DNA from: Chitinivibrionales bacterium
GTDB taxonomy: Bacteria > Fibrobacterota > Chitinivibrionia > Chitinivibrionales > FEN-1185
Length of the DNA: 64,000 nt
Direction of reading: 5' to 3'
NCBI GenBank assembly: GCA_035516255.1
Contig: DATJAL010000014.1
Span: 1-64,000 of the forward strand
In this document: positions 1 to 64,000 of the stretch, piece after piece
How positions within the stretch are numbered: position 1 is the first letter of the stretch
How the letters are laid out: each line of letters opens with the position of its first letter
Notes under the pieces: generated by a model
What the model was told of the DNA's origin: nothing
The model's database searches: none
What the model saw: only the letters and a program-made list of their open reading frames with translations
Position numbers and translations under genes: made by a program

Positions 1-290
1 TTCAGGATGTACACTTCCGCGCGCAAAGGGCTCGTGAGCCCCCATGGTATGCTCATGATCTTGTTCAAAATGGGAATGTTGGCGGTCTGAAGCGTGTGCC
101 TGCCCGGTCCAAACACATGGATGGCCTTGCCATTGTAGAAAAAAGCGCCGGCCTGGCTTTCGCGCAACACCAATTGCGCGCCGAATTTTATTTCTCCCGA
201 CCCTTGTTCAGGAATACGCTGCATCATTTTATCGCCGGTCGGGTCAAGCCATTCTATGACTTCAAGGAAGATCACATTGTTTGTACCCAT
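1..290 (-). CDS. SPFH domain protein (partial, 3' end outside window)
   Basis: The minus strand is open from an ATG at 290 to the window edge, giving 96 residues with no stop. AGGAGCGC sits just upstream of the ATG as a ribosome binding site. The visible N-terminus (MGTNNVIFLEVIEWLDPTG, then KFGAQLVLRESQAG, FGPGRHTL and LTSPLRAEVYIL) follows the pattern of bacterial SPFH-domain proteins of the YdjP/virion-core-like family, which typically begin with an IEWLD segment and continue with KYGAKLTVRESQ and FGPG motifs. These proteins are thought to act in membrane-associated scaffolds. The assignment is from remembered family motifs; most of the protein lies outside the window. Confidence 0.75.
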   Translation of the reverse strand, partial: MGTNNVIFLEVIEWLDPTGDKMMQRIPEQGSGEIKFGAQLVLRESQAGAFFYNGKAIHVFGPGRHTLQTANIPILNKIMSIPWGLTSPLRAEVYIL

Positions 291-435
291 GCGCGCTCCT
301 TTGAACGATAAGCGGTTTGCCAAGGCCGGAGAAGTAGTTTTTACCGGCTCGCATAAGTAATGATACGTTTATGGGGCGCAGAAGTGCAATACTTTTGAGA
401 AGGACCGGCGGCTGTATGGAGGCAGCCGCCGGAGG

Positions 436-1335
436 CTAATAGGGCTTGTTTATTGAATGCATCAGAAATTTATGGTTGAGCCAGATATAAAACCGGAATA
501 AGAGAATTATTAGAAGCAGAATTACGATAGCCAGTATTATTATTTCAAGCACGCGTTTCTTTGAAATCTTAGCAGGGGCCTTTTTAACCAGTACCGGCTT
601 TTCCGGCGTTACCTGCGCCGGTGTTGCAGGAACTGCATTGACCTTTTGCACGGAAATATCCAGAGGTTCTGCAGCGCGCGCAACCGTAACCGGCTTTTCC
701 GTGAGAAAGGTGACTTTTTCTATCCCCGGGATTGTTATCGGCTCTTCAAGGAAGCTTGAATCGTTTCTCCAATTGTGGGAGTACAGGATTTTTTCTTCTT
801 GTCGGATAAGAAAAGGCGCGGTTGTTTCCCCCGAGATTAAATCAAGGCAGCCTGCCAAGTCGATTTTTTCCGCCACGACACCGGCAACGCGTTTTTTCCC
901 GCCGAAGAGGGGTCTGGCCCAGACCAGGTAATTTTTTCCATTTTCTTCCGAGGTACCGCTGAACGCCTTTTTATTTTTTACCGTAAAAACATACCAATCT
1001 TCTCTGCCGATTTTCCGGTGCGATTTCTTTTTAGGCCTTTCCCCCCTTACCGCCTCGCTGATGACCGCCCCCTTTGCATTGACTTTGACAAGAGAGGAGA
1101 CGGGTGGATTTTTCTTGAGCGCTGCAGCGAAGAGCGCGTTTACCGGGCCGGGACGTGACTTCGCAATAGACTTACTTGCCGCGAGCTTGTCGAAGTCTTT
1201 TTTTAATGCGATAAAAGAAGCGCTCACCGTGTCTTTTATCGAGGCGGAATACGCTGGAATACTGGCAAGTAAAGCCAAAGAAAAAGCCAACCATCCAAGT
1301 GCACGTGCTTTTTTTGCGGGTTTCATAATTGACAT
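436..1335 (-). CDS. Membrane-anchored protein with possible Cache-like sensor region
   Basis: A 299-residue protein. It has an N-terminal hydrophobic segment (about residues 12-30) that is probably a signal peptide or anchor. A middle region (about 35-215) contains SLVKVNAKGAVISE, DWYVFTVKNKK and YLVWARPLFGGKKRVAGVV; this resembles a PDC/Cache-type extracytoplasmic fold, though weakly. A proline/lysine-rich linker leads to a strong transmembrane helix near residues 263-285 and a short cytoplasmic tail. The start is the ATG at 1335, five bases after a perfect AGGAGG; a second in-frame Met three codons later is less well placed. No signalling output domain is visible, so the role is unknown. 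The gene appears monocistronic. Confidence 0.65.
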   Translation of the reverse strand: MSIMKPAKKARALGWLAFSLALLASIPAYSASIKDTVSASFIALKKDFDKLAASKSIAKSRPGPVNALFAAALKKNPPVSSLVKVNAKGAVISEAVRGERPKKKSHRKIGREDWYVFTVKNKKAFSGTSEENGKNYLVWARPLFGGKKRVAGVVAEKIDLAGCLDLISGETTAPFLIRQEEKILYSHNWRNDSSFLEEPITIPGIEKVTFLTEKPVTVARAAEPLDISVQKVNAVPATPAQVTPEKPVLVKKAPAKISKKRVLEIIILAIVILLLIILLFRFYIWLNHKFLMHSINKPY

Positions 1336-1414
1336 GATGTCCTCCTTCTAGAGAAAGGATATCATAGTAGATAAATAGTAAATGGGATGAAATGAAGAAC
1401 ACAACAATTTCATG

Positions 1415-1447
1415 AAAAAGCCCCTGGACGGAAGATTCCGGGGGCTT
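1415..1447 (-). terminator. Rho-independent terminator of the lamin-tail lipoprotein gene
   Basis: Read on the minus strand, AAGCCCCCGG pairs with CCAGGGGCTT across a short loop and is followed by TTTTTC. It lies about 50 bases beyond the stop of the lipoprotein gene, the expected position. Confidence 0.75.
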
Positions 1448-1497
1448 GAGACAGAAGAGGCGAAGCGGCGAAATCCACGCCGGAGCTCCAGAGATGT

Positions 1498-2769
1498 TTA
1501 GAGGCCTGTTCTTTTCGGGGTGCCATATTGTTCCGTTGATACGGCGGTGAAGATCTGCTTAATTTGTGTTTGTGCCGCGGCCCAGTTGTGCCCAAAGTTG
1601 TTGTAAGTAGGATCAGAAACCAGCGAATCAAGCACAATGGACTTTTTTGCCGACCCAAGGTTCGGCCATTCTTGATCGTTGCTCCCGCCCGCGAAAGCCA
1701 CCCAGTCTAAAACCGTGTCGCCGGCTGCTTTGGTGCGAAGGCTGATCCAATTGCCCGTTGATGAAAGGTCAAGCGCGGATGCCACCGAAGAATAGGCATC
1801 TACCCATGGCATATTTTGCCTTCCGATGACATATAATCCTTTCGGCGGTATTGCCACAATGCCAAAGCTGCGGCAGGTACCATCGATTTCAACGATCAAT
1901 GAGTCGTTGAACGACAGGTCTAGAGGATTGTAGATTTCAATATATTCAGAATCGTTTGCGGCATACATGATTTCGGAAATGATGAGCCTGCCGGTTTCAA
2001 ACGCGATTGTACTGCCGCTTCCCACGTTGCCCGACACTACGGTGACTGCAGGGATCTGTGCCGTGACGTTGATCGAGGCGCCGGTTGTCACACGGTAGAA
2101 ACTGCTCGATATGCTCGTGTCGCGGGTAACGGAAAAAACAAGCCAGAGCGACGACCGGTATACCATGGTTCCCGCAGTGTCGGTGCCTTCCATAATGAGC
2201 GAATCGCTGGTTTTGTCAGGTATATTATCGATGCTGATGAATAACTTTGTTGACCTGTCCGCGCAGGATGAAAGGCCGCCAAACGAGGCGCAAATGCTTT
2301 TGACGCTTGTCGGTATATTCGAAAGGTCGATATAAATGGATCCCTTTATCGGAACCAGCCTGAAATCGAGAACCTTTTTTTCAGATGAAGAAATACTGAT
2401 GGTCTGGCTTGCAGCCACATGAATGATTTCGTTGCTCTTTGTTTTAGTAAAAACCTCAACGCACCTGTTTTTTCCTGCGGGCAGGTTTTCCACGGAGGCG
2501 GTAATATAAGGATCGAGTGAACTGAATTTAAATGCCATCGTAATTGTATCCATATCGGCTGCGCTCACTCGCACTACCAAACTGTCCCAGGTGGTTGCTA
2601 GGGTTGCCTGCGTTTTTGCCAGAACGTTTTGCTCGGCGGGCTTCTGAAGTGATGCCCATACCTCCACGCTTCCAGTCTTTACCGGGCTCATGCCCGTGGG
2701 ATTGTTTGCACACGACGCCGCTATCAGCGCCGCGCCCGCAACTGCCGCTGTCATCCATCGCTTTTTCAT
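1498..2769 (-). CDS. Lipoprotein with C-terminal lamin-tail (LTD) domain
   Basis: A 423-residue protein starting at the ATG at 2769, chosen because AGGAGAGG precedes it and because it opens a classic lipoprotein signal (MKKRWMTAAVAGAALIAASC, lipobox Cys20). An open frame upstream of this ATG lacks a binding site and would bury the signal. The middle part is rich in Ser/Thr and beta strands. From about residue 265, LIISEIMYAANDSEYIEIYN, then IVAIPPKGLYVI and SSTGNWISL, match the lamin-tail domain that bacteria use in secreted or surface proteins. It probably sits on the outer membrane. Substrate or partner is unknown. A terminator follows it, and about 300 bases without a gene precede it. Confidence 0.75.
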   Translation of the reverse strand: MKKRWMTAAVAGAALIAASCANNPTGMSPVKTGSVEVWASLQKPAEQNVLAKTQATLATTWDSLVVRVSAADMDTITMAFKFSSLDPYITASVENLPAGKNRCVEVFTKTKSNEIIHVAASQTISISSSEKKVLDFRLVPIKGSIYIDLSNIPTSVKSICASFGGLSSCADRSTKLFISIDNIPDKTSDSLIMEGTDTAGTMVYRSSLWLVFSVTRDTSISSSFYRVTTGASINVTAQIPAVTVVSGNVGSGSTIAFETGRLIISEIMYAANDSEYIEIYNPLDLSFNDSLIVEIDGTCRSFGIVAIPPKGLYVIGRQNMPWVDAYSSVASALDLSSTGNWISLRTKAAGDTVLDWVAFAGGSNDQEWPNLGSAKKSIVLDSLVSDPTYNNFGHNWAAAQTQIKQIFTAVSTEQYGTPKRTGL

Positions 2770-3071
2770 GTTTCCTCTCCTTTTTGGTTTAGGTGGTGAA
2801 GGAGAAGGGAACAATTGCATTAACCATGCCAAAGTATTTTTTAGGGATATTTTAAAAAAACGAGGATGATAAAAAGGAGTAGGTTGCAGTTGCGCAACTT
2901 CACAAAAATACTATTGCAAATATGTTTTCTTTAAAATGACTGGATGTTAACACTAAAGAATCAAAGGGTTTATTAACTCCAACCAGCAATAACAGATCCT
3001 GAATTATTCCGGGTGCGGTTTCCCGGTCAATGACGGAGAAAACCCTCTTGCAGGATGCGCTAAAACAAGAT
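2770..3071. other. Intergenic region with a palindrome
   Basis: About 300 bases without a gene between two lipoprotein genes. The only feature seen is the perfect palindrome AGTTGCGCAACT at 2888-2899, extended imperfectly as TGC-palindrome-TCA. It lies about 120 bases upstream of the lamin-tail lipoprotein start and could be an operator. No convincing promoter pair or terminator was found. Confidence 0.3.
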
Positions 3072-3932
3072 TTATTTTTGGTTCGCCGTTAAAAATTGAT
3101 TCCACCAGACCGGTGCCAGATTGTTGGGGCATGTCACAGGATTTGCATAATAGGTATGAGGTCCGTATTCCGCCTTATCGGTTGAGAAAAACAGGTTTCC
3201 ATACCCATCCTGAACAATCGTTACGGTGGTTTTTGATACATTTCCTTTGATGGACACCGTGTTGTCGTTTATCTTGGTTATAATAACGTTGTAATGACAG
3301 GTGTCCTGGTTGTTAAGAAGTTTTCCGCAGGTATTCCAGTCTTTGATATATTGATCGGCATAACTTTTTATAAAAACCTGCAACTGTCCTCCGGAAATGA
3401 TGACGGACATTCCCACGTCGAGAATGGCCTGGTTCCTGGCTGCAACGATCGAGTCAACGGAATGAACGGTCCCGATTGGTGTGAGCGGGCTGGTATATTC
3501 TGCCTTGGCGCCGACGATGTTCCATGTGCCCGAAATGTCATTTGGAGCATGCGCACCAGTAAATACGTACCAGATCTTTATGCCGGCAAGCGCCCAGCCG
3601 ACGACCTGATCGGGGAACACTTCGAGCGTGATGAAATCAATAATGGCAAGCAGACTGTCATTATTCAAATTATAGACGTATTTGACCGTGTCAGGCGTGC
3701 CTGGGGCTGGCGCACCGGAATCAATTCCCTGGCAGGAGCCGGCAGGCTGGGTTATTGTCGTCATTGTATCAATCGAATCACCATGAGCAACGGTGAAGGA
3801 CGACGTGGAGACCTGATATTTGCCAGGCAGGGGTCCGGTGCCTGGCCCGGCCGGGCCGGTATCACCGCAGAACAGAAAAGCGGACGCAAAGAAAAGGCCC
3901 AATCCAATATTAAAAAGAGAACGTTTTTTCAC
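3072..3932 (-). CDS. Putative lipoprotein of unknown function
   Basis: A 286-residue protein with a lipoprotein-type signal (MKKRSLFNIGLGLFFASAFL followed by FCGD; predicted lipidated Cys22). A Pro/Gly linker follows (GPAGPGTGPLPG), then a beta-rich body with several Cys residues and no domain I recognise. The ATG at 3932 is preceded by AAGGAGGC. It lies 24 bases after the stop of the LamG gene on the same strand, so the two probably form a short operon of cell-envelope proteins. The function cannot be stated. Confidence 0.7.
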   Translation of the reverse strand: MKKRSLFNIGLGLFFASAFLFCGDTGPAGPGTGPLPGKYQVSTSSFTVAHGDSIDTMTTITQPAGSCQGIDSGAPAPGTPDTVKYVYNLNNDSLLAIIDFITLEVFPDQVVGWALAGIKIWYVFTGAHAPNDISGTWNIVGAKAEYTSPLTPIGTVHSVDSIVAARNQAILDVGMSVIISGGQLQVFIKSYADQYIKDWNTCGKLLNNQDTCHYNVIITKINDNTVSIKGNVSKTTVTIVQDGYGNLFFSTDKAEYGPHTYYANPVTCPNNLAPVWWNQFLTANQK

Positions 3933-3956
3933 GGCTGCCTCCTTATGTAAAATTTT

Positions 3957-5024
3957 CTATTTCAAGAGGGTGACCGGAACGGCGACGCCTGAACCATTTG
4001 CCGAAAATGCTTTTAGAATATAAACTCCTTTATGTAAAATACTGCCGCTCTTGTCAAGGAAACATTCCGCCGTCCCGGCGTTCTTCATTCTCCAAAATAA
4101 ATTTGCAACACGGCGCCCGTCCACCGTGAACAGAGCGATGGAAACCGGCGGCCATGAAAAGGATGGAATTGACATGACAACCGGGGTATAATTTCCCCGA
4201 AGGGAATTTTTTACAATAACAGTGTAAAAAGAGGGTTGAGTTCCTTTTGTAGGTAATAGCACCCGTTCAATGCCCTCCTTTGCAAGGAGCGTCATTTCAG
4301 AATCGCTTAATACCCTGTTGTAGAGCCGCAGGTCGTCAATAAGCCCGCAAAAGCATTGTTTTGCGGTAAAAACGTCTGAACCGAACAACGTGGTTTTATT
4401 ATTCGTGGACATTTTCGCGTCAGGAATGGAAGCGGTTTTTGTTCCTGCCCATGTGCCGTCAACATACAATTTCAAGATGGGTTTTTCCCACACAACGCCG
4501 GTTGAATGCCAGCCGTCATTGTGCACCTGGAAGGGCAGTACCATGAGTTCTGTGTCGGTGTTGTTGCTCACGATCGCCACGGCCTCCAGCTGCTGGAACG
4601 AGTTGCCGAGGGAGTCTTTCATTGCGGTTGCCGAAAGCCACATTTCGCGCCGTTTGCCCGTGTTCGATAATTCGTACGTGTCCCAGATGTCGCGGGCACC
4701 GGTGATGGTCTTTCCGCAGACACTTGCATTGAACCACGAGAAAATCACGGCGCTGTCTCGGGGCATATTGAACGACGATTTGTTGGGAATGAGAATGTAA
4801 TCGTCGACGCCGTCGAAGTTGGCAGCCAGGCCGCTGCCGCTTCTGTCTGTAACGAAAGGGGTCGGGTTGGTCAGAAAAAGTTTTCCGTCGTTGAGCGCAT
4901 GGCCGGTTGAATCGTTCGCATTGCCATTGAAGGGATAATACGCCTGAAGACCGGCCGCAGGCACCTGGGCGGAGGCCGATGCTGCCGAAAGAAAAAAAAG
5001 GCAGAAAAAGGATCGAAGGCTCAT
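3957..5024 (-). CDS. Secreted LamG/concanavalin A-like protein
   Basis: A 355-residue protein with a Sec signal peptide (MSLRSFFCLFFLSAASASAQ). Residues about 24-235 look like a LamG/laminin-G-3 jelly-roll domain: GLQAYYPFNGNANDSTGH, LAANFDGVDDYILIP, DGWHSTGVVWEKPILKLYVD, and CGLIDDLRLYNRVLSDSEM. These are typical of carbohydrate-binding LamG modules. The last ~80 residues (VSIALFTVDGRRV ... GVYILKAFSANG) resemble the C-terminal Ig-like sorting or anchoring domains found in FCB-group secreted proteins. It probably binds glycans outside the cell. It seems to be cotranscribed with the lipoprotein gene downstream. Confidence 0.75.
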   Translation of the reverse strand: MSLRSFFCLFFLSAASASAQVPAAGLQAYYPFNGNANDSTGHALNDGKLFLTNPTPFVTDRSGSGLAANFDGVDDYILIPNKSSFNMPRDSAVIFSWFNASVCGKTITGARDIWDTYELSNTGKRREMWLSATAMKDSLGNSFQQLEAVAIVSNNTDTELMVLPFQVHNDGWHSTGVVWEKPILKLYVDGTWAGTKTASIPDAKMSTNNKTTLFGSDVFTAKQCFCGLIDDLRLYNRVLSDSEMTLLAKEGIERVLLPTKGTQPSFYTVIVKNSLRGNYTPVVMSIPSFSWPPVSIALFTVDGRRVANLFWRMKNAGTAECFLDKSGSILHKGVYILKAFSANGSGVAVPVTLLK

Positions 5025-5064
5025 TTTTATAGAAATAAATATATAACGAATATTTTCGAAATGC

Positions 5065-5094
5065 CAAAAAAACAGGGGCGCCGGAAAGCGCCCC
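5065..5094 (-). terminator. Rho-independent terminator after hcp
   Basis: Minus strand: GGGGCGC pairs with GCGCCCC across a six-base loop, then TG and a run of seven T. It lies 35 bases after the hcp stop. The strong terminator closes the T6SS gene block and separates it from the LamG gene. Confidence 0.85.
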
Positions 5095-5129
5095 TCCTGC
5101 TGATTTCGTCTCGGTCAAGGGTCACCCTG

Positions 5130-5630
5130 TTAAGACTTGCCGCCTTCCCTTCCTTCCGCCCAGGAATCGGAAGCCTGTAGGTTTCCGTCGAGGAACGTCC
5201 AGGTAATTTTCCGGTAGCGCATGGAGATCTCCTCCATGTGGGTGAAGCGCTCCTTTGTGGCATCCTTTACATTGGGCATAATCGGTTTAACCGAACAGAC
5301 CTTGACGCCCTCGAGCTTGTGGTTGAAATATTCCTTCTCGCTTCCCGTGTCGTCGATGTTGTACCACTTGATCTCGACGTTTTTGAAGGTCTCGCCTTCG
5401 CACACCGCCTTATACAGGTAGGGCGACGAGGCGTCGAAGGCCTTGACAAACGTGAGTGACTCGTGTTTGCGGGTGCCGGTAAGGCGCCCGGTGTCGGGGT
5501 CCGTGGGGATGCGCACCTCGTGGTGGAATTCGAGCACCTCGATGCTTCCCTCGCGGCCGGCTACGTCCACCGAACCCTTGATGTCGGCCCCGGTTTCGTC
5601 TTTGATCCAAAGATATGCAGGAATCGGCAT
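5130..5630 (-). CDS. hcp: T6SS tube protein Hcp (TssD)
   Basis: 166 residues, the usual length for Hcp, which stacks as hexameric rings to form the inner tube of the type VI secretion system and is itself secreted. Family hallmarks are the start MPIPAYLWIKDETGADIKG, EVLEFHHEVRIPTD, KHESLTFVKAFDASSPYLY, VEIKWYNIDDTGSEKEYFNH and a final ISMRYRKITWTFLDGN strand. The ATG at 5630 has AAAGGAG six bases upstream. It sits 210 bases downstream of tssC and has its own control region with a perfect CRP-like site (5715-5730), so it is probably transcribed separately from tssABC. A strong terminator follows. Confidence 0.95.
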   Translation of the reverse strand: MPIPAYLWIKDETGADIKGSVDVAGREGSIEVLEFHHEVRIPTDPDTGRLTGTRKHESLTFVKAFDASSPYLYKAVCEGETFKNVEIKWYNIDDTGSEKEYFNHKLEGVKVCSVKPIMPNVKDATKERFTHMEEISMRYRKITWTFLDGNLQASDSWAEGREGGKS

Positions 5631-5689
5631 GTGATACTCCTTTCAGATTATATAGTTTGAAGGGTAAGATTATCTCGATTCAATAAAAA

Positions 5690-5730
5690 AATATAATGAT
5701 CAGTGATACCGCTCTGTGACGTCCGTCACA
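5690..5730 (-). promoter_or_regulatory. CRP/FNR-like site and -10 element upstream of hcp
   Basis: TGTGACGTCCGTCACA at 5715-5730 is a perfect TGTGA-N6-TCACA site. On the minus strand a TATATT occurs at 5695-5690, 27.5 bases from the site centre, close to the geometry of a class II CRP-activated promoter (about 29.5). The site lies about 85 bases upstream of the hcp start. A TATAAT at 5652-5647 is too near the ribosome binding site to serve. Binding is inferred. Confidence 0.65.
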
Positions 5731-5776
5731 AATTGAAAATTATTTCATTATTTTGTTTTTATGTTTATGGGTGTAT

Positions 5777-5811
5777 GGGTTAATGAGTACTAACTTAAGA
5801 CTCATCAACCC
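5777..5811. repeat. Inverted repeat between tssC and hcp
   Basis: GGGTTAATGAGT at 5777-5788 pairs with ACTCATCAACCC at 5800-5811 (one mismatch). A further ATTAACCCAT follows and can pair alternatively. There is no clear T-run, so it is not a textbook terminator, but it could attenuate read-through from tssC or protect the 3' end of the tssABC transcript. Confidence 0.45.
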
Positions 5812-5840
5812 ATTAACCCATCAACAAGAGGTACCCCGCC

Positions 5841-7361
5841 TTATTTCCCCTTCGGCATCTGCGACACCAGCGACAGGTTGATGTCGATGCCTTCGATCTG
5901 GAAATGCGGTTGCACCGAGAGGGTCACCCTGAAAAATCCCGGATTGTCCTCTATTTCGTTCACCGTGACTTCGGCTGCCTTAAGCGGGTGTGTCGAAATT
6001 AACTCCGGGCCCGGATCGTTCATCTCCGTTACAAGACCCTTGATCCAGGTATTAAGCTCGTTCTGCAGCACGACTTTGTTCTTGGTGGAGCCGATATTTT
6101 CCCGCTGGATCACTTTAAGATAATGCGCGATCCGCGAAACAAGGAAAATGTAGGGAAGCCGCGAATTGATGCGCATGTTCGCGGTGACCGCCTTGTCGTC
6201 GTATTCCGCGGGCTTTTGCGCGGAGTTTGCCGAGAAGAAGCATGCGTAGTTGCGGTTCTTGTAGAACGACAGGGGAATGAACCCTTCCTGCGCGAATTCG
6301 AACTCGCGGGTTTCGGGGATCAAAATTTCGGTGGGGATTTTCATCTGGTTGCCCTTGCCGACATCGTAGATGTGCACGGGCAGGTCTTCCACCTTGCCGC
6401 CGGCCTCGGGGCCGCGGATCTGCACGCACCAGCCGTTGTCCACAAAGGAACGGACCATGTTCGCCGCGAACGCAAACGACGCGTTGCCCCACAAGTACTT
6501 GTCGTGGTCGGTTCCCTTGACGTTTTCAGTGTAATTGAATTCCTTGACGGGCAGCGTATCGGGCCCGTAGGGGAGGCGCAGCATGGCGCGCGGCAGCATC
6601 AGGCCCACGTAGCGGGCGTCCTCGGTCTGGCGGAAGCCGTTCCACTTGAGGAACTCGGAACGTTCCATGTAGTTATGCAGGTCCTCGATTTTGGTGAGGT
6701 CCTGGATGGTTTCCTTGCCGAAGAATTTCGGGCTCACCGATCCGAGAAAGGGGCAGTGGCACGCGGCAGAAACCTTTGACACGTTCTGCAGCAGTGTGAT
6801 GTCCGACGGGCCGCTGTCGAATTCGTAATTCGAGACTATAGTGCCGTAGGGCTCGCCGCCGGGCGTGTCGTATTCGCTGACATACACGTGCTTGTACAGG
6901 CCCGATTGAATGGTTTCGGGAGCGTCTTCGAAATCCTCCGCGAGCTCCTCTTTCGACACGTCGAGGATGTCGAGCTTTACGTTTTTCTTGAAATTCGTCC
7001 GCTCCACGAGGAACTTGAGGCTCCTCCAGGCCGCCTCCATCTTCTGGAAGTTCTGGTGGTGGAGGATTTCGTCGAGCTGGAGCGACAGCTTGCGGTCGAT
7101 CTCGCTGATATGGTGGTCGAGCATGGCCTTGTCTATCTTGTCCACGCTCTGGGTCGAGGCGACCACGCTGTCGACGAACACGGCGAGCGCCGCGCTGATG
7201 CGCTCGTTGGCCTTGCTGTCGGCGAGCACCTCGGTGCTCTTGAACTCCGATATGTCTATTTGCTTTGCGGGAACGGAAAGGTTCATGGTCTGGTAAATGT
7301 ATTCCAGGCCGTGGGCTTCCTGCGCCTCTTTCCCGCCGGCTTTTTTTTCTTGCTCTGGCAT
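5841..7361 (-). CDS. tssC: T6SS contractile sheath large subunit TssC
   Basis: 506 residues, typical of TssC (VipB/ImpD/EvpB), which with TssB forms the contractile sheath around the Hcp tube. The family pattern is seen throughout: MEAAWRSLKFLVERTNFKKN, GTIVSNYEFDSGPSDITLL, FLGSVSPKFFG, SRLPYIFLVSRIAHYLKVIQ, LNTWIKGLVTEMNDP and the C-terminal PGFFRVTLSVQPHFQIEGID with LSLVSQMPKG. The N-terminal ~45 residues carry an acidic/Lys-rich extension. The ATG at 7361 has AGGAGA seven bases upstream. The gene follows tssB by 54 bases. Confidence 0.96.
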   Translation of the reverse strand: MPEQEKKAGGKEAQEAHGLEYIYQTMNLSVPAKQIDISEFKSTEVLADSKANERISAALAVFVDSVVASTQSVDKIDKAMLDHHISEIDRKLSLQLDEILHHQNFQKMEAAWRSLKFLVERTNFKKNVKLDILDVSKEELAEDFEDAPETIQSGLYKHVYVSEYDTPGGEPYGTIVSNYEFDSGPSDITLLQNVSKVSAACHCPFLGSVSPKFFGKETIQDLTKIEDLHNYMERSEFLKWNGFRQTEDARYVGLMLPRAMLRLPYGPDTLPVKEFNYTENVKGTDHDKYLWGNASFAFAANMVRSFVDNGWCVQIRGPEAGGKVEDLPVHIYDVGKGNQMKIPTEILIPETREFEFAQEGFIPLSFYKNRNYACFFSANSAQKPAEYDDKAVTANMRINSRLPYIFLVSRIAHYLKVIQRENIGSTKNKVVLQNELNTWIKGLVTEMNDPGPELISTHPLKAAEVTVNEIEDNPGFFRVTLSVQPHFQIEGIDINLSLVSQMPKGK

Positions 7362-7415
7362 AATGGTTTCTCCTGGTTTTTATGGTGAACGCCCGGGAGG
7401 GCGATACGGTTCGGG

Positions 7416-7913
7416 TTATTTCTTCTCCTCAGCCACGACCTTCTTGAGTTCTTCCTGCAACGCCTTCATTTCGTTGGGATTCTTGATGATTTCCTCGAGG
7501 CGTTTGCGGAATTCCCTGTTATCAAGAAGGTTCGACTTGAGGTCCTTGAGCAGGTTCCTGGCAGCCATCAGTTTGGAAAGCGTCGGGATGCTTTTTGCCA
7601 CGTTTTCCGGCTTGAAGGAGTCCATGTTCTTCACCTTCATGTCGACCGCAAGGTCGCCGCTGCCAGTGAGCTTGTTCTCCACGTTGTACTTGAGGTTGAG
7701 GTCCATGCTTTCCATTACCTGGGTGAAGTTTTCCTTGTTGATGCTGATCTTCTCCCGGTCCGACAGGCGGTCGCTGTGTTTTTTGAATGAGAAGTCGCCC
7801 ACCACAAGCGACTTGAGGGGCAATTCGATCTTTTTCTTCGCATTGCCTTTACCCACATCAAGTTTGAGGTTGATCCGGGCAGGGGGTATTTCATTTTGAA
7901 AACTGCCAGCCAT
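7416..7913 (-). CDS. tssB: T6SS contractile sheath small subunit TssB
   Basis: 165 residues, the usual size for TssB (VipA/ImpB), partner of TssC in the sheath. Recognisable segments are SFQNEIPPARINLKLDVGKG, KKIELPLKSLVVGDFS, RLSDREKISINKENF, MKVKNMDSFKPENVAKSIP and a C-terminal helical RNLLKDLKSNLLDNREFRK. The ATG at 7913 is preceded by AGGTAGG. It lies 61 bases after tssA and 54 before tssC, consistent with one tssA-tssB-tssC transcript. Confidence 0.96.
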   Translation of the reverse strand: MAGSFQNEIPPARINLKLDVGKGNAKKKIELPLKSLVVGDFSFKKHSDRLSDREKISINKENFTQVMESMDLNLKYNVENKLTGSGDLAVDMKVKNMDSFKPENVAKSIPTLSKLMAARNLLKDLKSNLLDNREFRKRLEEIIKNPNEMKALQEELKKVVAEEKK

Positions 7914-7974
7914 AGGAACCTACCTTTCTTTAAGTGAAAATGGTTTTTTAAGGACTTTTTCAGGAACTTCCGGT

Positions 7975-9492
7975 TTATGTGTTGAGTGAAAACGCCTTTT
8001 TCGGGTCGATCTGGCTGATTTTGCTCAAAATGCTGTTTTGTTTTTCGGTCATGCCTGCCTGAACCGGCGGCGGCTTGTTCGCCCGCGCTACTTTAAGCAC
8101 CTTGACCATGATGCTCCACGCCTCAACGGCGAGGTCGGGATCCCATTTGTCAAGATGGTACAGTTGGATCTTGGCGTCCAGCGAATCGAGGATCGAAAGG
8201 GCGATGTCCGGTTGCTTTCCCGTGAGAAGCATGTTGCACATGATGATGGAACGCCTGAAGTTGTCGCGCTCGTTCGAAGAGTTGCGTATCGAATTCTGAA
8301 GAAGATCGAGCGCCGCTTCCATTTTACCAGATGCAATAAGTGACGTCGCCTCCTTTTTTTCCGACTCGACCTTGTCGCCACCGGGCGCGTCCGCATCCTT
8401 TTTCGCCGTTACGGCGCCATCCTGCGAAAACATGGGGAGCACGTGCTTTGCGATCCATTCTTTTGTGGCCTCGTCACAAAAAGGAGAGCCGTCGGAAAAC
8501 GAGAGCTTGAGAAGGTCGGGGATGCGCCTTACCAAAAGGCCGGTTTCGAGCAGAATGGCCTGTTCCACCGGCTTGTACGGCTCACCAAGCCCTTGGCAGG
8601 CGGCGGCGGTAATGCGCTGGAGTCCGAGCCACAGATGGTTGGCGCCGGAGGTGAAGGCGACTTCTGCTTTGTCAATGGCAGGCTTGAATTCCTTGTTAGC
8701 GATCATGGCCGTGAGTGAGGTGACGAGGTCGGCCGGCGGTGGCGCGAGTTGGGTCTTGCCGTTTTCGCTTGGGGGCGCTTTTTCGAAAATGTCCCACCGG
8801 ATGGATCTCATGAGCCTGAACCCCATCGCCTTTTGCGGCTCCTTTTCGATGAGAAAGTAAGCCGCCTTGCGCGCAATGCCCTGCGCCTGCTTGGGCGTGT
8901 CCATGGGGTCGCCCACGGTCTGGCCTGCGCTGGCGGCGCCCGCCGCAGCCTCGGTCTTGGGTTTTGGCTTGCAGGTCTTTTCCCAGTTCTGCGCCGCTGA
9001 AAAAAGGCCGGACGGAAACGGGGATCCTTCTGGAAATTTTTCCTGCAAAATGCCCTTGAGCGTGGTAAGGCCGGCAAGCAGGCGGGCTATGTGGCTGTAG
9101 TCTGCTTCTTCAGGTTTCTGGCTCGCAACGGCTTCGTTAAAACGGGGTTCCGAGAGCCATTTGAGTGCGTTTTGTTTTGCGCGCTCGCGATCCGGGAACA
9201 TGGCGTTGTAATCCTGCTGGCAGAGCTTAGCGAATCCTTCAAAAACGTCTGCGAACTGATCCCATTTTGCGTCGTGTAAATAGACGAAGCTTAAAAAACA
9301 AAGCAGCCGCATGTCCTTGGATTTCTCGGCAAGGAGTTTTCTGCACAACGTCTCGATAAGCGTGAAATCAACGCCGCTGATTTTGCCGATTTCGGTTTTA
9401 CACGTGTCGAAGTCGGCTTCATAATTGATGTTAACGCCCATCGGGCCGCCGCCCGGGACAGGTTTGATAATAAGATCAAGAAGCTCTGAAAT
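7975..9492 (-). CDS. tssA: T6SS baseplate/cap protein TssA (ImpA family), ATT start proposed
   Basis: About 505 residues with the ImpA N-terminal signature: SELLDLIIKPVPGGGPMG, then NINYEADFD and VYLHDAKWDQFADVFEGF. TssA coordinates baseplate docking and sheath/tube polymerisation. The C-terminal half is helical and VasJ-like. The frame stays open upstream to a TTG at 9570, but that start has no ribosome binding site and adds a run of unrelated hydrophobic residues. An ATT at 9492 has AAGGGGA six bases upstream and yields (M)SELLDLI, exactly where this family begins, so I place the start there. A perfect CRP-like site lies upstream at 9641-9656. tssB follows by 61 bases. Confidence 0.85.
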   Translation of the reverse strand: MSELLDLIIKPVPGGGPMGVNINYEADFDTCKTEIGKISGVDFTLIETLCRKLLAEKSKDMRLLCFLSFVYLHDAKWDQFADVFEGFAKLCQQDYNAMFPDRERAKQNALKWLSEPRFNEAVASQKPEEADYSHIARLLAGLTTLKGILQEKFPEGSPFPSGLFSAAQNWEKTCKPKPKTEAAAGAASAGQTVGDPMDTPKQAQGIARKAAYFLIEKEPQKAMGFRLMRSIRWDIFEKAPPSENGKTQLAPPPADLVTSLTAMIANKEFKPAIDKAEVAFTSGANHLWLGLQRITAAACQGLGEPYKPVEQAILLETGLLVRRIPDLLKLSFSDGSPFCDEATKEWIAKHVLPMFSQDGAVTAKKDADAPGGDKVESEKKEATSLIASGKMEAALDLLQNSIRNSSNERDNFRRSIIMCNMLLTGKQPDIALSILDSLDAKIQLYHLDKWDPDLAVEAWSIMVKVLKVARANKPPPVQAGMTEKQNSILSKISQIDPKKAFSLNT

Positions 9493-9640
9493 AGCCGTTC
9501 CCCTTGCAAAGTGATAATAATGGAATGAAAGGAGAAAGTTAAAATATAGTAACTGCCTAAAGGCAAGCAATTTATTTCATTGATAATGCATTGAAAATAA
9601 ATGCCCTCACTGTAAACTACTTTGGCGTGGTCTTAAAAGA

Positions 9641-9656
9641 TGTGATAGCAATCACA
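9641..9656 (-). promoter_or_regulatory. CRP/FNR-like site upstream of tssA
   Basis: TGTGATAGCAATCACA is a perfect TGTGA-N6-TCACA site in the gap between the membrane Mth938-like gene and tssA, 149 bases before the proposed tssA start. At the class II distance (29.5 bases from the centre) the minus strand reads TAGTTT at 9619-9614, a poor -10, so the promoter itself is uncertain. The match in sequence with the hcp and 51.3 kb sites argues for a real regulator site. Confidence 0.6.
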
Positions 9657-9662
9657 ACAAGG

Positions 9663-10100
9663 TTAATCCCGCAGCCGGAGAAGGATGGCGACCTTTTTGT
9701 GCTGATCCACTGAAGCGTTAAAGAGTTTAATTGCCTGCGGCGAGGGGAGCTGTTTAATGGTGGCGCCTTTGGCTTCTATCGCAATCACCGTTTCGTCGTT
9801 CAGCACGAATGTCGGCCGCGAGAAGCCGGAGCCGATGATAATCAGGATGTTTTCCTCCGGGGGAATACTGAAAAGATCGTTCCAAATATCTTGGAGCGTT
9901 TCCTTACCGGAGATTTCTTCAACCGGCTTTGGAGAACCGTTCGGGCCGACATACAGATCGTAAAACATGAGCGGGACACGGTTGTAAATCACCAGGTTTT
10001 TCTGGGCGAACCCGAACTTCCCGCCTGGGTTGAAAAAAAAATATGCAACCGCGCAGGCGACGATGATGAGAAAAATTTTGTTTTTAAATAGGGAAGCCAT
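9663..10100 (-). CDS. Membrane-anchored Mth938-like (DUF498) domain protein
   Basis: 145 residues. An N-terminal hydrophobic helix (FLIIVACAVAYFFF, residues about 10-23) anchors a soluble domain. The second half, ILIIIGSGFSRPTFVLND, then GATIKQLPSPQAIKLFN and HKKVAILLRLRD, follows the Mth938/NDUFAF3-like fold (DUF498), which normally has LIIGTG, a VxxTxxAxxxYN segment and a VAALLHLTC strand. The function of bacterial members is not settled. The membrane anchor is unusual for the family. It lies 85 bases after the sigma factor gene and just before the tssA control region, but no T6SS link is evident. Confidence 0.6.
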   Translation of the reverse strand: MASLFKNKIFLIIVACAVAYFFFNPGGKFGFAQKNLVIYNRVPLMFYDLYVGPNGSPKPVEEISGKETLQDIWNDLFSIPPEENILIIIGSGFSRPTFVLNDETVIAIEAKGATIKQLPSPQAIKLFNASVDQHKKVAILLRLRD

Positions 10101-10185
10101 GCGATTGCCTTATTAGAATAAAATGATTTCATGGAGAATGACATTCAAGAGAAATTTGAATTAAATGGAGAAAGTGGGCGGGCGA

Positions 10186-11022
10186 TCACTTGAGGTTCTG
10201 AATGAACATCGACAGCTTGGCCCTCGAAACGGGGTTGCGGAACAGCTTGCGCAGCGAGCGATCGCGGATAAGGCGCACGCGCTCGCGGGTGAGCTTGAGC
10301 TCCTTGCCGATTTCCTCGAGCGTGAACTGCTTGGAGAAGTTGAGCCCGAAATACATGCGGAGGATCTGCTCTTCACGGCTCGTGATGTTCTGGAGCACGC
10401 TGTCGATCACCTTTGCCAATTCCCGGCGCTCGCTTTCGAGGTCCTGATTGGGCTCATCGCCGAGCAGGTCATTGAGGGTCTTGGTAGGATCGCCTTCGGT
10501 TCCTTGGTTGTTGCTCACCGGCGCATCGAGCGATATGCCGCGCAGCTTGTCCATGACGTCGATGATATCCTGCTCATGCTCCCTGAAATCGCTCATGGCC
10601 ATGGTTCCCATGTAATCTCCGGCATTTTTATCGAGCGCTTTTTTAAATCGAGCAAGGAGCGCGATTTTATTCGGCGGAATGCGCACGGTGCCGGTCTGCT
10701 CAAAGAGCGCCTTTTGGATGGACTGGCGTATCCACCACACTGCGTAGGAAATAAATTTCACCTTGTTGTCGAGGTTGAAACGTTTTGCCGCCTTGAGCAG
10801 CCCGATGTTGCCCTCGTTGATGAGTTCGAGGAAACTGAGGCCTCTGCCGCGGTACCGCCGCGCCACACTCACGACAAAACGAAGATTGCTGGTAATGAGT
10901 TTGGTAATGGCCCCGTTGTCGTTTTTCTGAACAGAGCAGATGATGGCGCGTTCTTCCTCTTCAGAAAGAACGCGGTACCGGTTGATATCCCTGAAATAGA
11001 GTGCTTCTGTTCTTGTCGGCAT
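10186..11022 (-). CDS. RNA polymerase sigma-70 family factor (group 2, RpoD/RpoS-like)
   Basis: 278 residues with a complete sigma-70 core but no long N-terminal region 1.1 or non-conserved insert. Region 1.2 (LYFRDINRYRVLSEEEE), region 2 (LRFVVSVARRYRGRGLSFLE, INEGNIGLLKAAKRFN, FISYAVWWIRQSI), region 3 (GTVRIPPNKIALLARFKKAL) and region 4 (FTLEEIGKELKLTRERVRLI) are all present. It is therefore an alternative or second primary-like sigma factor, close to group 2. It could govern stationary-phase or stress genes, but its regulon is unknown. The ATG at 11022 has only a weak binding site (GGGCGG). No anti-sigma gene is adjacent. Confidence 0.92.
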   Translation of the reverse strand: MPTRTEALYFRDINRYRVLSEEEERAIICSVQKNDNGAITKLITSNLRFVVSVARRYRGRGLSFLELINEGNIGLLKAAKRFNLDNKVKFISYAVWWIRQSIQKALFEQTGTVRIPPNKIALLARFKKALDKNAGDYMGTMAMSDFREHEQDIIDVMDKLRGISLDAPVSNNQGTEGDPTKTLNDLLGDEPNQDLESERRELAKVIDSVLQNITSREEQILRMYFGLNFSKQFTLEEIGKELKLTRERVRLIRDRSLRKLFRNPVSRAKLSMFIQNLK

Positions 11023-11210
11023 AAAAATAAACCGCCCAAAAGAATAGTCGTTTTTTCCTCTTAAATTATATCATTAAAATTGGACAGATTCACTATTTAA
11101 ACGATTAATATAAACCCTAAACAACAATTGATTACCATTCGTATTACCATACCCTATTATTGATAACAGGGAGTAAGATTAATCCCGGATAAAATTACTT
11201 AATTACAAGC

Positions 11211-12476
11211 CTAGGGCAAGATATTTTTTGACGGCTGGCTAATTACCACGATTCCGGAATCGCTCACCGTAAAACGTTTCCTGTCCTCATCCGGATCGTA
11301 GCCGATCCGCTCGCCGGGCATTATCTTTACGCCGCGGTCTATGATGGTACGCCTTATATGGGCTTTTTCGCTTATCTGAACGTCTGGAAAAATGATGCAA
11401 TCCTCAACGACGGCAAAGCTATGCACGCGCACGCCACGCGACAACACCGAGCGCACTATGCGTCCACCACTGACGATGCAGCCGCCGCTCAATATCGAGT
11501 CGAGCGCCTCGCCTTTTCTTTTTTCCTCTTTTTCACCTGAAAACACGAATTTCGCCGGCGGGGATTGGCCGGGTGCCGTTCGGATGGGCCATGCCTCGTT
11601 GTAAAGGTTGATTTCCGGGACCACGTCGCGGAGCGTCATGTTCGCCTCATAATAGGCGTCAATGCTTCCGACGTCCTTCCAGTAGATATTTTGCTGCGGA
11701 GTTTCGCCCGGAATGCGGTTGTTCGAGAAATCCCAAACATAAATCGGGTAGTTGTGGAATATTTTCGGAATCACATCCTTGCCGAAATCGTGCGTTGAGC
11801 CGCTGAGCGACGCGTCGTTGAACAGCTCGCGAACCAGGAACTTCCGGTTGAAAATATAGTTGCCCATGGAGACCAGGGCCATGCGGGGGTTCCCTGGGAT
11901 CGGCTTGGGCTGCTTGGGTTTTTCCTCGAACCCGATCATCCTGCCGTCAGGATCGATCTCGATAATGCCGAACGCAGAAGCCTCCTCGAGGGGCTTTGGA
12001 ATCGCGGCGACGGTGGCAACGGCGCCTACGTGGCGGTGAAAATCGAGCATCTGGGAAATGTCCATTTTGTAAATGTGGTCCGCGCCGAACACCGCGATAT
12101 AATCAGGATTTTCATCTTCGATGAGATTGAAATTCTGGAACACCGCATCGGCCGTGCCCATGTACCAGTTCTTTCCCGTGCGCATCTGCGCGGGAACAGG
12201 GTCGATGTACTGGCCCAACATTCGGTTGAGGTTCCATCCCGCGGTGAGGTGCTTGATGAGCGAATCCGACTTGAATTGGGTGAGCACCTTTATCTTGAAT
12301 ATGCCCGAATTGATGAAGTTGTTGAGCACGAAGTCTATGATGCGGTATTTGCCGCCGAAATAGACAGCGGGTTTTGCCCGTTCCTTGGTGAGCGGATGGA
12401 GCCTTGAGCCTTCGCCGCCAGCCATGATCATGCCCAGAACATTGGGATATCCGATGGACGAGCGATAATTGGACAT
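11211..12476 (-). CDS. glgC: Glucose-1-phosphate adenylyltransferase
   Basis: 421 residues, the normal length of GlgC, which makes ADP-glucose from ATP and glucose-1-phosphate, the committed step of glycogen synthesis. Visible motifs are the pyrophosphorylase signature GMIMAGGEGSRLHPLTKERA, PAVYFGGKYRIIDFVLNN, WYMGTADAVFQN, FGADHIYKMD, FGIIEIDPDGRMIGFEEKP, and a C-terminal left-handed beta-helix (SGGCIVSGGRIVRSVLSRGV). Conserved regulatory and substrate residues appear intact. The ATG at 12476 opens a family-typical N-terminus. No other glycogen gene is beside it; it follows the small membrane gene by 119 bases on the same strand. Confidence 0.95.
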   Translation of the reverse strand: MSNYRSSIGYPNVLGMIMAGGEGSRLHPLTKERAKPAVYFGGKYRIIDFVLNNFINSGIFKIKVLTQFKSDSLIKHLTAGWNLNRMLGQYIDPVPAQMRTGKNWYMGTADAVFQNFNLIEDENPDYIAVFGADHIYKMDISQMLDFHRHVGAVATVAAIPKPLEEASAFGIIEIDPDGRMIGFEEKPKQPKPIPGNPRMALVSMGNYIFNRKFLVRELFNDASLSGSTHDFGKDVIPKIFHNYPIYVWDFSNNRIPGETPQQNIYWKDVGSIDAYYEANMTLRDVVPEINLYNEAWPIRTAPGQSPPAKFVFSGEKEEKRKGEALDSILSGGCIVSGGRIVRSVLSRGVRVHSFAVVEDCIIFPDVQISEKAHIRRTIIDRGVKIMPGERIGYDPDEDRKRFTVSDSGIVVISQPSKNILP

Positions 12477-12595
12477 GGGCGGCCTCTCAAGAATGAGGAG
12501 TTACTATGCTGATGTTTTCAAAATAGTTTGTATCAGAAAAAAGTGCAATACATGGAACCCGGTCTGTCGCAGGAGAAATGTTGGAAGGGGAGGCG

Positions 12596-12826
12596 TTAAA
12601 AAACCAGCTTGGTCAGCAGGCTCCACACCGGACTGGTGAGGGGAACAAAAATATTGCCCACACCCAGGAATATGAGAATTATTTCAACGGTAAAAATGAT
12701 TGCCGTGAGCAGGAGGAAATTAGTAAGAAGAAAAATGATGCTGCCACGCACGCTTTTTTTTCTTTTGCTGACAAAAAGACGGCGGCCGAGCCGCAAGAAT
12801 AATTTAGCCATAGGTTTGTCCGGCAT
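12596..12826 (-). CDS. Small membrane protein coupled to the LysM gene
   Basis: 76 residues. A basic N-terminus (MPDKPMAKLFLRLGRRLF, KRKKSVRG) precedes a long hydrophobic stretch that could form one or two helices (IIFLLTNFLLLTAIIFTVE, then ILIFLGVGNIFV). Its ATG overlaps the stop of the LysM gene (TAATG), implying translational coupling and a shared job at the cell envelope. I do not recognise the family. A second in-frame Met at residue 6 is an alternative start. Confidence 0.6.
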   Translation of the reverse strand: MPDKPMAKLFLRLGRRLFVSKRKKSVRGSIIFLLTNFLLLTAIIFTVEIILIFLGVGNIFVPLTSPVWSLLTKLVF

Positions 12827-13986
12827 TACTGTTTGAATTTGATCCGTTTCACGATGACCGCTATGTCGCCCGCCTCAACAGTGGTAAAGAGCCGCTCGAT
12901 CACCAGCGTGCTTGATGTTTCGCCCACGTTTAAGGCGCAGGCGAACGCGCAGGGACGGTCTGGAATCGTGTTGTTTTTGGGGGCAATGGCAAACAGATCG
13001 CCAAATACGACACCGTCCTTTGAGCCCCTGTCGAGAATAAATGAATGGTACGGATAGGAATGCACGGTGTTTTCCACCAGGAGGAACACGCTGCCTTTGA
13101 TGGCGACCGGTGGATCCTCGAGCGAATCAATTGCAGGAGAGGGAAATTGCGTTTCGCGATCCACCCGGTCGCCGCTTTCAATGACATCCCATAACTTGAA
13201 AAGAGTGGCATAAAAATTCTTTCCCTTTGACGAGCGTATCGCAGCCTTGGCAACTCTTCGAACAAGATTCGCCTGCCTTCCCTGATAAAGCACCATCCGG
13301 TCTGAGTGGTAGATGTCAACCGTATCGCCGACGCGGTAGGACGCCGCGCCAAAAGGCTCGATAATGACGTCGTCGAATTGCTGATACACCTCGGTCTCAT
13401 ATTTTCCAAGAACCTCCGCCGAAACTTTGCGTAAAGATGCATTGCCCGGAAAGACAAGCCCTTTTTCGTCTTTCTTGAACCAAAGGAAGGCTGTTTTCGC
13501 AAGAAATTCTTCGGTGAAATAATTTCTATTCTCCATTATCAGCCTGAACAGCGTATCGGACAGCATGGAACCCTCAAGAAGGGATTTTTTACCGCTAACG
13601 CCAAATCCCGACTTCTGCTCCGACTCTTCCAGCGCCTGCCTGGTTTCAGAGGAAAATTCTTCCTGACCGGAGCTTCCTCCCGAAACGGCACCTTGGCCTA
13701 AGCCCGATGCGCCGCCTCCGGAATATGGCGTTGTTTCCGCCCCGGCCGGCTGTCCGCTGCCGCCGATCACCAGGTTGTTTCCAGGATAAATGAGGTCGGG
13801 ATTGGTGATATAGGGGTTCTGATGCCAGATCTGGGACCATTTAAACGGGTCGCCGAGGAACCTGAACGCGATGTCCCAGAGGCAATCGCCTTTTTTTATG
13901 ATATAAGTTTGTTCGGGCGGCTGTGCCAGCGAAAATGACAGAATAAAAATAAGCGGCGGAAGGCCAAGGAGAAATTTTCTTTTCAG
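12826..13986 (-). CDS. LysM-domain envelope protein, CTG start proposed
   Basis: About 386 residues. A signal peptide (KRKFLLGLPPLIFILSFSLA) is followed by a LysM module (TYIIKKGDCLWDIAFRFLGD, WSQIWHQNPYITNPDLIYPG), which binds peptidoglycan. A Ser/Gly-rich linker and a beta-rich region follow; two FlgT_C-like segments are suggested (YRVGDTVDIYHSD; SFILDRGSKDGVVFGDLFAI). No ATG, GTG or TTG stands at the right place. The nearest in-frame TTG (14037) lacks a binding site and puts 17 odd residues before the signal. A CTG at 13986 has AAAAAAGGA seven bases upstream and gives (M)KRKFLL. It is translationally coupled to the small membrane gene. Confidence 0.75.
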   Translation of the reverse strand: MKRKFLLGLPPLIFILSFSLAQPPEQTYIIKKGDCLWDIAFRFLGDPFKWSQIWHQNPYITNPDLIYPGNNLVIGGSGQPAGAETTPYSGGGASGLGQGAVSGGSSGQEEFSSETRQALEESEQKSGFGVSGKKSLLEGSMLSDTLFRLIMENRNYFTEEFLAKTAFLWFKKDEKGLVFPGNASLRKVSAEVLGKYETEVYQQFDDVIIEPFGAASYRVGDTVDIYHSDRMVLYQGRQANLVRRVAKAAIRSSKGKNFYATLFKLWDVIESGDRVDRETQFPSPAIDSLEDPPVAIKGSVFLLVENTVHSYPYHSFILDRGSKDGVVFGDLFAIAPKNNTIPDRPCAFACALNVGETSSTLVIERLFTTVEAGDIAVIVKRIKFKQ

Positions 13987-14101
13987 GGCAAAATCCTTTT
14001 TTAGATTATTTCCTTTTGGGCACAGGTTGGGCCTCAATAGTCATAATATATTTTATGCTCTCAATCAGTCAATATGATGTGTGCCAAGCAGGGAGAAAAT
14101 C

Positions 14102-15337
14102 ATGAACCACGCACCAAGCGTAAAACGCCCGAAAATACGCGAAATTGACGGTGGCGTGACTGCCGCTAGAGGGTTTTTTGCGGCCGGCCTTGCCGCAGGC
14201 ATCAAGGTATCAGGAGGCCGGGACTGCGGCATTCTGGCAAGCCGTGCACCGTGCAGTGCCGCAGGGGCGTTTACCACCAATGCGGTGCGCGCGTCATCAG
14301 TGGACTGGTGCGAAAGCATCCTGCCGTCAAAAAACGTGCGTGCGGTTTTTGCCAACAGCGGGAACGCAAATGCCTGTACCGGCGCAAGGGGCAAACGAGA
14401 CACGAAAAAAATAGCGACGATGGTTGGTTCATTGTTCGGCGCGCGTCCTGGGGCTGTCTGCGTGGCGTCAACCGGTGTGATCGGCCATTTTCTTCCCATG
14501 GAAAAAATCCGAAAACATCTTCCTGCGTTGCATAAGGCAGCCGAGGAATCGGCAAGGGGAGGGTCGGCGTTTGTCGACGCCATCATGACGACAGACACGA
14601 AAAAGAAGGAGGCCGCGGTGCGGGTGGAAACGGCCGCGGGATGCTATACCATCGGAGGGTGCGCAAAAGGCTCCGGCATGATTTCTCCGAACATGGCCAC
14701 CATGCTCTCGTTCGTCACCACCGACGCATCCGTTGATCCCGCGCTGCTTAACGCGATCGTCAAGAGCGTTGTCGACAGGACCTACAACAACCTCACGGTG
14801 GACGGCGACACGTCCACGAACGACATGGTGCTCGTGCTGGCAAACGGGCTCTCCTGTGTTTCCATTGCTGGCGCAACCGAGGCCGGCGTGTTCAGGGGGG
14901 CGCTGTTCACGGTGTGCGATGCATTGTGCCGGAAGATCGCGGCGGACGGTGAGGGAGCAACCAAGCGTGTTGAGGTGCGGGTGTCCGGCGGAAGGACGGT
15001 CGTCGACGCGAACCGGGCGGCGAAAGCGGTCGCCAATTCCTGTCTTGTCAAGACAGCGCTGTTTGGCAACGACCCCAACTGGGGACGGATCCTGTGCGCG
15101 GTAGGGTATTCCGGCGCGGCTTTTTCATCGGACCGGCTCACCTTGTCGCTGTGCGGAAGGCGCGTGTTTGCAAAAGGCAGGCCGCTGCCATTTCCCGCCA
15201 AAAAACTCAGCGATAAAATGAAGGAAAAGGTTGTGGTGATTGACGTTGATCTGGGCAATGGAAAGGAATGCGCAGTGGTGCATACGTGCGATCTTACGTA
15301 TGATTATATCAAAATCAACGCGGAATATCATACCTAA
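14102..15337 (+). CDS. argJ: Bifunctional glutamate N-acetyltransferase / ornithine acetyltransferase
   Basis: 411 residues. ArgJ moves the acetyl group from N-acetylornithine to glutamate in the cyclic arginine pathway, and bifunctional forms also acetylate glutamate from acetyl-CoA. The self-cleavage site is present in KGSGMISPNMATMLSF, where the Thr after Ala becomes the nucleophile of the beta chain. Other hallmarks are SRAPCSAAGAFTTNAVRA, FANSGNANACTGA, NNLTVDGDTSTNDMVL and LFGNDPNWGRILCAVGYSG. The ATG at 14102 is chosen over a GTG at 14081 because GGGAGA precedes it. Mono- versus bifunctionality cannot be decided here. No other arg gene is nearby. Confidence 0.94.
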   Translation: MNHAPSVKRPKIREIDGGVTAARGFFAAGLAAGIKVSGGRDCGILASRAPCSAAGAFTTNAVRASSVDWCESILPSKNVRAVFANSGNANACTGARGKRDTKKIATMVGSLFGARPGAVCVASTGVIGHFLPMEKIRKHLPALHKAAEESARGGSAFVDAIMTTDTKKKEAAVRVETAAGCYTIGGCAKGSGMISPNMATMLSFVTTDASVDPALLNAIVKSVVDRTYNNLTVDGDTSTNDMVLVLANGLSCVSIAGATEAGVFRGALFTVCDALCRKIAADGEGATKRVEVRVSGGRTVVDANRAAKAVANSCLVKTALFGNDPNWGRILCAVGYSGAAFSSDRLTLSLCGRRVFAKGRPLPFPAKKLSDKMKEKVVVIDVDLGNGKECAVVHTCDLTYDYIKINAEYHT

Positions 15338-15342
15338 AAATC

Positions 15343-15370
15343 GTTGACGGTTGACGATTGACAGTTGATG
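15343..15370. repeat. Tandem heptad repeat between argJ and thiE
   Basis: Four consecutive degenerate heptads, GTTGACG, GTTGACG, ATTGACA and GTTGATG, occupy the spacer right after the argJ stop. The period of exactly seven bases recurs in other spacers of this window (16041-16082 and 37732-37766). Confidence 0.6.
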
Positions 15371-15406
15371 GTGCTGACCGCCGGCTGCTGCCGCAGATAG
15401 CTCGCC

Positions 15407-16051
15407 ATGAATATCCTACCCGCATTTGGTTTTTACGGAATACTTACCGATCCTGCCCGAGGATATGAATTCTGTACGAAGTTGTTCGTCGACCATGAAG
15501 TTGCTTTTGTCCAGCTTAGGATGAAGGAAAAACCAGAGAATCTCGTCCTCGAAACTGCGCGCCTTATGCGACAAATCACCGCCGGCACAAGAACCCGCCT
15601 CATCATCAACGACAATCCGTACATTGCAAAAAAGGCGGCTGCCGACGGTGTTCACATCGGACAAAACGATATGCCCTTTGACAAGGCCAGAAAAATCGTT
15701 GGAAAAGATTCGATTATCGGCATGTCAACGCATTCGGTGAAACAGATCCGGGACGCGTGCATGCTGAAGCCGGACTATGCCGGCGTCGGGCCGGTATTTG
15801 CCACGCCGACAAAAAAAATCCCTGATCCGGTCATCGGCATTGACGGCACGAGGGAAATGCTCGCGTGCGCGACCGTGCCCGCCGTCGCGATTGGAGGGAT
15901 CACGCTGGATAATTTAAGCCTTGTTCTTGAGGCAGGTGCAAAAAATTTCTGCATGGTGCGGCCGATAACAACGGCGCAGGATCCGGAGAGAGTGTTAAAG
16001 GAAATCCTGAAGATATATAAGAATTTTAACGATCCAGCGAGCGGTCAGTAG
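15407..16051 (+). CDS. thiE: Thiamine-phosphate synthase
   Basis: 214 residues, the usual length for ThiE, which couples HMP-pyrophosphate and thiazole phosphate to thiamine phosphate. TIM-barrel motifs are in place: FYGILTDPARGYEF, VAFVQLRMKEKPEN, LIINDNPYIAKKAAADGVHI (with IGQNDMPF following), GMSTHSVKQI, YAGVGPVFATPTKK and AVAIGGITLDN. It starts at the ATG at 15407, 69 bases after argJ on the same strand. The binding site is weak. The stop lies inside a heptad-repeat spacer. No other thi gene or TPP riboswitch is visible. Confidence 0.92.
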   Translation: MNILPAFGFYGILTDPARGYEFCTKLFVDHEVAFVQLRMKEKPENLVLETARLMRQITAGTRTRLIINDNPYIAKKAAADGVHIGQNDMPFDKARKIVGKDSIIGMSTHSVKQIRDACMLKPDYAGVGPVFATPTKKIPDPVIGIDGTREMLACATVPAVAIGGITLDNLSLVLEAGAKNFCMVRPITTAQDPERVLKEILKIYKNFNDPASGQ

Positions 16052-16082
16052 TCACCGGTCAGCGGTCAGCGCTCAACAATCA
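16041..16082. repeat. Tandem heptad repeat at the 3' end of thiE
   Basis: Six heptads ending in TCA run in register: GCGGTCA, GTAGTCA, CCGGTCA, GCGGTCA, GCGCTCA, ACAATCA. The first heptad and part of the second form the last codons and stop of thiE. The origin of such degenerate seven-base arrays is unknown. Confidence 0.6.
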
Positions 16083-16102
16083 GTCGTAGACTTTCAACTT
16101 GC

Positions 16103-16819
16103 TTATTTCTTCATGACCTCGCCCGAGCAGCATTTTGTCCTGTCAATTTTATCTAAATCGGCCACGTAGGAAATCGCCGTAAGGCCGCTTGCCGGTTTTT
16201 CCCCTTTGGTAACCGTCTTCTGCATGAAATCAATGGTGTAATAGGCGCCGTCGGTGGCTGAAAATCCGTAGGAGAACCCGTCGGTGAACCACTGCTTCGG
16301 CTCGGCGATCGCAACAGTGTTGAACACGAGGCGAAGGTTTTTATAGTCGAATACAGTGAGGCGGAACGTCTTGTCGTTGTCCCAAACGCAGTACACGCAT
16401 TTGCCGACCGTGTCGGCGATCACGGACGCGCCGGGAACGGTCACCAGCTTGCCGCTGGGGAGCATGAGGAACAGCTTGCCGTCATACGAGGATGCCTTGA
16501 GGACAATGAAGCCGTCCCTGATCGGCTGGTTCGCCGGGACGATCATGCCGTACGGGCCCGCTGCGGCATTGACGTCGAACAGCACGAATTTCCTTTTGTC
16601 AAGAATGATTGCGGATATGCACGCGGTGTCCGACGGGCCGAGCGGCTTTATATTGACGATGCGGTAGGTGTGTTTTCCTGCGGTGTAGGCGTGCTCGGTG
16701 AAGGAATACTTCTTGGATTTCTTATACTGTTCAATGTCAATGGTTGATTGCGACTGCTGGGCAAGGCACGCGACTACAAACAAAATGACCATAATGAGCA
16801 TGCTGACGACTTGTTTCAT
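16103..16819 (-). CDS. Secreted or lipoprotein of unknown function
   Basis: 238 residues from the ATG at 16819, which has GGAGG four bases upstream; an open frame ten codons longer lacks a site. The N-terminus (MKQVVSMLIMVILFVVACLA) is a signal peptide that may be lipidated at the Cys of VVAC. The body is beta-rich (SKKYSFTEHAYTAGKHTYRI, SYDGKLFLMLPSGKLVTVPG, GFSATDGAYYTID) and contains no motif I recognise. A Cys pair occurs near the C-terminus (TKCCSG). It lies convergent to thiE and appears monocistronic. Confidence 0.65.
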   Translation of the reverse strand: MKQVVSMLIMVILFVVACLAQQSQSTIDIEQYKKSKKYSFTEHAYTAGKHTYRIVNIKPLGPSDTACISAIILDKRKFVLFDVNAAAGPYGMIVPANQPIRDGFIVLKASSYDGKLFLMLPSGKLVTVPGASVIADTVGKCVYCVWDNDKTFRLTVFDYKNLRLVFNTVAIAEPKQWFTDGFSYGFSATDGAYYTIDFMQKTVTKGEKPASGLTAISYVADLDKIDRTKCCSGEVMKK

Positions 16820-16917
16820 ATGACCTCCAGGTGAATAAGATGTTAACAAAATAAATTATTGGGGAATCATTCATTGACAAGAATGCATGAGGAATGTGTT
16901 GGCATGGAAAATTCCTT

Positions 16918-17829
16918 TTACCTGCTCATCTCCAGCATCCTCGTCAAACTTCTCCTCGCCTTTTCCGCAATGTCAGGCGGCACCGACACCACCTGACCGG
17001 CCGCTCCCTCAAGCGCCTCAGCCACGAGCTCCAGCGACGTTTTTTTCATGTTGGGGCACAGCGCGTGCTCGGTAACGGGATAAAATTTCTTGGCCGGATT
17101 CTGCTTTTGGAGCGTGTGGATTATGCCGGTCTCCGTTGCGATAAGATATTCGCTGCCGCCGTCTTTCTTGACAAAATCGCACATGCCGCCGGTGGAAAGC
17201 ACCTGGTCGGCCAGGTAGCGCGACGCCTTGGGCGCCTCGGGATGGATGAGCACCGCTGCATCGGGATGGAGCGCTTTGGCCTGTTTGATCATGTCGGGCA
17301 TGACGCGCACATGCGTGGGGCAGAACCCGTCCCAAAGCACCATGGTGCGGCCGGTCTTTTCCTGCACCCATCCGCCAAGGTGCTTGTCGGGCACGAAAAT
17401 GATCCCCTGCTCCTTGGGCAACTGCGACACGATTTTCACGGCGTTGGAGCTGGTGCAGCAAATGTCCGAGAGCGCCTTTATGTCGGCTGTGGAATTGACA
17501 TAGCAGATTACCAAGTGGCCTGGGTGTTTCTTTTTAAGCTCCACAAGCTCCTCGGCCGTGATCATGTCCGCCATGGGGCAACCCGCGCCCGGCTCAGGAA
17601 TTATCACTTGCTTTTTGGGATTAAGAATGGCCGCGGTCTCGGCCATGAACATCACGCCGCAGAAGATAATAATGTCGGCCTTCGTTTTTGTGGCCTCAAC
17701 GCTCAGGCCGTAGGAGTCGCCAACATAATCCGCGACATCCTGCACCTCTGCCGGCTGGTAGGTGTGGGCGAGGATGACGGCGTTTTTTTTTCGTTTAAGG
17801 GTTTGAATATTTTGGATGAGCGGTGGCAT
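16918..17829 (-). CDS. nadA: Quinolinate synthase A
   Basis: 303 residues from the ATG at 17829. NadA condenses iminoaspartate with dihydroxyacetone phosphate to quinolinate for NAD synthesis and carries a [4Fe-4S] cluster. Family motifs include NAVILAHTYQPAEVQDVADY, GVMFMAETAAILNPKK, PGAGCPMADMITAEEL, CCTSSNAVKIV, DGFCPTHVRV, IHPEAPKASRYLAD and ATETGIIHTL, with HALCPNMKKTSLE near the end; the cluster Cys residues are those in GCPMAD, FCPTH and LCPNM. Upstream in-frame ATGs at 17859 and 17886 would overlap nifS. The 17829 start matches the usual NadA N-terminus, though no start has a good binding site. nadB and nadC are not nearby. Confidence 0.93.
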   Translation of the reverse strand: MPPLIQNIQTLKRKKNAVILAHTYQPAEVQDVADYVGDSYGLSVEATKTKADIIIFCGVMFMAETAAILNPKKQVIIPEPGAGCPMADMITAEELVELKKKHPGHLVICYVNSTADIKALSDICCTSSNAVKIVSQLPKEQGIIFVPDKHLGGWVQEKTGRTMVLWDGFCPTHVRVMPDMIKQAKALHPDAAVLIHPEAPKASRYLADQVLSTGGMCDFVKKDGGSEYLIATETGIIHTLQKQNPAKKFYPVTEHALCPNMKKTSLELVAEALEGAAGQVVSVPPDIAEKARRSLTRMLEMSR

Positions 17830-17848
17830 GGCGGTTCTGCGTAGGCGC

Positions 17849-19009
17849 TCACTTGACATACGGTGAAAGAGAGCGCAGCCGGTCAACGATGCCGGGCATC
17901 ACTTCAAGGACCGCGTCGATGTCCGCGTCCGCGGTATAGCGGCTCAGGCTGAAGCGGATCGAGCTGTGGGCGAGGGTGTAGGGAATGCCCATGGCCATCA
18001 TGACGTGCGAGGGCTCGAGCGAGCCGCTCGTGCAGGCCGATCCGGACGACGCGGCGATTCCTTTCTCGTCAAGCAAGAGCAGGATGCCCTCGCCTTCGAT
18101 GAATTCGAAGCTGATGTTGGTGGTATTGGGCAGCCGCAGGGCCTGGTCGCCGTTGAGGTGCGCGGCCTTGCACGTGGAAAGGAGCCCGGCCTCGAGTTTA
18201 TCGCGCAGCTTTTTCACGCGGGTGTTTTCCTCTTCCATATGTTTCTGCGCGAGCTCGCAGGCCTTGCCGAGCCCCACGATGGATGCGACGTTTTCGGTGC
18301 CGGCGCGCATGCCGCGTTCCTGGTGCCCGCCTACGAGGAACGGCGACAGTTTTGTTCCGGCGCGAACGTACAGCGCGGCAACACCTTTCGGCGCATGGAG
18401 CTTGTGTCCGGAAAGCGACAGCATGTCAATTGAATTTTTCTTCATGTTAATGGGTATTTTCCCCACCGCCTGCACCGCGTCGGTGTGGAACACCGCGCCC
18501 TTGGCATGCGCCATTTCGGCAAGCTTTTCAACAGGGAACAGAACGCCGGTCTCGTTGTTCGCCCACATGAAGGTGAGGAGTGTGTCCCCGTCAAGGGGGC
18601 ATGCGTCAAGCTGTTGGGTGTGCAGCAGCCCGCTGCCGTCAACGGCGATTTCCAGAACGTCGAAGCCGTCCGCCTTGAGGCCGTGGCACAGGGTCCGGAT
18701 TGCCGGATGCTCGACCGTGGAGGTGATGACGCGCGAACGGCCCTTATGCGCCTTTGTAAAGCCGACCACGGCCATGCTGTCGCTCTCCGAGCCGCAGCTG
18801 GTGAAGAAAATCTCCTCGGAGTGCGCTCCGATGAGCGCGGCCACCTGCGCCCGCGCCGCGTCGACGTTGCGGCGCACCAGGCCGCCGAACCGGTGTATGC
18901 TCGACGGGTTGCCGTAGCGGTCCTTCAAGAACGGTAGCATCGCGTCGAGGACTTCGGGCGCGACGCTCGTGGTGGCGTTGTTGTCGAGATAGATGACTTT
19001 ATCCGTAAT
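17849..19009 (-). CDS. nifS: Cysteine desulfurase NifS/IscS family, ATT start proposed
   Basis: About 386 residues. The PLP enzyme takes sulfur from cysteine for Fe-S clusters; here it probably serves NadA directly downstream. The PLP lysine lies in LSGHKLHAPKG and the active-site Cys in ASSGSACTSGSLEP. The first ATG (18940) would delete the conserved N-terminus, yet upstream codons in the same frame encode TDKVIYLDNNATT, the family hallmark. That stretch is bounded upstream by an in-frame TAA and holds no ATG, GTG or TTG. An ATT at 19009, after GAGG, gives (M)TDKVIYL; the ACG next to it is an alternative. Confidence 0.9.
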   Translation of the reverse strand: MTDKVIYLDNNATTSVAPEVLDAMLPFLKDRYGNPSSIHRFGGLVRRNVDAARAQVAALIGAHSEEIFFTSCGSESDSMAVVGFTKAHKGRSRVITSTVEHPAIRTLCHGLKADGFDVLEIAVDGSGLLHTQQLDACPLDGDTLLTFMWANNETGVLFPVEKLAEMAHAKGAVFHTDAVQAVGKIPINMKKNSIDMLSLSGHKLHAPKGVAALYVRAGTKLSPFLVGGHQERGMRAGTENVASIVGLGKACELAQKHMEEENTRVKKLRDKLEAGLLSTCKAAHLNGDQALRLPNTTNISFEFIEGEGILLLLDEKGIAASSGSACTSGSLEPSHVMMAMGIPYTLAHSSIRFSLSRYTADADIDAVLEVMPGIVDRLRSLSPYVK

Positions 19010-19181
19010 TGACCTCGGAAAATTTTACCGGATAAAAATACATCTCCATGGTAGGGTTGATGTTAGAATTTTAAATGATGAAGATTGTAAAATAAATGTT
19101 GTCAATATGCTGGTCGAAGCTTCGGCTCTGGCCGGCGTTGAGAGGGGCTGTCGTTGGACTGTAGGGAATGCTGGCCTTACG

Positions 19182-20639
19182 TTACCGGCCGTCAACCACA
19201 ATGCATTTATTCGATGTATTTTTACCGACGACAAATAAATGGCCTCTCGTTGATGGCAGTGTTGAGCGAGGGCCCAGTTGAAGCAGTTGCATGTGCGCCG
19301 TTTTTAGCGTACTTGAAATAGATGAGGTGGAAGTATAAATCTGGTTCCATGCACCTGTAAGCGTGTCCATTTGATATACAGGTTGAGGGCAAGTTAGTGT
19401 AATAGTGAGGCTATGCGCTAGATTTCTGTCTTTGTTAAACACGAGAAGATAACTTTTGTTATCGCTGCCAAAAAATGACCCTACCATAAAGCTTTGCTGC
19501 GACGAGGCAATAGACGTGATCAGCCGTTCAGTTGCTGGTACAGTCGCTAGCCCGGTCTCATTCGAGCAACCGGCGTAGCCTGTATCTATTGAGCTTTCGT
19601 GGTAAGTGCCGACACGTGTAAGCGACATAAGGGTCGGACCCATTATTTCCACTTGGGCGTTTATATTTTGGGCCCAATAATATATTGGAAATTTATTGTT
19701 ATTGGGGTCAACCAATGCGTCGGTGTATCCGTCCGTTTGGTCTTGGGTATACGTATAATATATCAATCCTTTTGCGCCGTACACAATCGGTGCAAAGGCC
19801 TCAAACTGAAGGTTTGGCTGTGTAAGAGGGGCCATTCCGGTTATATCCGTGGAGTAAGGGAATGCCCAAAAGGTCATTCCTCGTTTGGCAGTTTCAGTAC
19901 TGAATAGATCGAGGTTTTGAAAATAACGAGTCATCCCGTCCGGTTCATTATAACTTGTCCACACGCCTCCGCTTTGGAACGGGTAGTAATCAAAACTCGC
20001 GACTGAACTCCCGCTATTATCTAAATAATAGGTCACGTAATTGCAATAGTCGGACCATCCAAGTGGCGGGAAGTAACCATAATTACAAAAAGGTAAAAGG
20101 TTTGCCCACGTAATGTGATTTGGATCTTGGCTGCTGAATGCTGATACCCAATTAACAGCTCTAGTGAGTTCAGTGGTAGACCCAGGTTCGTCCCAGACAA
20201 AATATCCCATAACCGCATTTCGCGCAGCGGCAGAGAGCACGGCTCCACATGGATCGGTCTGCCCAAGATAATTTGCAACCACAGCAGGAACCGTTGTGGA
20301 AATGTTGCTTGCCAAATCTTTATAATACCTGTTATCTAAAATCATATAAGAAAGGCCCGGTACACTTGCTACACGATCCAGTTTATAGTGAATGCTTGGA
20401 TATATTCCATTTCCCGGGCAGTCCTCAAAATTCCCGTCACTTCCAGCCATACCTCCCAAGGTGTTGAAATGTGCAGCCCTACAATCCGTCAGCCTCTGTT
20501 GGTCGGTCGCTGGAACACCAGTAAAATAGGGGTCCCACCATGTTCCTATTATAAACTGACTTTGTTTGGCTGCCCCAAAAACGTACGACGCAAACCAAAG
20601 AAACAGGCACGTTGCAATAGGTAAAATTGGGCATTTCAT
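19182..20639 (-). CDS. Secreted glycoside-hydrolase-like protein
   Basis: 485 residues with a signal peptide (CPILPIATCLFLWFASYVFG). The body looks like a TIM-barrel glycosidase (about residues 25-370): FIIGTWWDPYFTGV, HFNTLGGMAGSDGNFEDCPG, VMGYFVWDEPGS (the WDEP Glu is a plausible catalytic acid), SFDYYPFQSGGVW, GMTFWAFPYS and YGAKGLIYYTYT. A beta-sandwich follows. The exact GH family is not assigned. AGGAAAA precedes the ATG. Its base composition is AT-richer than nearby genes (about 42% GC at 20041-20100), which suggests acquisition. Confidence 0.65.
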   Translation of the reverse strand: MKCPILPIATCLFLWFASYVFGAAKQSQFIIGTWWDPYFTGVPATDQQRLTDCRAAHFNTLGGMAGSDGNFEDCPGNGIYPSIHYKLDRVASVPGLSYMILDNRYYKDLASNISTTVPAVVANYLGQTDPCGAVLSAAARNAVMGYFVWDEPGSTTELTRAVNWVSAFSSQDPNHITWANLLPFCNYGYFPPLGWSDYCNYVTYYLDNSGSSVASFDYYPFQSGGVWTSYNEPDGMTRYFQNLDLFSTETAKRGMTFWAFPYSTDITGMAPLTQPNLQFEAFAPIVYGAKGLIYYTYTQDQTDGYTDALVDPNNNKFPIYYWAQNINAQVEIMGPTLMSLTRVGTYHESSIDTGYAGCSNETGLATVPATERLITSIASSQQSFMVGSFFGSDNKSYLLVFNKDRNLAHSLTITLTCPQPVYQMDTLTGAWNQIYTSTSSISSTLKTAHMQLLQLGPRSTLPSTRGHLFVVGKNTSNKCIVVDGR

Positions 20640-20769
20640 ATTGTTTTCCTATGGAATTGACTTTGTGAAGTTAGTGAAAACGCGCAACCTGTGGAGCTTG
20701 TTAGTTTGAACAGGTAGCATGTTTTCTTCAATTTGAGCATGCCATTCTCAACTTAAATTGTATTTAAAT

Positions 20770-21111
20770 CTACTGAATAGCGAAACCATATATGACTGCG
20801 CCTGGCGTATTAAGGGCCGCGCAATTTCCGGTGTTTGGAACAAATGCTGGGGCACCGACCCAACAGTTTGTTGCACCCGTTGCGTAGGCTGTAAGAACCA
20901 TAGCATATATCCTATTGAATTGGTCAACACCAAAATGTTGTGCATCTTGGAGCACGATAAATCGATTACTTCCACCAGTGGTATTTATTGTGAATTCAAA
21001 CCTGGTGTCGGAACAATTCATGACAAGGGTCACCTTTCCGTTAGTATCCGCAAAAGAAGGAACTGCAAGCGCAAATGCTATGCACAAGCACACGGCAATT
21101 TTTTTCAACAT
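20770..21111 (-). CDS. Small secreted protein of unknown function
   Basis: 113 residues with a clear Sec signal (MLKKIAVCLCIAFALAVPSF, AD cleavage) and AAGGAG five bases before the ATG. The mature ~92 residues contain KVTLVMNCSDTRFEFTIN and a Cys in GNCAAL, and look beta-rich. The family is unknown. It shares the AT-rich composition and orientation of the neighbouring glycosidase-like gene but is separated from it by about 130 bases that hold an inverted repeat near 20729-20760. Confidence 0.65.
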   Translation of the reverse strand: MLKKIAVCLCIAFALAVPSFADTNGKVTLVMNCSDTRFEFTINTTGGSNRFIVLQDAQHFGVDQFNRIYAMVLTAYATGATNCWVGAPAFVPNTGNCAALNTPGAVIYGFAIQ

Positions 21112-21248
21112 ATAAACTCCTTTTCAATAGAATTTTATTTTTGGTTATATTTAAAAGACAGCAATGGCCTTATTAGTTCTGTTCTTTAATAATGAAAAAG
21201 ATAAATACCCGGTTGGCAAGGCGCAAGAAAAAAGTTGATATAAGGCTT

Positions 21249-22007
21249 TTATCTTGTCAATGCCTTATACAGCATCGATCGCAAACTCGTGTCCCCGTCA
21301 TACACGTCATACAGGAAATGCAGACGGTCGAACAGCTCGCTGGTATCTTTCTCCAGGTCGAGCAGGTATGTCATGGCCTTGTCGCCGAGGATGCGGCCGG
21401 GCCTGCACAGCGCGGGTTGAGAAAAGGACACATACACCCGGCAGGTGAGCGGCCGCAGTGCGTAAATGGAGCATGATCCGTTTTTGTCAAGCAGCGGGCA
21501 CGGCCTGTTCATCTGGTAAAAGCTCGACAGCGCGACGTCGTACGGGTCGATGTCGCCCAGGGCCGCACGCTCTTTTACGTCTGATATCCGCAGCGCCACG
21601 GTCTTTTTGATATGATCAAGACATTCGACGTCGCCGCGAAGCGTTTTTATTATCCCCGCGATGTCGCTGGAGCGTTTCTTTTTCAGATAATCGGCTATAT
21701 ACTGCACCTCAAACGAATACGTGTCCTCGGGCCAGTGGTTGCAGCAGATGCCGCAGTTTTTTCCGCACCCGACCTTGAGCGGATGGCCGGCGAGCACTTT
21801 TTTCTGGTAGCACGCAAACAGGGAGAGGATTTCCCGATAACGGCGAATAAACCGTTTGTCAAGGCAGGAAAAATAATGGTGCTTTATTAATGATAAAAGC
21901 AAGTGCACGATTTGCTTCTCGATCATGAGCGCCGGTGTCGGGACAACCGGATTGGGCCGGCTCTGGACGGCTGTTTTTGCCGAAGTTCGGACGGATTTCT
22001 TTGGCAT
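21249..22007 (-). CDS. YkgJ-family cysteine-cluster protein
   Basis: 252 residues. A CxxxCxxCC cluster (VGCGKNCGICC, Cys81/85/88/89) and later Cys residues (NRPCPLLDKNGSCSIY, RPLTCRVYVS) define the YkgJ/UPF0153 family, which is believed to bind zinc or an Fe-S cluster; its biochemical role is not established. Its ATG overlaps the stop of the Wzi-type gene (TAATG), so the two are translationally coupled. The N-terminal ~30 residues are basic and low-complexity. Confidence 0.8.
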   Translation of the reverse strand: MPKKSVRTSAKTAVQSRPNPVVPTPALMIEKQIVHLLLSLIKHHYFSCLDKRFIRRYREILSLFACYQKKVLAGHPLKVGCGKNCGICCNHWPEDTYSFEVQYIADYLKKKRSSDIAGIIKTLRGDVECLDHIKKTVALRISDVKERAALGDIDPYDVALSSFYQMNRPCPLLDKNGSCSIYALRPLTCRVYVSFSQPALCRPGRILGDKAMTYLLDLEKDTSELFDRLHFLYDVYDGDTSLRSMLYKALTR

Positions 22008-23521
22008 TACTTGGGAAGCCCTATGAAGAAGTTGCTGTAATGGAGGCCAAGGAGTAAGGCTATGGTAGGATCATACGTGAGAGGAGAGGAAACATTATCC
22101 CTGTTTTGAATCCACCGGTTGTGCAGGGCGAACCGCGCGTCAATGAAATTCTTGTAGTATCCTCCCACCTGCAGGCAGGCATCAAAGGTGTTCTCGACCG
22201 TGCCCGAGGGGAACTGCGGCTCGTTCCGGTAGCCGAGAATGTCGGGCCAGTTTGGGAATTTTACGGAGTCGTTCCATTTTGTTGACAAGCGGTTCTGGCC
22301 GCGGCGGCTGTAACTGAACCCCAGGGATCCGAGCCAGAAATTTCTTCCCGCCATCGCAAAAGACAGGGACAATGAATCGCAGTCATCGGAGGGAGAGCCG
22401 AGCCCGCTGCCGAGATACGTGTACCGCTCGCCGCTGGCCGTGTTCGCGTCCGAAACCGTGTACGTCCACCGCGAAACAAAACGGTATTCCAGCGACAACA
22501 CATGCGGCAGGCGGAGGGGCAGAAAATCGTTCCAGAGCACGCCGAGGTCGGTGGCCCACATGTTTGGCTTGAGGTCGCCTGAGTCCTTGTTGTCAACCTG
22601 GATGTCGTCGATGAGGAACTGGCCGAGGAGGGAAACCTTGTCGGTGAACGGATGCAGGTCCCACTGGACGGCCTCCATGAGGTTACCTGTGCCCTCGCCG
22701 ATGGTGTTGGTGACGAAGTAAACGGAGATGGGATTGACATATTGTAAATCAGGAATGCCGTTCCTCCTGCCGAACACCACGGACTCGGTGATCCCGACCG
22801 TGCCGAAACGGCCGAGCATAAAATTGAGCGAATGTGCCGTGAGGTATCTGGCAGCGCCTGTCGTGTCGCCGTCAAAGTTCATGGCGTACTGCGGGAAGGC
22901 CGCGAACAGGTGCCGGAATTCGAACACGGAAGAATGGAGCCCGAGCTCAACGCCGTCATAACTGTAGGGGTTGGCCGAAAGAATAAGGCTGCGGTCCGCA
23001 AAAGGCCCCCAGTTTCTGTTAAGCCGTCCCATGCGGAGAAACCCGTAGTCAAAATCATATTGCAGGTAGGCCTCCGAAAGACGGGCGCCGGCGCCCCGGT
23101 TTTTAATCCAGACATAACCGGGATCGTCAACGTACTTTGTATTTACATCCACCACTTGTCGGGCAAGAAAGCCGCGGAACCGGATGTCGTTGAGAAGCGA
23201 ACCGGCCAGCGCGTAATTTTTGCCGTAAAAATCATTGGTGTTGAGCAGTGCCGTGGCCCCGGCAGGCTCCAGCATCCAGTGGTTTTCTGCAACGCGGTCG
23301 CTGTCGGGCCACATGCTTTTGTCAAGAAACTGGCCTGCCGGCTGTTTCAGGTCATCCCAGAACATGCTGCTCGGCGAGGATGAAACATACCCGAGCCTGC
23401 TCCCGAGCAAATAGTAGGGCAGGCGCCAGTTATCAAGCGGTTCGGCGGGAGTAAATACGGGTATCAGGATAGCGCCGAAAATGGCGCAGATAAAGGATGA
23501 GGATTTTTTTTGGGCGTTCAT
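22007..23521 (-). CDS. Outer-membrane protein, Wzi/capsule-assembly family
   Basis: 504 residues. The ATG at 23521 follows TAGGGAA and opens a signal peptide (SSSFICAIFGAILIPVFTPA). The remainder is a beta-strand-rich outer-membrane barrel with alternating aromatic residues: EAYLQYDFDYGFLRMGRLNR with the following NWGPF, SLILSANPYSYDGVELGL and PISVYFVTNTIGEGTGNLM. This is the pattern of the Wzi capsule-assembly family, which helps attach capsular polysaccharide at the cell surface. Neighbouring glycosylphosphotransferase supports a surface-polysaccharide role. A dispersed hairpin repeat lies just upstream. Confidence 0.75.
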   Translation of the reverse strand: MNAQKKSSSFICAIFGAILIPVFTPAEPLDNWRLPYYLLGSRLGYVSSSPSSMFWDDLKQPAGQFLDKSMWPDSDRVAENHWMLEPAGATALLNTNDFYGKNYALAGSLLNDIRFRGFLARQVVDVNTKYVDDPGYVWIKNRGAGARLSEAYLQYDFDYGFLRMGRLNRNWGPFADRSLILSANPYSYDGVELGLHSSVFEFRHLFAAFPQYAMNFDGDTTGAARYLTAHSLNFMLGRFGTVGITESVVFGRRNGIPDLQYVNPISVYFVTNTIGEGTGNLMEAVQWDLHPFTDKVSLLGQFLIDDIQVDNKDSGDLKPNMWATDLGVLWNDFLPLRLPHVLSLEYRFVSRWTYTVSDANTASGERYTYLGSGLGSPSDDCDSLSLSFAMAGRNFWLGSLGFSYSRRGQNRLSTKWNDSVKFPNWPDILGYRNEPQFPSGTVENTFDACLQVGGYYKNFIDARFALHNRWIQNRDNVSSPLTYDPTIALLLGLHYSNFFIGLPK

Positions 23522-23539
23522 TTTTTCCCTATCAGCGGT

Positions 23540-23706
23540 TCTCCGCGGGTGCGCCCAGCGGATGGGTGGATCTTGCAACCATCGGTACCCGGCCGCACCC
23601 AGGAGAGGGGAGTGCCCAGGACCCCGCAGCCCCGCCAGGAGCGAAGAGGCCGCGGCCGAGGGAGACGAACCTTGGAAGTACCCGAAGGGTATACCTCTCC
23701 CCCGAA
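23540..23706 (+). repeat. Dispersed repeat, motif A (hairpin type)
   Basis: GGGTGCG and CGCACCC flank about 40 bases including CTTGCAACCATCGGTACCCG, then comes AGGAGAGGGG. A closely related copy lies at 61826-61984 (GGGTGCGCCCAGC, CTTGCAAC, GGTACCCGGC, GCACCCAGGAG). It fills the gap between the glycosylphosphotransferase and Wzi genes. Confidence 0.65.
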
Positions 23707-23721
23707 ATTGCTAATTATTCG

Positions 23722-25098
23722 TCAATATGCCGTGTCCCTCTGAAAAATCACAAATAATGTCTTGAATAATATTTTAATGTCGAGCCAAATGCTCCACGAG
23801 TCGATGTATTTGAGGTCGAGCTGGACTATCTCGTTGAAGTCCTGAATCTTGTTGCGGCCGCTCACCTGCCACAGGCCCGTGAGGCCCGGCCGGATGCTCA
23901 CCCTACGGTAATGCCACTTCTGATAACCGCTCACTTCGTCGGGCGTGGGAGGCCGCGTGCCCACGAGCGACATGTCGCCGCTGAATACATTGAGGAATTG
24001 CGGCAATTCATCGAGCGAAAACCGGCGCATGAACCGGCCGATGCCGGTGACGCGAGGGTCGTCGCGCATCTTGAAGACGGCGCCGGAAAGTTCGTTTTTG
24101 TCAAGAAGCAGCGGCTTCCGCTGTTCCGCGTCCGCGGTCATGGAACGGAATTTGTAAAGGAGGAACCGTTTCCCGTTGCGGCCTACGCGCATCTGGGTGA
24201 AGAACACGGGGCCCGGCGAGGAAAGCTTGATGGCGAGGGCGAGGACCGGGTAACATAACGCCAGGATGAAAATGCCGGCGAGCGAGCCCGCGATATCGAA
24301 AATGCGCTTGAAGAGCAGCTGATCGGGATCGAGCTCCACGGTGTGCGATATGAGTGAGGGGCGTTCCATGAACTTATGATAGTTCCAGCTTGCAAAGCGC
24401 GTTGAGTCGAGGATGTTGAGGAAAACACGGGCGGGCCTGCCCATTTCCTCGCAGATTTGGAGATATGGATCGATGATGAACCCGTTTTTCGTCACCTGGC
24501 GGGGTATGGAGAAAAACACCTCTTCTACATAGTTTTTCTTGAGTATGTCTTCGAAATGCGCGGGGGTCGTTTTCAAATCGAGCTTCAAGATGATGCGAAA
24601 CCCCCGCTCTGGGTGCGTCCAGAGGTCATGATACATTTGGGAGGCCTGCCTGCCCCTTCCGAACAGGATGATGGGCGAGATGTTCCGGTTATGGCGCCGC
24701 AATTGGGAGAAAAACTGTTTGATCACGAGTTTTTCCCCGGCGATGAAGAGAAACGCTGCGGCCGCAAAGACAAGATACAGCGTCCGGCTGTTGTAACGGT
24801 CGGGCATCAGGTATAAAATTGAAGCGCCGAGCACGCCCGCGCTCATGAAAATGGCGAAGATGCGGCCGAACAGATGGTCCATTGAGTTGAACTGCAGGGC
24901 GGAAAAAAGCTGACGTGTCCACGCGAAATACAGGTAAAACCCGAGGAACCCGATGAACATGAACCAGTAGTTGAGCAGCTCGGCCAACGATTTGTACTGG
25001 GCGACAATGGTGTGCGACAGTAAAAAAGCGGCGAAAATAAGGCCGCAATCGATCACCGCGATGGCCTGTTTTACAAATGATGGATGTTCCTTGAGCAT
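23722..25098 (-). CDS. Polyprenyl glycosylphosphotransferase (WbaP/WcaJ family)
   Basis: 458 residues. Four or five N-terminal membrane helices (about 12-130), a Rossmann-like middle part (PIILFGRGRQASQMYHDL), a further helix near 275-295 and a C-terminal bacterial sugar transferase domain: RVGRNGKRFLLYKFRSM, KMRDDPRVTGIGRFMRRFSL, DELPQFLNVFSGDMSLVGTR and IRPGLTGLWQVSGRN. Such enzymes put the first sugar-1-phosphate on undecaprenyl phosphate and so start exopolysaccharide or capsule repeat units. The ATG at 25098 lies 21 bases after coaE. Other polysaccharide genes nearby are the Wzi gene and, at 58 kb, gmd. Confidence 0.92.
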   Translation of the reverse strand: MLKEHPSFVKQAIAVIDCGLIFAAFLLSHTIVAQYKSLAELLNYWFMFIGFLGFYLYFAWTRQLFSALQFNSMDHLFGRIFAIFMSAGVLGASILYLMPDRYNSRTLYLVFAAAAFLFIAGEKLVIKQFFSQLRRHNRNISPIILFGRGRQASQMYHDLWTHPERGFRIILKLDLKTTPAHFEDILKKNYVEEVFFSIPRQVTKNGFIIDPYLQICEEMGRPARVFLNILDSTRFASWNYHKFMERPSLISHTVELDPDQLLFKRIFDIAGSLAGIFILALCYPVLALAIKLSSPGPVFFTQMRVGRNGKRFLLYKFRSMTADAEQRKPLLLDKNELSGAVFKMRDDPRVTGIGRFMRRFSLDELPQFLNVFSGDMSLVGTRPPTPDEVSGYQKWHYRRVSIRPGLTGLWQVSGRNKIQDFNEIVQLDLKYIDSWSIWLDIKILFKTLFVIFQRDTAY

Positions 25099-25119
25099 CA
25101 GCCGTTTTCCATTCCCCAG

Positions 25120-25734
25120 CTACCGCTTTAAAAATTCCCGGGAATTGACAAACCGTTCCACACTGCTTTGCAGTGCCTCCCTGGTGCCGGCATTGACGAT
25201 GAAAATCCATTTTACGCCGGACGGTCGCGCAACAAGCTCCTCCTGCACAAGCATCCGTTGCCGCAGCTGCGGCTCGGGCAAGCCGGTTTTGGCGGCGATG
25301 CGCGCAAGGCGCAGTGGCGCCGGCGCATCGACCCACATGCAGCAATCGAACCAGTCTTCAATACGCCACAGGGAAATGAGCGCCGCATCGAGAATGCTCG
25401 GCCCCGGCCGGTCAAAAACGCAATCCCGCAACCGCCGTACGAGCCGCGGGTGCACGATGGTATTGAGGTTTTGCATGGCCGCGGCGGACGCAAACGCCGT
25501 CACACCGAGCGCGGCAAAGTCGATGGTGCCTCTTTTGTCAACCGACGGCCCGAACACGCCCGCAAGCTCCTCCCTGATGCGGGAATCGTTTTTCATGAGC
25601 AGCTTGGCTTCAGCATCCGCGTCGATGATCCGCATACCGGTGAGTTCCGCGCACATTCCGGCGCAGACGGACTTGCCAGACCCCATGTATCCCGCGATGC
25701 CGATGCGGACCGGGGCGGTGTTATGGTGCGGCAT
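25120..25734 (-). CDS. coaE: Dephospho-CoA kinase
   Basis: 204 residues, standard for CoaE, which phosphorylates dephospho-CoA in the last step of coenzyme A synthesis. The P-loop GIAGYMGSGKS lies near residues 12-22. IIDADAEAKLL, NLNTIVHPRLV, DAALISLWRI and the LID-type RLARIAAKTGLPEPQLRQRM follow. The start overlaps the end of the SpoIIE/HATPase gene by 14 bases, so expression is coupled. The enzyme is metabolically unrelated to its neighbours. Confidence 0.9.
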   Translation of the reverse strand: MPHHNTAPVRIGIAGYMGSGKSVCAGMCAELTGMRIIDADAEAKLLMKNDSRIREELAGVFGPSVDKRGTIDFAALGVTAFASAAAMQNLNTIVHPRLVRRLRDCVFDRPGPSILDAALISLWRIEDWFDCCMWVDAPAPLRLARIAAKTGLPEPQLRQRMLVQEELVARPSGVKWIFIVNAGTREALQSSVERFVNSREFLKR

Positions 25735-26974
25735 GATTTTTGGTGATGGTCACCCGGTTGCCTTTCTGGTTGAAAACGACGCTGTCGGCGTAGTTTCTCA
25801 CTATGTAAATGCCACGGCCGCAGTCCTTGATGAGGTTCTCGGGCAGGGTTGGGTCGGGGACCTTCGCGGGGTCGAACCCCTCCCCTTCGTCCATGATCGA
25901 GACGACGATCTTGTTTTTATCTATCGTATGTCCCACCACGACCTTCTTGGAATGGTCCCCCTTGTTGCCGTGGTAGATGGCATTTGCGAACAGCTCGGTG
26001 AGCATGATTTTCATCTTTCTGATGATGTCATCGGCGTAGCCGAGCGAATCCATGGCGCTCAGAATGATGGAGGTTGCCCGGTCCATGTCCTCGAAATAGC
26101 TGATGAACTGCAGGTACACGGAGTCGTTCTCCCTGAACCCGAGTTTTTCCTTGAGCAGGTTCTTGCGCGACTGCGTGAGCAATTCTAAGGCAAGCACCGT
26201 AATGTCGTCTCCGAAGGCGCCTCGGATTTGTGCCGATTGGTACAGTGTTTCGAGTTGCCGGGTAAACTGGCGCGGCGAATCTGTTTTCACTGCCTTGAGC
26301 ATTTCTGCCTCGAGGATCTTGCGGCCCGCTAGGTCGTTCATTCCGGAAAACAAACTGTAAATCCCGTCGGTAAAGAACAGCAGCCAGTCGCCCGAACTAA
26401 GGTAAAGACTTTTCTCTTCGAACGGGCCGTTTTCGAACAGGCCCATGCACACGCCCGTGGATTTCATCGGCTCGAGTGCGCCGCCGGCCCTGCGGTAGAT
26501 GATGGGATACGGGTGGGCCGCGTTGCAATAGGTGAGCCTGTTGTCGTGCAGATCAAGATAGGCAACGAGCGCGGTGATGAAACAGTCCACCGCGACCGTA
26601 CGGACCAGTTCCTCGTTCACCCGCTCGATGACGGCGCGCGGCGAGGTGACGAGCCGCAGGTGGTTGGCAAAAGAGACTTTTGCCAGGGACGCGAGCAGTG
26701 CCGCCGGAACGCCGCTGCTCGCGACGTCGAAAATGACGACGGCAAGGAGGTCGTTACTGAGCTGTACCACGTCAAAGATATCGCCGCCGAGCTGCCGGGA
26801 GGGAAGATAAAGGGACGAAAGCTCGACGCCGTCCACCGTGGGCAGGCGACGGGGTACCAAGGCGGTCTGGACCTTGCGCGCGAGCTCAAGCTCTTCATCT
26901 CGTTGCTCGGCAGCGTTAGTACCGGCACCTGATGCGGCCGCGGTCAAAGCGGTGTTTTTTTCGGACTTTTTCAT
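25721..26974 (-). CDS. SpoIIE-type phosphatase fused to an anti-sigma-like HATPase
   Basis: 417 residues. Residues about 25-235 form a PP2C/SpoIIE domain (LARKVQTALVPRRLP, LPSRQLGGDIFDVVQL, LLFFTDGIYSLF, RGAFGDDITVLAL; the Asp residues bind metal). Residues about 285-410 form an RsbW-like HATPase (MLTELFANAIYHGNKGD, VVSIMDEGEGFDP, GRGIYIVRNYAD). The combination is the core of partner-switching regulation, with phosphatase and kinase on one chain acting on a STAS anti-sigma antagonist. No STAS gene or sensor domain is seen beside it. The short basic N-terminus suggests a cytosolic protein. coaE overlaps its end. Confidence 0.88.
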   Translation of the reverse strand: MKKSEKNTALTAAASGAGTNAAEQRDEELELARKVQTALVPRRLPTVDGVELSSLYLPSRQLGGDIFDVVQLSNDLLAVVIFDVASSGVPAALLASLAKVSFANHLRLVTSPRAVIERVNEELVRTVAVDCFITALVAYLDLHDNRLTYCNAAHPYPIIYRRAGGALEPMKSTGVCMGLFENGPFEEKSLYLSSGDWLLFFTDGIYSLFSGMNDLAGRKILEAEMLKAVKTDSPRQFTRQLETLYQSAQIRGAFGDDITVLALELLTQSRKNLLKEKLGFRENDSVYLQFISYFEDMDRATSIILSAMDSLGYADDIIRKMKIMLTELFANAIYHGNKGDHSKKVVVGHTIDKNKIVVSIMDEGEGFDPAKVPDPTLPENLIKDCGRGIYIVRNYADSVVFNQKGNRVTITKNHAAP

Positions 26975-27126
26975 GGAAATTTCTTGAACCGCATTTAAAT
27001 GAATATTGACAAATCGCGAAGGCGTAAAGTCAGGTAAATAAATTATAAATTGATTCGCGGGGAATGTCTATATATAATATTCGGATAAAAAAGCTGTAAG
27101 AGGGAAAAGGGGAAGGGGATACAAAT

Positions 27127-27143
27127 CAAACAACTGTTGTTTG
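27127..27143. promoter_or_regulatory. Palindrome upstream of the SpoIIE/HATPase gene
   Basis: CAAACAAC-T-GTTGTTTG is a perfect inverted repeat with a one-base centre in the 228-base gap between kup and the phosphatase gene, about 155 bases before the latter. It may be an operator or part of a stem after kup, with which nearby GCTG/CAGC arms also pair. There is no T-run. Confidence 0.3.
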
Positions 27144-27202
27144 CTGATGATTTAGCAGCGAACAATCATTTCAGTCCTCCTTTTAATGCAAAAATAAGCC
27201 GT

Positions 27203-29092
27203 TTAAATTTCGATCTGAACCCCAATCTCAATCACCCTGTTCGGCGGTATGCAGAAAAATTTTGATGCGTCGCACGCGTTGCGGGAAAGAAACGCGAACA
27301 CACCCTTAGACCAGCCGCGTAAGGGCCCGGCTTTGCTTGACGAAAGAAGAGTCTCCCGTCCCAGAAAATAAGTGGTGTCCATTGGTTCGAACGCCAGGCC
27401 TGGCAGCTGCGCCCGTGAAAGCGCGGCCGGAATATCGGGAGTCTCACTGAACCCGTAGTACACGGTGAGCCAATAAAACCCGTCTCCCAAATCGTCGACC
27501 TTGAAGCGGTCCTCGTCCTTGACACGTGGGATATCTTTGGTGATCACGGTCAGAATGACGACCTTGTCATGAAGAATTTTGTTGTGTTTGAAATTGTGTA
27601 AAAGCGTCCGGGGCACGCCGGAAGGGCTCCCCGCAAGGAAAACCGAAATGCCCGGCACCCGTATCGGTTTTTGCGCCACGACGTCAGCGATGAAATCCTT
27701 CATCGAAATGGCGGCGGTCGTGATTTGGCCGCGAAGCATTCTGCGGCCCCTGCTCCAGATCATCATGACGACATAGGTGCCGAAAGCTACGACGAGGGAT
27801 ATCCAGCCGCCATCGGGTATCTTCATAAAATTGGCCGAGAAAAACGAGAAGTCAAAGAACAGGAACACGGCGGCAATGCCGCATGAGGCGAACAGGTTCC
27901 ATTTCCAGAGGCGCCTCATGGCGAAAAACAGCATGACGGTGGTGAACAGCATGGTGGTGGAAACTGCAACGCCGTAGGCGCCCGCAAGGTTGTCCGATTT
28001 GAGGAACACCAGCACGAGAATAATTGTTCCCGCGCAAAGAAGCCCGTTCATCACCGGAACATACACCTGGCCGATCTGGATGTTCGACGTATGGATTATC
28101 GCCAGACGAGGAAAAAATCCCAGTTGTACCGACTGCCGCGCAAGAGAAAAGACACCCGAAATGCATGCCTGCGACGCGATAACAGTTGCCGCAGTCGCTA
28201 GCACCACAAGAGGAATAAGCGCCCACTCAGGCGCGATCCGGTAAAAAAGATTGTCGGTAAGCGTCGGGTTACGCAACAGGAAGGCGCCTTGTCCGAAGTA
28301 GTTGAGGACGAGTGCCGGGAACACGATGTAAAACCAGCCGGCCCTTATAGGGCTTTTTCCGAAATGCCCGATGTCGGCATAGAGCGCCTCTCCGCCTGTA
28401 AGGACAAGAAAGACCGTTCCAAGGGTGAAAAATCCATGCAGCCGATTGTGCATGAAAAACGGTATTGCATAACCAGGATTTACCGCAGTGAGCACCACCG
28501 GATTGGCGGACAAAGAGAACAACCCGAGTATGCCGATTACCGCAAACCACAAGAACATGACAGGACCGAAAACCTTGCCGATGGTTCCGCTTCCATGTCT
28601 CTGGAACCAGAACAGCAGCACAAGAATGACGAGTGAAATAGGAACGACGAGAAACCCGAGTCGAGGCAGCGGCGTCGTGAGGCCCTCCACCGCGCTGAGA
28701 ACGGAGATCACCGGTGTGATGAGAGCATCGCCGTAGAGCAGCGATGCGCCGAAAAGGCCGAGGATTAAAACAGCGCCGCCGGCGGCAGCCGTTTTTTTGC
28801 TTGCTTTTATAAGAAGCGTCATGAGGGCGAGTACGCCGCCTTCACCGTTATTGTCGGCCCTGAGCACGATCAGCAGGTATTTAATGGTTATGAGAACGAG
28901 CAGCGACCAGAAGATGAGCGACAACAGGCCGAGGACGTTTTCGCTTGTCACCGGAAGCGCCCGCGGGCCGTCAAAGCAGATGCGGAGGCCGTACAAAGGG
29001 CTCGTGCCGATGTCGCCGTATACAACGCCAAGGGCCGCGATGACGATACCGACGGTCAATTTTTTTACGGGAGAGAACCCGGCCGATTCCAT
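27203..29092 (-). CDS. kup: KUP-family potassium uptake protein
   Basis: 629 residues, typical of Kup/Trk D proton-coupled potassium transporters. The N-terminus has ALGVVYGDIGTSPLYGLR, the family hallmark, followed by about twelve hydrophobic segments, including LIFWSLLVLITIKYLLIVLR, GGEGVLALMTLL-type DNNGEGGVLALMTLLIKA, and GGEALYADIGHFGKSPIRAG. A hydrophilic C-terminal domain (about 455-629) ends in PPNRVIEIGVQIEI. It lies 122 bases downstream of kdpE on the same strand, so it may be the last gene of the kdp operon or have its own promoter in that gap. Confidence 0.95.
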   Translation of the reverse strand: MESAGFSPVKKLTVGIVIAALGVVYGDIGTSPLYGLRICFDGPRALPVTSENVLGLLSLIFWSLLVLITIKYLLIVLRADNNGEGGVLALMTLLIKASKKTAAAGGAVLILGLFGASLLYGDALITPVISVLSAVEGLTTPLPRLGFLVVPISLVILVLLFWFQRHGSGTIGKVFGPVMFLWFAVIGILGLFSLSANPVVLTAVNPGYAIPFFMHNRLHGFFTLGTVFLVLTGGEALYADIGHFGKSPIRAGWFYIVFPALVLNYFGQGAFLLRNPTLTDNLFYRIAPEWALIPLVVLATAATVIASQACISGVFSLARQSVQLGFFPRLAIIHTSNIQIGQVYVPVMNGLLCAGTIILVLVFLKSDNLAGAYGVAVSTTMLFTTVMLFFAMRRLWKWNLFASCGIAAVFLFFDFSFFSANFMKIPDGGWISLVVAFGTYVVMMIWSRGRRMLRGQITTAAISMKDFIADVVAQKPIRVPGISVFLAGSPSGVPRTLLHNFKHNKILHDKVVILTVITKDIPRVKDEDRFKVDDLGDGFYWLTVYYGFSETPDIPAALSRAQLPGLAFEPMDTTYFLGRETLLSSSKAGPLRGWSKGVFAFLSRNACDASKFFCIPPNRVIEIGVQIEI

Positions 29093-29214
29093 AGAGTTGA
29101 GAGTTAAATTAATAGTTACCGACGATAAATCAAAATGAATGGTGACGACAAAAGGCAGGCAAGGGGAATAACTTGCGGAACCTGATTATTTAATATAGTA
29201 AAGGCATAATATTC

Positions 29215-29922
29215 TTAGGTCCGGCGGTTGAGGACATCAAGGAGCGGCATTCGGTAGCCCACTCCTGATTCCGTAACAAAGAGTTCCGGTGACGCAGGGT
29301 CGATTTCCAGCTTCTTTCGCAGTTGCGCCATGTGAACGCGCAGATTCTGTGTCTCTTCGCTGCGGTACGGCCCCCACAGTTCTTTCATAAGGTGCCGGTG
29401 CGTGAGCACCATGCCGGCGTTTTTAATGAATTGGAGGAGAAGCGTGTATTCCGTGGCCGTGAGCTTTACTTCCGCGTCGCCGTTTTTCACGATGCGTTTT
29501 ACCAAATCGACATAAAGATTTCCGTTCCGAAACTCCCGTATTTCCGCTTTGCCGCGACTGCTGCGGCGCAGGCAAGCTGCCAGGCGGGCGATGAGCTCTC
29601 CCGTGCCGAACGGCTTGGTGACGTAGTCGTCCGCGCCCGCCTCCAACGCCGCCACCTTTTCATTTTCCTCCGCGCGAACCGAGAGAATGATGATCGGCAC
29701 CGTGCTCCATTCACGAATTTTCGAAAGCACCTGTCGCCCATCCATGTCGGGCAGGCCGAGATCCAGAATGACGGCATCGGGCCGACCCGACGCTGCCTGA
29801 TAAATGCCGTCTTTTCCCGTGGGGGCCTCGATGATGCCATACCCGTTTGCCGAAAGCGTGAGCCGCAACAGCCGCCTGATGGCAAGCTCGTCGTCGATGA
29901 TAAGAATCGAGGCGCCAGCCAT
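29215..29922 (-). CDS. kdpE: Response regulator KdpE
   Basis: 235 residues. Receiver domain with phospho-acceptor Asp54 in VILDLGLPDMDG, acidic pocket ILIIDDE, and conserved Thr/Lys (PIIILSVRAEE; DDYVTKPFG). A winged-helix OmpR-type DNA-binding domain follows (LTATEYTLLLQFIKNAGMVL, HRHLMKELWGPYR, RVHMAQLRKKLE). The start overlaps the kdpD stop (TGATG), as usual for the pair. It should activate kdpFABC when potassium is scarce. Confidence 0.96.
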   Translation of the reverse strand: MAGASILIIDDELAIRRLLRLTLSANGYGIIEAPTGKDGIYQAASGRPDAVILDLGLPDMDGRQVLSKIREWSTVPIIILSVRAEENEKVAALEAGADDYVTKPFGTGELIARLAACLRRSSRGKAEIREFRNGNLYVDLVKRIVKNGDAEVKLTATEYTLLLQFIKNAGMVLTHRHLMKELWGPYRSEETQNLRVHMAQLRKKLEIDPASPELFVTESGVGYRMPLLDVLNRRT

Positions 29923-32591
29923 CAGTTCGCTCCATCAGAAGAGGTTGTTTTCTGGTTCAGGGGGAGCCTTATGACGAACCGCGCGCCGCCCTCGGGCCGG
30001 TTCTGCGCCTCTACGGTGCCGCCGTGTGCCTCAACGAAACCCTTGACAATCGACAATCCCAATCCAGTCCCTCCCGGTTTCGCACCGGGGACGCGGTAGA
30101 ATTTGTCGAAAATACGACCGAGCGATTCCGGGGCGAGGCCGGGCCCCTCGTCTTCGACCGCGAACACTGCTGCGCCGTGTTCGGCGTGAACGTCGAGCAT
30201 GATCCTCGTTTTGTCCGGCGTATACTGTGCCGCGTTCAACACGATATTCATGAGGGCTTGCTCGATGAGCGAGGTGTCGAGTTTTACCAAAGGCATATCG
30301 GCATGAACGTTGATTTCTATCCTATGGTTTTTCATCTCGTCCCGGAGGTTTTTGAAAACGGCGTTGACGAGGTCATGAGCGTCGCACCAATCCCAGTTGA
30401 GCTTTATCGCGCCTGATTCAAGCCGTGACATATCAAGGAGATTTTCAACCAGGCGGTTAAGCCGCGCAGCCGCAGCCTGCAGGTCGTCCAAAAGAGCGGT
30501 TCGTGTTTCTTTATTTGCCGAGGTAACAGGGTCGAGGAGGCCGCTTGACGCGCCGGTAATGGTCGCGAGCGGCGTGCGCAGTTCATGGGAGACCGAATTA
30601 AGCAGGGTTCTGCCGAAACGGTCCGCCCTTAGATTGATCCTTTCGAGGGAGAGCCCAATTTGTTGGAGAAACATCTGCAACAAGCCTTCGTTGTCGAAAT
30701 CCAATTCGCGTCCCGCGCTCGTGTCGAGCCCGACAACGCCGAGGCAGCTGCCCTGCACCAGGAGCGGATAGTACCGCGCCCGGGCAAACGGCAGGGTGCC
30801 GGTGCCGCGGCCCGCGGGCTTTTTATTTTTAAAAACCCATTCAGCGACGCTCCATTCCTTGATCGAGTCGGGTTTAAAACTGCTGGCTTGGAGCGGTTCC
30901 CTCAGGAGGTCATTCGCCGGCCCGGAAAGAAAGCCGGTCACCGGTGTGCCGAAAAACGAACCGAGGTGGGTCATGCCGCCGGCCACTGCTTCGTCAACCG
31001 ACTCAACCGATAACAGCTCCTTTACAAGCGCGTATAGTGCCGCCGTGTGGCGTTCCCTTCGCCGCACCATGGAATCACGGGCGCGGACGCGGGAGGTGAG
31101 GGTGCCGGCGACCAGGGCGATGATGAAATAGAGCAGCAGCAAGAGGACATCGGAGGGATGCGCAATAGAAAAGGTAAACCGCGGAGGAATAAAGAAGAAA
31201 TCCCACAGAACCGCGCTGAAAGCGGCGGCCGTCAGAACCGGCCCTCTGCCCGCGAAGAGGGAGAGAACCGCAATGACAAAAAGGAAAAACATGCCGATGG
31301 AGCGGTAATCAACGTACGTCGAAAGAAAAAAACATGCCGCGGCAGCACAGAGCGCTACGGCGCACGAAATCGCGTATTGGTTCGCGGACGAGCGCAGCTT
31401 GAGAACATCTGACACGGTCTTCGGAGCGCTTCCGGCCGCTCCGCTATCGCCCTGCACCACGTAAATGTCGATGCCGCCGCTTTCCCGGATAAGCCGGTTG
31501 ACGAGCGAGCCGCCGCGGAAATAATCGAAGAAGGAGCTGGTCATCGACTTTCCCACCACGATCTGGGTCACGTTGTTCTGGCGGGCCGCGCGCAAAAGCG
31601 CCTTGACAATGTCGTCATCGCTCGTGGTGACCAGAGAGGCGCCCAGCTCCTGCGCCAGGCCGATGTTTTTTTTCAGTCGTTTTTCCTCGGCTGCCGAAAG
31701 CACGCTTGCCGTCTGCACCGAAACCGCGATCCAGGGCGCCTCCATGGTCGCGGCGATGCGCCGCGTCCACCTGATCAACTGCTCTGAATACGGGCTCGGC
31801 CCGATCGCGACCATCAGCCGTTCAACGGTTTTCCACGGCCCGCTGATGCGGTGCTCCCGCATGTAATCTTTCAACTGCAGGTTCACACGTCGGGCCGTGG
31901 CGCGCAACGCGATTTCGCGCAGCGCCGTGAGGGTTCCCCTTTGGAAGAAGTTGGCGATTGCGGCGGCGGAGCGGTCGGCCGTGTAGACTTTTCCCTCAGA
32001 CAGGCGGCGCAGGAGGTCGTCGGGCGAAAGATCGATCAGCTCGATTTCGTCAGCGGCGTCAAGGATACTGTCGGGGACGGTTTCGCGCACTTCGACGCCG
32101 CTGATCTGCTTCACCGTGTCCACGAGGCTTTCAACGTGCTGCACGTTGAGCGTTGAGTAAACGTTTATCCCATTGTCAAGGAGCTCGGCAACGTCCTGAT
32201 GCCGCTTTTGGTGCCGCGTCCCCTCGGCATTGGTATGCGCGAGCTCGTCCACAAGAACGCAGGCGGGTTTTCTGCGGAGAATGCCGTCGAGGTCCATTTC
32301 CTGAATTTCGGTTCCACGGTACCGCACGATGATGCGCGGCAATACATCCAGTCCCGCAAGCAGCGCCTCGGTTTCTTTGCGGCCGTGGGTTTCAATGAAA
32401 CCGGCGAGCACGTACGTGCCCCGCGCCTTGAGTTCATGGGCGGCCTGAAGCATGGCATAGGTTTTCCCCACGCCCGCGGACATGCCGAAAAATAGTTTCA
32501 GCTTTCCCCGCTTTTGCGCGCGTTCGCTGGCCTGGACGCTGGCGAGCATGGCGTCGGGATCGGGGCGTTCCGGTTCGCTCGTCATGGACAA
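29922..32591 (-). CDS. kdpD: Osmosensitive potassium sensor histidine kinase KdpD
   Basis: 889 residues, full length. Order: KdpD domain (about 25-235) with Walker [14 protein letters not shown] and [17 protein letters not shown]; universal-stress-type domain (about 255-375); four-helix membrane segment (about 400-495); GAF-like region (about 520-650); HisKA with the phospho-accepting His in [16 protein letters not shown] near residue 667; HATPase ([48 protein letters not shown]). It senses potassium or turgor and phosphorylates KdpE. The start overlaps the upstream small gene by 10 bases. Confidence 0.97.
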
Positions 32592-32935
32592 GAGCCTCCC
32601 AGAGAGAAAATCAACAGGACAAGAGCCCCCTTGAATGCAAGATCGTGATCCATCAGTTTTCCCGCGATAACAACACCTTTCAGAAAATAATTGTCAGCAA
32701 CGGCCACCACTTTGATTTTTCCTACTTCGTAAAGTTTACCTTTTGGATTTGTGCGGTAGACGGACAGGGTGTCATTGACCGTGATATTTTTTCTCATCGC
32801 CGTCGAATCGCTCCCGAAAAGGCACAATGGTGTTCCGGCCTCGTTTTCGGGAAAAATGGGCGCGGCATTGCTCAAGAATGGTAAGAAAAGAAAAGTGCTT
32901 GCGATTGACGCAAGGTATGCTGCAAGAAATTTCAT
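32582..32935 (-). CDS. Unknown periplasmic protein inside the kdp operon
   Basis: 117 residues. A signal peptide ([20 protein letters not shown]) leads to a short beta-rich domain: [38 protein letters not shown], then a hydrophobic C-terminal end ([13 protein letters not shown]). The VNDTLSVY...VGKIKVVAV pattern resembles the small C-terminal beta domain of FlgT-like proteins, but this is weak. It sits 10 bases after kdpC and overlaps kdpD by 10, so it is cotranslated with the potassium system. Kdp operons do not normally contain it; a role next to KdpC or KdpD in the envelope is inference. Confidence 0.7.
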
Positions 32936-32945
32936 GATGACCTCC

Positions 32946-33524
32946 TTATCGCTTTGTCAATGAATCAAGAGCAAGGTTTAGTTTCAGGACATTGTCCCGC
33001 CGTTGGCCGAGAAAACCGAACTGCGGCGATTCGATTGAACGTTCCACCAGCGAATCGAGCGCGGCCTTATGTGCCGGATCGAGGCGGCGCTCGCGGGCGA
33101 TTTCGTCTAATTGCAGCCGCGCCGCCTCCGGGCTTATGTCCGGATCAAGGCCGCTTGCGGAGAAAAACAGCATGTCCTGCGGGACCGGAATGCCTGTTCC
33201 GATATTGTAAACTCTTCGAAAATCTTTTTCGCGCGCCGAAACGAAGTTTTTCAATTGCATGCTGATGGCTGCCAGATTGCTTCCGCCGGACGGGAGGGGA
33301 TTGTAGTCGACGGCCGAGGGACGCGAGCGGAAATATTTGTGATCCGTAAACTGCTGACCGATGAGCGCTGATCCTGTTACCGTCCCGCCGGAACGAATCA
33401 TGCTTCCTGATGCCTGATACGGGAATGCAAGCCGGACAATTCCTGCGACGGCCAATGGATAAAGGATTCCGGTGAGTAAAGTCAAAACGAGGAATATGCG
33501 GACCGATTGTGTGAATTGTTTCAT
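32946..33524 (-). CDS. kdpC: Potassium-transporting ATPase subunit KdpC
   Basis: 192 residues with one N-terminal membrane helix (RIFLVLTLLTGILYPLAVAG). KdpC hallmarks are GSALIGQQFTDHKYFRSRPS, YNPLPSGGSNLAAIS, MLFFSASGLDPDISPEAARL and the final VERSIESPQFGFLGQ with VLKLNLALD. It stabilises the KdpFABC complex and helps couple ATP hydrolysis by KdpB to potassium entry through KdpA. It follows kdpB by eight bases. Confidence 0.96.
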   Translation of the reverse strand: MKQFTQSVRIFLVLTLLTGILYPLAVAGIVRLAFPYQASGSMIRSGGTVTGSALIGQQFTDHKYFRSRPSAVDYNPLPSGGSNLAAISMQLKNFVSAREKDFRRVYNIGTGIPVPQDMLFFSASGLDPDISPEAARLQLDEIARERRLDPAHKAALDSLVERSIESPQFGFLGQRRDNVLKLNLALDSLTKR

Positions 33525-33532
33525 GGCGACAC

Positions 33533-35629
33533 CTACACGATATGAAACAGCGATAGAAGAATATCGATCAGTTTGATGCCGATAAATGGGAGAACAATTC
33601 CGCCCAGACCATATACCAGCAGGTTGTGAGCAAGGATCCCGGCAGCGGGCCGGGGCCGGTAGTCCACACCCCGAAGCGCCAGCGGAATGAGCGCGACAAT
33701 GATCAGGGCGTTAAAGATGACCGCACTCAGAATCGCGCTTTCCGGAGAAGCAAGTCTCATGATGTTGAGCGCGTCAAGCGGGCCGGGATGGCCCGCCGAG
33801 GCGAAAAAACCGCCGAACAGCGCGGGGATGATGGCGAAATATTTAGCAACGTCATTGGCGATGCTGAACGTGGTGAGCGAGCCGCGCGTGATGAGGAGCT
33901 GCTTGCCGATCTCCACGATTTCGAGGAGCTTGGTGGGGTTGCTGTCGAGATCGACCATGTTGCCCGCCTCGCGCGCCGCCTGGGTGCCGGAGTTCATGGT
34001 CACGCCGACATCGGCCTGCGCGAGCGCGGGAGCGTCGTTGGTGCCGTCGCCGATCATCGCGACCAGGTGCCCCGTTGCCTGCTCCTCGCGGATGCGGGCG
34101 AGCTTGGTTTCGGGGCTGGCCTCGGCGAGAAAATCATCGACCCCGGCCTCGGCCGCGATCGCTGCGGCGGTGAGCGGATTGTCGCCGGTGATCATCACGG
34201 TCTTGATGCCGCTCTCCCGGAGCCGCGCGAACCGCTCCCTGATGCCGCCCTTGACAACGTCCTTGAGCACGATGACGCCGAGCGCCCGGTTGTCCTCCGC
34301 CACCACGAGGGGCGTGCCGCCCTGCCTCGCCACCGCATCGGCGATGTTGAAGATCGGCAGCGGATACAGCCCGTCCTGCGCATAGATGAAATCGAGGATG
34401 GCGTCCGACGAGCCTTTCCGGATGCGGCGGACGCTGCCGCTTGACGGATTAGGAATGTCCACGCCGCTCATCCTGGTGCGGGCGGAAAAGGGGACGAAGC
34501 GCGCGCCGGTGGCCGCGATGTCGCGCGAGCGGAGGTTGAACTCCCTTTTGGCAAGCACCACGATGGAACGGCCTTCCGGCGTCTCGTCGGCGAGCGAGGC
34601 CAGCTGGGCGGCGTCCGCGAGACGGTCCACGGTGACGCCGGGCCCGGGCAAAAATTGCGTCGCCATGCGGTTGCCGATGGTGATGGTTCCGGTCTTGTCA
34701 AGCAGCAGCACGTCCACGTCGCCGGCCGCCTCGATGGCCCTGCCGCTGGTGGCGAGCACGTTGTGGCCGAGGAGCCGGTTCATACCGCTGATGGCGATGG
34801 CGCTGAGCAGGCCGCCGATAGTGGTGGGGATCAGGCACACGAGCAATGAAACGAGCATTGGCACCGACAGCCGCGCGGCCTGCAACTGCCCCGTGGAAAA
34901 ACCGATGTAATGTGAAAAAGCCGGCAGGGTCATCACCACGACGAGAAACACGAGCGACAGGCTTGACAAAAGAATGGAAAGCGCGATTTCGTTGGGCGTT
35001 TTCTGGCGCGCCGCCCCCTCCACGAGCGCGATCATGCGGTCGAGGAACGAATCACCCAGGGCGGCCGTCACGCGGATCACGATGCGGTCGCTGATCACCC
35101 GCGTGCCGCCCGTCACCGCGCTGCGGTCGCCGCCGCTCTCGCGGATGACCGGCGCGCTCTCGCCGGTCATTGCCGATTCGTCAACGCTGGCCACGCCCTC
35201 GACCACCTCGCCGTCGGAGGGGATGATGTCGCCCGCCTCGCAGACGACAATGTCGCCGGGCGCAAGCTCCGATGCGTTGACGCGCCGTTCCGATTTGTCT
35301 TCAAGTTTCCGCGCAACGGTGTGTGTCCGGCTCTTCCTGAGCTCGGCGGCCTGGGCCTTGCCGCGGCCCTCGGCAATCGCTTCGGCGAAGTTGGCGAAAA
35401 GCACGGTGAACCACAGCCAGAGGGATATCTCCAGGCTGAAAACCGCACTCCCATGATGGCGGAAATCCTGGATCGTCGAGAGCGTTGAAAGCAGTGCGCC
35501 GACCGCCACGATAAAGATGACCGGGTTTTTCGCGAGCGCCGCGGGATTGCATTTACGGATGGCATCGGCTGCGGCGGCCTTGACGATGGCAATGCTGAAG
35601 CCCCTGGTGTTCTGGGGGGAAGCGGCCAT
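33533..35629 (-). CDS. kdpB: Potassium-transporting P-type ATPase KdpB
   Basis: 698 residues from the ATG at 35629, one base after the kdpA stop and preceded by AAGGGGGA; an open frame eight codons longer overlaps kdpA. P-type ATPase motifs: [18 protein letters not shown] (actuator), [14 protein letters not shown] (phosphorylated Asp), [19 protein letters not shown] (hinge), with KdpB-specific [16 protein letters not shown] and [20 protein letters not shown]. It energises high-affinity potassium uptake. Confidence 0.97.
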
Positions 35630-35630
35630 T

Positions 35631-37322
35631 TTAAATCCCCCTTCCCGCAACAAGGAGAAAATGCTCGAGAATGGGCCCCAGCGAAAGCGCGGGAAAAAAG
35701 TTCAGCGCGCCTATGATGATCACGGTCCCGATGAGAAGGACGGCAAACATCGCCCCGTCGGTGGGAAAGGTCCCGGCGGAAGGCGGCACGGTTTTTTTTG
35801 ACGAAAGGTGTCCGGCAACGGCGAGCATCGGGATTATCACCGAATACCTGCCCAGCAGCATCGCGGCCGCGCCGATCAGGTCGTAAAAAAAGGTGTTTGC
35901 GTTGAGCCCGGCAAAGGCGCTGCCGTTGTTGTTTGCCATCGACGAGAACGCGTACAGGATTTCCCCGAAACCGTGGGTGCCGCTTGTTGACAGACCGGAA
36001 AGTCCGGCGCGCGTCAAGCAGGCGGCGGCGGTGAAAAAAAGCACTACGATGGACGACAGCAGAACGGCGATCACCGACATCTTTACTTCAAAGGAATCTA
36101 TTTTTTTCCCCAGGTATTCGGGCGTTCTGCCCACCATGAGGCCCGCGATGAATACCGCCAGGATGACATACGCGATCATGCCGTACATCCCGGAGCCGAC
36201 CCCGCCGAAAATCACCTCGCCGACCATGAGGTTGAACATCGCGACCATGCCGGCAAGCGGCGAAAGGCTTTCGTGCATCGCATTGACCGATCCGTTCGAT
36301 GCCGCGGTCGTCGCGGTCGACCAGATCACGCTGTTCGTGACGCCGAACCGGAGTTCTTTTCCTTCGAGGGAACCCGAAGCGCCCAGAACCGGATTGCGGG
36401 CATGTTCGGCATAGAGGGAAAGGCTGAGCCCTCCTGCAAAGAGCACCGCCATGACGATGAACAGCACCCATCCTTGGCGTTTTGCGCCGATCATCTTGCC
36501 GAAGGTAAAGGTGAGGGCTGCCGGAATGAGCAAGAGCGAAAGCATTTCCAGAAAGTTGGACAGCGGCGTCGGGTTTTCGAACGGATGCGCGCTGTTGGCG
36601 TTGAAGAAGCCGCCGCCGTTGGTGCCGAGCTGCTTTATCGCTATCTGGGAAGCGGCAGGGCCGAGGGGTATTGTCTGGGGCCTTCCTTCGAGCGTCGTCG
36701 CCGTCACATACGGCGAAAAGGTCTGCACGACGCCTTGACCGGCAAGAATTATCGCAAGAACAATGGAGAGCGGGAGCAGGATATACAATGTGGAACGGAC
36801 GAGATCAGTCCAGAAATTGCCGATGGTTTTCGTCGAAATGCGTGAGAGTCCGCGCGCGAGTGCGGCAAAAACCGCGATGCCGGTCGCCGCGCTGAGAAAA
36901 TTCTGTACTGTCAATCCCGCCATTTGCACCAGGTAAGAAAGCGTCGTTTCCCCTGCGTAAGCCTGCCAATTGGTGTTGGTCATGAAACTCACCGCCGTGT
37001 TGACCGCAAGCGGCCAGGTGACCGCGGGCAGATGCTGCGGGTTCAGGGGAAGGCGACCTTGCAAAATCTGCAAAAGAAAAACCGTTATAAAGCCGAGGCC
37101 ATTGAAAATCAGGAGCGCTCCGCAATATTCCTTCCAATTCATCTCCGTTTCCGGATTTATTCCCGAGAGGCGGTAAATAACTTTTTCAACCGGCATCAAT
37201 AAAAAAGATAAAAAACTCTTTTGACCTGAAAGAACCCTTGCCATGAAAGCACCCAGCGGCGGCGTGAGGGCCGTAAGAAGGCCGAGGTACACGATGATCT
37301 GTAGCCAATCGTTTACATGCAT
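35631..37322 (-). CDS. kdpA: Potassium-transporting ATPase subunit KdpA
   Basis: 563 residues, about ten membrane helices. KdpA is the potassium channel-like subunit. Its selectivity-loop segments are visible: [60 protein letters not shown] and [19 protein letters not shown]. The ATG at 37322 starts 11 bases after kdpF. It is the second gene of the operon. Confidence 0.97.
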
Positions 37323-37333
37323 GAAATTATCCT

Positions 37334-37423
37334 TTAAAATTTTTCCGGACGTATAATGGCGTAGGCAAGGTAGAAAAGCAGTAAAATCGCCGCGATCCCC
37401 GCGATTATAAGGTCAATTTGCAT
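37334..37423 (-). CDS. kdpF: Potassium-transporting ATPase small subunit KdpF
   Basis: A 29-residue membrane peptide, first gene of the kdp operon. Its sequence is one hydrophobic helix ending in AYAIIRPEKF, matching the typical KdpF ending YxxxRPEKF. It stabilises the Kdp complex. The ATG at 37423 is preceded by a weak site (GGCGTGCCTG). The gene is 11 bases from kdpA. Confidence 0.9.
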   Translation of the reverse strand: MQIDLIIAGIAAILLLFYLAYAIIRPEKF

Positions 37424-37769
37424 CAGGCACGCCTTTTTCGGAAGTTAAAATCATTAGATACGAAAACGCAATAATCAGACCACTAAAATTATGGAAGGAA
37501 ATGTAAAGAGAACATAAAAAGGGGAAGTAATGGTATAAAAAAAATATAAAGAAATTTGAACTCCGACGAACGGCAATTCCCAATTGCGGGAAAACATTCG
37601 AAATCTTGAGAAAATATTGAGTATCGGTTCCAATAGCGCGGATTGGAAATCGGATGTGCAGGCGCCCGGTGATCAAACAGGCAATTAATTTGCGCCGCAG
37701 TACTTTATAATGGTAATTTACCTTACCTATAACTCTTTATCAACTCTTCGCTCTTGACTCTCAACTGTT
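37424..37769. other. kdp upstream region
   Basis: About 346 bases between kdpF and comM, both minus. On the minus strand there are T-rich tracts (TATATTTTTTTTATACC; CCCCTTTTTATGTTCTCTTT) of the sort seen in KdpE-type control regions, and a heptad array at its comM side. No clear -35/-10 pair or c-di-AMP riboswitch was recognised. An 87-codon open frame that overlaps kdpF is rejected as a gene. Confidence 0.35.
37732..37766. repeat. Tandem heptad repeat downstream of comM
   Basis: Five degenerate heptads in register, most ending CT: ACTCTTT, ATCAACT, CTTCGCT, CTTGACT, CTCAACT, immediately beside the comM stop. Same seven-base period as the arrays around thiE. Confidence 0.5.
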
Positions 37770-39311
37770 TTATCCTCCCAGCCACAATTTTCTATCCAGA
37801 CTCCGGTACTGGATGCCCTCCGCGATGTGACTTGAACCGATCGTTTCCTTTCCGTCAAGGTCCGCTATCGTTCTCGCCACCTTGAGGATCCGGTCGTAGG
37901 CGCGGGCGGAGAGCCCGAGCTTCTCCACCGCGTTCTTGAGCAGCGTCTCGCACGCGGCGTCGAGGCCGCAATGGGCGCGGATGTGCCTTGATTCCATGTG
38001 CGCGTTGCAGAAGATTTTCTTTTCGTCTTTAAAACGGTCGAGCTGCACGGCGCGTGCCGCCTTCACCTTTTCCCGCAGCGTTGCCGAATCTTCACCCGGC
38101 GTTTTTGCCGCAAGCTCCTCGTAACTCAGCGCCGGAACCTCCACGTGGATGTCTATTCTGTCAAGGAGCGGGCCCGAAATCCTCGACATGTACTTTTGGA
38201 TCTGTTCGGGCCTGCACGAGCAGTCGTGCCGCGGGTCGGAATAATACCCGCACGGGCAGGGGTTCATGGCCGCGGCGAGCATGAAGCGGGCAGGGTACGA
38301 CAGCGACGTGAGCGCGCGGGAAATCGTCACCTTGCCGTCCTCGAGGGGCTGCCGTAAATTTTCCAGCACGTTTTTTGTAAATTCCGGCAGCTCGTCCAGG
38401 AACAAGACGCCGTGATGGCTCAGGCTCACCTCGCCGGGCCGCGGGTACGAGCCGCCGCCGATGAGTCCGGCGTCCGAAACGGTATGGTGCGGGGAGCGGA
38501 ACGGCCGCGTGGCGACCAGCGGCGTGTTTTTGTCAAGCAGGCCGGCCACGGAATGGATCTTGGTGGTCTCGAGCGCCTCGTCGAGCGACAGGTCGGGAAG
38601 AATTGTTGGCAGCCTCCGCGCGAGCATGGTTTTTCCCGAGCCGGGCGGGCCGATCATCATGATGTTGTGTCCGCCGGCGGCCGCGACGAGCAGCGCGCGC
38701 TTGATGTGCTCCTGCCCCTTAACGTCCTTGAAATCGATGCTGTATTTCCGCGCCGTGTTGAACAGCGCCTTGAGGTCGGTGATAAACGGTTCAATGGCCT
38801 TTGCGCCCGAAAGAAAATCGAGCGCCTCCGTGAGCGTTGACACCGGGTGAATGTTCACGCCCTCGGCGACCGCGGCCTCCTCCGCGCACTCGCGGGGCAC
38901 GACCATGCCCTTGAACCCGAGCTCGCGCGCGCAGATGGCCATCGAAAGCATGCCCTTGATGTGCCTGACACCGCCATCGAGCGACAGCTCTCCCGCGATG
39001 ATATAGTCCTGCGCCGACGAAATCTCTGCCTGTCCCGAGGCCATGAGCAGGCCGATCGCGATGGGCAGATCGAACGCCGAGCCCTCTTTTTTCACGTCGG
39101 CAGGCGCCATGTTGATGGTGATTTTCTTTACCGGGTACTCGAACCCGCAGTTTTTGATGGCGGACGCCACGCGCTCGCGGCTCTCCCGCACCGCGCCGTC
39201 GGGCAGGCCAACGATGGTGAAGCTCGGAATCATGTCCGTGAGGTCGGCCTCGATGCCGATCTCATACGCGTCGATGCCCATCACGGCCATGGAACGGAGC
39301 TTGGCAAGCAT
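37770..39311 (-). CDS. comM: ComM/YifB-family AAA ATPase
   Basis: 513 residues. The N-terminal ChlI-like domain (MLAKLRSMAVMGIDAYEI, MIPSFTIVGLPDGAVRESRE, INMAPADVKKEGSAFDLPIA) is followed by a Mg-chelatase-type AAA module with Walker A MMIGPPGSGKTMLARRLP and Walker B HHGVLFLDELPEF, plus the four-Cys-like stretch NPCPCGYYSDPRHDCSC. ComM is a hexameric helicase that helps branch migration during natural transformation; no other competence gene is adjacent, although a type IV pilin lies 3.5 kb away. Confidence 0.93.
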   Translation of the reverse strand: MLAKLRSMAVMGIDAYEIGIEADLTDMIPSFTIVGLPDGAVRESRERVASAIKNCGFEYPVKKITINMAPADVKKEGSAFDLPIAIGLLMASGQAEISSAQDYIIAGELSLDGGVRHIKGMLSMAICARELGFKGMVVPRECAEEAAVAEGVNIHPVSTLTEALDFLSGAKAIEPFITDLKALFNTARKYSIDFKDVKGQEHIKRALLVAAAGGHNIMMIGPPGSGKTMLARRLPTILPDLSLDEALETTKIHSVAGLLDKNTPLVATRPFRSPHHTVSDAGLIGGGSYPRPGEVSLSHHGVLFLDELPEFTKNVLENLRQPLEDGKVTISRALTSLSYPARFMLAAAMNPCPCGYYSDPRHDCSCRPEQIQKYMSRISGPLLDRIDIHVEVPALSYEELAAKTPGEDSATLREKVKAARAVQLDRFKDEKKIFCNAHMESRHIRAHCGLDAACETLLKNAVEKLGLSARAYDRILKVARTIADLDGKETIGSSHIAEGIQYRSLDRKLWLGG

Positions 39312-39441
39312 GATAATCCTTTTCCTGTTACTTTTTCCGCTTTTTTTGTGTAAAATATGAAAGAGAAATATGGTTTGGGGGGCGGGAATACGGAAAGATA
39401 AAAGTAAAAACAGGATTCAACCCAATTGAAAAGGAGAAATT

Positions 39442-39594
39442 ATGGACAGCAATCAGGTGGACAAAATCGTCGCGGCGATCTTGACAGAGGCTTATTTCAC
39501 CGCAAAACAAAACGAGGACTGGGACGAGGCCCAGATCATGAAGCAGGTGGAGGAGGTGTTCAAGAGCCTCAAGGAAATGATCGCCGGCAATTGA
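39442..39594 (+). CDS. Small acidic protein of unknown function
   Basis: A 50-residue product (MDSNQVDKIVAAILTEAYFT, then EDWDEAQIMKQVEEVFKSLK) with AAGGAG seven bases upstream of the ATG, spaced ideally. It is predicted helical and acidic, with no signal or membrane helix. It lies divergent to comM (130 bases) and convergent to the PL8 lyase. The good binding site and codon use support a real gene; no function is known to me. Confidence 0.65.
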   Translation: MDSNQVDKIVAAILTEAYFTAKQNEDWDEAQIMKQVEEVFKSLKEMIAGN

Positions 39595-39679
39595 TCGGGA
39601 GAAAGGTCACCCTCGAGCCGTTCATGGCGCCGAAGGGCAGCGCGGTTGATTGGTGGAAAAAAATGCCGCGATCCGGCTG

Positions 39680-42124
39680 TTACCGTACTACCGGCACTGT
39701 CACGGCCTGTTCCAATCCATCGCATTCCATTCTGATAAATAAAATCCCCTTTGCCTTCTCGGGCGGCTTGATCATGATGCTTTCCGATCGAATGTCCTGA
39801 TCAATCCTGGCGATCAACCTGCCCGACGGGTCAAAAATGCTAATCCTGCCATGGCCCGCCTGGTCGACGCGACGCCCGAAATCAATGATCAATCCATCAT
39901 GGATGGTTTTAACGGAGACCCTTCGAATCGATTGCCTTGTCAATAAAGAGCCCGCGCCGGTCTGGTACCTTGCAAACCCCGTCACCACGCTTTTGCCCGC
40001 ATCAAGTCCGCCGGGGAGGACAAATGAAATCGCGGTTGTTGACGTTTGCGCATTCCACGTCTCGCCGCTGCCGTACAGCCTTGCATTTACCGATACCAGC
40101 ACCGTACACGCTGCGTTGACCGGGTTGGACACGGAAATTTCAACCGAATCCTTGGTTTCCCGCACAAACATCGCGCAAGGACTGCCGGCTGAAACGGTAA
40201 GAGAATCTGAAAGTTTTATGCCGCCGGCAGCGTAAAAGACAATGCCGGTTGCCGCGAGGCTTTCATTGCGGACAGCCTGCAGCGTCGTGGTGTTCGCAAG
40301 CACCTTGCAGGGAACGCCGTTTTTGACGTACGCGTCAAGGCTGTCAACGCCGATGCCCGGAATCACCACGTACGCGCATGAAGCGTTGGCCGGCGCAGTA
40401 CCGTGATCGAACCAGAGGCTGAAAACCGTGTCGGTTATTGCCGCGGCCGATTCGCTGGCATTGATGCCCAGCCACGACCCGGTCTGCAGGTTGTTCTGAA
40501 TCGTCAAGCTGTCGGAAGGCGCCAGTATTGCGTAGCCGACGCTGTCGTGATGCACCCACGAGTCGGCCCCGATCCTGCGGCCGCCGAGGCCGAGGGCCGA
40601 GCGGCCGGCGGCGGAACCTATCGTCACCTGTCCTTTTGTAAAGCACTGGTTCACCGACGTCCATACCGGTTTCCCGGACGCGGCGGCGATCCCCGACGCG
40701 AGCGCGACAATCTCCTTGTCAAAAAAGAACCAGGACTTTTTAGCGGTGAGCCCGTCGCGGGAATAATCCAAGGCGGCCGCACCGAACGTCCCGTTGGACA
40801 CGCCGCCAACGAAGTCGGTGGCACCGGTGTAGGACCCGGGCATGGCCGGCGGCATGGTGTCGTGCCTGCAGGTGACGCCGGGCAGCCTTGTCCAGTCCCA
40901 GATCGGGAAAATATTGAAGTATTCCAGCCCGGTGCGGTAGAAAAACGTCACGCCGTCGCCGAGGTAATAGCTCTTGAGCCCTTCGCTGTTGACCAGTTCC
41001 GCCCCGCGCGTGCGTTTCGAACACATCTTGACAGACGCCACGTACCCTTGGCGCTGGTGGGCCATGTAATCGGAGCACCAAAAATGGCGATTGCCCGAGA
41101 GCCATGTTTGCGGCTGGGCCGGCCAGGCCGAAAGGCGCGCGGAAAACGCGGCATATTCGTTGCTCCGCGCCGCGGTCGCAAGCGTCATGCTGGCGCAGAT
41201 CGTGATGAAGTCGCTTTTCTTGTTCGGGCTGTTGGGCCGCGTTATCTCCCTGCCGCACGCGCTGTGATCCATGGTGGTGCCGCGCAGCATCCATTGCTGT
41301 CCGTCAAGAATATAATGTGACAGCAGGTCGAGCCGGTCCTGCGGGAAGGCAAACTGGGTGCCGCGGCAGAGCTGGGCCATGTCGGAGGCGTCGGAGGAGA
41401 ATCCCATGCCGTAGCCGCCCGAATAGAGCTGCGGGCCGTGCTGGTGAAAGCTCCAGTCCTCCTGGATATTGTCCGCCGATTGCACCGTGATCCTGATCTC
41501 ATTGACAATTGCGTCAACCGCGGCGGTCACGAGCGACGCGGTGTCCACGATGCACCCGCGCCAGACGGTGATCTTGGAAACCCAGACAAGGTTCTCGCCG
41601 GTCATGGTGGAATGCACCGCCCACGATCGCGCCATGATGATATTGCCGCTGCCGACCTGCGCCGCCGACAGCTGGTCCTTCATGAGCAGCATGGCCGGCC
41701 CCAGCGAAAGCTGGGTGCCGATCTGGTTCCACCACCAGTTGGGCGATTGCGGGTCGAGCCGGACCCACGCGTCGAAGGCGAGCAGGAAGCCGTTCTTGAC
41801 AGAAGCGGAATCGTGCAGCGCGTGGGCGGGGTTGCGAAACGCCTGCGCCATGGTCTGCATGCGCGACAGGTGCGTGATGGGCGCCCACGTCGCCCGGCCG
41901 CTGTCGGCGTAATTGATGTCGGGCCACGTGCCGTCGGGCCCAAGCGAGGCCAGCCACTGCCGGATCGTCGCGGCAGAGCCCCCGCTTCCCTGGAAACTTG
42001 CATACAGTCGCGCGGTGAGCGTGTCGAGGTCCTGGGCGGAGATGGATGCCGCGGATAAAAATATTCCCAAGATCAATAGTGTTGGATAGCGGCAGCACGT
42101 GAAGATTTTTGCACGGGTGGACAT
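39680..42124 (-). CDS. Secreted polysaccharide lyase, PL8-like
   Basis: 814 residues from the ATG at 42124 (AAAGGAAAG upstream), with a signal peptide ending near ASISA. Residues about 20-360 form the alpha/alpha-toroid of PL8 lyases (hyaluronate, chondroitin or xanthan lyase): NWWWNQIGTQLSLGPAMLLM, MTGENLVWVSKITVWRG, WSFHQHGPQLYSGGYGMGF. The Asn, His and Tyr in the latter two segments fit the catalytic triad. Beta-sandwich domains follow. The last ~75 residues (GRISIFDPSGRLIARID) resemble a C-terminal Ig-like tail. It cleaves uronic-acid polysaccharides by elimination; exact substrate unknown. Confidence 0.85.
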   Translation of the reverse strand: MSTRAKIFTCCRYPTLLILGIFLSAASISAQDLDTLTARLYASFQGSGGSAATIRQWLASLGPDGTWPDINYADSGRATWAPITHLSRMQTMAQAFRNPAHALHDSASVKNGFLLAFDAWVRLDPQSPNWWWNQIGTQLSLGPAMLLMKDQLSAAQVGSGNIIMARSWAVHSTMTGENLVWVSKITVWRGCIVDTASLVTAAVDAIVNEIRITVQSADNIQEDWSFHQHGPQLYSGGYGMGFSSDASDMAQLCRGTQFAFPQDRLDLLSHYILDGQQWMLRGTTMDHSACGREITRPNSPNKKSDFITICASMTLATAARSNEYAAFSARLSAWPAQPQTWLSGNRHFWCSDYMAHQRQGYVASVKMCSKRTRGAELVNSEGLKSYYLGDGVTFFYRTGLEYFNIFPIWDWTRLPGVTCRHDTMPPAMPGSYTGATDFVGGVSNGTFGAAALDYSRDGLTAKKSWFFFDKEIVALASGIAAASGKPVWTSVNQCFTKGQVTIGSAAGRSALGLGGRRIGADSWVHHDSVGYAILAPSDSLTIQNNLQTGSWLGINASESAAAITDTVFSLWFDHGTAPANASCAYVVIPGIGVDSLDAYVKNGVPCKVLANTTTLQAVRNESLAATGIVFYAAGGIKLSDSLTVSAGSPCAMFVRETKDSVEISVSNPVNAACTVLVSVNARLYGSGETWNAQTSTTAISFVLPGGLDAGKSVVTGFARYQTGAGSLLTRQSIRRVSVKTIHDGLIIDFGRRVDQAGHGRISIFDPSGRLIARIDQDIRSESIMIKPPEKAKGILFIRMECDGLEQAVTVPVVR

Positions 42125-42824
42125 GGTTTTCTTTCCTTTATGGAAAGGCACAACCGGGGGCCGATTCGCTCATGAGGGTGATGATTGGAATATAAGCCAT
42201 TTTGCGGTTTTTGTCAAAAATACCAGTGCAGACAAGTCTTCCGCCCCGTTTTAAAAAAAAAGTTGTATCATCGATATTTTACAAGGAGATAAACGACGGC
42301 GAAATCGATTTCGTCGACAATTTCCTTTAAATGCCTTATAATTACTATCGAACGGATGGCATTTCCCGTGGCCTTGGGGGGAAAGTCCAGGGTAGCATGG
42401 GAATGTCTCGTTAGCCTTGCCGGTTGTTGCCTCCTCGCTTTAACCGGCAGGGCATTATTATTTTCATAATATAGCGGATCCGGGCAAGCGGCCCGCTTAC
42501 CCGCGAATACCCAACATGGACCCATGATGCGGGTTCCACCAAACAGCCTGATTATTTTCAAGCTAAGAAAATACGTTTTGTCAATGAAACCGATTCCGTT
42601 GCACTATTATTGTCGGAATAGTAAAATGATCTCGGCACTGGTTCAAAATTGAATCCTTGAGTGACCGCATTGTCACTTGTTCCTTAAGGTAAAGTCCTTG
42701 CGCGTCGCGCGTTTCGTCATATCGTTTGTCTTATCCTCATTCGGCGGGTCTTTCAATGCGCAAGGAGGAATAAATAAAGTATATTGACAATTACAAGGGT
42801 TGCTGTATAAAAAAAGGAGGACTC
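42125..42824. other. Structured intergenic region between PL8 gene and pilin
   Basis: About 700 bases without a convincing gene. It holds an imperfect inverted repeat at 42283-42327 (AAGGA/TTCCTT arms around CGAAATCGATTTCG), a chain of hairpins at 42358-42534, a small hairpin GTGAC-CGCATT-GTCAC at 42661-42676 and a long-range stem CCTTGCGC (42696-42703) with GCGCAAGG (42758-42765) just before the pilin. A 97-codon minus-strand frame here is rejected. Confidence 0.5.
42358..42534. ncRNA. Candidate structured RNA (strand uncertain)
   Basis: Consecutive stems: CATTTCCC (42360-42367) with GGGAATG (42399-42405); CCTTGG (42372-42377) with CCAGGG (42387-42392); GCCTTGCCGGTT (42414-42425) with AACCGGCAGGGC (42442-42453); CGGGCAAGC (42481-42489) with GCTTACCCG (42495-42503); and ACCCAACATGG with CCATGATGCGGGT ending at 42534. 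On the plus strand the third loop exposes CCTCCTC, complementary to Shine-Dalgarno sequences. I do not recognise a known riboswitch or RNA family. Confidence 0.35.
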
Positions 42825-43253
42825 ATGTTCCGTAGGGGTAGCAGTACCAAAGGATTTACGCTCGTTGAACTGGTGGTGGTTATCGTTATCGTCGGCATCC
42901 TTGCCGCGGTTGCCATTCCCAAATTCCTGGACGCGTCGGCCAAGGCCAAGGCATCGGAATTTCCCACGGTGCTGAACGCGGTGTATACGGGTGAAATGGC
43001 GTATCAAACCGATAGGGGCACGTACGCCTCCACATTGACGAACCTGAAGGACTCCGCCTGCGTTGACGTACCGGGAAGCTCGCAATGGTTCAATTACCAG
43101 ATTCCTGCTGCAACCACCACGTCTTTTCGCGCCACAGGGAAGGTAAGAACCGCTTTCGGTTCCACAACGACGTCTGATACCGCCGCTATCGATAATACAA
43201 ATTCAAAATGGGCATCGCCCAGTTTAGCGAGGTATTGTCCGAATTGGAAATGA
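42825..43253 (+). CDS. Type IV pilin-like protein
   Basis: 142 residues with a short basic prepilin leader, cleavage after Gly10 in STKGFTLVELVVVIVIVG, Glu at +5, then a hydrophobic N-terminal helix (ILAAVAIPKFLDASAKAKA). This is the PilA/GspG class-III signal. The C-terminal domain has a Cys pair (SACVD, RYCPN) that may close a D-loop. AAGGAGG lies four bases upstream of the ATG. No assembly genes are adjacent, so it is an orphan major or minor pilin, or a pseudopilin. It could serve motility, adhesion or DNA uptake. Confidence 0.9.
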   Translation: MFRRGSSTKGFTLVELVVVIVIVGILAAVAIPKFLDASAKAKASEFPTVLNAVYTGEMAYQTDRGTYASTLTNLKDSACVDVPGSSQWFNYQIPAATTTSFRATGKVRTAFGSTTTSDTAAIDNTNSKWASPSLARYCPNWK

Positions 43254-43288
43254 CAAATAGAAAGCAAATACCGGCTGTTGAAACCGGA

Positions 43289-43328
43289 AAGCCCTGACGA
43301 TTTTCGGCCATAATGTCGGGGCTTTTTT
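43289..43328 (+). terminator. Rho-independent terminator after the pilin
   Basis: AAGCCCTGAC (43289-43298) pairs with GTCGGGGCTT (43315-43324) with one wobble, followed by TTTTTT. It lies 35 bases beyond the pilin stop. Confidence 0.85.
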
Positions 43329-43447
43329 ATTTCCATATTGGTAATAAGCCCGGCCATTGATGACACAGTTCCTCGAAATCAATGCATCTTTGCACTATTC
43401 CGCCCCCGCGCGGATTTATTTTTCTCTCAGGACCATGAACGCAGCGC

Positions 43448-43666
43448 ATGAACATTTCCGTTGAAACCTTTTCCGGCTACAAGGCCGACGAATATCCCGT
43501 CCGGTTTTCCCTGCAGGACCGGCGGTATGAAATCATCTCCATAGAAGACCGGTGGTACAGCCCCGGCTGCTCTTATTTCAGGGTGTTTGCGGATGACGGA
43601 AACACGTACATCCTCAAGCAGATACCAGGCAACAACGAGTGGCAGATCGTTTCGGCCGAAGGTTGA
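43448..43666 (+). CDS. Small conserved-looking protein upstream of radical SAM gene
   Basis: 72 residues with SVETFSGYKADEYPVRFSLQ, RRYEIISIEDRWYSPGCSYF, and FADDGNTYILKQIPGNNEWQ: a compact beta-rich protein without signal or membrane segment. It resembles small uncharacterised cytosolic proteins in other bacteria. Only one base separates its stop from the radical SAM start, so the two are very likely cotranslated and may act together. Confidence 0.75.
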   Translation: MNISVETFSGYKADEYPVRFSLQDRRYEIISIEDRWYSPGCSYFRVFADDGNTYILKQIPGNNEWQIVSAEG

Positions 43667-43667
43667 C

Positions 43668-44501
43668 ATGCCCGCACCGGTGGTCCGCGAAATTCTTTGT
43701 AAAACAATTCTCAGCAAATCCGGACTTTCCGATTACAGCCTCAACTGCTACGGCGGCTGCGGCCATGGGTGCGTGTACTGTTACGCGCGGTACATGGAAA
43801 AATTCAGGCCGCACCCGGAAAAATGGGGCGGATTTGTCGATGTCAAAAATAATGCGGCCGCGGTTCTGGCCAGGGAGGTCAAGAAAAAAAGACCGGGAGA
43901 GGTGTTTGTAAGCTCGGTATGCGACGGCTGGCAGCCGGTTGAGGCAAAATATGAACTAACCCGCGAGTGTGTAAAAATCCTCCTTGAAAACGGTTTTACC
44001 ATTGACGTTCTGACTAAAAATGCGCTCATTGAACGTGATTTCGACATTTTCTCGGCCCATAAAAATCGTGTTGACGTCGGCATGACCCTCACCACCCTCG
44101 ATGAGGGGCTTGCCCGCAGGATCGAACCGGGGGCAAGCTCTCCTGCACGGCGGATCGCGGCGCTTAAAAAGGCAGCAGGCCTCGGCATAAAGACCCATGT
44201 TTTTTTCGGCCCGCTCATGCCGTTTCTTTCGGATCGCCCTTCCGACCTTGAGGCGATGTTCGCCGAACTGGGGCGCCTCGGGCCGCACCGGATTTATCTT
44301 GACAAACTCAACATCCGGTACGGCGTGTGGGATTCGCTCTGCGTTTTTCTGCGCTCGTTCGACCCCGCGCTGATCGAAAAATACCGGAAAATCCTGTTCG
44401 ACCCTGAGGTCTCCGCCCGGTATGCGGATGAGCTCGCAAGGCGTTCGCGGGCGCTTGCGGCGCGGTCCGCCATGGAATCGGCCCTGACCCTCTGTTTTTG
44501 A
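43668..44501 (+). CDS. Radical SAM protein (SplB-like)
   Basis: 277 residues from the ATG at 43668. The radical SAM cluster CxxxCxxC is Cys31, Cys35 and Cys38 in GGCGHGCVYCYARY, followed by VFVSSVCDGWQPVEAKYELT and FTIDVLTKNALIERD, similar to SplB/Rv2578c-type proteins. The usual Tyr/Phe spacing after the third Cys is kept. It probably binds [4Fe-4S] and SAM; the substrate is unknown. The gene is one base after the 72-residue gene and likely coupled to it. Confidence 0.88.
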   Translation: MPAPVVREILCKTILSKSGLSDYSLNCYGGCGHGCVYCYARYMEKFRPHPEKWGGFVDVKNNAAAVLAREVKKKRPGEVFVSSVCDGWQPVEAKYELTRECVKILLENGFTIDVLTKNALIERDFDIFSAHKNRVDVGMTLTTLDEGLARRIEPGASSPARRIAALKKAAGLGIKTHVFFGPLMPFLSDRPSDLEAMFAELGRLGPHRIYLDKLNIRYGVWDSLCVFLRSFDPALIEKYRKILFDPEVSARYADELARRSRALAARSAMESALTLCF

Positions 44502-44859
44502 GAAAACACCTGTTTCCACAAGATATTGTGGCCGATTTCAGAGAAATACCATCCTGTTGTGGCACCCGTTGACCCCGATTTTTCATGGCGCGGCCGATCG
44601 CCTTTCCCTATGAAAAATATTGCTAAAAGGGAAAATCGGCTTGACGTTACGGCATTACGGCGACGGGCGGGTGAACAGCTTTACAAATGCGATACCGGGA
44701 GGCGGCGCTCGCCGCAGCGGTAAAACCCGATTTCCCCTATGAGGCCATAGGGGAAAAAAACATTAAAAAGTTTGACACCTTACCCGTAAAATAGTATTAA
44801 TATGGTAGCCACAAAGGTTTGGTTTCACTCTTCACCACCACTTTCAAGGAGGTTTACAG
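44502..44859. other. Intergenic region upstream of SWIB gene
   Basis: About 358 bases. It contains inverted repeats CCGATTTTTC/GAAAAAT and CCCCTATG-AGGC-CATAGGGG (about 44736-44754), the latter followed on the plus strand by A, not T, so it is not a terminator. The promoter of the SWIB gene lies at 44772-44800. No tRNA or riboswitch was recognised. Confidence 0.4.
44772..44800 (+). promoter_or_regulatory. Sigma-70 promoter of the SWIB gene
   Basis: TTGACA at 44772-44777 and TATTAA at 44795-44800, separated by 17 bases, the ideal spacing. The transcript would start near 44807, giving a leader of about 50 bases that ends with AAGGAGG (44846-44852). Confidence 0.75.
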
Positions 44860-45120
44860 ATGGCTAAAAGAAAACCTAATCCGGCGTTCATGAAGCCCAT
44901 GAAACCCGACACGGCGCTCGCGGCGGTCATCGGCGACAAGGCAATGCCCCGCACCGAGATCACCAAGAAACTGTGGGCCTACATTAAGAGGAACGGTCTC
45001 CAGGACAAGGTGAACAGGAGAAACATCAACGCCGACGACAAACTCAAGGTCGTGTTCGGCGGCAAGAAGACCGTCAGCATGTTTGAGATGACCAAGCTCG
45101 TCTCAAAGCATTTTGACTAA
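44860..45120 (+). CDS. SWIB/MDM2 domain protein
   Basis: 86 residues, almost entirely one SWIB/MDM2 domain: NPAFMKPMKPDTALAAVIGD, MPRTEITKKLWAYIKRNGLQ, NINADDKLKVVFGGKKTVSM, FEMTKLVSKHF. Eukaryotes use this fold in chromatin remodelling; bacterial single-domain copies (Chlamydia, Fibrobacter relatives and others) are thought to bind DNA or proteins. It has a strong promoter, perfect binding site and terminator of its own, so it is likely an abundant monocistronic protein. The N-terminal AKRKPN tail is basic. Confidence 0.93.
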   Translation: MAKRKPNPAFMKPMKPDTALAAVIGDKAMPRTEITKKLWAYIKRNGLQDKVNRRNINADDKLKVVFGGKKTVSMFEMTKLVSKHFD

Positions 45121-45147
45121 GCCGCAGCTGTCGGGTTAGGCCCGGAG

Positions 45148-45178
45148 GCCCCGGCGCAAAAGCGTCGGGGCTTTTTTT
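45148..45178 (+). terminator. Rho-independent terminator after the SWIB gene
   Basis: GCCCCGGCGC (45148-45157) pairs with GCGTCGGGGC (45162-45171) across a short A-rich loop, then seven T. Confidence 0.9.
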
Positions 45179-45204
45179 GTTTCTTTACCATTTAAATAAT
45201 CATG

Positions 45205-45365
45205 GCGCCTGCCGGTCACGGCACCGGTTCTACCGCTTCGGGGTACTGTCCCTCTGGTCTCGGCTGACGCCTCGGGCCCCGCCACGGCTCCATACCGCTT
45301 CGCGAGGGAGTCCGGGCTGCACCGCGCTCCAGCACGACCTCCGCTCGCCCCCGGCGCGGAACATC
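45205..45365 (+). repeat. Dispersed repeat, motif B
   Basis: Contains GGTCTCGGCT, CGGGCCCCGCCACGG, CCATACCGC and CCGGGCTGCACCGCGCTCCA, in the same order as the minus-strand copy at 54180-54366 and the plus-strand copy at 63872-64000. Copies differ by substitutions and small gaps. Confidence 0.6.
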
Positions 45366-45465
45366 CTCCTCTCTTTTTTACAAATTTGCCAAGGGACCTT
45401 GGGTAAAAGTTAAAATCTTTAGAAAGTTATCTATCATACACGATATGTGTCACTGTGCCTTCATC

Positions 45466-45594
45466 ATGATAAAAACACCGCAACCCGAACTTGTCTTTGA
45501 ACAACCCGAACGCCCTCTCGTTAAGAGAACAGCATTGCGGTTCGGCGCTGATGGGATGAAAAAGAAAACATCACCATTTAAGAATGAAAAATAA
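45466..45594 (+). CDS. Possible 42-residue protein or gene remnant
   Basis: ATG at 45466 to TAA at 45594. The product (MIKTPQPELVFEQPERPLVK, then RTALRFGADGMKKKTSPFKN) is charged and non-random in look, but there is no ribosome binding site and no recognisable family. It may be the remnant of a larger gene. Confidence 0.2.
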   Translation: MIKTPQPELVFEQPERPLVKRTALRFGADGMKKKTSPFKNEK

Positions 45595-45834
45595 GGGGGA
45601 TTCTTTACTAGATCCCTAGAATGCTTAAAACAGCTTGTGATATAATGAAAAAGCTCCCTTAAAGGAAGAAAAATCTCGAATTTTCTTTTGTGGAAATAGT
45701 AGAATAAGCATATATTATAAGCCGTGAGGGGGAGGCGTCATAAAATAAATGCATGTGAATCGCTTAAACTTCAATTCATCAAATAAATATTTGACGTCAC
45801 CTAAATCACAACCAAAGGAAAGGGGAGAGAGCAT

Positions 45835-47436
45835 ATGAGGAATTTATGCTCAAGAAAATCATTGATGCTGATGGGCGCACTTGCATTAATGATGGTTATG
45901 GGGTCGTTCATGGATTCGAGCGCGCTGGGAAGAAGGCAGCTTCACCTCGGCACCGGCGGAAGAATGCTGGACGAAAACGGCAATACCGTCACCCTCATGG
46001 GATTCGGCCTCGGCGGCTGGCTCATGTTTGAAGGATACATGTGGAAAATTAGCGGAGGGTCAACATCAACAAATTTCGACTGTCCGCATAAAATGGAACC
46101 CAGCATCATCGACCTCATGGGGGGTGACACTGCTTCCGCAAACCAATTCTGGAATTTATACCGCGCAAATTACGTCTCTGAAAAAGACTTCTGCTCAATG
46201 AAGGCATGGGGCTGCAATTCCGTACGCGTTTCGTTCAATTCAACCAACGTGATGCCGCTCGACGGCCAGCCTGCTTCGCCGCCCTATGTCTATAATGACT
46301 CGGGATGGCAGCTTTTCGACAACATCGTGAACTGGTGCACCAAGTACCAGCTCTGGCTCATCTGGGACATGCACGGCGCACCCGGCGGCCAGAGCGGCGA
46401 CAACATCGCGGACGCAGACGGGACCGCGAGATTGTGGACTCAGCCGACGATTTATCAGCCACGGGCAATTGATTTATGGATGAAAATAGTGCAGAGGTAC
46501 GCGAACAATGATTGGGTCGTCGGCTACAATCTTCTGAACGAACCGCTGCTTAACAAATACGGCATTGACCGGATGAATCTGCGTAATTTCTATATCCAAG
46601 TAACCGACTCGATAAGGAAAATAGACACCAAGGGGCTTCTTTTCATCGACGGTGACAATTACGCACAGAATTTTACGGATTTGACTCCCCCGTGGGACCC
46701 GTTGATTGTTTACTCATTCCACTGCTATCCGCCGTGCTGCTCTTACTTCGGCATCGACGGTTTCGCAACGCAATACAACACCGGAATGTGGCACGGGGAG
46801 ACGGGGGAAAATGGTCAAAATGGTGCAACGGCGGCATATAATTCATATGATTCGTGTGTTACTCACCTTGAAAATCATAATCCGCCCGTAGGTTGGGCTT
46901 GGTGGACTATTAAAAAATTCAGCAATTTCACAGAGCCTTACAGCATAGTGCCGACCGCAGGTTTCCAGGCATGTATCACTTATTGGAACGGCGGCGCAAA
47001 GCCCACTGTTGCAGTGGCAAAAGCCGCGTTGCTCGATATGGCAGCAAAAACCAATTCGGACAGTACGACCGTTACTTTTATTCCAGAAATGTTAACATCA
47101 TTAAAATTAAATCCTAATAATAAATGCACCGTACCTGTTGCATACATGGAAAGTGTGCAACCAATGGGATTCTCCATTACCCAGAATGCCGCTACCCATA
47201 CTGGCGTTGTCATTTCCTTCACCCTACCGTATTCCTATCCGGTCACGCTCAATATTTATGACATGAACGGAAAGCTCCAGAAATCCCTAATAAACCGCTC
47301 GATGAGCGCGGGCAAGCAGTCCGTGACATGGGACAGGACGAATATGGCGGGAAAGAAAGTGGTGAACGGCGTTTATCTCTATAAATTTACCATGGGAGAA
47401 AAGACTTTGTCGCATCACTTCGTACTTGCGAAATAA
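45835..47436 (+). CDS. Secreted GH5-family cellulase-like glycoside hydrolase
   Basis: 533 residues. A signal peptide (about 1-31) precedes a GH5 TIM barrel (about 35-395): MGFGLGGWLMFEGYMW, WGCNSVRVSFN, LWLIWDMHGAPGGQSGDN, acid/base Glu236 in YNLLNEP and nucleophile Glu322 in WHGETGENG. The C-terminal ~75 residues (VTLNIYDMNGKLQKSL, GKQSVTWDRTNMAGKKV, NGVYLYKFTMG) form a FlgD-like Ig tail used by Fibrobacterota and relatives for surface or secretion targeting. It probably cleaves beta-1,4-glucans. The DNA of this tail is repeated at 51352-51498. A bidirectional terminator follows. Confidence 0.9.
   Translation: MRNLCSRKSLMLMGALALMMVMGSFMDSSALGRRQLHLGTGGRMLDENGNTVTLMGFGLGGWLMFEGYMWKISGGSTSTNFDCPHKMEPSIIDLMGGDTASANQFWNLYRANYVSEKDFCSMKAWGCNSVRVSFNSTNVMPLDGQPASPPYVYNDSGWQLFDNIVNWCTKYQLWLIWDMHGAPGGQSGDNIADADGTARLWTQPTIYQPRAIDLWMKIVQRYANNDWVVGYNLLNEPLLNKYGIDRMNLRNFYIQVTDSIRKIDTKGLLFIDGDNYAQNFTDLTPPWDPLIVYSFHCYPPCCSYFGIDGFATQYNTGMWHGETGENGQNGATAAYNSYDSCVTHLENHNPPVGWAWWTIKKFSNFTEPYSIVPTAGFQACITYWNGGAKPTVAVAKAALLDMAAKTNSDSTTVTFIPEMLTSLKLNPNNKCTVPVAYMESVQPMGFSITQNAATHTGVVISFTLPYSYPVTLNIYDMNGKLQKSLINRSMSAGKQSVTWDRTNMAGKKVVNGVYLYKFTMGEKTLSHHFVLAK
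47302..47372 (+). repeat. 71-base exact repeat in the GH5 tail (copy 1)
   Basis: Identical over 71 bases to 51364-51434 and similar beyond on both sides. It encodes MSAGKQSVTWDRTNMAGKKV of the FlgD-like tail. The two direct copies flank the 1229-residue lipoprotein gene. Confidence 0.95.
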
Positions 47437-47457
47437 TAAATTTTATCCTTACAAAGA

Positions 47458-47487
47458 AAAACGGGTGGATTCGTTCACCCGTTTTTT
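47458..47487. terminator. Bidirectional Rho-independent terminator
   Basis: ACGGGTG (47461-47467) pairs with CACCCGT (47476-47482), with T-runs on both strands. It serves the GH5 gene (plus) and the convergent 1229-residue lipoprotein gene (minus). A similar terminator follows the duplicated tail at 51527. Confidence 0.9.
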
Positions 47488-47512
47488 ATTGGACTAGACA
47501 CCTTCAAATTGA

Positions 47513-50500
47513 TCAGTATTTCAACGTAAAACACACTCTAAAACCAAACACAGAAGAAGGGGTATCATCAATCCAAAAGGAACCTAATCCTGAACGGTAT
47601 GCTATTGATAAAGGAGGGTTATCAACGCTCATACCTCTCTCAGGAACACGTAGTGACGAGTCGCTCGGCGCAGAAACGCCCGGATCAGTCTGGTCTTGCG
47701 ATGGATATGGATCGATATATATTTCATTACACATTTCGGCTACGTTCCCGCTCACATCATATAATCCATAATTATTTGGTTTAAGTAATGCGACGGCTTG
47801 AATAACCTTCCCAGTATTAAACGTTGTCCAAGCATAATCATCCGGATTATTGTCCGTAAGATTTGTCCAATAATTTTCCGTCGTCGTACCGCCCCTCGCC
47901 GCATACTCCCACTGTGCCTCTGTCGGCAAGTGATACCCGTTTTTCTGCAACGAATCACAGCTTAATCCAAAAATCAAACAACCGGCACCCGGGGTGCCGG
48001 ACATAGACGCGTACCGATACACCGTGTCAAGTCCATCCCGTTTGCTCCTTGCATTGCAATACAATACGGCATCAAAGTAATCAATTCCGGAAACGGCAAG
48101 CCTGGCGAGTCCGGTTTTCGGCGAGAATCCGGAATATGCAGCCATGACCGCGTTAAAATCCTGAATCGTGACCTCCGTGCTGTCCATATAGAAATCATGC
48201 GTGAACGTAACATTATGAACCGGCTCCGCTACACCCCATTCTCCCATAAGGTAAGTTTTATAAGCCGCCGGTATCAGCTTCATCCCTCCCGGCGCCACCG
48301 TCGTCGCCTTTACATACACAAAATTCGACTTCCCGCCCTTACTGTTGCACGACACCACGGCGAGCGAGTATTTCACCCCGATTTTCAAGTGTTTGATTGT
48401 ATCCGGAGACGCTGCATTTCCTATCTTTGTTCCTGTTGCCTCGGTCACCGTGTCTCCCTCGGCGTAATAGATGGTGTCGGATGCGGACGTTGCGCCCTTT
48501 GTCCACGTCAGCCGTATCCAGCAGACGCCTGCGGTCGCCGAGACATTGGTCGGCGCTGCCGGACGTGACACGGTGACCACTTTTTTCATGGAATCGATTG
48601 AGGCGCCGGTGGCAAGGAGCCTGACGATGTAGGTGCCGGGCGCGGTGTAGACATGCACCGGGCTTGCAACGGTCGAGTTGGTTCCGTCGCCGAAATCCCA
48701 CGAATAGGATGTTGCATTAGTTGAAGTGTTGGTGAAGCTGTCGGCGAGCGGAATTTCCCCGCTTGCCGCGCTTACGGTGAAATTCGCTTTTGTGGGCCCC
48801 GGGCTGACGGTGATGACAATGGTTGCGGAATCGGAAAGAGGGGGAACACCGTCGTCTGCGGCCTTGAATTTAACGGTGTATTTTCCGGCCTGGCCGTAGG
48901 CGGGCGTGCCGGCGAGAATGCCTGTTGCAGGAGTAAAGGCGGCCCAGGCGGGCACGCCGGAGGCGGAAAGGGTGACGGCGTTACTGTCCGGGTCCGCTGC
49001 GGAGACCTTTAGCGACAGGGCCTGCGTTTCCGTAATGGTCGTGTCGCGGAGTGGAACTATGGCCGGAGGCCGGTTTTTGTTGATCACACCTATGGAAATG
49101 GAGAAGGTGTCGGAAAGGGGCGGGTTGCCGTTGTCGGATCCGATGAACTGCACGTTCTGGATGTTGAAGGTGTCCTTTGCCGCGCATGAATAGGACGGGA
49201 CGAACTGGAACATCCCGGTGGTGCTGTCGAACGGATTGGCGGTTCCGCAGGCAAAGGGGGAACGGTCGCTCATCCGCAGGGTGAGCTTTTCGGTTGCCGA
49301 ATCGGGATCGGAAACGCGCACCGTGAACTTCAGTGTGTCAGTCTCCCGCACATACACTTTCTGGCCTTTTGTAAATCCCTGAATCGAGACCGACGGCGGC
49401 GCGTTCACCTTTCCCACGGCGACGGAGACATTAATCTGCGTTGAATCCACGCCGTCTTTTGCCGAAAGCACGATGGTGAAAAGCCCGGAATCGCTCATGA
49501 CGGACTGCCACGTCACGATGCCGGCGTTCAGCGCGGGCATGGCGCGCGGCAGGGTGGAGCTCTTGACGGTACAGGTCACCTGGTCGCCGTCGGGGTCTGT
49601 CGCGCTGACGGCGAAAGAAAGCAACGCTCCGCCGCTGATCGCGTACGAGGTCTTTGGCTTGTCGGTGTCGAACACGGGGGGCCGGTTCACATTGATAACA
49701 TGGAGGTTCAAAGTCAAAGTATCAAAAAGCCTGCCGTCGCTGCCCACGATTTTTGCAACGTATGTTCCCGAATCGGAATATCCCGGTGAATAGCTGTAGA
49801 TTGTTCCGCCAAGGATGGTGTCTTGTGCCGGGCCACCCGGCATCAATGAAAAAGAAACGGCATCGCCGTTCGGATCGGTGCAGGAGTCGGCAAGCGACAG
49901 GACCAGGGACGAGCCCTCCCTGACGCCTGCGGAAATTATGTTGTGTCTCCATTGGGGCTTTGCATTGATGTCGCCGGAATAAATGGTGTCTGACGTTGAA
50001 GGTGAAGTGCCGGCGCTGTTTTTAGCGACGACGTAATAATAGTAATTCGATGCGTGCGTGGAATCGCCCGCCGCGGTATCGGAAACAGGGGAAAGCGCGG
50101 TGAACGAGGTTTTGTCGGGCGAGCGGTAAATAAGATAGGAATCGGCGTTGCCGATCTTGTACCAGACGAAAACGAAATATCCGTTGTTCCGTGAAGCCCC
50201 CTTGATCCCCTGGACCCTGGCGGGCGGCAGCAGTTGCGCGGTCACGGTTACAACCACCTGCTGCGTATCGGACATCGCCGGCGTGCCGTTGTCGGTCACG
50301 GCAAACACCACCGTGTCTGCTCCCGTGTAATTCGATGGTGGAGTCCATACGTATGTCGTGTCGGTCAACGTGCCGCCGGAGGGTCCTTTAATAAGGGCAT
50401 AAGCAAACGTTTGCCCGGCATCCATGTCCGTTGCGGAAAGATACAGGCGGCAGGTCTGGCCCGGCGTCAGATTTCTGGTGCCGGTCACCGCAAGCACGGG

Positions 50501-51202
50501 TCTATGGTTGACCGCGGGGTTCTGGACAACGGTGAGCAGCGCGGGCGCGCTCGTGACCGAATCGCCCCACTGGTCCTTGACCACGCACTCGTAGCGGCCC
50601 GCGCTCGCCACCTGTACAGGATTGACGACAAGGCTGTCGGCGGTCGCATTTTTGATTATGTCGCCGTCCTTGAACCACTGAAATGTGAACGACTGGCCGG
50701 AGGCGCCCGAAACCTTGACAAAAAAGAGGGCCGACGAATTCTCGTTTGCCGATGTGCTGACCGGGTCGGCGGCGAGCTGAAAAGGCTTTCCGACAATGGT
50801 GATGGTTGCGGTTGCTGATTTTTCCTGTCCTCCTTGTATGTAGACGATGGCGGTGACCGTTCTGTCGCCGATGGAATGGAACGCGATATCTACAAACTGG
50901 GTGCCCGACCAAGAAAAGACATTATTAAAGGATATCGCCTTTTCGGTATCTTCCGGACCTTTGACGACGATCAGCCTTACCGAATCGATATAATTAGGCA
51001 AGTAGCTGCTCATCCCCACATGGATTGTTTTTTCAACAGTGTCAATGATGTTATTGGTATCGGTTTTCCCGCTTGAATTTTCGAGGGACAAGGTTATATT
51101 GGCATCTTTTGGCTTGAAGGGATTTTGCTGGCCTGTGCAGGTCAGTAGAAGGGGAAGAGCAATGGCCGCGATGATGAGCAGTGGTGAGAATTTGGTACGC
51201 AT
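47513..51202 (-). CDS. Large multi-domain lipoprotein with FGE-sulfatase domain
   Basis: 1229 residues. Lipoprotein signal (PLLIIAAIALPLLLTC, Cys22), then rough domains: Ig-like 138-228 (TFQWFKDGDIIKNATADSL, GRYECVV), cadherin-like 234-322, FN3 326-410, four further cadherin/Ig-like repeats 415-800 (SATDPDGDQVT, AADPDSNAVTL), PKD 803-882 (YSWDFGDGTNSTVASPVHVY), FN3 884-970, and FGE-sulfatase/SUMF1-like 972-1229 (MGEWGVAEPVHNVTFTHDFY, GYHLPTEAQWEYAARGG, GLYDVSGNVAEMCNEIY). Most such bacterial FGE-like domains are not formylglycine enzymes; here it is probably a surface module. A perfect CRP-like site lies upstream, as for hcp and tssA. Confidence 0.88.
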   Translation of the reverse strand: MRTKFSPLLIIAAIALPLLLTCTGQQNPFKPKDANITLSLENSSGKTDTNNIIDTVEKTIHVGMSSYLPNYIDSVRLIVVKGPEDTEKAISFNNVFSWSGTQFVDIAFHSIGDRTVTAIVYIQGGQEKSATATITIVGKPFQLAADPVSTSANENSSALFFVKVSGASGQSFTFQWFKDGDIIKNATADSLVVNPVQVASAGRYECVVKDQWGDSVTSAPALLTVVQNPAVNHRPVLAVTGTRNLTPGQTCRLYLSATDMDAGQTFAYALIKGPSGGTLTDTTYVWTPPSNYTGADTVVFAVTDNGTPAMSDTQQVVVTVTAQLLPPARVQGIKGASRNNGYFVFVWYKIGNADSYLIYRSPDKTSFTALSPVSDTAAGDSTHASNYYYYVVAKNSAGTSPSTSDTIYSGDINAKPQWRHNIISAGVREGSSLVLSLADSCTDPNGDAVSFSLMPGGPAQDTILGGTIYSYSPGYSDSGTYVAKIVGSDGRLFDTLTLNLHVINVNRPPVFDTDKPKTSYAISGGALLSFAVSATDPDGDQVTCTVKSSTLPRAMPALNAGIVTWQSVMSDSGLFTIVLSAKDGVDSTQINVSVAVGKVNAPPSVSIQGFTKGQKVYVRETDTLKFTVRVSDPDSATEKLTLRMSDRSPFACGTANPFDSTTGMFQFVPSYSCAAKDTFNIQNVQFIGSDNGNPPLSDTFSISIGVINKNRPPAIVPLRDTTITETQALSLKVSAADPDSNAVTLSASGVPAWAAFTPATGILAGTPAYGQAGKYTVKFKAADDGVPPLSDSATIVITVSPGPTKANFTVSAASGEIPLADSFTNTSTNATSYSWDFGDGTNSTVASPVHVYTAPGTYIVRLLATGASIDSMKKVVTVSRPAAPTNVSATAGVCWIRLTWTKGATSASDTIYYAEGDTVTEATGTKIGNAASPDTIKHLKIGVKYSLAVVSCNSKGGKSNFVYVKATTVAPGGMKLIPAAYKTYLMGEWGVAEPVHNVTFTHDFYMDSTEVTIQDFNAVMAAYSGFSPKTGLARLAVSGIDYFDAVLYCNARSKRDGLDTVYRYASMSGTPGAGCLIFGLSCDSLQKNGYHLPTEAQWEYAARGGTTTENYWTNLTDNNPDDYAWTTFNTGKVIQAVALLKPNNYGLYDVSGNVAEMCNEIYIDPYPSQDQTDPGVSAPSDSSLRVPERGMSVDNPPLSIAYRSGLGSFWIDDTPSSVFGFRVCFTLKY

Positions 51203-51263
51203 AGGGCTTTCTCCATGGCGAAAGGTCTACTGTCAAAAATGCGGAGGGCAATTGATGATAGAG

Positions 51264-51306
51264 AATATAAATAAAGGGATTGAAAAAGGATGTGACACGA
51301 ATCACA
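51264..51306 (-). promoter_or_regulatory. CRP/FNR-like site and -10 upstream of the large lipoprotein
   Basis: TGTGACACGAATCACA at 51291-51306 is a perfect TGTGA-N6-TCACA. On the minus strand TATATT lies at 51269-51264, exactly 29.5 bases from the site centre, as in class II CRP promoters. The start codon is about 60 bases further on. The same TATATT follows the hcp site. Confidence 0.7.
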
Positions 51307-51498
51307 ATTAATAAAAATCTTTTTAATAAGCGGAAAACTCCAGAATCCCTTGTCAACCGCTCAATGAGCGCGGGCAAGCAGTCCGTGACATGGGACAGGA
51401 CGAATATGGCGGGAAAGAAAGTGGTGAACGGCGTGTATATGTATAAGTTCACCATGGGAGACAAGATGATCAGCCATCATTTTGTGCTGGCGAAATAG
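51280..51498 (+). pseudogene. Duplicated FlgD-like tail, truncated gene
   Basis: An open frame of 72 codons of which only the last ~49 are meaningful: SMSAGKQSVTWDRTNMAGKK, VVNGVYMYKFTMGDKM, ISHHFVLAK, near-identical to the end of the GH5 cellulase. No signal, catalytic domain or binding site precedes it, and the CRP-like site of the opposite gene lies inside its 5' part. It is the leftover 3' end of a second secreted-enzyme gene, or a partial duplication. Its own terminator is retained. Confidence 0.8.
51364..51434 (+). repeat. 71-base exact repeat in the tail remnant (copy 2)
   Basis: Identical to 47302-47372. Direct orientation. The 71-base identity, against a background where flanking sequence has diverged, suggests recent duplication or gene conversion. 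Confidence 0.95.
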
Positions 51499-51523
51499 GT
51501 TATTTCTTGTTTGAGAGTATGGA

Positions 51524-51555
51524 AAAACGGGCGGAGAGATTCGCCCGTTTTTATT
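51524..51555 (+). terminator. Rho-independent terminator after the tail remnant
   Basis: ACGGGCG (51527-51533) pairs with CGCCCGT (51542-51548), then TTTTATTTT. It parallels the terminator after the GH5 gene, so the duplication seems to have included the 3' flank. Confidence 0.8.
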
Positions 51556-51691
51556 TTATGGGGGTGGGGAAAAAGGAGGACATACAATTAGTCGCAGGCA
51601 ATGAACCGGCCTGTTAAAGGTAAGAAGAAGTATCACAAAATGAGAATCGTTTAGTAAACATAGGTTAACCTTTATTAATGGATGAATCGTT

Positions 51692-52897
51692 ATGCCCGAA
51701 AATTTTACCAAACCTTTTGAATTAAGGAATATTTCCCGCATTGACAGAAAACTTGTAGGTCGAAGTAAAGCAGATCATGCTTGGCAAGTCCGTTTTAAAC
51801 GAAAAAATAAGCCAATGTCAAATTGGTTTGAAGATCGTAAGTATGGAGATAAGGAAAAAGCTCTTGAAGCTGCTAAAATTTACAGAGATGCAATGGAAAT
51901 TCAATTTGGTGGATTTTTTGAAGGTGGTCATACAACCGAATTGAATGTTAATAAAAATAATTTAGTTGGTGTATGGCGCCGAGTTCGAATGGTTAATTAC
52001 AAATCAGGTCCAAAAGAATTTCCTGTATGGGTTGCAACATGGTCGGTAGGACATGGAAAACATAAGGTTAAGGCATTCAGTGTAAGCAAGTATGGTGAGG
52101 ATGAGGCGCAACGTCTAGCGATTGAGGCTCGGAACAATAGAACTAAATCTTATTCCGAAAAAGTTAATCTAATAGGTAACCATATAGCTTATCATCCGCC
52201 TAAAAATGGACAGGTAAAAATATGGCGGTACATGGATTTTACAAAATTCGTTTCCATCCTCCAACATAAAGGGCTATTCTTTTCAAGGATAGATAAACTT
52301 GGTGATTCATTTGAGGGCTCATTTTCAAAAGTTAACAAATTATTACGGCCACTGCTTAATAAGCATCGTTCATTAAATTCGAGTAAATGCGGGGAGATTG
52401 TAAAAGAATTAAGAAAATGGATCATGGCTAGCTGTTGGCATATAAATGATCAGGAATCAGCTGCTATGTGGAATCTTTACGCAAAAACCAACGAAGCAAT
52501 TTGCATTCAGTCAACTTATGAAAAGCTTAAAAAGCTTTGTCCGTCACCAGTAAAAATTGGTATAATACAATATGTCGATTATGAAAAGGATTGGATCATT
52601 GAAAATGACCCAATCTTGCCATTTTTGCATAAAAGAAAATCATTTGAACACGAACAAGAAGTTAGGGCAATTTATAATTTGTCAGGCTTAAATTCTTTTT
52701 CTGATCCTCTTCCAACTGACACACCAATGGAGTCTGGAGTGTGGTTCAAGATTGATCTGAAAGAATTAATAGATCGTGTATATATTGCACCTCAAGCTAG
52801 TGATTGGTTTTACCGCCTAGTTTTGGAAGAATCAAAAATTCATGGTTATTCATTTCCAGTGAAAAAGTCTTCATTAGAAGAAGAACCATTCTTTTAA
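51692..52897 (+). CDS. AP2-like DNA-binding domains fused to DUF2971
   Basis: 401 residues. The N-terminal part has two AP2/ERF-like repeats (about 18-70: HAWQVRFKRKNKPMSNWF, DKEKALEAAKIYRDAM; about 90-150: GVWRRVRMVNYKSGPKEFPV, VKAFSVSKYGEDEAQRLAIE), a beta-sheet plus helix fold that binds DNA. Residues about 178-395 match DUF2971: VKIWRYMDFTKFVSILQHKG, LFFSRIDKLGDSFEGSFS, MASCWHINDQESAAMWNLYA, a domain of unknown activity. The gene is strongly AT-rich (32% GC at 52141-52200), unlike its neighbours, and has a poor binding site; it looks horizontally acquired. Function unknown; a DNA-targeted effector or regulator is possible. Confidence 0.75.
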   Translation: MPENFTKPFELRNISRIDRKLVGRSKADHAWQVRFKRKNKPMSNWFEDRKYGDKEKALEAAKIYRDAMEIQFGGFFEGGHTTELNVNKNNLVGVWRRVRMVNYKSGPKEFPVWVATWSVGHGKHKVKAFSVSKYGEDEAQRLAIEARNNRTKSYSEKVNLIGNHIAYHPPKNGQVKIWRYMDFTKFVSILQHKGLFFSRIDKLGDSFEGSFSKVNKLLRPLLNKHRSLNSSKCGEIVKELRKWIMASCWHINDQESAAMWNLYAKTNEAICIQSTYEKLKKLCPSPVKIGIIQYVDYEKDWIIENDPILPFLHKRKSFEHEQEVRAIYNLSGLNSFSDPLPTDTPMESGVWFKIDLKELIDRVYIAPQASDWFYRLVLEESKIHGYSFPVKKSSLEEEPFF

Positions 52898-53040
52898 TCC
52901 TTGTTTCCCTATTTTTCTAAAAATCTAATCTGCCAACAATTTTTTCACCCTCATTCCCCCAAAATCCCTTTTCGAAACGTATATTATCAATCCAAGAATC
53001 CAGTCATATATATCCTGAAAAAATATTATACGGAGCCCCT

Positions 53041-53934
53041 ATGCCCAAAAACATCCCCGTCCTTTTCGTCCAGGAGAAAACCCTCGCCGAAACATACGAA
53101 AAGGCGCTGGTCACCCTTTACACGCAGGGAACGCGGCTGCGCACCCAGTACGACAAGCCCGGCGCGCCGCTGTCCATAGACGCCACCATGAACCTCACGG
53201 TCCTTGAGCCCATGAGCGATCCCATGATCCACAAGGCGTTTCCCGGCGGCATCGACGACCTCAAGGAATATGCCATGGAGATCCGCGGGGCAAAGGACCA
53301 TTGGGTGAAAAACATCAACGACCCGAAGGACACGCGCTGGGAATACACGTATCACGGCAGGCTCGTTGCCTATGGCGCGTGGCGAGAGCTCAGGGGCGGC
53401 GCATCGCAGGAGGCCGGGTTTTTCAAGATAGACCAGATTGAAAAAGTGATTGACAAATTGTCAAAGCAGCCGTTCACGCGCCAGGCACAGATGATCACGT
53501 GGATGCCCAATCTCGATTTCGATTGCTATGACCCGCCGTGCCTGCAGTCGCTGTGGTACCGCATCATGGAAGACGAGAAAGGCGTGCAGTGGCTCAACTG
53601 CAACGTACGGTTCCGCTCAAATGATGCGTGGGGCGCGAATTTCATGAACATGTTCGGCTTCACGCTGTTCAACCGCGATGTGATCGCGGCGGAAGTGGCA
53701 AAGCGCACGGGCAAGCCGGTGGAGCTCGGCCGCATGAACTGGCACGCCGACTCATGGCACATTTACGGAAAAGACATCGAAAGCGCCAAGCAGCAGCTGT
53801 TTGACAGAATAGACACCATGAGCTTCGAGGAGCGCACCTATAATTTTCACGACGCGTTCATCCAGGAGATGTTCAATGATGCCGAGGCGAGGATTGTGAA
53901 GAAAATAAAAGAATATGATGAAAGTCATAAATAG
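53041..53934 (+). CDS. Thymidylate synthase-like protein
   Basis: 297 residues of the ThyA fold. The nucleophile is Cys167 in DPPCLQSLWYRI; WEYTYHGRLVAYGA, FTRQAQMITWMPN, RFRSNDAWGANFMNMFGF (phosphate-binding RSxD, and Asn203 aligned without gaps to the uracil-selecting Asn), and DSWHIYGKD complete the site. It may make dTMP from dUMP with methylene-folate, but the divergence from standard ThyA leaves room for a related pyrimidine-modifying role. GGAG lies before the ATG. The gene is upstream of tssEFG, separated by a 458-base repeat region, so cotranscription is doubtful. Confidence 0.75.
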   Translation: MPKNIPVLFVQEKTLAETYEKALVTLYTQGTRLRTQYDKPGAPLSIDATMNLTVLEPMSDPMIHKAFPGGIDDLKEYAMEIRGAKDHWVKNINDPKDTRWEYTYHGRLVAYGAWRELRGGASQEAGFFKIDQIEKVIDKLSKQPFTRQAQMITWMPNLDFDCYDPPCLQSLWYRIMEDEKGVQWLNCNVRFRSNDAWGANFMNMFGFTLFNRDVIAAEVAKRTGKPVELGRMNWHADSWHIYGKDIESAKQQLFDRIDTMSFEERTYNFHDAFIQEMFNDAEARIVKKIKEYDESHK

Positions 53935-54392
53935 GAGATAAAAGAATAAATAATAATGATCTGGTGGGGAGAGGTCTCTCCCCTGGGGTGCAGCTTCCTC
54001 CCGCCGGAAATTTTCCCAGGTTTTGTATCAGCGGGAGGTGATCTGCACCCACACCCCTCTCAGCAGGGGCTTCGCCCCCGCAACGCCCCCAGGAAGCAAC
54101 GGGAAGCCCCGGGTGCTTCGATGGAGGTGAAAGTGCGTGTTGATAAATCGGAAGTTTGCCAACGCGTTAGGCAGGACTGGAGGCCGCGCTGGAGCGCGGT
54201 GCCGCCCGGACCCGCCGCAAAGCGGCATTGGGCCGTGGCGGCCCGAGCCGAAGGACGACGACCCTTGTGACCCTTGGAAATCCCTGACGAGGGAGAAGCA
54301 CCCGAAGGGGTGGACCGGAAGGAGGGCCGACCCGGAGCGTAGCGGAGGGGAACGCCCATTTTATATCTTATTGTAAATACTAAATCCAGAAT
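53935..54392. other. Repeat-filled gap before tssE
   Basis: About 458 bases almost wholly occupied by a composite of motifs B and A (53956-54366) in minus orientation. No gene or promoter is evident; open frames across it are products of its GC-rich repeat structure. Confidence 0.6.
53956..54366 (-). repeat. Composite dispersed repeat, motifs B then A
   Basis: Read on the minus strand: GGGCGTTCCCCTCCG, GGGTCGGCCCTCCTTCCGGT, CTTCGGCTCGGGCCGCC, GGGCGGCACCGCGCTCCAGC and CTAACGCGTTGG (motif B), then a long hairpin GGGTGCAGATCACCTCCCGC with GCGGGAGGAAGCTGCACCCC (motif A), then AGGGGAGAGACC. The same pieces recur at 45.2, 57.7, 61.4, 61.6 and 63.9 kb. Confidence 0.75.
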
Positions 54393-54812
54393 ATGAAACA
54401 AGCACTTTTCGAAAATTTAACCGGCCATTTCCTCGATGGAACACCGGTGGAGAGCGTGCCCCAATCCTCCCGCGGCATCGTGTCCATCATGGACCATCTC
54501 AACCGCCTGTTCAACACGCGCGAAGGGAGCCTGCACCTCAAGGACTACGGGCTGCCCGACATATCGGAAATCTACCGGAAGATGCCGCACGGAATCGACG
54601 AGCTGCAGAAGGCGATCAAGCGCACGGTGGAGAAATACGAGCCGCGGCTCACCCGAGTAAAGGTGACGCCGGTGGAGACCGACGCCAAGGATTTCAGGCT
54701 TGTGTTTATTTTATCGGGCGAGCTTAGTGAGGGCGGCGGCCTGGTGCGGTTCCAGACCACGTTCACGAGCATGGGCAATTCGTCCATTGCGCCGTGGAAG
54801 AAACCGGAGTAA
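54393..54812 (+). CDS. tssE: T6SS baseplate protein TssE (gp25-like)
   Basis: 139 residues, the usual size. TssE is the gp25-like wedge component that starts sheath assembly. Pattern: IVSIMDHLNRLFNTREGSL, LKDYGLPDISEIYRKMPHG, IKRTVEKYEPRLTRVKVTPV. The conserved EPR motif, important for baseplate function in gp25 proteins, is present (KYEPRL). The ATG at 54393 lacks a clear binding site. tssF follows after a 185-base gap holding an inverted repeat. Confidence 0.93.
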   Translation: MKQALFENLTGHFLDGTPVESVPQSSRGIVSIMDHLNRLFNTREGSLHLKDYGLPDISEIYRKMPHGIDELQKAIKRTVEKYEPRLTRVKVTPVETDAKDFRLVFILSGELSEGGGLVRFQTTFTSMGNSSIAPWKKPE

Positions 54813-54817
54813 ATCCT

Positions 54818-54915
54818 CGCCGCAAAGGCGCATGGGACGCAAAGAAATGTGGACAGGAAATCATGCTCCCTGAAAAATCAATAATTTTCCTTTGCGATCC
54901 TTGCGTCTTTGCGGT
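54818..54915. repeat. CGCAAAG-type inverted repeat between tssE and tssF
   Basis: GCCGCAAAGGCGC and GACGCAAAG on the left pair with CTTTGCGATCC and CTTGCGTCTTTGCGG on the right. A related element lies at 57778-57869. The pair flanks tssF-tssG. Confidence 0.65.
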
Positions 54916-54997
54916 AAATGCATAGAGAAACAAGCTGAGTCCACGGCGTGCCGTTTTTATCGGCGTGACGCCTTCAACCAATTTAAAGGGTATTCTG

Positions 54998-56749
54998 ATG
55001 ATAGAAAAATATTACGAAGAAGAGCTCCGCTACCTCTACGAATCGGGACGGGAATTCGCCAAGGCGCACCCGGACCGCGCGCAGTTCCTCAACGTTGACG
55101 CGGTGGGCGACCGCGACCCGTACGTGGAGCGGCTGTTCGAGGGCTTCGCGTTTCTGGCGGGCCGCATCCGCGAAAAGCTCGATGATTCGTTTCCCGAGCT
55201 CACCGAGGGACTGTTCAACCTCATGTGGCCCGGCCTGCTGCACGAGTTGCCGCCCGTGGCGATCGTGCAGTTCAAGGCGAGAACCGGCCTTTTGCAGGAG
55301 ACACGCGTGCTGGCCCGCGGCGCCGAGCTGCAAAGCGCCGGCGTTGGCGCAGAGGGCGCGGTATGCCGGTTCACCACCACGAGCGACGTGCGGCTCAATC
55401 CGGTGTCGCTTGCCAATGTTAAGAAGACGGTCGACAGAAAAGGAAAAGCATCGCTTTCCTTCAGGTTCGAGCTTGACCGTGGCGTGCAGCTTGCGAAGCT
55501 CTCGCTGTCGCCTTTGCGGCTTTACCTTCACGCCGAGATGCCCACCGCGCTCATGCTGCACGAGTTTCTCACGCGACGCGCCGTGTCGGTCTCTATCATT
55601 GCGGGCGACGGCGCTGCCGCCTGCGATGTCGACCCGAAGGCTGCGCTTTCTCCGTGCGGTCTTTCCGCCGAGGAGTCGATACTGCCGCAGGCCCCGGGCG
55701 TGTTTTCCGGGTATTCGCTGCTGCTGGAATATTTCGCGTATCCGGAGAAATTCCTCTTTGTCGATTTGAAGGGTTTTGAGAACCTGCCGTTCACCGAAGA
55801 ATCCCTTGGCTTCGTCACCTTCACCGTTACCTTTGATTCCGATTTTCCGGCCGACAAGCCCTTTTCAAAAGAGAATTTCAGGCTGTTTTGCGCGCCCGCA
55901 GCCAATATTTTCAAGAAAGACGCGGAGCCCGTTGCCGTGACCGGGCTCGAGACCGAATACCGCGTGGTGGCGGACGCCAATTATCCCGCGTCGTTCCACG
56001 CGCACAGCATTGTTTCCATTGAAGGCGTCGAGCGGGCGACCGGAAAGCGCTCCGTGTACGAGCCGCTGTATTCGTTCACCATGGGAGGAAAAAAGAGGCC
56101 GCGTACCTTTGCGACCCAATACCGGTATGCGCCGGACGGGCGCCGCGAACTGTTCATCACGCCCGGCGGCGACCGGCTCGGCGAACAGGGCGAGATACGT
56201 GAAGAAAGCCTTTCCATTGTTGCGTGGTGCACGAACGGCGTTCTGCCGAGGGAGACCATACGCGAGGGCGGCATCGTCAATCCGGGCGTGAATTTCCCCG
56301 ACTATGTCTCGTTCAGCAACATAACCCGGCCCACGCTGCCTGCCATGCCGCCCAGGAACGACGATTATTTATGGATGTGCATCTCGCACCTCGGCTCCAC
56401 GTGCACCACGCTGTCGTCGCCCGAAACGCTCAAGGCGCTTTTGCGCCTGTACGACTGGTCGCACGCCGAGGGCAGGGCGCGGCGCATCGAGGCCATCACC
56501 GACGCGTCATCGAAGCCCGTCGAGCGCATCGTGAACGGCTCGGCCGTGCGCGGCGTGGAATTCTCGGTATCGCTTGCTGAATCGGAATTTTCCGACACCG
56601 GCGACGCGCACCTGTTCGGCCAGGTGCTCAAGGAGTTCCTGTCGCAGTACGTTTCGGTGAACACCTTTCTCAATCTTGCGCTGGTGCTCAAACCGTCGGG
56701 CCAAACGCTGCGGTGGGAATCATTGGAGGGCAAAAAGTGGCTGATCTGA
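54998..56749 (+). CDS. tssF: T6SS baseplate protein TssF
   Basis: 583 residues from the ATG at 54998 (AAAGGG upstream), which opens the family-typical IEKYYEEELRYLYESGREFA. Other hallmarks: YVERLFEGFAFLAGRIREKL, FPELTEGLFNLMWPGLLHEL and the late NAVRG-type GSAVRGVEFSVSLAESEF and HLFGQVLKEFLSQYVSVNTF. TssF (VasA/ImpG) is the wedge core of the T6SS baseplate with TssG and TssE. The last 13 bases overlap tssG. Confidence 0.95.
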   Translation: MIEKYYEEELRYLYESGREFAKAHPDRAQFLNVDAVGDRDPYVERLFEGFAFLAGRIREKLDDSFPELTEGLFNLMWPGLLHELPPVAIVQFKARTGLLQETRVLARGAELQSAGVGAEGAVCRFTTTSDVRLNPVSLANVKKTVDRKGKASLSFRFELDRGVQLAKLSLSPLRLYLHAEMPTALMLHEFLTRRAVSVSIIAGDGAAACDVDPKAALSPCGLSAEESILPQAPGVFSGYSLLLEYFAYPEKFLFVDLKGFENLPFTEESLGFVTFTVTFDSDFPADKPFSKENFRLFCAPAANIFKKDAEPVAVTGLETEYRVVADANYPASFHAHSIVSIEGVERATGKRSVYEPLYSFTMGGKKRPRTFATQYRYAPDGRRELFITPGGDRLGEQGEIREESLSIVAWCTNGVLPRETIREGGIVNPGVNFPDYVSFSNITRPTLPAMPPRNDDYLWMCISHLGSTCTTLSSPETLKALLRLYDWSHAEGRARRIEAITDASSKPVERIVNGSAVRGVEFSVSLAESEFSDTGDAHLFGQVLKEFLSQYVSVNTFLNLALVLKPSGQTLRWESLEGKKWLI

Positions 56750-57684
56750 TTGCCCGGCTCCGCGAAGAGGGCCACAACTTCAACTTTTTCCAGGCGCTCT
56801 CGCTCCTCGAGGAGAAATACCGCGGCGAGGAAGGGGTGGGCAGCCCCGTCGAGTCGGGCAGGGTGCGCATGGCGTCGGGCACGTCGCTCGCCTTCCCGGC
56901 CAGCGACATCGCGTCGGTCAAGGAGACCGCCAGCGGCATCGAGTTCGTGCTGTCGTTCATGGGGCTCGTGGGCGTGTCGTCGCCGCTGCCGCTTTACTTT
57001 ACGGAATACCTCCTTCGCCACGAGGAGGCCTCCGGGCCCCTCCGTGATTTTCTCGCCATCTTCAACCACCGCATGTACACCCTGTTCTACCGGGCCTGGC
57101 AGAAGTACCGGTGCATCAGCATGGCGGCTGGGCCTGCGGCAAGTCCCGTTGCGCGCCGGATGGCGGGCCTTGCCGGCCTGGGCGGCGCGGACCTTTCCGA
57201 TCCCTTTTACCGCCGCGCGCTCGCGTACACCGGCAGCCTTGCCGGCAAGGTGCGCTCAAAGGAGGCCTTGCGCGCCATGCTTGCCGATTTCTTTGGCGGC
57301 CTGCCGGTTGCGTTATGCGAATGGCAGCCCCGCTGGGTCGACATCGCCGACCTGCCGAAGCTGGGCATCGACTCCCGGCTCGGCGTCACGTCCATGTTGG
57401 GCACGAAGAAATGGGATGTTTCCGGAAAGTTCCGCGTGTCAATAGGCCCGCTGCCGAGGGTGACGTTCGAGACGTTTCTTCGCAATTCCGAAAATATCGC
57501 TGCTGTGAAAAAACTGGTGAATTTATTTTTAAACGATCCGCTGGAGTTCGACATTGAGGTGAAACTGGAGAGCAGCGAATTGGTGCCGGTGATTTTAGGA
57601 CAAGATAATACCCGCCTTGGTGAGACATCGTCGCTGGGAAAGTCGGATAAAAGAAGCGGCGTGTCTTCGATAGTAATCGAATAA
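56737..57684 (+). CDS. tssG: T6SS baseplate protein TssG
   Basis: 315 residues. I place the start at the GTG at 56737, five bases after GGAGGG, giving (M)ADLIARLREEGHNFNFFQAL; an ATG eight codons upstream lies deeper within tssF. TssG (VasB/ImpH) motifs are NFFQALSLLEEKY, FMGLVGVSSPLPLYFTEYLL, DFLAIFNHRMYTLFYRAWQK and LGVTSMLGTKKWDVSGKFRV. It pairs with TssF in the baseplate wedge. Overlap of 13 bases with tssF indicates coupled translation. No further T6SS gene follows here. Confidence 0.95.
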   Translation: MADLIARLREEGHNFNFFQALSLLEEKYRGEEGVGSPVESGRVRMASGTSLAFPASDIASVKETASGIEFVLSFMGLVGVSSPLPLYFTEYLLRHEEASGPLRDFLAIFNHRMYTLFYRAWQKYRCISMAAGPAASPVARRMAGLAGLGGADLSDPFYRRALAYTGSLAGKVRSKEALRAMLADFFGGLPVALCEWQPRWVDIADLPKLGIDSRLGVTSMLGTKKWDVSGKFRVSIGPLPRVTFETFLRNSENIAAVKKLVNLFLNDPLEFDIEVKLESSELVPVILGQDNTRLGETSSLGKSDKRSGVSSIVIE

Positions 57685-57699
57685 ATTTTATTGGGATTT

Positions 57700-57766
57700 A
57701 AAGCCGGGCGTTTCCTTCGCCTTCGATCACCCTCTGGCTCGGGTCGTTTCTTCTCTCGTTTACTTC
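57700..57766 (+). repeat. Dispersed repeat, motif B (5' part)
   Basis: GCCGGGCGTTTCCTTCGCCT, then CTGGCTCGGGTCG, matching the first ~65 bases of the copy at 63872. It follows the tssG stop by about 16 bases. Confidence 0.5.
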
Positions 57767-57777
57767 GGCAAAAAATT

Positions 57778-57869
57778 CACCGCAAAGAGGCAAAGAACGC
57801 AAAGGAAAAAAAGTCGGTTTATTCGGTGCATGATCTTAGCTAAAATATTCTTTGCGGCCTTTGCGGTGA
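57778..57869. repeat. CGCAAAG-type inverted repeat downstream of tssG
   Basis: CACCGCAAAGAGGCAAAGAA and CGCAAAGG pair with CTTTGCGGCCTTTGCGGTG at 57850-57868. Elements of this type are common between genes in many bacteria. It lies between convergent tssG and gmd and could stop transcription from either side. Confidence 0.65.
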
Positions 57870-57906
57870 GGCTTTTCTTTTTATTGAATACCCTGGACAT
57901 CTCGCG

Positions 57907-58944
57907 TCATTTCCCCTGCGCCGCTTCCCAGTCCGCCGTTGCCATGATCTCCACGAGCTTGTCAAAGGAGACCGACGGCTGCCAGCCCAGTTTTTGTTTT
58001 GCTTTGCTCGGGTCGCCCAGAAGGAGGTCAACCTCGGTGGGCCGGAAATATTTCGCATCGACCCTGATGAGGGTCTTGCCGCTTTTTTTGTCGACGCCGG
58101 TTTCGCCGGTTCCTTCCCCGGACCATTGAAGGTGCATGCCGAGGCACGCAAACGCCTTTTCGCAGAATTCCCGCACCGAATGCGTTTCACCGGTGGCGAT
58201 CACGTAATCATCCGGCCCGTCCTGTTGCAACATGAGCCACATGGCGAGCACGTAATCCGGCGCATAGCCCCAGTCGCGCTTGGCGTTGAGGTTGCCGATG
58301 TACAGGCAGTCCTTTTTTCCCGCCTTGATCGCGGCCGCGGCCATGGTGATCTTTCTCGTGGAGAAATTCTCGCCCCTGCGCGGCGACTCGTGGTTGAAAA
58401 GGATGCCGTTGCTCGCATGGATACCGAACGCCTCGCGGTAATTGACCACGATCCAGTACGCGTACAATTTTGCCGCGCCGTACGGCGACCGCGGATAAAA
58501 AGGCGTGGACTCGTTCTGGGGCGTTTGCACGGCCTTTCCGTAGAGTTCCGAGGTTGACGCCTGGTAAAAACGCGTCTGGATGCCGGTCTCCTTTATGGCG
58601 TCAAGGATGCGGAGCGTGCCCGAGGCGTCGACGTCGGCGGTGTATTCGGGCACCTCGAAGGACACGGCCACGTGCGACTGCGCCGCGAGGTTGTAGATTT
58701 CGTGGGGCTTTATTTTCTCGAGCAAACGGTTCATGTTGCTCGAGTCGGTCATGTCGCCGTAATGGAGGAAGAAATTGACGTCCTTGTTGTGCGAGTCGCG
58801 GAACAGGTGGTCGATGCGTTTGCGGTTGAAATAGCTGGCGCGGCGTATCATGCCGTGGACCTCGTACCCTTTTTGGAGCAGCAGCTCGGCAAGGTACGAC
58901 CCGTCCTGGCCCGTGACGCCGGTGATGAAGGCGCGTTTTTTCAT
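57907..58944 (-). CDS. gmd: GDP-mannose 4,6-dehydratase
   Basis: 345 residues. An SDR-family enzyme that turns GDP-mannose into GDP-4-keto-6-deoxymannose, precursor of GDP-fucose, rhamnose or perosamine. NADP site [38 protein letters not shown]; catalytic residues in [10 protein letters not shown] and [51 protein letters not shown]. The ATG at 58944 has AAGGGTATC upstream. It stands alone here but fits with the glycosylphosphotransferase and Wzi genes at 22-25 kb in surface polysaccharide synthesis. Confidence 0.96.
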
Positions 58945-59128
58945 GATACCCTTTCTGATGACGCAACTACCCGAGGAGAAAAGCCGTCCCTGTAAAAAAG
59001 TTTGTGTCCATCAGACGGCAGGCCATGTATTTTTACGTGACAGGTGCCGATACTTTTACGCACCGCAAAATAAAATAATTTAGAGAACCAAGGGCAGTTT
59101 ACAATAAACTGTCGCGACGGACGATTTC

Positions 59129-61351
59129 ATGAACCAGACGGCAGAAACCGTTGTTCAGCAGGCCGGCCCCATGCGAGGGAAGAGGCTTACGATTGTTGTC
59201 CTGGCCCTGGTTTTTGCCCTTTCGTGCGGAGCGACCGCAAGTGCATGGTTTCTCTACCGCATGTACCAGACCCTGCCCACGCTCGACCAGCTTGAGAACA
59301 TCGAGCCGCCGCTGTCGAGCAAGGTGCTCGGCAGGGACGGCACGCTCATCCATGAATTTTCCATCGAGAAGCGCTCATGGGTGCCGCTCGCGGAAATACC
59401 CCAGCATCTCGTCAACGCGGTGATCGCCATCGAGGACCGGAAGTATTACAGCCATTGGGGGGTTGACTTAAAGAGAATCATCGGCGCCATGTTCGTCAAC
59501 ATCCGCAGGAGGCACGCCGCGCAGGGCGCGTCCACGATCACCCAGCAGCTCGCCCGCAACGTGTACCTGTCGTCGAAGACCTCCATGATACGCAAGGTGC
59601 GCGAGGCCATGACCGCAATCCAGATCGAGCAGTTTTACACGAAGCGGCAGATCCTCGAATTATATCTGAACCAGGTGTACCTCGGCGCCGGCGTCTATGG
59701 CATGGAAGCCGCGAGCCAGTGTTACTTCAGCAAGCACGTTTCGAAGCTCACCCTTAACGAATGCGCGGTGCTTGCGGGCATCATCCAGCTGCCCGAGCGG
59801 TACCGGCCCGACCGGCCCTCCAACCTCAAGAACACGCTCGCCCGGCGCGACCAGGTGCTCAAATCAATGGTGTCAATGCGTTTTCTGGACAACGCATCGG
59901 CCGCCGGCGTCATGAAGGAGGGGCTGCCGTCCAATCCGAAGAGCGACGTTTCCGAACGCGCCCCGTATTTCGTGGAAATGGTGCGCAAGTACTGCGAGCA
60001 GAAATACGGCGACGACCTTTTATACAACGGCGGTCTTACCATCTACACGACGCTCGACCCTGCGGCGCAGGATTCCATCGACAAGGCAAAGGTGCCGCAC
60101 CTCGACACGCTTCAGCGCAAGATGAACGCGTATTTCCTCGACCGTTCGAACATCTGCCGCAAGCTTAAAATCAAGAGGGACTTTTTCATCAAGCACTTCG
60201 ATTCGGTGTACGCCGCGAACAAGACGGCGTGCGAGGCCCTGCCCGATTCCCTGCGCCTGCGCATCGTGCAGACCGCGCTCGTCGCCATGGATGTGAAGAC
60301 CGGCGCCATCCTGTCGCTCCTGGGCGGCCGCAATTTCCTCGAAAGCAAGTTCAACCGCGCGGTGCAGTCGGTGCGGCAGCCGGGCTCGGCGTTCAAGCCC
60401 ATCGTGTACACGGCGGCCATCGACCACGGTTTCACGCCCGCGAGCGTGGTGCTTGACCAGCCCATCACGCTCATGACGCCGCAGGGCGAGTGGCGCCCTG
60501 AAAACTTCGACGGCAAGTTCCGCGGCCCCGTGACGGTGCGCACCGCGCTCGAACATTCCCTCAACCTCGTGGCCATCCAGGTTCTTCTGCAGGTGACCGG
60601 CGACACCGTGGTCAATTACGCGCGAAGGATGGGACTCAAGCAGCGCATGGAGCCGGTGCCGTCGCTCGCCGTCGGTTCGTGCGAAGTGATGCCCATGGAG
60701 CTGCTCGACGCCTATGCCATTTTCCCCAACAAGGGCGTGCGCGTGGAGCCGTACTACGTGGAGCGCGTGATTGACAAAAACGGAAACGTCCTCGAGGAGC
60801 ACCAGACCATGTCAACTAAGGTGCTGTCGCCGCAAACCGCCTACATGATGTGCGACCTGCTCCAGGGCGTGGTGCGCAGGGGAACGGGCGCGGCGATCCC
60901 GGGTATGGGGTTCCCCCGTCCCTCAGGCGGAAAGACGGGCACGTCAAACGATTATTCCGACGCCTGGTTTGTGGGCTTCACCCCGCAGATCGCCTGCGCG
61001 GTGTGGGTGGGCATGGACGAGCGGCGTTCATTCGGCTACGGCGTGACCGGCGCGCTCGGCGCGATCCCCCTTTATGTCAAGGCGATGATCGCCCTGCACC
61101 GCAACATCAAGCCCGAGAACTTCGAAAAGCCCGACAGCATCGTCAGCCTCAAGATATGCCCCGTGTCGCACAAGGTCGCGACGCCATACTGCCCCCAGCC
61201 TTACGACGAATGTTTCATCGAGGGCACGCAGCCCGGGGATTGCGACATGCACGGCCCGGGAAAGGTAAAAAATGCCGACATGATGAACATGTTCGGGCCG
61301 AAAGAGAAGGCGCAGGAGAAGGTGCCGCCGAAGAAGCGATTAATGTTTTAG
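59129..61351 (+). CDS. Class A penicillin-binding protein (PBP1A family)
   Basis: 740 residues. One N-terminal membrane helix (LTIVVLALVFALSCGATASA), a GT51 transglycosylase domain (about 60-235: IEDRKYYSHWGVDLKRIIGA, GASTITQQLARN) and a transpeptidase domain (about 320-650) with SxxK in RQPGSAFKPIVY, SxN in EHSLNLVAIQ and KTG in GGKTGTSNDYSDAWFVGFTP. It polymerises and crosslinks peptidoglycan in the periplasm. The C-terminal part contains several Cys. No neighbour suggests a special role. Confidence 0.94.
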   Translation: MNQTAETVVQQAGPMRGKRLTIVVLALVFALSCGATASAWFLYRMYQTLPTLDQLENIEPPLSSKVLGRDGTLIHEFSIEKRSWVPLAEIPQHLVNAVIAIEDRKYYSHWGVDLKRIIGAMFVNIRRRHAAQGASTITQQLARNVYLSSKTSMIRKVREAMTAIQIEQFYTKRQILELYLNQVYLGAGVYGMEAASQCYFSKHVSKLTLNECAVLAGIIQLPERYRPDRPSNLKNTLARRDQVLKSMVSMRFLDNASAAGVMKEGLPSNPKSDVSERAPYFVEMVRKYCEQKYGDDLLYNGGLTIYTTLDPAAQDSIDKAKVPHLDTLQRKMNAYFLDRSNICRKLKIKRDFFIKHFDSVYAANKTACEALPDSLRLRIVQTALVAMDVKTGAILSLLGGRNFLESKFNRAVQSVRQPGSAFKPIVYTAAIDHGFTPASVVLDQPITLMTPQGEWRPENFDGKFRGPVTVRTALEHSLNLVAIQVLLQVTGDTVVNYARRMGLKQRMEPVPSLAVGSCEVMPMELLDAYAIFPNKGVRVEPYYVERVIDKNGNVLEEHQTMSTKVLSPQTAYMMCDLLQGVVRRGTGAAIPGMGFPRPSGGKTGTSNDYSDAWFVGFTPQIACAVWVGMDERRSFGYGVTGALGAIPLYVKAMIALHRNIKPENFEKPDSIVSLKICPVSHKVATPYCPQPYDECFIEGTQPGDCDMHGPGKVKNADMMNMFGPKEKAQEKVPPKKRLMF

Positions 61352-61371
61352 CAAGATAAAATTATAAAGCT

Positions 61372-61475
61372 GGCGGGTGAGGTCTCCACCTGGGGTGCGG
61401 CTTCCGCCGCTTAGCTTGACAAAAACCAAAATGACGCGGCGGCGATCTGCTCCCACACCCCCTTTTTGGCGCCGG
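61372..61475 (-). repeat. Dispersed repeat, motif A (minus orientation)
   Basis: On the minus strand GGGGTGTGGGAGCAGATC, GCGGCGGAAGCCGCACCCC and AGGTGGAGACCTCACC follow the motif A order, with a stem between GTGGGAGC/GCCGCACC-type arms and GCCGCCGCG/AGCGGCGG. Confidence 0.6.
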
Positions 61476-61624
61476 TACTCAGTGATTCGCAGACTTAAGT
61501 GGTGGCTGGCGATACGATCGCCGCAGCGCGAGTTTTACATGGCGGAAGAAGAGATTGTTGCATCGGTAGAGGCGACCTGCGAATCTTATTCTAATCGATT
61601 CTTATAGTGATAATCTGCAATACG

Positions 61625-61680
61625 CGTTACGCTCGTAAAACATCCGCTGCGGCCTCCAGTCGCCCCTAACGCGTCGAATT
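61625..61680 (+). repeat. Decayed motif B tail
   Basis: GCTGCGGCCTCCAGTCGCCC and CTAACGCGTCG match the end of motif B at 54.2 kb (GCGCGGCCTCCAGTCCTGCC, CTAACGCGTTGG). Confidence 0.4.
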
Positions 61681-61825
61681 TCAAGGATCTCCGTTTTTGC
61701 TAATTATCTATTGTCAATTGGACATCGCCCTTAAATGTTTCCTCGGAAGTCTGTCAGCTTATTTTACCAGATATCACCGCAACGGCTCATGTAAATAGCA
61801 TTTCCCGGTAATCGGTCGCTTCAAG

Positions 61826-61984
61826 GGTGCGCCCAGCAGGTGGTTAGCGCTTGCAACGGCTGGTACCCGGCTGCACCCAGGAGGGGGCAGCGCAGGACCG
61901 GGCGTGCTTTACGGGTACAAAGCATTTAAAATAGGGTTGAGCACGACCGGACCGGAGCGAGGGGGAGACTTCCCCCGCGATTAA
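61826..61984 (+). repeat. Dispersed repeat, motif A (plus orientation)
   Basis: GGGTGCGCCCAGC, CTTGCAACGGCTGGTACCCG, GCTGCACCCAGGAGGGGG and a final GGGGGAGACTTCCCCCGCGA. Same order and close sequence as 23540-23706. Confidence 0.65.
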
Positions 61985-62050
61985 TTTATTTTTGTTCATC
62001 ATTTTAAAATCGCATTCCGCAATCCGCATTTCTTGTTGTATTTTTCCATC

Positions 62051-63871
62051 ATGCCGGAAAAAGATTTAATTGATTCCCTCGACCGCTTCCCCGAAAGTCC
62101 CGGCGTCTATCTCATGAAAGACGCAGCGGGCGTTATTCTCTATATCGGGAAAGCCGTCAACCTGAAAAGCCGGGTGCGGTCGTACTTTCTTGACACGCAC
62201 GAAGACCGGCCGCATATCCCGTTCATGCTGGCGCGGCTGCACCACGTGGACTGGATCGCGACGAACACCGAGGCCGAGGCGCTCATCCTCGAGGCGAACC
62301 TGATCCGCAAGCACAAGCCGAAGTTCAACATAGACCTCAAGGACGACAAGCATTATCCGTATCTCAAGATCACGGTGAACGAGCCGTTCCCGCGCCTGCT
62401 CGTGGTGCGCAGGGCGGAAAACGACGGCGCGCGGTATTTCGGGCCCTACACCGACGCGCGTGCCATGCGCAGGCTCGTGCAGTTTGCGAAAAGGATATTC
62501 AGGATTCGGGACTGCAACAAGGAACTGCCGCTCAAGAAACCGGCGCGCCCGTGCGTGAACTGGGGCATCGGCCGGTGCAGCGGCGCTTGCGCCTCAAAAA
62601 TTTCCCAGGAGGAGTACCGTTCAAACGTTGACATGGTGATACGGTTCTTTTCCGGAAAGCGCAAGGACCTCATTCGGGAATTGCAGGAAAGAATGGAGCT
62701 CTTGTCTTCAACGATGCATTTCGAATCCGCCGCCAATGTCCGCGACCAGATACGGCTCATCAGGGACGCCTCAAAGCTCCAGCAGGTGGATTTCGCGGCC
62801 CCGGACCTCGACTGCGACGTGTTCGGCGTTTACAAAGGAGACCGTTCCATGTGTCTGGCGGCCCTGCACGTCCGCGAGGGGCTGCTTATGTCGGCGCGGA
62901 GCTTCGCCTTTGATCGGGCCGCGTTCGAGGCGTCGGGGGCGGGCGTGGAAACGCTTCTGCTGCAGTTTTACCTTGACGCCGGCCAGGAGCCTCCCCCTGA
63001 GGTGCTTATTCACGAAGCGGCGGCGGCGGACCCGCGTCTGGTGCAGAAGGCGCTGGCGGCGCAGTTCGGCGCTCAGGCGAGCGTGACCGTGCCGCAAAAG
63101 GGGCCAAAGGCGGACCTGGCGGCGATGGCGGTGAAAAACGCGCGCCTTTACCTGATGCAAAAGCTTCCCCCTAACGCGCTTGACGATCTTGCCGATCTCC
63201 AGGCGCTTCTGTGCCTGCCGCGGTTCCCGCATGTCATCGAGGCGTTCGACATCTCGAACCTGGGCGAGACGAACGCCGTGGCGGGAATGGTGCGGTTCAA
63301 GGACGGCCAGCCCGACAAATCGGGATATCGCAGGTATAAAATCAAAACCGTGAACGGCCAAAACGATTTCGCCATGATGATGGAAGTGGTGGGCCGCAGG
63401 ATCAATCGCCAGAAAGAAGAGGGACAGCGGTTCGCCGATTTGTATCTCATCGACGGCGGGCTTGGGCAGCTCCACGCGGCCATGCAGCCGCTTGCGGGAG
63501 TGGAAAAGGCGCCTATGGTCGTGGCACTGGCAAAGCAGGAAGAAATAGTTTATTCTCCTTATTGTAAAGAACCGGCGCGCCTGGCGGCAACCCACCCGGT
63601 GCGGAAATTCCTCGAGCGCGTGCGCGACGAGGTCCACCGGTTCGCCATCACCTATCACCGCACCCTTCGCGGCCATCGCATCGGCGTTTCGGCGCTGCAG
63701 TCGGTGCCGGGAATGGGGAAAAAGCGGGTGGTGGAGCTTTTAAGGCATTTCGGATCGTTGAAAAGGGTAAAAGAAGCGAGCGTTGATGAAATCGCGGGAG
63801 TAAAAGGGATTCCGGCAAAGTTGGCGATGGAGATAAAGAGGTTTCTGAAGGATATTGATAAACAAGAATGA
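62051..63871 (+). CDS. uvrC: Excinuclease ABC subunit C
   Basis: 606 residues from the ATG at 62051; an open frame six codons longer begins with TTG and adds nothing conserved. UvrC makes both incisions in nucleotide excision repair. GIY-YIG nuclease (about 12-95: SPGVYLMKDAAGVILYIGKA), Cys-rich stretch (ARPCVNWGIGRCSGACASKI), UVR motif (HFESAANVRDQIRLIRDA), RNase H-like 3'-nuclease (EAFDISNLGETNAVAGMVRF, DLYLIDGGLGQLHAA) and tandem HhH at the end (LQSVPGMGKKRVVELLRHFG, GVKGIPAKLAMEI). No uvrA or uvrB nearby. No clear ribosome binding site. Confidence 0.95.
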   Translation: MPEKDLIDSLDRFPESPGVYLMKDAAGVILYIGKAVNLKSRVRSYFLDTHEDRPHIPFMLARLHHVDWIATNTEAEALILEANLIRKHKPKFNIDLKDDKHYPYLKITVNEPFPRLLVVRRAENDGARYFGPYTDARAMRRLVQFAKRIFRIRDCNKELPLKKPARPCVNWGIGRCSGACASKISQEEYRSNVDMVIRFFSGKRKDLIRELQERMELLSSTMHFESAANVRDQIRLIRDASKLQQVDFAAPDLDCDVFGVYKGDRSMCLAALHVREGLLMSARSFAFDRAAFEASGAGVETLLLQFYLDAGQEPPPEVLIHEAAAADPRLVQKALAAQFGAQASVTVPQKGPKADLAAMAVKNARLYLMQKLPPNALDDLADLQALLCLPRFPHVIEAFDISNLGETNAVAGMVRFKDGQPDKSGYRRYKIKTVNGQNDFAMMMEVVGRRINRQKEEGQRFADLYLIDGGLGQLHAAMQPLAGVEKAPMVVALAKQEEIVYSPYCKEPARLAATHPVRKFLERVRDEVHRFAITYHRTLRGHRIGVSALQSVPGMGKKRVVELLRHFGSLKRVKEASVDEIAGVKGIPAKLAMEIKRFLKDIDKQE

Positions 63872-64000
63872 TAAGCTGGGCGTTCACCTCGCCTTCGGTA
63901 AACCTCAGGCTCGGGTCGGCCCTCCTTCCGGTCTCGCCTTCGGCTCGGGCTGCCGCGGCCCCGGTATGCCTAACGGCGAGGGCCGGGCAGCACCGCGCTC
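63872..64000 (+). repeat. Dispersed repeat, motif B (runs off the window)
   Basis: Starts right after uvrC: GGGCGTTCACCTCGCCTTCG, CAGGCTCGGGTCGGCCCTCC, TTCCGGTCTCGCCTTCGGCT, GCCGGGCAGCACCGCGCTC at the edge. It is the best plus-strand match to the minus copy at 54180-54366. Confidence 0.65.

Follow-up and report, generated by a model that had tools for sequence, protein, structure and literature searches.

Positions 42671–42733 (+ strand) of the window, by which we mean the whole 64,000-nt stretch of DNA that was analysed, are one copy of a dispersed, structured mobile unit of about 64 nt. The original prediction had described the region 42283–42765 as a single chain of hairpins. This region is bounded by a long minus-strand reading frame (39680–42151, start at 42151) and a type IV pilin-like gene (42825–43253, + strand, 142 aa; PF07963 N_methyl, E 1.5e-7). 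We found that it is a composite of three separate things: a palindrome with a promoter at 42297–42342, a two-hairpin stretch at 42349–42464, and the dispersed unit, which sits in a host repeat at 42649–42759. It seems probable that the region as a whole is explained by a mobile unit inserted into a host repeat beside the pilin gene, together with a separate promoter and possibly a small RNA.

Inverted repeats were counted when they had at least seven Watson–Crick pairs, at most one mismatch and a loop of 3–20 nt, and did not overlap one another. The region 42283–42765 contained six of them, compared with 2.2 in dinucleotide shuffles, and six or more were reached in 1 of 200 shuffles; the excess is therefore genuine, although the figure of at least seven was generous. 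All six were confined to 42283–42648, where none of the 200 shuffles reached that number. The folding energies agreed in direction (minimum free energy z of −3.6 for 42283–42765 and −4.0 for 42283–42648), whereas 42649–42765 alone folded at chance level (z −1.05) and had no inverted repeat at this strictness. Five consecutive repeats had been placed at 42358–42534; only two were recovered there, a number reached by 46 of 200 shuffles, but the fold of this stretch was indeed better than chance (z −3.3). Three short hairpins, at 42481–42503 (nine Watson–Crick pairs), 42552–42574 and 42591–42621 (seven each), had no copy that we could find elsewhere. A long-range stem had also been proposed to close just before the pilin gene. 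The underlying 9-bp match (42695–42703 with 42758–42766) is present, but a closing stem is not supported: its 5′ arm overlaps an inner hairpin at 42699–42711, and 42699–42703 was assigned to that hairpin because this is the pairing shown by the repeat family. When the region was searched against its own genome (G000) and 40 relatives, the only recurrent parts were the palindrome at 42296–42318 and a segment at about 42650–42738.

The second of these segments contains the mobile unit. A covariance model, R1, matched 42650–42740 with E 2.5e-17 in the own genome, a second model, R2, also matched, and the boundaries of the 63-nt window copy were set by the family rule. In the own genome R1 gave 43 matches at E ≤ 1, 40 of them at E ≤ 1e-3, and in the same-genus genome G001 it gave 51 at E ≤ 0.1. 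With R2, which was built from 79 matches, and a limit of E ≤ 0.01, 21 of the 167 phylum genomes searched proved to carry the family, and these represent 17 of the 40 genera. The exact unit pattern occurred seven times in 84,980 species genomes, a set that perhaps does not include the own genome, and all seven stretches were in the same-genus genome. With one unit copy as query no match was found in plasmids and phages, and an Rfam search of two unit loci returned no known family, ribozymes included. Neither a description of the family nor its three consensus strings were found in the literature searched, which covered Fibrobacteres repeats, nested palindromic elements and small dispersed repeats.

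The unit has a 5′ tail TGTCAYTTCRTTCC, followed by an outer helix, conserved internal loops and an inner hairpin, and its 3′ end coincides with the foot of the outer helix. In the window copy, 42685–42691 pairs with 42727–42733, the latter strand ending exactly at the 3′ end of the unit, and within the inner hairpin 42699–42703 pairs with 42707–42711. Some unpaired bases are invariant in the aligned copies. The 79 R1 matches, less two duplicates from overlapping loci, gave 77 near copies, and 70 of these could be delimited by pattern; nine of the 70 were badly delimited and were set aside, and two of the nine were then re-delimited by hand, so that 63 were retained. Near copies are 58–68 nt long with a median of 64 nt, and the median of the distant copies is 68 nt.

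The fold is supported by compensatory changes. In an alignment of 10 copies, seven double-changed cells were counted against 1.8 after shuffling, none of 500 shuffles reached the observed pairing, and four of the seven pairs of the outer helix were double-changed, a result limited by the fact that the helices had been chosen by eye from compensatory changes. RNAalifold, run unaided on the alignment, produced a different fold with little covariation. Among the 77 distinct near copies (alignment A2, whose input of 30 + 10 + 2 loci and stretches of G001 and G000 comprised 69 of those collected, with the weaker G001 matches partly included) there were 151 double-changed cells compared with 52, and the pairs held in 93.0% of cells compared with 78.2% after shuffling. 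For the 37 distinct distant copies (A3) the numbers were 106 and 29, and all 12 pairs changed on both sides somewhere. The 10-copy alignment is the cleaner test of covariation, because A2 and A3 were fitted to the model and it was not.

Additionally, the flanks of the delimited copies were joined and searched for in the sequence collected, and empty sites were obtained for 34 of the 63 copies (36 matches in all, of which L030 and L032 were tandem self-matches and were left uncounted). For 28 of these 34 copies the best-fitting boundaries moved by the same amount on both sides, which means that exactly the unit is missing at those sites; in the other six they differed by one or two bases. Seven copies had a single solution no more than one base from the drawn ends, so that a target duplication could not be accommodated. 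Of 100 copies (63 near and 37 distant), 80 had a T on either side, and tandem units abutted directly. The unit enters in one piece, with precise ends, between two T's (T^T), and no duplication of the target site was seen. The same results decide against the idea that the unit and its hosts are decaying hairpin noise, in which copies resemble one another through palindrome convergence. Most copies are stronger than that of the window, and the chance-level fold of the segment around the latter would suit such a reading, but the 40 matches at E ≤ 1e-3, the invariance of some unpaired bases and the compensatory changes speak against it and the empty sites contradict it, so that we give it hardly any credence. 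A decayed element had been one of the three identities first proposed for the region, next to a leader and a small RNA. It is the element that is borne out, by copies, covariation and empty sites, yet decay alone does not describe its family, which is well preserved.

Copies were found in several kinds of flank, many of them palindromic repeats themselves, and such repeats, and occasionally genes, serve as the targets. In the window the unit splits the palindromic host repeat TTGAATCC ... GGGTCTTTCAAT (42649–42759, + strand). Its similarity to G001 repeats is weak (best E 0.011): the left arm is 81% identical over 26 nt to repeats there, both occupied and unoccupied, and the right end GGGTCTTTCAAT is identical at 12 of 12 positions to one of them. 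An empty counterpart of the window copy itself was not found in the joined-flank search. Three unoccupied host repeats also occur in the window, at 54031–54089, 54164–54214 and 61405–61490 (vacant sites near 54034, 54164 and 61433), and the same repeats are filled by units elsewhere in the genome. One class of host repeats (flanks of L019, L025, L026 and L020) starts with GCGTTAGGC-like ends, which may resemble the cores of integron attC sites.

Only seven of the 77 near copies overlap a scored reading frame, and nearly all copies lie between genes. The next gene downstream was on the same strand in 30 cases, on the opposite strand in 29 and unassigned in 18, and since there is no orientation tie to the next gene, the family is not a leader element; a role of the unit as cis-regulator of the following gene was rejected on the same counts. 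GC skew around the copies revealed no clear strand preference (permutation p 0.056, 0.98 and 0.20).

The few insertions in genes bear on another explanation, that the unit works as a transcribed RNA, in the manner of a ribozyme or an intron or as a segment bypassed by the ribosome, and is mobile through RNA. One IS91-type transposase gene, in G001, is interrupted by a unit, with the zinc-binding domain before it and Y2_Tnp after it, and an uninterrupted relative of this gene is present in G007. Units are also located at the same place in relic IS91-type transposase genes of G025 (L045) and G011 (L062), which belong to two families of the order, and possibly in another gene of G036. Together with the conserved internal loops, the covarying stems and G–U pairs on one strand, these positions speak for such an RNA. 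However, the transposase genes of G025 and G011 have further breaks or are truncated, nearly all copies are intergenic and none of the known ribozyme families matched, which makes this explanation very improbable. An intron or a bypassed segment was considered in its own right by testing the joined flanks for reading frames, and was rejected: few genes are involved, and those of G025 and G011 are relics.

The preferred reading, a DNA element inserted as a block, raises the matter of what moves it. An autonomous version was sought with the 5′ and 3′ halves of the unit in G000 and G001, and six 5′-half matches outside the R1 matches look like chance. The unit lacks a gene, terminal repeats and a target duplication, and its fold has conserved unpaired parts. 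The simplest reading is a non-autonomous element whose mover would be an enzyme that recognises the folded single strand. Insertion without duplication fits the Y1 class of transposases, and one may ask whether the unit is a REP of the GTAG type moved by a RAYT-like Y1 transposase. In 54 of the 63 near copies the inner hairpin is preceded by GTAG or GTAA (29 and 25 copies, respectively), and RAYT-like Y1 proteins are encoded in the own and the same-genus genomes. In GTAG REPs, however, the motif stands at the end of a palindrome of 20–50 nt, whereas in the unit it stands inside and not at an end. Of the 63 near copies 29 have it, and of the 37 distant ones only 7 do; the unit is also longer and two-tiered. 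Y1_Tnp genes were sought in 10 genomes and units were looked for around 30 of the resulting loci: at E ≤ 0.1 there was no unit up to 1.5 kb from any of them, and one locus had a match at E 0.55. Furthermore, the repeats next to one Y1 gene of G001 are of another kind than the unit. On balance we regard the assignment to GTAG REPs as rather unlikely. The surroundings of that G001 gene (L100 2500–3700) consist of a different hairpin-repeat family on both sides, and a gap-broken partial unit lies about 0.5 kb away.

Among known small repeats, bacterial MITEs are likewise gene-free, dispersed and non-autonomous, but they have terminal inverted repeats and a target-site duplication, whereas the unit begins with TGTCA... 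and finishes with ...GCCYTN, two ends that do not form an inverted repeat, and duplication of its target was not seen. The small dispersed repeats (SDRs) of cyanobacteria reportedly occur within genes and within other repeats and have no known transposase. They are described as about 20 bp long (PMC2884548) and as very small, dispersed and considered mobile (PMC2884548, PMC3116915). The unit resembles them in being very small and dispersed and in its clean insertions in genes and repeats, a likeness in the way it works; it differs in its length of about 64 nt, in its two-tier covarying fold with conserved loops and in belonging to another phylum. With GTAG REPs and REPtrons (PMC3733652, PMC8266576) it shares a dispersed, mostly intergenic and often tandem or clustered occurrence and, in many near copies, a GTAG before the hairpin; it is longer, its GTAG is internal and rare in distant copies, and it is not flanked by a Y1 transposase, whereas GTAG REPs are often, but not always, associated with a RAYT gene. 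REPINs are similar in size and also non-autonomous (71 bp between the invariant 16-mers of a GI doublet, with precise loss reported in reads; PMC3116915), but a REPIN comprises two inverted REPs around a spacer, whereas the unit consists of a single, asymmetric fold and a 5′ tail. The family is best filed with the known kind of very small dispersed repeats.

The promoter region upstream of the unit is a separate matter. The palindrome CGGCGAAATCGATTTCGTCG at 42297–42316 overlaps the −35 element of a promoter-like sequence on the + strand, TCGACA-17-TATAAT (42314–42342, 11 of 12 consensus positions), and would be a candidate operator. A consensus promoter scan found two sites compared with 1.1 expected at its threshold. 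Allowing one mismatch, GCGAAATCGATTTCGTCGA has six copies in the own genome, where the reversed control has none, and it was absent from 13 other genomes searched. Five of the six palindrome sites have a −10 hexamer (four TATAAT, one TATACT) at a spacing of exactly 17 nt from the −35 that the palindrome overlaps; the background rate is 0.0051 per position. It seems likely, from this arrangement, that the palindrome acts as an operator and that transcription starts at about 42349. The other palindrome promoters precede a response-regulator-like gene, a PAS kinase-like gene and a frame beside an HD-domain response regulator; HD and receiver domains were identified by profile search, and the response-regulator-like and PAS kinase-like calls were made by eye. 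The presence of the palindrome at five promoters suggests a small regulon of the pilin region and signalling genes (L214, L216, L217). A second palindrome promoter (L213 1501–2017) is followed, after about 430 nt, by a unit that points the same way, an arrangement also present in the window at a distance of 372 nt; the L213 stretch in between is unrelated in sequence to that of the window and looks non-coding. An Rfam search of the other palindrome loci returned nothing above chance.

RNA started at about 42349 would contain two long hairpins followed by a T-rich end. The 116 nt of 42349–42464 (+ strand) have a minimum free energy of −56.8 and a z of −5.31, a value attained in none of 200 shuffles, the ends of the stretch having been picked with the fold in view. 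The second hairpin (42414–42453, + strand, 11 Watson–Crick pairs) carries the CCTCCTC loop noticed earlier and is followed by ATTATTATTTT, which gives it a terminator-like appearance; it was not reported by the terminator scan because its loop exceeds the length that the scan allows. It is plausible that 42349–42464 is a small RNA of about 116 nt or the start of a long pilin leader. When relatives were sought with a single-sequence model in 167 genomes, only the query itself and two chance-level matches (E 0.04 and 0.07) were obtained. As there is neither a convincing relative nor an upstream region shared with the pilin paralogs, it is the promoter, with its recurrent palindrome, and the fold that argue for a small RNA or leader. 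GGA motifs were not enriched in the presumed leader (10 against 7.1 expected; 156 of 1000 shuffles reached 10). The earlier statement that no known riboswitch fits was upheld: Rfam gave no match at the gathering threshold in the whole window, the best score in the region being 19.7 bits against a threshold of 45, and relaxed E-values also revealed nothing above chance.

We also considered whether the whole stretch could be a cis-acting, riboswitch-like leader of the pilin gene, in which the CCTCCTC loop can mask the ribosome-binding site. The promoter-like sequence with its recurrent palindrome and the strong folds would suit a leader. The proposed pairing of the loop with the AAGGAGG of the pilin gene is confined to the 6 bp of AGGAGG, and about 7% of model sequences as long as the region would contain CCTCCT by chance. 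Moreover, the pilin-proximal part is a copy of a mobile repeat, no Rfam family matched, and the upstream regions of the three pilin paralogs of the own genome, all of which were compared, are unrelated to that of the window pilin. We therefore consider such a leader improbable. A structure conserved with the pilin gene found no support, given the unrelated upstreams of the three paralogs compared, the lack of an Rfam family and the lack of any pilin match in G001 at E ≤ 1e-10. Two of the paralogs (L209, G000:C2; L210, G000:C30) share with each other an upstream stretch of about 89 nt, AGCGGAGC..GCTCRGGAARGGAGG, that is 72% identical; it is promoter-like and leader-like, it is absent upstream of the window pilin, and Rfam found no match in the paralog upstreams, this stretch included.

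For the genomes concerned, our results are a caution that hairpin-rich upstream regions can be nested mobile repeats and not riboswitches. Tentatively, and with some doubt, one may go further and see in the family a class of minimal mobile element: a folded single strand of about 64 nt, with no gene and no terminal repeats, moved by a dedicated enzyme and inserted at T^T without duplication, in at least 17 genera of one phylum, whose compensatory changes would reflect a fold that is selected, presumably for mobility. How very small bacterial repeats move is mostly obscure; here the exact boundaries, the empty sites, the covarying fold and the target rule would allow the enzyme to be looked for in a concrete experiment.
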